IMG/VR virus record: IMGVR_UViG_3300033143_001703
Location: 1 to 20,098 of that record
Reading direction: 5' to 3' (one strand)
Source of the DNA: a virus
DNA: 20,098 bases
The notes under the pieces are model-generated. The model was not told the origin of the DNA and ran no database searches. It was given only the letters and a program-made list of their open reading frames with translations. The position numbers and the translations under genes were made by a program. Of this stretch, positions 1-20,098 are shown piece after piece (position 1 is the stretch's first letter; each line of letters begins with the position of its first letter).

Positions 1-1
1 A

Positions 2-133
2 ATAAAATTCGAACGGACTAGTGCAGAGAAAATAAGAATAGTCAAACCTGAAGACAAAAGCCCTGACTTTGCCGATGCTCTTATGATGTTGACATTCGAA
101 CAAGACAAGGCTGTTAAGTTTGGATTCATATAG
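2..133 (+). CDS. terL: Terminase large subunit, C-terminal end (partial)
   Basis: The reading frame is open from the window edge to TAG and encodes about 43 residues. It contains the stretch KSPDFADALMML, which resembles the Pro-Asp-x-Ala-Asp-Ala end of the RNase H-like nuclease domain in large terminases. That nuclease cuts concatemeric viral DNA during head filling, and the ATPase half lies outside the window. Position supports the call: the portal gene follows, as in most tailed-virus maps. Only the last tenth or so of the protein is visible, so the assignment rests on this motif plus context. The rest of the gene would settle it. Confidence 0.7.
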   Translation: MKFERTSAEKIRIVKPEDKSPDFADALMMLTFEQDKAVKFGFI

Positions 134-150
134 ATATGGAGGCGAGAATT

Positions 151-231
151 ATGACTTATGGAAAACCAAAAAGAGATGGATCAGGACAAGGTAAACGAGC
201 CAATAGAAAGAGAAACCCGGCATGCAGATAA
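151..231 (+). CDS. Very small basic protein
   Basis: This 26-residue ORF follows the terminase by 17 nt. A clear ribosome binding site, GGAGG at 138-142, sits 8 nt before the ATG. The peptide is rich in Arg, Lys and Gly (it starts MTYGKPKRDGSGQGKR) and ends in CR. Small basic Gly/Arg-rich peptides of this style are often seen beside phage structural genes, but I know no established function. The strong ribosome binding site and the absence of another use for this stretch argue that it is translated. It is too short for codon statistics. Confidence 0.5.
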   Translation: MTYGKPKRDGSGQGKRANRKRNPACR

Positions 232-254
232 ATATATAATTAGGAGGTAAAAAC

Positions 255-488
255 ATGGATGAGAAAGAAAAAGAATTAGAGGCTATTATGTGCCCGCACA
301 ACATTTTAGATGCTATAGAAGACGAATGGGGCGTAACTTCAAGTAAGACAGGCCGTGAAAGTGTGCATATGTTCAGAATGTATCAATGCAAAAGATGCGA
401 AAAAATATTTATGATACACGGTATGAGTGAAATTAACACACAAAAAATTAATAAAGAAAGAAAACCCATACATATAGAAGATGTTTAA
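255..488 (+). CDS. Small hypothetical protein with a possible zinc site
   Basis: 77 residues, preceded by AGGAGGT at 242-248, an ideal ribosome binding site. The N-terminus is acidic and lysine-rich (MDEKEKELE). A CPH near residue 13 and a CKRC near residues 45-48 could together ligate one zinc ion, as in small treble-clef or ribbon proteins, but no family is recognised. The last third is polar. It sits between the terminase and the GC-rich non-coding stretch and shares the coding strand and codon habits of the module. Function unknown. Confidence 0.7.
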   Translation: MDEKEKELEAIMCPHNILDAIEDEWGVTSSKTGRESVHMFRMYQCKRCEKIFMIHGMSEINTQKINKERKPIHIEDV

Positions 489-674
489 GTGCGCAGAATG
501 ATTTTCACCGGGCCTATAATCGCTTGGGAGACGGATAACTACTTGTTCGTTTTTGCCTCGCCTAGCGACCTCCGGAACTTGGATCCCCGAGTTCCAACCT
601 AGGCAAAATCTCAAGTAATTGGGCAATTCGGGACAGTTCGAACTGTTGCGTAAGAATAATAGGTAAGTGATAAA
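489..674 (+). other. GC-rich structured non-coding stretch, candidate RNA
   Basis: No convincing gene occupies this gap. A 34-codon ORF at 498-602 has no ribosome binding site and foreign codon use. The stretch is visibly richer in G and C than its surroundings and folds well. Nine consecutive pairs (one G-U) join 574-582 to 587-595 around an AUCC tetraloop. GCCTAG at 560-565 pairs with CTAGGC at 599-604 to enclose that hairpin. An alternative pairing joins TTTTGCCT at 551-558 to AGGCAAAA at 601-608. Downstream, the 14-base palindrome at 633-646 is flanked by GCAA (623-626) and TTGC (646-649). In an AT-rich genome such a patch suggests a functional RNA or leader. No tRNA cloverleaf could be drawn. 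Confidence 0.45.
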
Positions 675-1178
675 ATGGAACAAGAAAATAAGGGAATTGA
701 TCCCTGGGATGTGAAAAAATGGTATGCAAGTATAAAGAGGTTTGTCCAGACTTCTCAGCAGCCGACCCAGTCTGTGAAAGACATAGTGGTGCGCAATGCA
801 GCGAATACGGAGAATTCAGAGATGAAGAAGAAGCCGTGGGCTTTCAAGACTATGCTTCTCTGTATGGTGACGCCAGAGGACAACCGGATAAACATACTCA
901 AGCCGTTCATTACTAAGATTGAGCGAATTGGAGACAACGTAAAACTCGAGCTCGGAATAGTCAGAGATATAAACCCAGTAAAAGAATGCTTGGTTTATGT
1001 TTTAGGAACAGACGATCCTACTATAGAAGATGTGCAGGATCCTATAAACTTAGGATATTTCAGATTTTATATAATACTCAAAAATGCAAAACTGGTTAAG
1101 AAAGTTCCGTTAACATATACAGGAAAATGGTCAGATATGGAAACTAAATATCATTTACCACAGCGGAGTATTTTATAA
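675..1178 (+). CDS. Hypothetical protein
   Basis: 167 residues from an ATG with GTGAT at 667-671, the preferred ribosome site of this window. The stop TAA overlaps the next ATG (TAATG). The second half, from about residue 60, has AT-ending codons like its neighbours and looks like a compact alpha/beta protein. The first half overlaps an out-of-frame ORF at 719-916 that has more native-looking codons and a Cys motif. The true protein could therefore begin at ATG 822, where GGAGA at 809-813 would serve as ribosome site, giving about 118 residues. No family recognised. Confidence 0.6.
   Translation: MEQENKGIDPWDVKKWYASIKRFVQTSQQPTQSVKDIVVRNAANTENSEMKKKPWAFKTMLLCMVTPEDNRINILKPFITKIERIGDNVKLELGIVRDINPVKECLVYVLGTDDPTIEDVQDPINLGYFRFYIILKNAKLVKKVPLTYTGKWSDMETKYHLPQRSIL
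719..916 (+). CDS. Overlapping ORF with a four-Cys motif (uncertain)
   Basis: This 65-residue ORF lies wholly inside 675-1178 in the -1 frame. Its first 35 residues carry four or five regularly spaced cysteines (CKYKEVCPDF, then DPVC and AQC). The pattern C-x5-C-P-D-x-S...C...C with Tyr and Gly resembles small metal-binding or disulfide peptides I associate with archaea, though I cannot name a family. Codon use here, rich in GAA, GAC, AGA and purine-first codons, fits the genome better than the frame of the larger ORF. It could be translated alone from a weak site, or be joined to the first 15 residues of the larger ORF by slippage or a base error at the A6 run 714-719. Confidence 0.4.
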   Translation: MVCKYKEVCPDFSAADPVCERHSGAQCSEYGEFRDEEEAVGFQDYASLYGDARGQPDKHTQAVHY

Positions 1179-1294
1179 TGTATCACTCTGATAAGGGTCT
1201 TTATTACAGAAGGTGCAGAAGATGCTGGAAGATGTATTGGTCAAAACACAAAGGCGGAGTAGTCTGTAATAATTGTAACAAGAGGTTTTTGTAA
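1178..1294 (+). CDS. 38-residue zinc-ribbon peptide
   Basis: The ATG overlaps the previous stop and the TAA overlaps the next ATG, both as TAATG, so the peptide is translationally coupled on both sides. It has two knuckles, CRRC at residues 13-16 and CNNC at residues 30-33, separated by 13 residues. That is the geometry of a minimal zinc ribbon. The rest is basic and aromatic (WKMYWSKHK). Such peptides usually bind nucleic acid or a protein partner, but the target here is unknown. Confidence 0.65.
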   Translation: MYHSDKGLYYRRCRRCWKMYWSKHKGGVVCNNCNKRFL

Positions 1295-1716
1295 TGGTAG
1301 AAATATTAGGCATGAAAACGAACATGGAAGGAGACTTTAAGTTAACTCAGTTAGTAAGTCCTGACCTGAGAGAAGGGTACATACTAGTAATAACAATATT
1401 CAATGACGAAGATCAAGAAGGTGTATGTATAGTGACGTACCACCATGCAGATAGTTATTTCAACTTACCAAAGAACAAAATGACAGAAGTAGCGAGATAT
1501 AGAAACAAAGAAGAGGCATGGAAAAATCATGATAAAATTGAGGAGGATTTGATGCAAAATGCACATAACTACGTTAAACATGGGACCATTGGAGCAACAC
1601 CTGAACTTCATAAAAAACCTAATGAAAAAGAAGTACGTGATAGAGGGGAAGTTCAGAAAAGGGTACGCGAGCCCCCTAGTGTCGATATGGATGCCGATGG
1701 ACATAAGAATTCATAA
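1294..1716 (+). CDS. Hypothetical protein
   Basis: 140 residues, start coupled to the preceding stop. Residues 1-75 look like a beta-rich domain, followed by a charged helix near residues 70-95 (ARYRNKEEAWKNHDKIEEDL). The last 45 residues are polar and probably disordered. AGGAGG at 1541-1546 lies 5 nt before an in-frame ATG at 1552, so a short C-terminal product could also be made. Over 1559-1690 a second frame is open too. Third-position AT bias and purine-first codons favour this frame. No family recognised. Confidence 0.65.
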   Translation: MVEILGMKTNMEGDFKLTQLVSPDLREGYILVITIFNDEDQEGVCIVTYHHADSYFNLPKNKMTEVARYRNKEEAWKNHDKIEEDLMQNAHNYVKHGTIGATPELHKKPNEKEVRDRGEVQKRVREPPSVDMDADGHKNS

Positions 1717-1972
1717 TCAGGCAGCAGAACGATTGTTGTATGATTTAGGGCACACAGCCCCGGTTATGAACGGAACTGTTACAGAACACACAGGCGGAAT
1801 GTTTAATAAATTAATATGGCTGATAAATTTGTTTACTCCATTGAAGAAAGCTAAAACTGCTGTGAATCCTAAAAAGACTAAACCGTTCATGGGTGGTTGG
1901 TATTATTCGATAGTTGTAGGAGCTGTTAAGGATCCTGATCATGGTCAACACCAGGGAGAGGAGCTGATGTAA
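1691..1972 (+). CDS. Hypothetical protein with hydrophobic segment
   Basis: The start at 1691 (or 1697, two codons on) is chosen because the frame upstream, open back to 1559, has GC-rich third positions unlike this genome. About 93 residues result. A hydrophobic run (NKLIWLINLFTPL) sits near residues 37-49, short for a transmembrane helix but possibly amphipathic. A Lys/Pro-rich stretch and an aromatic segment (GGWYYSIVVGAV) follow. The stop overlaps the next start as TAATG. The 26-nt overlap with the preceding gene suggests translational coupling. Function unknown. The longer form from 1559 remains possible. Confidence 0.55.
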   Translation: MPMDIRIHNQAAERLLYDLGHTAPVMNGTVTEHTGGMFNKLIWLINLFTPLKKAKTAVNPKKTKPFMGGWYYSIVVGAVKDPDHGQHQGEELM

Positions 1973-2175
1973 TGAGCCAAGCAGAAGTAATTGAAATATT
2001 GGAGAAACATGGAGAATTAACATCAAAAGAAATAACATGTTTAACAAAAAAAGGAATGAATAGCATACAAGCAAACTTAAGAAAATTACTTAAAATAGGT
2101 ACAATAGAATTTAGAGAAATCCCAAGAATAATAGGAAAAGGAGCACCTATAAGAAAATACAAATTGAAGAAGTGA
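1972..2175 (+). CDS. Winged-helix DNA-binding protein
   Basis: 67 residues with a classic winged-helix layout. Helix 1 is near residues 2-13 (SQAEVIEILEKHG), then ELTSKEI and a recognition helix around residues 28-42 (GMNSIQANLRKLLKIG). A basic wing ends in RKYKLKK. Single-domain proteins of this type are common in archaea and their viruses and act as local transcription regulators. It is coupled to the upstream gene by TAATG and followed closely by another small gene. It may control the small-gene block or the promoter-like box before the portal gene. The target is inferred, not seen. Confidence 0.75.
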   Translation: MSQAEVIEILEKHGELTSKEITCLTKKGMNSIQANLRKLLKIGTIEFREIPRIIGKGAPIRKYKLKK

Positions 2176-2179
2176 TTAA

Positions 2180-2563
2180 ATGGCGACAACATTACAGTTA
2201 GATCAGGAGGCAGTAGCTTTGTTAGATAAGTATTGTAACAGATCAGACAGGACAGCAACAGTTTCAACTATGGTAGATAGAATAGCTAAACAATGGATTA
2301 CGCAAGGATTCAGCGCGTGGAAACAAAACCCAGTTATGCTTATGAATTTCAAAATAAAAGCTGAGAAGATTAATGAAAATAAAATTATGGGCGTAAAGAT
2401 TAGATCAGTTACTGCTAATAATTTTAAAAGAGGATGTGAGATATTAAACGTAGATCCAGTGGTTCTTCTCTCGTGGTTGTCTAAGGTATTCATAAAGGCT
2501 TTCAATATAAAAGAGATGGCTAAGTACAAACCAAAGGGAACCATAGGTTCACGAAAAACTTAA
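2180..2563 (+). CDS. Hypothetical protein
   Basis: 127 residues, ATG preceded by AGTGATT (GTGAT at 2173-2177), 4 nt after the wHTH stop. The N-terminus (TLQLDQEAVALLDKYC) has a strand-helix pattern that loosely recalls ribbon-helix-helix proteins. The remainder is basic and mostly helical, and the C-terminus is Lys/Gly-rich (YKPKGTIGSRKT). This could be a DNA-binding protein or a small virion component, but no family is recognised. Its last codons overlap the promoter-like CTTAAATA box that precedes the portal gene. Confidence 0.65.
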   Translation: MATTLQLDQEAVALLDKYCNRSDRTATVSTMVDRIAKQWITQGFSAWKQNPVMLMNFKIKAEKINENKIMGVKIRSVTANNFKRGCEILNVDPVVLLSWLSKVFIKAFNIKEMAKYKPKGTIGSRKT

Positions 2564-2566
2564 ATA
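2553..2566 (+). promoter_or_regulatory. Candidate BRE/TATA promoter before portal gene
   Basis: CGAAAA is followed by CTTAAATA at 2559-2566, overlapping the stop codon of the upstream gene. Archaeal promoters have a purine/A-rich BRE directly before a TATA box, and transcription starts about 22-27 nt downstream. That would place the start near 2585-2590, 13-18 nt before the portal ATG, which lacks a good ribosome site. Fourteen bases starting at 2554 are shared with the boxes at 9192 and 14087. Confidence 0.5.
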
Positions 2567-2602
2567 AAAGGAAAAATGTTATGTATAGTATCATAGTTCA
2601 TA

Positions 2603-5008
2603 ATGACGAATGAAACCAGCATGCCCGGCATCACTCAAAGACTCAAAGCAGCATTTTCAAGTGCACGAGAACGAGTAGGTGTAGGTAGCATCAGTGGGCC
2701 TAATAAAAACAATGACATATACAAAGCAGTCATACCGAATTTTCTATACAAACCACCATATGGTTACCCAAGATTTGTAGACATACCGGAAATTAGAAGG
2801 CTGGCAGCTACGCCGTTTGTTAACATGGTTATTAATACAATAGTTAACGAAATAGCAGCTGTTGAATGGGATATAGTGCCTAAAGATGGTAGTGAAGTAT
2901 CGGACTCTGAAATAAAGAGAATAAAAGATTTCTTTAATGATCCTAACAATACAAAAGAAAACTTTGACGAAATGATACGTAAAGTAGTCGTCGATATGCT
3001 TACAATAGACTCAGGAGTATTCGTGAAGGTATTTAATTTAAAAAGAGAATTCTCACAGCTGTACGTAAGAGACGGGGGAACTTTTACTAAAAATCCTGAT
3101 ATATATGGTACGTTTGAAAATAGAGCAGAGTTTGTATTCATAGATGAGTGGAATACAATGGACAAGGAAGAACTAGAAACATACTTTCAAGATAGGCCTG
3201 CTTATTTTCAATATGGATGGTCAACTGGTGCTAGGCCTATGCCATTCGGAACAAGAGAAATAGTTTACATGATGTTAAACCCACAACCAGATTCAATTTA
3301 CGGAAGATCACCAATGGAAGCACTTCTAACAACTGTACAAATGTTAGTGTATGGAATTGAACACAACTTAGAATATTTCACAGATAACAATATACCAAAA
3401 GGAATTATAGAAGCCGTTGGTATGAACTCTCAGGATATTAAAGATTTTAAACAACAGTGGAAAGACCAACAGAGGATCAAAGACGAAAATGGGAACTGGA
3501 GAAATAGATGGTACAATATGCCTATGCTAGGGACTAAAGCAAATTTCCATAGATTACAATTTTCTAATGCAGAACTAGAACTTATAGGACAACAGAAATG
3601 GTTCTCTAAATTAGTATGGGCATGCTTCGGAGTAACACCAAGCGAACTAGGATTTACTGAAGATTCAAATAAGTCAACAGAAATAATTCAAAGCAGAGTG
3701 TTTAGAAGAAAGGCAATACGACCTATTTTAAAATCATTGGAATTTCACATTAATGCTGAAATAGTCTGGCAGGAATTTAACGAAGATGCGGCATTCCAGT
3801 TTGATACATATGATCTAGAAGAAGATATACACAGACACACGCTGTTTGAAATGCAACTTAGAAACGGAATAAGAACAGTAAACGAAGTCAGAGAAGATAT
3901 GGGCCTAGAAACAGTTGAAGGTGGGGATGACATACGTAAAACAACTGGCTCAATGTTTAATCCATTCGATGAAGATAAAAAAAAACTAAAGATAACTGAA
4001 GAAGACAATATGGATCCTGATAAAAAGCCACCTGAAGATAAAGCTATGAATACAACAATGTCAATCATACCAGGACCCTTTGAAAGAATAACCGAAGTTA
4101 AACTTGAAAAGATTCTAATTAAATTATTGAAGTTAAAAAAGAAGAACGTAGACAACGTTGTAGAGTCTATGAATATGCCGAATAAACTCTCTGAAATAAA
4201 ATCTGAGTTGTCTGATAAATTTGAAGGAGAAATTGATTTAAGTGAAGCTTCTGAAGTTGTTAATAAAGCAATACAAGAACAATTTCTAACAGGTGTAGAA
4301 GACGCCGGGAAACAACTTAATATGAATTTCGTACCTGACAGACGTGCTATAAAATTCTTACAGGATCATGCTTTAGAAAACATAAAGGACATGTCAGAAG
4401 AAATTAAAAACGATATTAGGGCAGAATTAGAAAGGGGTATGATTAACGGCGAGGGAATACCACAAATGAAAGCTAGGGTAAATAAAATATTCAAAGCAGG
4501 AATAGTTAGAGCAACAGCAATAGCAAGAACTGAAACTAACCGGGCCAGCAACATGGGACACTTAGACGGGTACAAACAGGGTGGAGTTGAAAAAAAGAAG
4601 TGGGTAGCAGCAATGGACAATAGAACATCATCTATATGCAGAAGGCTCAACGGAAAGACTGTTGGAATAAATGAAGATTTTGACGATTCTATAACAGGGT
4701 GGGAAGGAAAGGTACCACCAGCTCATGTTAATTGTTTGCTTAAAGATACTAATATTAGAACTAAAACAGGAATTAAGAAAGTACAGGATATACAAATAGG
4801 AGACAATGTTTTAACTCATAACAATAGATATAGAGAGGTTACAGGTACTATGAATAATGAAAGTGATTTTTATTATGAAGTTGAGGTAGGTACAGGTAAG
4901 AATAAAAAGAAACTGAAAATTACAGGGGATCATCCAGTTCTTACAAACAATGGCTGGAAATTAGTTAAAGATTTAGAAATAAACGATTTTGTGATGGCGA
5001 TGAAATGA
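2603..5008 (+). CDS. Portal-MuF head protein fused to an N-terminal intein half
   Basis: 801 residues in three parts. Residues about 25-440 are a phage portal protein (NPQPDSIYGRSPMEAL, then KWFSKLVWACFGVTPSELGF). The portal forms the dodecameric DNA channel and nucleates the head. Residues about 500-710 are a MuF / SPP1 gp7-type minor head domain (ATAIARTETNRASNMG, WVAAMDNRTSSICRRLNG, VPPAHVN). Residues 711-801 are the front half of an intein: Cys1 block A (CLLKDTNIRTKTG), then block B with TGDHPV. The ORF stops just after block B, and the rest is in the next ORF in the -1 frame. The joined extein would be 722 residues. The ATG has no clear ribosome site but lies downstream of a TATA-like box. 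A portal fused to MuF is uncommon, since they are usually adjacent genes. Confidence 0.9.
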   Translation: MTNETSMPGITQRLKAAFSSARERVGVGSISGPNKNNDIYKAVIPNFLYKPPYGYPRFVDIPEIRRLAATPFVNMVINTIVNEIAAVEWDIVPKDGSEVSDSEIKRIKDFFNDPNNTKENFDEMIRKVVVDMLTIDSGVFVKVFNLKREFSQLYVRDGGTFTKNPDIYGTFENRAEFVFIDEWNTMDKEELETYFQDRPAYFQYGWSTGARPMPFGTREIVYMMLNPQPDSIYGRSPMEALLTTVQMLVYGIEHNLEYFTDNNIPKGIIEAVGMNSQDIKDFKQQWKDQQRIKDENGNWRNRWYNMPMLGTKANFHRLQFSNAELELIGQQKWFSKLVWACFGVTPSELGFTEDSNKSTEIIQSRVFRRKAIRPILKSLEFHINAEIVWQEFNEDAAFQFDTYDLEEDIHRHTLFEMQLRNGIRTVNEVREDMGLETVEGGDDIRKTTGSMFNPFDEDKKKLKITEEDNMDPDKKPPEDKAMNTTMSIIPGPFERITEVKLEKILIKLLKLKKKNVDNVVESMNMPNKLSEIKSELSDKFEGEIDLSEASEVVNKAIQEQFLTGVEDAGKQLNMNFVPDRRAIKFLQDHALENIKDMSEEIKNDIRAELERGMINGEGIPQMKARVNKIFKAGIVRATAIARTETNRASNMGHLDGYKQGGVEKKKWVAAMDNRTSSICRRLNGKTVGINEDFDDSITGWEGKVPPAHVNCLLKDTNIRTKTGIKKVQDIQIGDNVLTHNNRYREVTGTMNNESDFYYEVEVGTGKNKKKLKITGDHPVLTNNGWKLVKDLEINDFVMAMK

Positions 5009-5319
5009 AATGGAAATGTATTCAATGTGGAAAGGAAAGGGAAGATTTTCCTTATTTAGCTAAAAAAAGGAAATATTGCTCTGCTAAATGTCAAATGTTT
5101 TATGAATACGAAAACGGTATAAGAGACCCATTTAAGATAATAAAGAAGGCAATAAAGGCATCTCAGAAAAGAATGAAAAATGATAAATGTCATGTTAAGA
5201 ATGAATTTGTATTTTTGAAAGTAAAAAACATTAAACAAATTCCAACAAAATCAGAGGTATATAATTTTTCAGTAGCAGAAGACGAAAGTTATGTAGCTAA
5301 TGATATTATTGTTCACAAT
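4733..5319 (+). mobile_element. Divided intein inserted in the MuF domain
   Basis: The insertion begins at Cys1 (codon 4733-4735) and ends at the His-Asn pair (codons 5314-5319), with Cys+1 at 5320. Removing it rejoins PPAHVN to CRSRIVAV, the usual conserved end of MuF domains. The N-half is 91 residues with blocks A and B (TGDH). The C-half is 105 residues with block F (VYNFSVAEDESYVAN) and block G (DIIVHN before C). All splice-site residues of a class 1 intein are present. The reading frame breaks between B and F, at the place where homing endonucleases normally sit, through an ATGA stop/start overlap at 5005-5008. No LAGLIDADG or full HNH motif is seen. Confidence 0.85.
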
Positions 5320-5358
5320 TGTAGGAGCCGTATAGTTGCAGTGTTGGAGGACAATTAA
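5005..5358 (+). CDS. C-terminal intein half with zinc finger, plus last 12 MuF residues
   Basis: 117 residues starting at an ATG that overlaps the TGA of the portal-MuF ORF. Residues 1-35 form a treble-clef-like zinc finger: CIQC at 5-8 and CSAKC at 25-29, with the KRKYCS signature seen in zinc fingers of HNH-type homing enzymes. A basic helix follows (residues about 43-62), then intein blocks F and G ending VHN at residues 103-105. The last 12 residues, CRSRIVAVLEDN, are the end of the MuF domain. With no ribosome site of its own visible, it is probably translated by termination-reinitiation. It can only supply the MuF tail if it trans-splices with the upstream half. Confidence 0.85.
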   Translation: MKWKCIQCGKEREDFPYLAKKRKYCSAKCQMFYEYENGIRDPFKIIKKAIKASQKRMKNDKCHVKNEFVFLKVKNIKQIPTKSEVYNFSVAEDESYVANDIIVHNCRSRIVAVLEDN

Positions 5359-5359
5359 C

Positions 5360-5680
5360 ATGATTATAATAGACGTGGATCTAAATACATTCAAAAGTCT
5401 TAGAGTAGGAGACTCCTCTAGATATTTCTATATAGATAAAATGGAAACACTAGAAATTTATTCTGCTGTTGGTGGAATGCTTATGAGATATATTTATACA
5501 AAGAGAAACGACGAGAACGATACCCTATTCTTTGAACAGAACGGAATTAACGATGCCATACTTGTTGAAAAAATAAGCCATGTTAATGAAAACCAATGGA
5601 GAGATATGTTTATTGAAATTAGAAGATTGTTATTTGATATAAATGAAAAAACAGAGGTGAGACAAAATGACGATACCTGA
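5360..5680 (+). CDS. Hypothetical structural-module protein
   Basis: 106 residues. The start at 5360 is chosen because GGAGG at 5345-5349, inside the preceding gene, lies 10 nt upstream. A longer frame from 5336 lacks a ribosome site. The protein looks alpha/beta, with beta strands at the front (MIIIDVDLNTFKSL) and an acidic amphipathic helix near the end (WRDMFIEIRRLLFDIN). The C-terminus overlaps the next gene by 14 nt. No family recognised. By position, between portal and fibre, it may be a virion or assembly protein. Confidence 0.7.
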   Translation: MIIIDVDLNTFKSLRVGDSSRYFYIDKMETLEIYSAVGGMLMRYIYTKRNDENDTLFFEQNGINDAILVEKISHVNENQWRDMFIEIRRLLFDINEKTEVRQNDDT

Positions 5681-6035
5681 TTCTGAAATAGACAGAAGAA
5701 AGAAAAAATATAGAGATATTAACAGCAGGGTAGCAGTCGGTGTGGATTTAGAAAGTCCAACAACAAGCGCAGCGCACACTATTATAGAATGTGGTACAGG
5801 CACAGGAACAGAATTAACAGCAGGACTAGAACCCAGGAAAGCAACTATATTCCAATTACTTAATGAAAATACAGTAATGGTTGCATCATCTTTCGTAGCA
5901 AGTACAGGAAGCGAAAGAGGATTAAAATTATCAGAAGGAGATTCATTAACATTTTCAACAGGAACAGGTATAACATACTTTGGTATTTCTGTAGGCACTG
6001 GAACAGGAGAAGTTGCTGTACAAGAGATTGGGTGA
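5667..6035 (+). CDS. Small beta-rich virion protein, possible decoration or fibre base
   Basis: 122 residues, ATG preceded by GAGGTGAGAC at 5653-5662. After a basic N-terminal helix (DRRKKKYRDINSR), the rest is a Gly/Thr-rich beta domain with repeated GTGTG segments. It resembles the small beta-sandwich domain of phage decoration and fibre-associated proteins: an alignment to the nucleus RKATIFQLLNEN, then TASxGxxL and an ending of alternating hydrophobic residues (GEVAVQEIG). It directly precedes the large fibre gene and may anchor or decorate it. The assignment rests on fold style only. Confidence 0.6.
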   Translation: MTIPDSEIDRRKKKYRDINSRVAVGVDLESPTTSAAHTIIECGTGTGTELTAGLEPRKATIFQLLNENTVMVASSFVASTGSERGLKLSEGDSLTFSTGTGITYFGISVGTGTGEVAVQEIG

Positions 6036-6039
6036 TTAT

Positions 6040-8721
6040 ATGGACTGGATTAAACATCAAAGTAAAGGACTTACTGAAAAAAAAGCAAATGAAATATACC
6101 TTAGATTAGATGCTTCAAATGACCCAGTAACTGGAGCAATACAATTCCAAAACACGACAGATTCTACTACAGCTTTTCAAATACTAGACGCTGATGGAGG
6201 TAATCCTGTATTTAATGTAGATACCACTAATGAGAGAGTTGGCATAGGTACAGATACTCCTTTATACAGTATACATAGGATAGGAGCCGATGGTGGTGCG
6301 ACATTATTAGAGCGTTCTGCTGGGCAACCACAATCATTGTTTATAACAGTAGGGACTAATTCTCACGGGGCGGGAGTCACTAATTCAACAGTGATTGGAT
6401 ATAAATCTACTGAGGGCAGTTATGGTAGAGATGGAAATATTTGTTTCAAACCAGGTGCTGGTGATTCTTCTGTTCTTATTGTAGAAGCCGCAAATAATAA
6501 TGTTTATGTAGCTAATACTGGGAGTGGTAAGAATCAAGGATTCGGGGTGGGAGTAAACCCAACTGAGGCAAGAGTGCATTTTGTAGGATACAATCCAGCA
6601 CAACCTCTGTTAATATGCCAAGCTGTTGATGGTCAAACTGAAAATCTCCAAGAATGGAGAGCTAGTGACGGTACTATAGTCGCTTATTTGAATATTATCG
6701 GTGGTATGAAGGTTGATGATTTAAAGGTTGATGGTTTTGCTTTGGGTGCAGTTGGATTTACAGTCAAATCCCCTTTTCCTCAAACAACAAATATTTTCCA
6801 GGTTATTACACAATCAGATGAAGAATTGTTTGCAATTAAGTCCGATGGGGGTGTAATACAGAATCTTGATGGAGTAATTAATGGAACTCTTTTAGACTTA
6901 AAGTTATCCGCTGGACATAGTGGTGATATTTTTAGAGTCAAAACTTCTGGTGATGCAAATTTGTTTGTGGTTGATTCTACAGGTCGTGTAGGTTTACCAG
7001 ATGGAACAGCCGCAAATCCTGCATTGAATTTTATTTCTGATACAGATTGTGGTTTATATAAAATTGGTGATAATCGATTTGGAATGGCGGCGGGCGGTGT
7101 TGGCATATGGGATGCTCAACGAGGGGGTCAATCCTTTTATAATCAAGCAGCACTTACCGTTGGAGATGCTTTTCGTTTTAATCGTGCCGCTGGTGATGGT
7201 CTTACTGATACTGATGCTGAGCAGGCGTGGATTGAACTCGGTGTAAAAGTAACCCAGACCGATACTGCTAATTATGTAGGGTTGCTTATGGACGTTACTG
7301 AGTCCTCAACAGGTTCTGGAACTAATGAGTTAATGGCTTTAAGGGTAGGAGGAACGGATAGGTTTACCATAGGCAACGACGCAGCAACTGGTATAACTTT
7401 AAGTGATGCTGCTTCTGTTGGTTTAACTGTTAAAGGTGCCGACTCTCAATCAGCCAACCTTCAAGAATGGCAAGACTCCGCAGGCAACGTCCAAGCACTT
7501 ATAGATGCAAATGGTGGTGCAGTCTTTAATGAAGAAGGAAACGCTGTAAATTTCAGAATAGAATCAGATGGCTTAGATGATGTATTATTCGTTGACGGAA
7601 CGAATAATAGGATAGGCATTGGAACAGATGCTCCAGCTGTTGAGTTACACTTTGTGGGTGCTTATGGTCAGCAGAGATGGCAGAGACCCGCTGGACAACC
7701 GAATACATATAATATCAATATGACAAGCTCCAACGGAACAGGAGCTAACGGAAGTCTATTCTTTAGAAATATTCAAAATACAGCTAATATTTGTTTTGCA
7801 GCTTATGCAAACGGCACAGCACAATTAATCATCAACGGCTCTCAACAAAATACAGTTTTAGCTGCTAATACAGGAACAGGGCTAAATCAGGGGCTTGGTG
7901 TTGGTGTAGCACATGATTTTACAGATTCAAGATTTATAGTCGCGGGATGGAACACGGCTAAACCTGTTGCTATTTTAAGGGCACCAGCAAGTCATGCTGA
8001 TAATATATTAGAAATCCAAGATAGTGCCTCGGATTTGCTTACTAAAATAGATAAATCTGGGAATGTAGGTGTGCGTATGGGAGATACAGCTCTTACGGCA
8101 TATTTACATTTGGCAGCAGGCACAGCTGATGCAGGAAATGCACCTCTTAAATTTACAGATGGAACAGCTTTAGGAACACCAGAAGAAGGGGTAATGAATT
8201 TTGTTGATAATAGATTTTGTATAACCAATGTAGCGACTTGTAGAAGAATAGACAGAACTTCTGATGTAGCCGTAGAAACAGTTACCGTAGCAAATACGAC
8301 TGATGAAACTACAATGTGGACAGGTGTTATGCCTGCTAATAGTTTAGTAGCTGGTAATATGTTCAAGTTTCACGCAGACGGTCTTGTTTCAAATGATGGC
8401 AATCACGCAGACAATGACATTACAATAAGAGTTAGAGTTGGGGGGACGGAAGTGGTTTCATTAACTCCTGCAACAAAAGCATTAACAGATGTGATGTGGC
8501 ATATAGACGCTAACGCTTGTCAAAGAACAATTGGCGAAAGTGGTGCAAGGGCTATACATCTGCATCTAGTTGTGGGTGATGTTGACGAGCAATGGACAAT
8601 AGCTGTAGCAACAGTAGACACGACTGCAAATATGGATGTTACTGTTACCGCAGAGTGGGCTACAGCAAAAGCAACCAATACAATAAGTTTATATCAAGGA
8701 TTTATGGAATATAAAAATTAA
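6040..8721 (+). CDS. Large repetitive fibre protein
   Basis: 893 residues. The start at 6040 is set by GGTGAT at 6031-6036 followed 3 nt later by ATG. The body is built from beta-helix/fibre units, including NVDTTNERVGIGT, TNNRIGIGTDAP, STGRVGLPDG and KSGNVGV, typical of trimeric phage tail or head fibres. A block of about 160 residues is present twice (residues 63-222 and 521-677). A unit around NLQEW occurs three times. The last 150 residues, from about TSDVAVETV, form a jelly-roll-like tip domain. No S74 peptidase motif was seen. The gene lies between portal and protease rather than after the tail genes, so it may be a head or neck fibre. Its role is probably attachment to the host surface. 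Confidence 0.8.
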   Translation: MDWIKHQSKGLTEKKANEIYLRLDASNDPVTGAIQFQNTTDSTTAFQILDADGGNPVFNVDTTNERVGIGTDTPLYSIHRIGADGGATLLERSAGQPQSLFITVGTNSHGAGVTNSTVIGYKSTEGSYGRDGNICFKPGAGDSSVLIVEAANNNVYVANTGSGKNQGFGVGVNPTEARVHFVGYNPAQPLLICQAVDGQTENLQEWRASDGTIVAYLNIIGGMKVDDLKVDGFALGAVGFTVKSPFPQTTNIFQVITQSDEELFAIKSDGGVIQNLDGVINGTLLDLKLSAGHSGDIFRVKTSGDANLFVVDSTGRVGLPDGTAANPALNFISDTDCGLYKIGDNRFGMAAGGVGIWDAQRGGQSFYNQAALTVGDAFRFNRAAGDGLTDTDAEQAWIELGVKVTQTDTANYVGLLMDVTESSTGSGTNELMALRVGGTDRFTIGNDAATGITLSDAASVGLTVKGADSQSANLQEWQDSAGNVQALIDANGGAVFNEEGNAVNFRIESDGLDDVLFVDGTNNRIGIGTDAPAVELHFVGAYGQQRWQRPAGQPNTYNINMTSSNGTGANGSLFFRNIQNTANICFAAYANGTAQLIINGSQQNTVLAANTGTGLNQGLGVGVAHDFTDSRFIVAGWNTAKPVAILRAPASHADNILEIQDSASDLLTKIDKSGNVGVRMGDTALTAYLHLAAGTADAGNAPLKFTDGTALGTPEEGVMNFVDNRFCITNVATCRRIDRTSDVAVETVTVANTTDETTMWTGVMPANSLVAGNMFKFHADGLVSNDGNHADNDITIRVRVGGTEVVSLTPATKALTDVMWHIDANACQRTIGESGARAIHLHLVVGDVDEQWTIAVATVDTTANMDVTVTAEWATAKATNTISLYQGFMEYKN
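6226..6705 (+). repeat. Fibre internal repeat, copy 1
   Basis: Encodes the block from TNERVGIGTDTP to the NLQEW unit (residues 63-222 of the fibre). It matches 7600-8070 in order, for example ANTGSGKNQGFGVGV against ANTGTGLNQGLGVGV, and AGQPQ against AGQPN. The match is at protein level and the DNA has diverged. Confidence 0.65.
7600..8070 (+). repeat. Fibre internal repeat, copy 2
   Basis: Encodes the block from TNNRIGIGTDAP to a degenerate NILEIQDS unit (residues 521-677). It is the second copy of the module at 6226-6705, with the same order of sub-motifs (GIGTD, AGQP, ICF, ANTGxGxNQGxGVGV). It suggests fibre lengthening by duplication of a shaft segment. Confidence 0.65.
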
Positions 8722-8732
8722 GGAGGAATTTT

Positions 8733-8999
8733 ATGTATAAAAAAACAATAGAATTAACTGATGCACAAACTAAAGAGTTTGCAGGACAATACGGATGGAC
8801 AGAAACTATAATAGACGAAGACGGAAAAGAAATACAAAACCCAGTAACTGCTGAAGAAGTCGCTACCAATGCTATAGAAAAATATATAAACGATAGTGTA
8901 TTTGCTTTTAAAAAAGAAACATATGAAGAAAGCAAAGAAGCAGAAATTAAAGCATTGACGCCAAATATAAAACTTAAAATAGTTGCAGAAGAAAAGTAA
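8733..8999 (+). CDS. Small hypothetical protein downstream of fibre
   Basis: 88 residues after AGGAGGAATTTT, a strong ribosome site. The sequence is acidic and largely helical, with a beta-like start (KKTIELTDAQ) and a segment naming a mixed strand/turn (DEDGKEIQNPVTAEEVATNAI). It resembles small proteins that often follow fibre genes in phages and may chaperone or cap the fibre, but this is by position only. No signal peptide, membrane segment or Cys motif. Confidence 0.65.
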   Translation: MYKKTIELTDAQTKEFAGQYGWTETIIDEDGKEIQNPVTAEEVATNAIEKYINDSVFAFKKETYEESKEAEIKALTPNIKLKIVAEEK

Positions 9000-9017
9000 A
9001 TAATAGGAGGTATTTTT

Positions 9018-9224
9018 ATGGAAAAAATAAATGAAAGAATAGAAGAATTGAAAAAAGCTATACAAGAACAAGTTACAAGACACGGACAACTTTCTAATGC
9101 ACTTAAAGAAAATGAAGATGCAATTAGAAGATTAGAAGGAGCTTTAAATGAACTAGCACAATTAGAAAAATTAGGCCTAGAATTGAAAACCAAAAACTTA
9201 AATAATAAGAAAAAAGAAAAATAA
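9018..9224 (+). CDS. Small coiled-coil protein
   Basis: 68 residues after TAGGAGGTATTTTT. From residue 2 to about 57 it shows an uninterrupted heptad pattern (INERIEELKKAIQEQV, then LEGALNELAQLEKLG) ending in a Lys/Asn tail, so it is expected to form a parallel coiled coil. It lies just before the protease-scaffold gene and could assist assembly, but nothing more specific is visible. Its last codons contain the promoter-like box for the next gene in a different reading register. Confidence 0.7.
   Translation: MEKINERIEELKKAIQEQVTRHGQLSNALKENEDAIRRLEGALNELAQLEKLGLELKTKNLNNKKKEK
9191..9204 (+). promoter_or_regulatory. Candidate BRE/TATA promoter before protease gene
   Basis: CAAAAA followed by CTTAAATA at 9197-9204. 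The centre is about 26 nt before the ATG at 9227, the normal archaeal TATA-to-start distance. The gene also has no ribosome site, so a leaderless transcript is likely. Bases 9192-9211 are identical to 14087-14106. Confidence 0.6.
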
Positions 9225-9226
9225 AC

Positions 9227-10249
9227 ATGTACGCAGATATAAAATCAAACAATTCATTAGATAGTGAAGAAGTCCAGACTTTTTTTACTGATTCGGTTGA
9301 TTTTGAAGAGGTAGAAACAAAAGCTGGAAAAGAGTTTTATGTAAAAGGATATATTTCTACTCATGATAAAGACCTGGTTAACGATATTGTAACCAATGGT
9401 TGTATGTCTGATATGCTAGAACAACTGAAATCTAGAAATATAAAACTAGATGTAGAACACGAGGCGTTCAAAGGATCCACAAATTTTGAAAAAGAAATTA
9501 ACAAAACAACAATACCTATAGCTAAAGTAGTTAAAGCAATTCAAACAGAAAAGGGCATATGGATTAAAGCATTAATGAACAAAGCACACGCAAGATTTGA
9601 AGAGGTATGGAAATCAGTTAAGGGAGGTTTTCTGGATGCTTTCAGTATTGCATTCATTCCTTTAAAGACGGCAGTAAAAGCCATTGATGGAGAAAAAACA
9701 AGATTGCTGGACAGATTAAATTTATTGAATATTGCTATGACCGGAAATCCTATTAACCCAAGCGCAAGTATGGGAGAGATTTTTATGAAATCATTATATA
9801 ACTTTGATATTAAAAACAATTTGGAGGTGTCAGATATGGCAACGAAAAAAGAAGCCGGAGACAAAGTCGAAGGCAAAAATTCAGAACCTTCCACTTCAGA
9901 TCTTCTAGAGGAACTTAAATCCCTTGGGGAAAGAATTGAGGCTTTAGAAGAATTGAAAGATGGTGAGGAAAGTGAACCTGCCACACCTGAAAAACCACCA
10001 GAAGATGCACCTGCTGAACCAGCTGAAAAGCCGGAAGGCGGAAGCGAATCAGAAGGCGGTGAAGGTGGCGAGGCAGAAGATGCTGAGGTCAAGGCTATTG
10101 GTGAAAGATTAGAATCACTAGAAAAGGAAGTGAAGTCTATACTTGAAAAGCCGATATTGAAGAGTAAAGTCTCGGATATGAAAGCAGATCTCAATAAAGC
10201 AGATAAAGCAGAATCTAAAAGCAAAGGTCCTTTGGACAATATAGTATAA
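9227..10249 (+). CDS. HK97-type prohead protease with C-terminal scaffold domain
   Basis: 340 residues. Residues about 30-190 are a prohead maturation protease of the HK97 gp4 / U35 class. The likely catalytic His is H78 in KLDVEHEAF and the likely catalytic Ser is S140 in FLDAFSIAF. NPINPSAS near residue 174 closes the domain. Residues about 204-340 are unlike the protease: an acidic Glu/Pro/Gly-rich segment (about 235-285), then a coiled coil (IGERLESLEKEVKSIL), the make-up of a scaffolding protein. The protease cuts the scaffold and the capsid N-terminus after head assembly. A nested start at 9836 probably yields free scaffold. The ATG lacks a ribosome site and fits a leaderless start. Confidence 0.88.
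   Translation: MYADIKSNNSLDSEEVQTFFTDSVDFEEVETKAGKEFYVKGYISTHDKDLVNDIVTNGCMSDMLEQLKSRNIKLDVEHEAFKGSTNFEKEINKTTIPIAKVVKAIQTEKGIWIKALMNKAHARFEEVWKSVKGGFLDAFSIAFIPLKTAVKAIDGEKTRLLDRLNLLNIAMTGNPINPSASMGEIFMKSLYNFDIKNNLEVSDMATKKEAGDKVEGKNSEPSTSDLLEELKSLGERIEALEELKDGEESEPATPEKPPEDAPAEPAEKPEGGSESEGGEGGEAEDAEVKAIGERLESLEKEVKSILEKPILKSKVSDMKADLNKADKAESKSKGPLDNIV
9836..10249 (+). CDS. Nested scaffold protein (in-frame internal start)
   Basis: An internal ATG at 9836 begins MATKKEAGDKVEG and is preceded by GGAGGTG at 9823-9829, 6 nt away. This is one of the best ribosome sites in the window, and it lies inside a coding region. It would produce the last 137 residues of the protease ORF: a short coiled segment, the acidic Pro/Gly-rich linker and a final coiled coil. 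This is the arrangement of lambda C/Nu3, where a nested gene makes many scaffold copies and few protease-scaffold copies. Production is inferred from the ribosome site and the domain boundary at residue 204. Confidence 0.7.
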   Translation: MATKKEAGDKVEGKNSEPSTSDLLEELKSLGERIEALEELKDGEESEPATPEKPPEDAPAEPAEKPEGGSESEGGEGGEAEDAEVKAIGERLESLEKEVKSILEKPILKSKVSDMKADLNKADKAESKSKGPLDNIV

Positions 10250-10262
10250 GGAGGAATAAAAT

Positions 10263-11390
10263 ATGCCAATACAATTCGGAGAAATAAAAGATGGGTTTAA
10301 CCCAAGTGATGCTTATGGTGTTAGTTTTGGTGCCCTACCTGATAGAACTGTTTATGCAAACCTCAGGAATAAAATGGACATGAGACCTGACTTAAAAACT
10401 ATACTTGAAAAAGGTATGCAATCACAGTTTAAAGCACTGAGTACTACATCTGGAGGAGCAGGAACTGCTGGCCAGGCAATGGTACCTGTTTATGTTGATC
10501 CACGCATTGTAGATACTACAAGAAAATATACACCTTTAGTAGAAGCAATTGCCAGGGTAACTAACAGAGGTATTACTGCTGATTATAATAAAGTTACAGC
10601 TAAGGCAGCAGCACAATGGCTTCGGGAAGATGGAGCAATCTCAGGTCAAACTGATACATACGACAGAGCAAGCACTGATATAAAGTTTCTGTACAGTAAA
10701 GGAAGAGTGACTGGTGTAGCAAGAGCGTCTTACCCTTCATACATGCTTGAAGGATTTCAGCCAACGGGCAGCGGTCTAGCAGGAACATCATTTTCACCTC
10801 AAGCAGCACCAAATGCAAAACAGCTTGATGTGGTCATGAAAGCTAGAGCTATTCGTGAAAAAGAAGAAGCTACAATAGTTAACGGCGCTGTAGCAACAAC
10901 CGAAGAAGAATTCGACGGTATCGTTGCATTACAGAGCACAACTAACGTTACAGACAAATCAAGTGCAGCACTGGAGTATGACGACATTGAAACAGCAATC
11001 CAGGCAGCTTTTGACGATTCAGGTAGACCAAGTCTAGCAGTCGCATCTTCAAGTGTCTTAGCGGACTTAAGGAAGATAATGATCGATACATTCAATTATC
11101 GACCTAGCGACATGACTGTAAAGCTACCATTCGGTGTTTCAAGTCATTTAGTGTTAGAAACTATGGTTGGGCCAGTGCCAGTAATTCCAAGTCAGAACTT
11201 GAGTAATACAACTGGAGCAAAACAGATATTCTTCTTGGATATGGATTTCATAGAAATGCGTGTATTACAGGATCTTACTTATGAAGATCTTGCTAAAACA
11301 AGTGACGCAGAGGAATTCATGTTAAAGATATATGAATGTCTGATCATGAAAAACACAGCGTTCAACAGCTTCATAGATAACATTGCCTAG
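10263..11390 (+). CDS. Major capsid protein (HK97 fold)
   Basis: 375 residues after AAGGAGGAATAAAAT. Residues 1 to about 65 are likely an N-terminal delta domain removed by the protease. Mature-type sequence begins near GGAGTAGQAMVPVYVDP. The middle has the E-loop/P-domain character of HK97 capsids (AAAQWLREDGAISGQTD, a long spine helix near KAREIREKEE-like residues 200-215). The C-terminus is an A-domain with LPFGVSSHLVLETMVGPVPVIPSQNL and ending in a strand-rich FMLKIYECLIMKNTAF. Position right after protease/scaffold is canonical. It forms the icosahedral shell. No cross-linking residues could be judged. Confidence 0.9.
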   Translation: MPIQFGEIKDGFNPSDAYGVSFGALPDRTVYANLRNKMDMRPDLKTILEKGMQSQFKALSTTSGGAGTAGQAMVPVYVDPRIVDTTRKYTPLVEAIARVTNRGITADYNKVTAKAAAQWLREDGAISGQTDTYDRASTDIKFLYSKGRVTGVARASYPSYMLEGFQPTGSGLAGTSFSPQAAPNAKQLDVVMKARAIREKEEATIVNGAVATTEEEFDGIVALQSTTNVTDKSSAALEYDDIETAIQAAFDDSGRPSLAVASSSVLADLRKIMIDTFNYRPSDMTVKLPFGVSSHLVLETMVGPVPVIPSQNLSNTTGAKQIFFLDMDFIEMRVLQDLTYEDLAKTSDAEEFMLKIYECLIMKNTAFNSFIDNIA

Positions 11391-11425
11391 AGATTTTGTC
11401 TTTAGGCATTTAGCCTATTTTAGGC
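11384..11425 (+). terminator. Alternating GCCTA/TAGGC hairpins, possible terminator or attenuator
   Basis: After the capsid gene, TGCCTA (11384-11389), TAGGCA (11403-11408), GCCTA (11413-11417) and TAGGC (11421-11425) alternate, so two adjacent hairpins or alternative pairings can form. TTTT at 11418-11421 follows the second stem. It may trim or attenuate transcription between the capsid gene and the small genes. No strong T-run, so termination is uncertain. Confidence 0.35.
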
Positions 11426-11445
11426 TTTAAACGGAGGAGATATAT

Positions 11446-11709
11446 ATGGCAGCAATTGAACTAACAGATTGTACTGTAACTAATACACAAGTGGGAGCTT
11501 TTAGGCTAGTTAAATTAGTAACTCCTACAACAACTGATGATGCAGATACAATCGATATAACTGGACTTAATTACAAAAACGGACAGTTTAATTTTCAGTC
11601 AGGTGCAACAGACGATACAGCTATAGACACGACTGATTACGGAACTGGTATAACAATAATGGGTTCAACTGACAATGAAGCTAGAACTATAATTTGCATT
11701 GGGGAATGA
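11446..11709 (+). CDS. Small beta-rich protein, possible head decoration
   Basis: 87 residues after CGGAGGAGATATAT. It is Thr/Asp-rich with alternating hydrophobic residues (IELTDCTVTNTQVGAFRLVKLV, DTIDITGL), the character of a small all-beta virion protein. The position directly after the capsid gene is the usual place for decoration or cement proteins. No family can be named. Confidence 0.65.
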   Translation: MAAIELTDCTVTNTQVGAFRLVKLVTPTTTDDADTIDITGLNYKNGQFNFQSGATDDTAIDTTDYGTGITIMGSTDNEARTIICIGE

Positions 11710-11722
11710 TTTTTTAATCCCC
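11701..11722 (+). terminator. Hairpin at gene end, possible terminator
   Basis: GGGGA at 11701-11705 pairs with TCCCC at 11718-11722 around a 12-base loop that contains six T residues. It spans the stop codon of the preceding gene and lies before a fresh ribosome site (GGTGAT) for the next. Weak evidence for termination or mRNA processing. Confidence 0.3.
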
Positions 11723-11752
11723 AGTAATAATAAAAAGGATAGGTGATAAAAT

Positions 11753-11947
11753 ATGGGAGCAGTAAGAAGTTTTCAAGAAGTGCACAAGTTAATAAAAAAC
11801 CTGAAAGGTCCAATATATGTTGATACAGATGCAACGTATATTGTAGCTACAGGAACTAAAACAGATGTAACGAATGATACGGGTTCAGGGTTTTTAGGCG
11901 TGATGGTAGGCAGTTCTGGAACGAGATGGATCCAGCTATATGAGTAG
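11753..11947 (+). CDS. Small hypothetical protein
   Basis: 64 residues. The ATG is preceded by AGGTGATAAAAT, the GGTGAT-type site. A helical start (RSFQEVHKLIKNL) is followed by a beta-like remainder (GPIYVDTDATYIVATG, GFLGVMVGSSGTRWIQLYE). Size and location between capsid and connector genes suggest a minor head component, but no family is recognised. Confidence 0.6.
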   Translation: MGAVRSFQEVHKLIKNLKGPIYVDTDATYIVATGTKTDVTNDTGSGFLGVMVGSSGTRWIQLYE

Positions 11948-11955
11948 GTGGTTAA

Positions 11956-12267
11956 ATGGCATATCAAAAAACAACCACGGCTAACGCCACTACAGGAACA
12001 GCTGGAACTAGTTCGTCCATCCCTGCATCAGGTCGTAAGAACTTCACACTTGTAGCAACAGTAGGTAGTGAATACATAGATGTAGATCTTGAAGGATCTG
12101 CTGACGGAACAAATTTTTATACAATAGCAACAATGGGAAGCGCGGGACCAACAGAAACAGTTGGAACTATGGTTTCAAACCAGGCGCATAATCTCGTTAG
12201 GGCTAATGTAAAACACTATTCAGCAGGTACGTACACGGTAAGTATATCAATGAATGGAGGGAACTAA
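11956..12267 (+). CDS. Small beta-sandwich protein, possible head decoration
   Basis: 103 residues after TAGGTGGTTAA. The sequence is Thr/Ser/Gly-rich with a regular strand pattern: NFTLVATV, YIDVDLEGSADGTNFYTIATM, HNLVRANVKHYSAGTYTVSIS. The phrase 'EGSADGTNFYTIA...GTYTVSI' is a common pattern in small phage beta-sandwich proteins of capsid or fibre surfaces. A surface decoration role is plausible and unproven. Confidence 0.6.
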   Translation: MAYQKTTTANATTGTAGTSSSIPASGRKNFTLVATVGSEYIDVDLEGSADGTNFYTIATMGSAGPTETVGTMVSNQAHNLVRANVKHYSAGTYTVSISMNGGN

Positions 12268-12498
12268 ATGGAATTCAAAAACGGAACTAAATCAAAAATA
12301 AAAGTCTTCACAGATGAGGGTGATAACGTTTGGAAAACTATTTCACCTGGTGATACGGTAAATATTCCAGAAAGTTATGGAAATTCTTTAGGTATGACAC
12401 CGGTCCAAGTAAAAGCCACAACTGGAAAGGTCGGAACCAAAACTGTTGAGACTAAACAAGTGAGTGCACCTAGAAAACGTAAACGAAAACGAAAATAG
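12268..12498 (+). CDS. Small protein with highly basic C-terminus
   Basis: 76 residues. The ATG follows the previous stop directly, with GGAGGG 5-6 nt upstream inside that gene. Residues 1-60 look beta-rich (KSKIKVFTDEGDNVW, SPGDTVNIPESYG). The end is APRKRKRKRK, a strongly basic tail that would bind DNA or an acidic partner. A minor head protein facing the packaged DNA would fit, but this is a guess from charge and position. Confidence 0.6.
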   Translation: MEFKNGTKSKIKVFTDEGDNVWKTISPGDTVNIPESYGNSLGMTPVQVKATTGKVGTKTVETKQVSAPRKRKRKRK

Positions 12499-12510
12499 GT
12501 TGTGTTATAA

Positions 12511-13335
12511 ATGACAGTCATTTCGGTCAGCGATGTACGTAGGACGTGCGGTATAGGTTCCAGTGAGATTAGCGACGCTGATGTAGAAGGTATAATTTTA
12601 GAAGCTGAGTCTGCTGTCGAAAGATACATGAATACTAAAATAACGGCAAAGGAAATTATTGAAACACTTTCTAGTGATATGGGAGTAAACTCAGAATCGA
12701 TTTATTTAACTCAAACACCAGTACTCAATGTTAGAGCAGCCAGGGTAGGAACGGCTGAAATAACTCCAAAATTCTTAGACGTGTACAAAGGCAGTGGTAA
12801 GGTAGTCCTTAATTCTAATGCTGAAAAAGGAACATGGGACGGAACAAAAGACAAAAATAATTCAGTAAAATATTTATATGGTCTTCTCGAAGATGCACCA
12901 GGAGAAACAACAACATCGGCAGCAATAAATTCAGGAACCGGGACGTCTTTAACATTAGCTAGTTCAGGAAGTTTCGGTACAAGTGACTGGATTAAAATAG
13001 TGGGTATGGATTTAAATGAAGAAGTTACACAAATTGATGCAATAGACGGAAATAATATTACAGTAGATTTATACAGAAACCACGAAACCGGAAGCAAGGT
13101 TGTAAAACAGGATGCGCCATATGTTCTAAAAAGGTTCGTAAATATTATAGCATCAATGATGATGGTTGCTAGAATAGTTGGGGAAAGTTATACAGATATA
13201 GTTGGTTATGGTATAGAAGGATTCACAGTCCAAAAAGGAGAACCGTATACACAATGGAGAGAGACATATAATCAGTTAGATTCAGAAAGAAAAAGATTGC
13301 TTGAAAGTTTACGTCCTCGAACGTCGGTATGGTGA
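12511..13335 (+). CDS. Head-tail connector (adaptor) protein
   Basis: 274 residues. The N-terminal helices (SVSDVRRTCGIGSSEISDADVEGIILEAESAVERYM) and the C-terminal helical part (VLKRFVNIIASMMMVARIVGES, then LDSERKRLLESLRP) form the helical bundle of HK97 gp6 / SPP1 gp15-type adaptors that bind under the portal. Residues about 132-200 are an inserted small beta domain (GTGTSLTLASSGSFGTSDWIKIVG, VTQIDAIDGNNITVDL, NHETGSKV), an insertion style common in phage connectors. That explains the length well above the usual 100-200 residues. It precedes the stopper and gp10-like genes, as expected. Confidence 0.75.
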   Translation: MTVISVSDVRRTCGIGSSEISDADVEGIILEAESAVERYMNTKITAKEIIETLSSDMGVNSESIYLTQTPVLNVRAARVGTAEITPKFLDVYKGSGKVVLNSNAEKGTWDGTKDKNNSVKYLYGLLEDAPGETTTSAAINSGTGTSLTLASSGSFGTSDWIKIVGMDLNEEVTQIDAIDGNNITVDLYRNHETGSKVVKQDAPYVLKRFVNIIASMMMVARIVGESYTDIVGYGIEGFTVQKGEPYTQWRETYNQLDSERKRLLESLRPRTSVW

Positions 13336-13339
13336 TCAA

Positions 13340-13708
13340 ATGGCGACAATACCAGCACAGACAGATTTTAATACAATAATGGCAGATACTGGAACGGCAC
13401 TAACAATAGTTAGAGTGACAAAAAGCTTAGACACAATGACTGGAGATGAGACATTAGCAGAAACTAGTGCACACACAGGAACTGGAATTATTTTAAAACC
13501 AAAAGAAAATTATGATTACGCAAAAGACGGCCTTCTTCATAATCCAGATTTCATATTCTCTTGCAGGTCAGACACAGATATTTTAAAAAACGATATTGTC
13601 GTAACACCTTCTACAGGAAGTGCTAGGGTAGACACGGTAAGGGAAATAATGAACCAGGGAGAAACTGCATATAAGAGAGTATTCTTATTTTTAGACGAGG
13701 AGGATTAG
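13340..13708 (+). CDS. Probable head-tail stopper / head closure protein
   Basis: 122 residues. The start at 13340 is set by GGTGATCA at 13331-13338, 1 nt before ATG. An in-frame extension from 13301 lies within the upstream gene and has no ribosome site. The protein is mostly beta: LTIVRVTKSLDTMTGD, then GIILKPKENYDYAKDGLL, NPDFIFSCRSD, and DIVVTPSTGSARVDTVREI. The pattern and the position after the adaptor fit a small beta-barrel stopper (SPP1 gp16-like) that seals the head until the tail joins. Family membership is inferred mainly from gene order. Confidence 0.6.
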   Translation: MATIPAQTDFNTIMADTGTALTIVRVTKSLDTMTGDETLAETSAHTGTGIILKPKENYDYAKDGLLHNPDFIFSCRSDTDILKNDIVVTPSTGSARVDTVREIMNQGETAYKRVFLFLDEED

Positions 13709-13709
13709 T

Positions 13710-14096
13710 ATGGTACTTCTCGATTTAGAAGACTATTTGAAAAAGAAAATCAAAGACGCTTTAGTTAAGTCAGCTTTGATAGTTGAAGCCGAAGCAGTTA
13801 TGAGGTGTCCGGTCGATACTGGACGAATGAGATCATCTATACATATAGAATATGACAGTAAAGGGGCTGTTGTAGTTGCAGGAGTCGATTATGCTAAATA
13901 CCCTGAATTGGGGACCAAAGCAATGGAAGATGCACACGGAATACATGATCCTAAAAAACCAGTACAAAACTGGAAAGCGAAGCGAAAACGTGGAGGTGGA
14001 GCAGGCCAAACAATGCCTTTCATGAGTTCGTCATTATACAACAACAGGTTCAACATAGTAAATATTTTCAAAAAAGAAATAGAGTCAAAAACTTAA
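13710..14096 (+). CDS. HK97 gp10-like neck / minor tail protein
   Basis: 128 residues after GAGGAGGATTAGT. The family signature is visible: a helix (LVKSALIVEAEAVM), then CPVDTGRMRSSI near residues 30-41, a beta strand pair, VDYAKYPELGT near residues 58-68, and MPFMSSSLYN near residue 102 with a final helix. This protein is found between connectors and tail terminator in HK97 and many siphoviruses and helps join head and tail. A Lys/Arg/Gly-rich loop (KAKRKRGGGAG) lies near residue 90. Confidence 0.85.
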   Translation: MVLLDLEDYLKKKIKDALVKSALIVEAEAVMRCPVDTGRMRSSIHIEYDSKGAVVVAGVDYAKYPELGTKAMEDAHGIHDPKKPVQNWKAKRKRGGGAGQTMPFMSSSLYNNRFNIVNIFKKEIESKT

Positions 14097-14099
14097 ATA
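14086..14099 (+). promoter_or_regulatory. Candidate BRE/TATA promoter before tail genes
   Basis: CAAAAA followed by CTTAAATA at 14092-14099, overlapping the stop of the gp10-like gene. Transcription would start near 14120, leaving about 35 nt of leader with a small hairpin (14121-14125 with 14132-14136) and GTGATCA before ATG 14158. Bases 14087-14106 repeat 9192-9211 exactly. Confidence 0.55.
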
Positions 14100-14157
14100 A
14101 TAAGAAGTCGGTTTATTACTAAGTCTAAGTGGACTTTAAACAGATCAAGTGATCACA

Positions 14158-15402
14158 ATGGTATTGAATACATATAACGTTAAAGAGGAATTGTTAGTTT
14201 TTCTTAGAAACCAAGACATAATTTCAACAACTAATAGAGGAGTTACGACAGTAACAGGAACATTCAGCGGAGATGGAAGCGCAACAGTTTTCACATTATT
14301 AAATCATCCAGTAAAAAATGTAAGGACAGTAACAGTAGGAGGATCATCGCAGTCATTCGGTCATGATTATTCCGTATCATATGGAAGTGAAAGTTCACTA
14401 GAAACAGTATTTTCAGATAACTTTAACAGATCAGACAGTGGAACAGTAGGAAACAACTGGACACAAGGAGGATCGGGAGGAGTATCTATTGTATCAAATA
14501 CGTTACAGATATATGACAATTCAGCATCAAGTCCAGCACCCTTTGCTAAACAAGATAACCAGTGGTCAACTAGCAAAAATTATGTTAAATTATACACCAG
14601 AATGAAAATATCATCTATAGCCTCAAAATATGCGATTGTAAATCTCACAGACAATGGTTCCAATACAGAATCAAAAATAGAAATGGATAGCAATAAAATT
14701 AAATTAGCATTGAATATAGATAGTGGTGGGTGGTCGTATACAGACTTAGTAAGCCTGGCAGCGAACACGTGGTACAACATTGAAGCTATATACAATCTAG
14801 TAGACAACACCGTAAAGGTTTACATAAACGGCACACTTGAAGCAACAGAATCAATAAGCACGAGTACGACAAGTTTTAATTATTTAGAATGCGCAGGTGC
14901 TATAGTAGATAACGGTTTTTATGTTTGGTATGATGACATAGCCGTAGTTGAAGCTGACAGCGATTCGTTTGGAACCACGATAACATTTGGAACAGCACCA
15001 GCAGCAGGAGATGCTAACATAGTAGTAAGTTATGATTACACTAGTGATACAGCCAAAACAGAACGTGTTTACCCAGATTTTCCAAGAACAGACCTAACTT
15101 TAAAACACTACCCAAGACTAGGAATTGATATTATAGCATCGCCGTCTAGAGAAGTAGGGGCAAACGCGGACCTGGTTTTAACTGATATGTTTATTAGAAC
15201 TATAGCTTACGCGACTAAAACAAAAGACGTGGATGACATGATTAATGACATCAGAAGTGACATCATAAATAACAAAAAGAATTTTTATAATTTTAATCTT
15301 ATAAGTCCGGTATCAATGGGTCCTGTAGATCCAGAACCAAATAGACATAAAAAAGTTGTAAGCCGGAGTTGTGATTTTAAGATTTATGTAGAGAGTGAAT
15401 AA
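14158..15402 (+). CDS. Probable tail terminator with nested beta and lectin-like domains
   Basis: 414 residues. The start at 14158 follows GTGATCA by 1-2 nt. A GTG at 14149 is part of that site. The first 30 residues (helix EELLVFLRNQ) and the last 115 (from about TERVYPDFPRTDL at residue 301, through a helix DVDDMINDIRSDI and a closing strand CDFKIYVESE) look like a tail-terminator/neck protein. Between them sits a small beta domain (residues about 33-77 and 267-297). That domain is itself interrupted by a concanavalin/LamG-like domain of about 180 residues, starting DNFNRSDSGTVGNNW (residues 87-101) and including NTWYNIEAIYN and TVKVYINGTL. Gene order (after gp10-like, before tail tube) supports the terminator role. 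The lectin-like part may bind glycans from the neck. Confidence 0.6.
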   Translation: MVLNTYNVKEELLVFLRNQDIISTTNRGVTTVTGTFSGDGSATVFTLLNHPVKNVRTVTVGGSSQSFGHDYSVSYGSESSLETVFSDNFNRSDSGTVGNNWTQGGSGGVSIVSNTLQIYDNSASSPAPFAKQDNQWSTSKNYVKLYTRMKISSIASKYAIVNLTDNGSNTESKIEMDSNKIKLALNIDSGGWSYTDLVSLAANTWYNIEAIYNLVDNTVKVYINGTLEATESISTSTTSFNYLECAGAIVDNGFYVWYDDIAVVEADSDSFGTTITFGTAPAAGDANIVVSYDYTSDTAKTERVYPDFPRTDLTLKHYPRLGIDIIASPSREVGANADLVLTDMFIRTIAYATKTKDVDDMINDIRSDIINNKKNFYNFNLISPVSMGPVDPEPNRHKKVVSRSCDFKIYVESE

Positions 15403-15415
15403 TGGAGGAATTAAT

Positions 15416-16372
15416 ATGGCTAGTGGAGCAAATGCAGGAAAAACATATATTCAGGCAGGAGAAGAAAGCACTTATGCAAACGAAGCAGCAGCGATAAATG
15501 TAGCTTTTGGTAAGGGTCAAACATATAGTAAGACTGGTAGAAGGAATATAACACAAGTTCGTGGTACAGGAAGCAGAAACCCAGAAGCATTAGTTGAAGG
15601 AAAGTTTGATGGATCAGGAAGTATTAACTGGACAGTATGCTCAGGATATTTCCTTAAATTAGCTTTTGGAGCAGTTGCGAACGCAGGATCAGGACCTTAT
15701 ACACACAAATATACAGAGGCTGATGAGACGCCAAGTTTCACAACCGAGATAGGTATGGCAGCAACAACAGGAACTAGTGTTTTCAAACTTCTTGGATGTA
15801 AATGTAACAACATAACAATAACAGTAGGAGAAAATGCACCAGTGACAGCATCGATGGAAGTCATTTACGCAGATGAAGAAGAAGGAACTACTTATGATGA
15901 TAGTGCAGCTACAGACTCTGAAGCGCCTTTTGGATTTGGATTGTCAAAAATAACAATAGACGGAGTGACTATAGATCGTATGAGAAACTGGAGTTTTAGT
16001 ATGGGAAATAACGCTATACTTATACATGGTACTGAAAGTCAGACTGCTAGTGCAGCACTCGATACTACTAGAGGATATAGTTTAACACTAAATCCTAATT
16101 ATGAACAAGCAACAAGATTGTGGGAAGTGATGTCAGGATCAGGAACAGGAATAGCAACAACTGGAAGTGAGAAAACTATGGCTGTGATCTTGGATAACGG
16201 ACTGTCTACGACTAGTAGTAGAAAAATACATATTGATATGCTGAACTCAAAAATAGATGACCATACAGTGAGTTTTGAATCCCCTGAAGACCTGGTAAGA
16301 GAAGGTGTAACATTTATAGCAAAATCAGGAAGTGCTACTGCAACAGACAACACCGCAACAGATCCGTGGTAA
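15416..16372 (+). CDS. Major tail tube protein
   Basis: 318 residues. GGAGG at 15404-15408 sets the start at 15416. An extension from 15395 lies before that site. The N-terminus (GANAGKTYIQAGEESTYANEA) and the segment VRGTGSRNPEALVEGKFDGSGSINW are typical of phage tail tube proteins of this class, as is the beta-rich remainder (KCNNITITVGENAPVTASMEVIY, KITIDGVTIDRMRNWSFS). It polymerises into the tail tube around the tape measure. It lies directly before the chaperone pair, as expected. No sheath gene is present, so the tail should be non-contractile. Confidence 0.85.
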   Translation: MASGANAGKTYIQAGEESTYANEAAAINVAFGKGQTYSKTGRRNITQVRGTGSRNPEALVEGKFDGSGSINWTVCSGYFLKLAFGAVANAGSGPYTHKYTEADETPSFTTEIGMAATTGTSVFKLLGCKCNNITITVGENAPVTASMEVIYADEEEGTTYDDSAATDSEAPFGFGLSKITIDGVTIDRMRNWSFSMGNNAILIHGTESQTASAALDTTRGYSLTLNPNYEQATRLWEVMSGSGTGIATTGSEKTMAVILDNGLSTTSSRKIHIDMLNSKIDDHTVSFESPEDLVREGVTFIAKSGSATATDNTATDPW

Positions 16373-16390
16373 GTGATTAATGGTGATCAA

Positions 16391-16693
16391 ATGAACGAGA
16401 AAGAAGTAGATATAGAGATTAACGGAGAAAAAAAGAAAGTCAAAATCAGGGCCCTTAGTTGGGTAGAACAAAACAGAATTAGAGATGCAGTTCCAAAGGA
16501 GACCTTACCTGATGGCAGAGTAGCTATGAAATCAGGCGAGTTCAGAATACAGTATCTTATAAAGAGCATCGTAGAAGCGACCTTTGATATAAGCATAAAG
16601 GGACTTGAAGTTTTAGATGCGCATAATGGTGAGAAACTTTGGGACGAAGTACAAAAAATAAACATACTCTCTGATAAAAAAAAAGAGAACTGA
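16391..16693 (+). CDS. Tail assembly chaperone, short form (gpG-like)
   Basis: 100 residues. GGTGATCA at 16382-16389 sets ATG 16391. The frame upstream to 16373 is only leader. The protein starts with a beta pair (KEVDIEINGEKKKVKIRALSW) and continues helical to LSDKKKEN. Position between tail tube and tape measure, small size, and the frameshift site at its end match lambda gpG. It would coat the tape measure and recruit tube subunits. Family similarity at sequence level is weak, so the call rests on architecture. Confidence 0.75.
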   Translation: MNEKEVDIEINGEKKKVKIRALSWVEQNRIRDAVPKETLPDGRVAMKSGEFRIQYLIKSIVEATFDISIKGLEVLDAHNGEKLWDEVQKINILSDKKKEN

Positions 16694-16869
16694 TAAACCC
16701 TGACACAACTGATGATGATGAGATCAAACGTGAATACATGTTGACAACAGTAGCTATGGCGTTTGGAACAACACCGGACGAAATAGAAAATAAGCCGTTA
16801 AGAAGAGTATTGATATGGCACGAACTGATAAAGCATTTAGTATCAAAAGGATTTAAATTGGGGTTATAA
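16391..16869 (+). CDS. Tail assembly chaperone, -1 frameshift fusion (gpGT-like)
   Basis: The -1 frame is open from just after TAA at 16675-16677 to TAA at 16867-16869 and has no ribosome site or start codon near its beginning. It continues the short form after the A9 run as KRELINPDTTDDDEIK, then EYMLTTVAMAFGTTPDEIE, then a helix ending KLGL. A slip at the A9 run gives a product of about 159 residues. In lambda and many siphoviruses a few percent of ribosomes slip, and the T part binds the tail tube protein. The two frames overlap only at 16678-16693, which fixes the slip site tightly. Confidence 0.75.
16676..16684 (+). promoter_or_regulatory. A9 slippery sequence for -1 frameshift
   Basis: Nine A residues read as AAA AAA AAA in the 0 frame, followed by GAG AAC TGA. 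A AAA AAA is a known slippery heptamer for -1 shifts. Polymerase slippage on A9 could have the same effect. No clear stimulatory hairpin or pseudoknot follows within about 60 nt. Confidence 0.75.
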
Positions 16870-16870
16870 A

Positions 16871-17962
16871 ATGGTTGACGAAGCTGGATTGAAAGTTAGG
16901 ATCATACCGATATTAGACAGGTTTGATTCTAAACTCGGAAAGGAGATAGAGCAAAAGGTTAATTTAGATAATTTAATAACCACAACCCCCGGCAGAAATA
17001 TGCAGGGAGCAACTATACGAAGAGGAAGGGGAGCTGTTTCTAAAGAGGGTATGGGCGGAATGGCTCTAGGGGCGTTTGAAGGCGTAGCTGGTGCAGAAGC
17101 AATAGGAACTATGGCTTTAGGTATAGGAGCAGTTGTAGGCGGAGTACTTGCAGTTAAAACAGTCCTGGACATGATAAATGAAAACATTAAAGATATGAAA
17201 GACAGCATGGCCGAAGCGAATCCACTTCTTGAAAACCAGTTTAAAGTGATGGACAAAATGTTAAATCTTACGCTATTGCCGATAACAAATATAATGACAG
17301 CTCTTATGAAACCAGTTCTTTCAATGCAGGCCACATTCTTAAAAAAACAACTCACTGAATCTAAAGAATTAATAGGCCGGGCCGTTGGAGGAGACGAAGA
17401 AGCCATGGCCGAAGTTATAGATTTATTCCAGGATACTTTCCAGGACATGAGATTTCTTAAAAGAAGTTTTGAAATTGAAAATAAAGAATTGATTGCTAGT
17501 ATAGCCGGATTTACGAAAGGTATGGATATAGACTTAGAAGAATTGCTTAAAGGTGCCGACAAATGGGTAGAAGGATTATTTGCTGGAGCGTTACGTGTTG
17601 GTCAAACATCAGAAAGATTTAATGATACTATTGCCGAACATCTAAAAGGTGTTGGTGAGACAACAGCAACATTTAACGCGAACTGGGACGAAGATGTGAA
17701 ATTAATAGTAGAATCTACTGGAGATGCTAAATTAGCATGGACAGACGAGACTAAAGGATTTGAAGCAGCACTAGACGGAATAACCGGGGTTATATTCGCT
17801 ACTAATCCCACTCTTAAAATTGCTTTAGACAAAGCATTAGAGGAAGGTATATTAAAACCATTACGAGACGCAATGATAGGTAAAGATATACCAGATCCAA
17901 TAGATATGGTAAGAAACTGGTTTGATGATATTTCAGCGCAAATAGCAGAATGGTTTGGTTAA
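16871..17962 (+). CDS. Tape measure protein (short)
   Basis: 363 residues, directly after the chaperone pair. The N-terminus is basic and helical (LDRFDSKLGKEIEQKV). Residues about 55-100 are Gly/Ala-rich and hydrophobic (MALGAFEGVAGAEAIGTMALGIGAVVGGVLAV), the membrane-active type of segment found in tape measures. The rest is mostly helical. Gene order makes the role clear: it sets tail length and is ejected with the DNA. At about 0.15 nm per residue the expected tail is near 50-55 nm, short for a siphovirus. No peptidase or lysozyme motif seen. Confidence 0.75.
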   Translation: MVDEAGLKVRIIPILDRFDSKLGKEIEQKVNLDNLITTTPGRNMQGATIRRGRGAVSKEGMGGMALGAFEGVAGAEAIGTMALGIGAVVGGVLAVKTVLDMINENIKDMKDSMAEANPLLENQFKVMDKMLNLTLLPITNIMTALMKPVLSMQATFLKKQLTESKELIGRAVGGDEEAMAEVIDLFQDTFQDMRFLKRSFEIENKELIASIAGFTKGMDIDLEELLKGADKWVEGLFAGALRVGQTSERFNDTIAEHLKGVGETTATFNANWDEDVKLIVESTGDAKLAWTDETKGFEAALDGITGVIFATNPTLKIALDKALEEGILKPLRDAMIGKDIPDPIDMVRNWFDDISAQIAEWFG

Positions 17963-17977
17963 CATGGAGGAATTGAA

Positions 17978-18427
17978 ATGACAATAATATTAACAAACGT
18001 AAAGGATAGTTATGATTATATAATTCAGGGAATACAGGACTGGAACGGAAACAAATTTGAATCTAGTTTAGACTTTAACCTACCAGATGGCGGGCCTTCT
18101 GATGTAAGCGTAATAAGACTAGAAGGACAAAAAGAATCCTTAACGATTACTTTTTACTTATTCCCTAGATCAGCTGATGCGAGCAATGGTACAGCCAACG
18201 GAGTTGGTGGTTACACGACTATAACTAGCGTTGCTGATCAAGAAGCTTGGTTGAAAGATTATATATACTCTAAGGATTTTGACGCGTCCTGGACACTAAC
18301 AGACGGAGAGAGATATTCAAGTGAACCAGTTACAATTAAAAACATAGGTGTCAGAAAGATTGTTGGAACTCCAAACGGCAGAGTTTGTACAATGGCGATA
18401 AGCTGGGGATCAAATATATTGGCGTGA
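17978..18427 (+). CDS. Tail-tip protein, possibly distal-tail-like
   Basis: 149 residues after GGAGGAATTGAA. All-beta character (FESSLDFNLPDGGPSDVSVIRLEGQKESLTITFYLFPR, then SEPVTIKNIGVRKIVG, CTMAISWGSNIL). It occupies the distal-tail position between tape measure and tail-associated protein. It could be a small distal tail (Dit) N-terminal-type ring protein that links the tube to the tip. Shorter than typical Dit proteins (about 200-250), so only the ring domain would be present. Assigned by position and fold style. Confidence 0.55.
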   Translation: MTIILTNVKDSYDYIIQGIQDWNGNKFESSLDFNLPDGGPSDVSVIRLEGQKESLTITFYLFPRSADASNGTANGVGGYTTITSVADQEAWLKDYIYSKDFDASWTLTDGERYSSEPVTIKNIGVRKIVGTPNGRVCTMAISWGSNILA

Positions 18428-18431
18428 TTAT

Positions 18432-20098
18432 ATGACAATAGCAACATGGACATATGCACTCGGATCAGGTGAAACTGATGTAACAACCAAAATATATAGT
18501 GCTCGTGGTACACAAAGTGATGAGAGGATCCTGGATACAGTTGAAATGAAAGTTTTTAGAAATATTACTCAGGACCTAGACATAGGAGAAGAATTCAGAG
18601 TTTACCGAGACAGTGTATTGATATTTGGAGGTAGATTAACAGAAGTAACACGTGGGGAAATGTATGGAGTTAAAGCCACAGAATGGGGACATGTTTTAAA
18701 CAGGACCATCGGAAATACCACATTTTTGAATCAAACACCCGAGGCAATTTTTACGAGTATAATAACCACATATACAGATCTTACGCCAGACGTTCAAGTA
18801 TCGGGAATAACGTTAGAGAAATGGGTTATAGATAAAGAACTTCTAAATGAAAATTTAAAGAAACTTGCAGATATTCTTGACTGGCAGATTAGAATAGAAC
18901 CTGACAAAACGGCTTATTTTGAACCGAGGGGAAAGAATAGTTCTGGGGTTACACTAACAGTAGGCACAGAAGTAACGAGAATAGGAAAATGGAAAACATC
19001 CGACAAGACTGTATGCAACAAATTGAATTTAATAGGTGGTAAAACAACATTTCAAAAAATAGACACAGACACAGGAGACGGCAGCGAAACAGAATTTATT
19101 TTAACATATAAGCCACATGGAAACGTAAACGTTACAGATGACGGTTCTGTTGTGGACCCTGACGATTACACAGTTGACAAAGAAAATAAAACTATAACAT
19201 TCGATACAGCACCAGTTAATACACACGCTTTAGTATTCGAATATAATTACATGGTACCGATTGAATTAGAAATAACAGGCGACACTAGCTACACAAATGG
19301 TGAGGTATATGAAAAACGAGTAGAGGCACAATTTTTAAAAACATATGCAGACGGAAGAAAATATGCAAAATCTTATTTAACAAGATATGAAAACCCAGAC
19401 AGACTAAAAGGAACTCAATTAAAAATAAAGGGATTTAATACAATTCAACTGGGATATGCAGTTCACGTTATAGACAATTATGCTAAAATTGACGAGAACT
19501 TTACAGTTAGAAAAAAGGTATGGGAATATCCAAATGAAAAGACAACTATAACAGTAGGTGAGAGTCCACTAAGAACTATTTACGATTGGTCCATAGAAAC
19601 ATTGTACAGGATTAGTCAATTAGAGCGTGATGTAACTGACAGGGATATTATACAAAAATACATGATATTCAATTCTTATAAGAATATAGTTAAAGATTCT
19701 GGAATAAAAGTCAAACAAAGGGGAATATTTGATTCTTTCATAATAGGGCATCCAGTTAATGGATTGTTAAATAAAGGTGTTATTATAGACAGTTGCGAAG
19801 CTGTTGGAAATTGGGTTATAGATACAAACAGCGACTGCACCGCATTAGCAACAGATGGAACAATTTATAAAGAAGGTTCAAATTCCTTAAAAATGACATG
19901 TGACCCAACCCATAAACTTAGTGTTCATACTTCGAGTATTTATGATGAGACAACTAGTCATGGAGACATAAGTGCATATACAGGAGTTAATTCTGGAACA
20001 CCAATACAAGGCAAATTCGCCTTTTGGTTTTACATAGCTGATATAGATAATTTAGAAGATACTGGTACAGGAAATAACCAAAGATGTATAGAGATGTC
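18432..20098 (+). CDS. Tail-tip hub / tail-associated protein (partial, runs off window)
   Basis: 555 residues are visible with no stop. GTGAT at 18424-18428 precedes ATG 18432. Residues 1 to about 210 and 275-380 have the look of a gp27/Tal-type hub (LDTVEMKVFRNITQDLDIGEEFRVYRD, LIFGGRLTEVTRGEMYGVKATEW, LADILDWQIRIEPDKTAYF, LKGTQLKIKGF, then IQLGYAVHVID). Residues about 215-273 are the same small beta domain as in the terminator-like gene (DGSETEFIL...DYTV...ITFDTAP...FEYNY). From about residue 450 a carbohydrate-binding-module-like beta domain begins (CEAVGNWVID, EGSNSLKMTCD). The protein probably closes the tail tip and binds the host. Confidence 0.7.
   Translation, partial: MTIATWTYALGSGETDVTTKIYSARGTQSDERILDTVEMKVFRNITQDLDIGEEFRVYRDSVLIFGGRLTEVTRGEMYGVKATEWGHVLNRTIGNTTFLNQTPEAIFTSIITTYTDLTPDVQVSGITLEKWVIDKELLNENLKKLADILDWQIRIEPDKTAYFEPRGKNSSGVTLTVGTEVTRIGKWKTSDKTVCNKLNLIGGKTTFQKIDTDTGDGSETEFILTYKPHGNVNVTDDGSVVDPDDYTVDKENKTITFDTAPVNTHALVFEYNYMVPIELEITGDTSYTNGEVYEKRVEAQFLKTYADGRKYAKSYLTRYENPDRLKGTQLKIKGFNTIQLGYAVHVIDNYAKIDENFTVRKKVWEYPNEKTTITVGESPLRTIYDWSIETLYRISQLERDVTDRDIIQKYMIFNSYKNIVKDSGIKVKQRGIFDSFIIGHPVNGLLNKGVIIDSCEAVGNWVIDTNSDCTALATDGTIYKEGSNSLKMTCDPTHKLSVHTSSIYDETTSHGDISAYTGVNSGTPIQGKFAFWFYIADIDNLEDTGTGNNQRCIEM

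What the first reader, a model, noticed from the sequence alone, without database searches (positions are those of the whole stretch)
4733..5319. Intein divided between two ORFs completes a viral portal-MuF protein
The portal-MuF ORF ends 91 residues into an intein (Cys1, block B TGDH). The next ORF starts at ATGA overlap and holds blocks F/G, His-Asn, Cys+1 and the last 12 MuF residues. All splice residues are intact, and excision restores PPAHVN-CRSRIVAV. The break lies at the usual endonuclease site, as in natural split inteins. The two halves are adjacent and probably translationally coupled, unlike most known split inteins whose genes are apart. A split intein in the portal/MuF of an archaeal-type tailed virus is, as far as I know, undescribed.
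Basis: partly seen in the sequence, partly recalled or inferred. Interest (0 to 1): 0.88.

Follow-up and report, generated by a model that had tools for sequence, protein, structure and literature searches.

The report
Split intein that carried its nuclease
In a virus that probably infects DPANN archaea, the gene for the portal-MuF head protein is broken in two by a self-splicing intein whose halves lie on two overlapping genes; relatives show that a nuclease gene with its own start codon sits inside the intein on the second gene, so the locus is a rare record of how a protein-splicing element comes to be split yet still moves between viruses.

Summary
Confirmed, and larger than reported. ORF1 (2603-5008) is portal + MuF + a 91-residue N-intein. 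ORF2 (5005-5358), overlapping by ATGA, is a zinc finger + C-intein + the last 12 MuF residues. Cys1, TxxH, His-Asn and Cys+1 are intact. About 74 relatives lack the intein and read straight through its site. Six divergent virus lineages, the window included, carry the same intein split at the same place with the same ATGA overlap, so error or recent mutation is excluded. In the other five, ORF2 is zinc finger + NUMOD3-like segment + complete HNH nuclease + C-intein; the window lost the HNH by in-frame deletion. Free-standing HNH genes with the same zinc finger sit just after intein-free MuF genes in 12 related loci. One phage (L169) has an unsplit 133-residue mini-intein at the same site. Best reading: a free-standing HNH gene, keeping its ATG, entered a MuF intein at the usual endonuclease site. 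This split it into MuF-IntN and HNH-IntC, which rejoin MuF by trans-splicing. The unit spread by homing; the window is a decayed copy. The kind is known (fractured genes), but the HNH-IntC fusion, conserved overlap and archaeal-virus setting make a new variant. Splicing is untested.

The parts
2603..5008 (+). ORF1: portal + MuF + IntN, 801 aa, stop TGA 5006-5008
   Evidence: PF04860 7.8e-31, PF04233 2.3e-17, phrog_2662 portal 6.7e-74
2603..4732 (+). N-extein: portal-MuF fusion, 710 aa, ending PPAHVN
   Evidence: 47% identical to intein-free L001; about 74 intein-free relatives
4733..5005 (+). IntN, 91 aa: Cys1, block B TGDH, ends ..NDFVMAMK
   Evidence: Hint_2 7.7e-7, TIGR01445 7.3e-4; aligned with five other split copies; AF2 model, best PDB matches inteins
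5005..5008 (+). ATGA overlap: ORF2 start over ORF1 stop
   Evidence: same overlap in L010, L037, L129, L130, L167
5005..5358 (+). ORF2: zinc finger + IntC + C-extein, 117 aa
5005..5184 (+). HNH-nuclease N-terminal zinc finger (CxxC..CxxxCQ), remnant of the nuclease
   Evidence: 46-60% identity of ORF2 to HNH-IntC ORFs; 67% over 49 residues to free-standing HNH of L090; phrog_1271 HNH endonuclease 1e-4
5182..5193 (+). scar of the HNH deletion; KCHxK tail of the HNH remains
   Evidence: alignment with five intact HNH-IntC ORFs
5200..5319 (+). IntC: VYNFSV..DESYVANDIIVHN, ends His104-Asn105
   Evidence: TIGR01443 5.2e-7, PF14890 5.5e-8
5320..5355 (+). C-extein CRSRIVAVLEDN, Cys+1 and the last 12 residues of MuF
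   Evidence: matches MuF tails of intein-free relatives

Best explanation
A natural split (trans-splicing) intein in the MuF part of a portal-MuF fusion. ORF1 makes portal-MuF-IntN. Ribosomes that end at the TGA restart at the overlapping ATG and make ORF2 (inferred). IntN and IntC then associate, join N-extein Asn710 to C-extein Cys and release the intein pieces, giving a 722-residue protein (inferred from conserved residues, not shown). Origin (inferred from relatives): a free-standing HNH homing gene of the kind found just after MuF in this virus group entered a MuF mini-intein at the canonical endonuclease site and kept its own start codon. This left IntN ending at the HNH start and HNH fused in frame to IntC. 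The unit then spread among divergent viruses at the same MuF site. In the window the HNH catalytic core has since been deleted (shown by alignment), while the splicing residues remain (shown).
For: Intein profiles on both halves, complementary in PF14890. Empty sites exactly at N^C in about 74 relatives. Six lineages with the same split, ATGA overlap, Cys1, TxxH, HN and Cys+1; 36-70% pairwise identity of the parts in five of them. HNH-IntC fusions with Pfam HNH 9.5e-13 and 8e-11. Free-standing HNH with the same zinc finger directly after intein-free MuF in 12 related loci, one with ATGA overlap. Unsplit 133-aa mini-intein at the same site in L169. HNH parts of four MuF split inteins form one clade (89/90), while MuF rows with the split need five separate changes on the MuF tree, starred branches forcing five: one origin, then horizontal spread. 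ORF2 has weak or no Shine-Dalgarno in the window, L010 and L129 while most window genes have strong ones. IntN model resembles intein structures.
Against: No direct evidence of splicing, translational coupling or homing. The zinc-finger tree is too short to resolve the origin and the intein tree is poorly resolved, so capture of a free-standing gene is inferred, not shown; the reverse (free-standing HNH derived from intein HNH) is possible. L037 and L130 do have SD-like sequences before ORF2, so coupling may not be obligatory. The AF2 model of ORF2 is confident only for residues 1-45.
Confidence: 0.85

Rival explanations
1. Sequencing or assembly error, or a recent frameshift: the true intein is one open frame. 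The tandem ATGAA repeat at the junction of the window suggested this at first.
For: ATGAAATGAAATGG at 5000-5013 is a 5-base tandem repeat, and such a repeat could arise by slippage and shift the frame.
Against: Five other lineages from separate contigs and mostly separate samples have the same stop/start overlap without that repeat.
Confidence: 0.02
2. ORF1 and ORF2 are joined by programmed frameshifting, so the intein is made as one chain and splices in cis.
For: Overlapping frames, ORF2 in -1, in all six lineages.
Against: No shared slippery sequence: codons before the stop are GCG ATG AAA, AAA ATA AAA, GTG ATG TTA, AAG GTA AAA, TAT ATA AAA in five of them. The shared element is a start codon, and an ATG at the same place of the zinc finger starts the free-standing HNH genes.
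Confidence: 0.07
3. The halves no longer splice; truncated MuF-IntN works and ORF2 is a leftover of the HNH gene.
For: The C-extein is only 12 residues in the window; the HNH is lost.
Against: All catalytic residues and the CRS tail are kept in the window although the nuclease decayed, and kept in six lineages.
Confidence: 0.06
4. Concerning origin only: the free-standing HNH genes descend from intein HNHs that escaped when the intein was lost, rather than the reverse.
For: The HNH tree is unrooted; intein copies and the closest free copies each form a group.
Against: Free-standing copies are more numerous and more diverse (two catalytic types), and no intein remnant is visible at their C-termini.
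Confidence: 0.25

Closest known systems
Fractured genes with split inteins and a free-standing endonuclease (Dassa et al. 2009, NAR 37:2560; paper not held, known from citations and memory)
   Same: Gene halves adjacent, each with half an intein; endonuclease gene associated with the break; phage-like sequences.
   Different: From memory, there the endonuclease is a separate VSR-like gene between the halves; here it is an HNH fused in frame to IntC, in a two-ORF layout with a conserved ATGA overlap.
DNA polymerase B split intein of Pseudomonas phage MIJ3 (PMC6892783)
   Same: Split intein with an HNH endonuclease at the break.
   Different: Three ORFs (153, 154, 155), HNH (orf154) separate; one phage; polymerase gene, bacterial host.
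gp41-1 and related phage split inteins (PDB 6qaz)
   Same: Among the best sequence and the best structure match of IntN.
   Different: Crystallised gp41-1 has no endonuclease part; different host protein.
Contiguous MuF inteins of phages (Gordonia SchottB/Nordenberg, Vibrio 1.266.O; L005-L007, L169)
   Same: Intein in MuF; L005, L006 and L169 end at the same HN^CRS site.
   Different: One uninterrupted ORF.
Free-standing homing endonucleases targeting intron sites (Zeng 2009; Bonocora and Shub 2009, cited in PMC10448857)
   Same: Proposed route: a free-standing endonuclease acts at the site of a splicing element, then joins it.
   Different: Known for group I introns; here an intein.

Membership tests
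Intein (HINT splicing domain) | N-terminal block with nucleophile at position 1 and TxxH block B | tested here: met
   Cys1 and TGDH; Hint_2 7.7e-7
Intein (HINT splicing domain) | C-terminal block ending His-Asn followed by Cys/Ser/Thr+1 | tested here: met
   VHN^C; TIGR01443 5.2e-7, 29.7 bits against a cut-off of 15.6
Intein (HINT splicing domain) | Precise insertion in a conserved host-protein site, with empty alleles | tested here: met
   about 74 intein-free MuF ends
Intein (HINT splicing domain) | HINT fold | tested here: inconclusive
   IntN model pLDDT 76.5, best PDB matches inteins prob 1.00 but E 0.004 and TM about 0.4; IntC not modelled confidently
Intein (HINT splicing domain) | Protein splicing activity | not testable with these tools
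   needs expression
Split intein | N and C halves, with exteins, in separate ORFs, both conserved | tested here: met
   six lineages
Split intein | Trans-splicing of two polypeptides | not testable with these tools
   needs co-expression
Fractured gene (Dassa type) | Adjacent gene halves with a separate endonuclease gene between | tested here: not met
   halves adjacent, but the HNH is fused to IntC in five lineages and deleted in the window
HNH homing endonuclease (window copy) | HNH catalytic core | tested here: not met
   deleted; only zinc finger and KCHxK tail remain
HNH homing endonuclease (L010, L037) | HNH catalytic core | tested here: met
   PF01844 9.5e-13 and 8e-11; same core by alignment in L129, L130
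HNH homing endonuclease (L010, L037) | Cleaves the intein-free MuF site | not testable with these tools
   scattered distribution on the MuF tree is indirect support

The most novel reading that the evidence does not exclude
A class of mobile split inteins: a free-standing HNH homing gene, keeping its start codon, was captured inside a MuF intein, so the C-intein polypeptide carries the endonuclease; trans-splicing protects the head gene while the HNH homes the whole unit into other archaeal viruses. The same design arose again in another head gene (gp10-like; L115, L164), and the window shows the decay stage. Empty site, free-standing HNH, unsplit mini-intein, composite and decayed copy are all present for one gene.
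Probability: 0.6. Interest if true: 0.82.

Novelty: new variant of a known kind. Interest (0 to 1): 0.74.

Why it matters
How inteins become split, how homing endonucleases enter inteins and always at one site (posed as a puzzle in PMC6801210), and whether split inteins can still move are open questions. This gene family holds what look like the successive stages in living viruses, so each step can be tested. It also offers new naturally split inteins from archaeal viruses as candidates for protein-engineering tools, and marks the portal-MuF protein of these viruses as assembled from two polypeptides.

Tried and rejected
A 5-base tandem duplication as cause of the split looked convincing from the window alone and was rejected when L010, L037, L129, L130 and L167 showed the same overlap without it. 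Stop-codon recoding: ORF1 meets further stops soon after in its own frame and ORF2 is in another frame. Programmed frameshift: no common slippery site. Zinc-finger tree and combined IntN+IntC tree were too poorly resolved to order events. AF2 of ORF2 gave no usable C-intein model and its PDB matches were weak zinc fingers. The genome-contig scan gave three archaeal MAG relatives, none with the intein. Literature searches for MuF inteins or archaeal-virus split inteins found none in the held library, which lacks most subscription papers.

Full report
Observation. ORF1 at 2603-5008 encodes portal, MuF and then a 91-residue intein N-half; ORF2 at 5005-5358 starts at an ATGA overlap and ends with an intein C-half plus 12 residues. 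Pfam and NCBIfam profiles support each part: Phage_portal 7.8e-31, Phage_Mu_F 2.3e-17, Hint_2 7.7e-7 for the N half, intein_Cterm 5.2e-7 for the C half. The window is a 20,098-base virus record without a named host.

Insertion site. In L001, 47% identical over the N-extein, MuF reads PPSHVNCRSTVVF without interruption. A survey of relatives gave about 74 loci with a complete MuF end and no intein (not all are independent). The intein therefore sits exactly between Asn and Cys of a conserved motif, and its removal restores it.

The split is conserved. L010, L037 (with its near-identical L038), L129, L130 and L167 have the same N-half ending after 88-91 residues in a TGA, and a second ORF beginning ATGA over that stop. 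Pairwise identities of MuF, IntN, zinc finger and IntC among the window, L010, L037, L129 and L130 run from 36 to 70%. Cys1, TxxH, His-Asn and Cys+1 are kept in all six. L129 has a stand-alone MuF gene, not a portal fusion. An assembly error or a recent frameshift is excluded.

The second ORF. In five of the six lineages it is a zinc finger, a NUMOD3-like segment (recognised by eye, not by profile), a complete HNH domain (PF01844 9.5e-13 in L010 and 8e-11 in L037) and IntC in one frame. In the window the segment from about residue 60 to the KCHxK end of the HNH is missing, in frame. The first 60 residues of the window's ORF2 are therefore a nuclease remnant, not intein.

Free-standing HNH genes. 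A profile of the zinc finger, searched over the loci then held, found only ORFs that are these second ORFs or that lie immediately after intein-free MuF genes: L033, L051/L104, L067, L090, L091, L096/L097, L098, L099, L100, L102, L107/L108; L132 was added. In L107 the MuF stop and HNH start also overlap as ATGA. Two catalytic types occur behind the same zinc finger. L169 carries an unsplit 133-residue mini-intein at the same MuF site, with an IntC 65% identical to the window's over 40 residues.

Trees. HNH parts of four MuF split inteins group together (89/90) apart from the free-standing L091 and L107. On the MuF tree of 90 rows the five split copies then known need five changes, and starred branches force all five. 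This fits one origin of the composite followed by horizontal spread at a fixed site, which is homing behaviour; it is not proof. The zinc-finger and IntN+IntC trees were not resolved.

Expression. Most window genes have a strong Shine-Dalgarno match (many near -10 kcal/mol), but ORF2 has -4.8, and L010 and L129 have -0.1 and -4.0; L037 and L130 have good ones. Termination-reinitiation at ATGA is the likeliest way to make ORF2; no slippery sequence is shared.

Structure. IntN (pLDDT 76.5) matches inteins, gp41-1 first, at probability 1.00 but modest TM; sequence profiles give the same family. ORF2 alone modelled poorly beyond its zinc finger.

Host. The portal-MuF profile finds relatives in an unnamed archaeon and two Woesearchaeota MAGs and matches in 13 of 371 genomes drawn from the phylum of one of them, two of them strong. 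MAG binning of viruses is uncertain, so a DPANN host is probable, not shown.

Comparison. Split inteins at broken phage genes with an endonuclease are known (Dassa et al. 2009, recalled and cited in PMC10448857 and PMC6892783; MIJ3 PolB with a separate HNH, PMC6892783). MuF inteins occur in annotated phage genes. New here, as far as these tools reach: HNH fused in frame to IntC with its own start codon over the IntN stop, conservation over six lineages, repetition of the design in a gp10-like gene (L115, L164), the archaeal-virus setting, and a series of stages from empty site to decayed copy.

Noticed in passing
L005:873-1673 (-), L006:3993-5051 (-), L007:3913-4971 (-): Contiguous MuF inteins whose middle part carries a long endonuclease-like ORF on the opposite strand (L005: DUF559 6.6e-6, above its cut-off; L006: HTH domains plus a nuclease-like tail). 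The intein linker would be the complement of a nuclease gene.
   Followed up: partly
L118:1670-2302 (+1 frame) within the intein ORF from 1372; L002:1-413: TerL inteins whose open frame runs across an HNH homing endonuclease gene read in another frame of the same strand.
   Followed up: partly
L115:1318-2722; L164:3304-4547; L165:3504-4747: A second split intein of the same design (IntN, then HNH-IntC in an overlapping ORF, overlaps of 11 and 7 bases) in a gp10-like neck protein.
   Followed up: yes
L117:1027-3291: Unsplit mini-intein inside the portal domain itself of a relative (..IIARDG^C ... SN^STFTKNPD), a different site.
   Followed up: no
L119:348-2156, L122:1378-3180: TerL inteins that look like LAGLIDADG type in the same contigs as the split MuF inteins L010 and L037: two inteins per virus.
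   Followed up: no
L132:3010-4582: Free-standing HNH after MuF ends in ..SFILIPILIE, resembling the MuF end ..CSLIAILIE; possibly a duplicated tail left by insertion.
   Followed up: no
L005:30-2060: MuF intein that seems to start with Ala rather than Cys (PPRHFN^AIAKG), as in class 2 inteins.
   Followed up: no
window 5000-5013: ATGAAATGAAATGG tandem repeat at the ORF1/ORF2 junction; apparently coincidental, since the other lineages lack it.
   Followed up: yes
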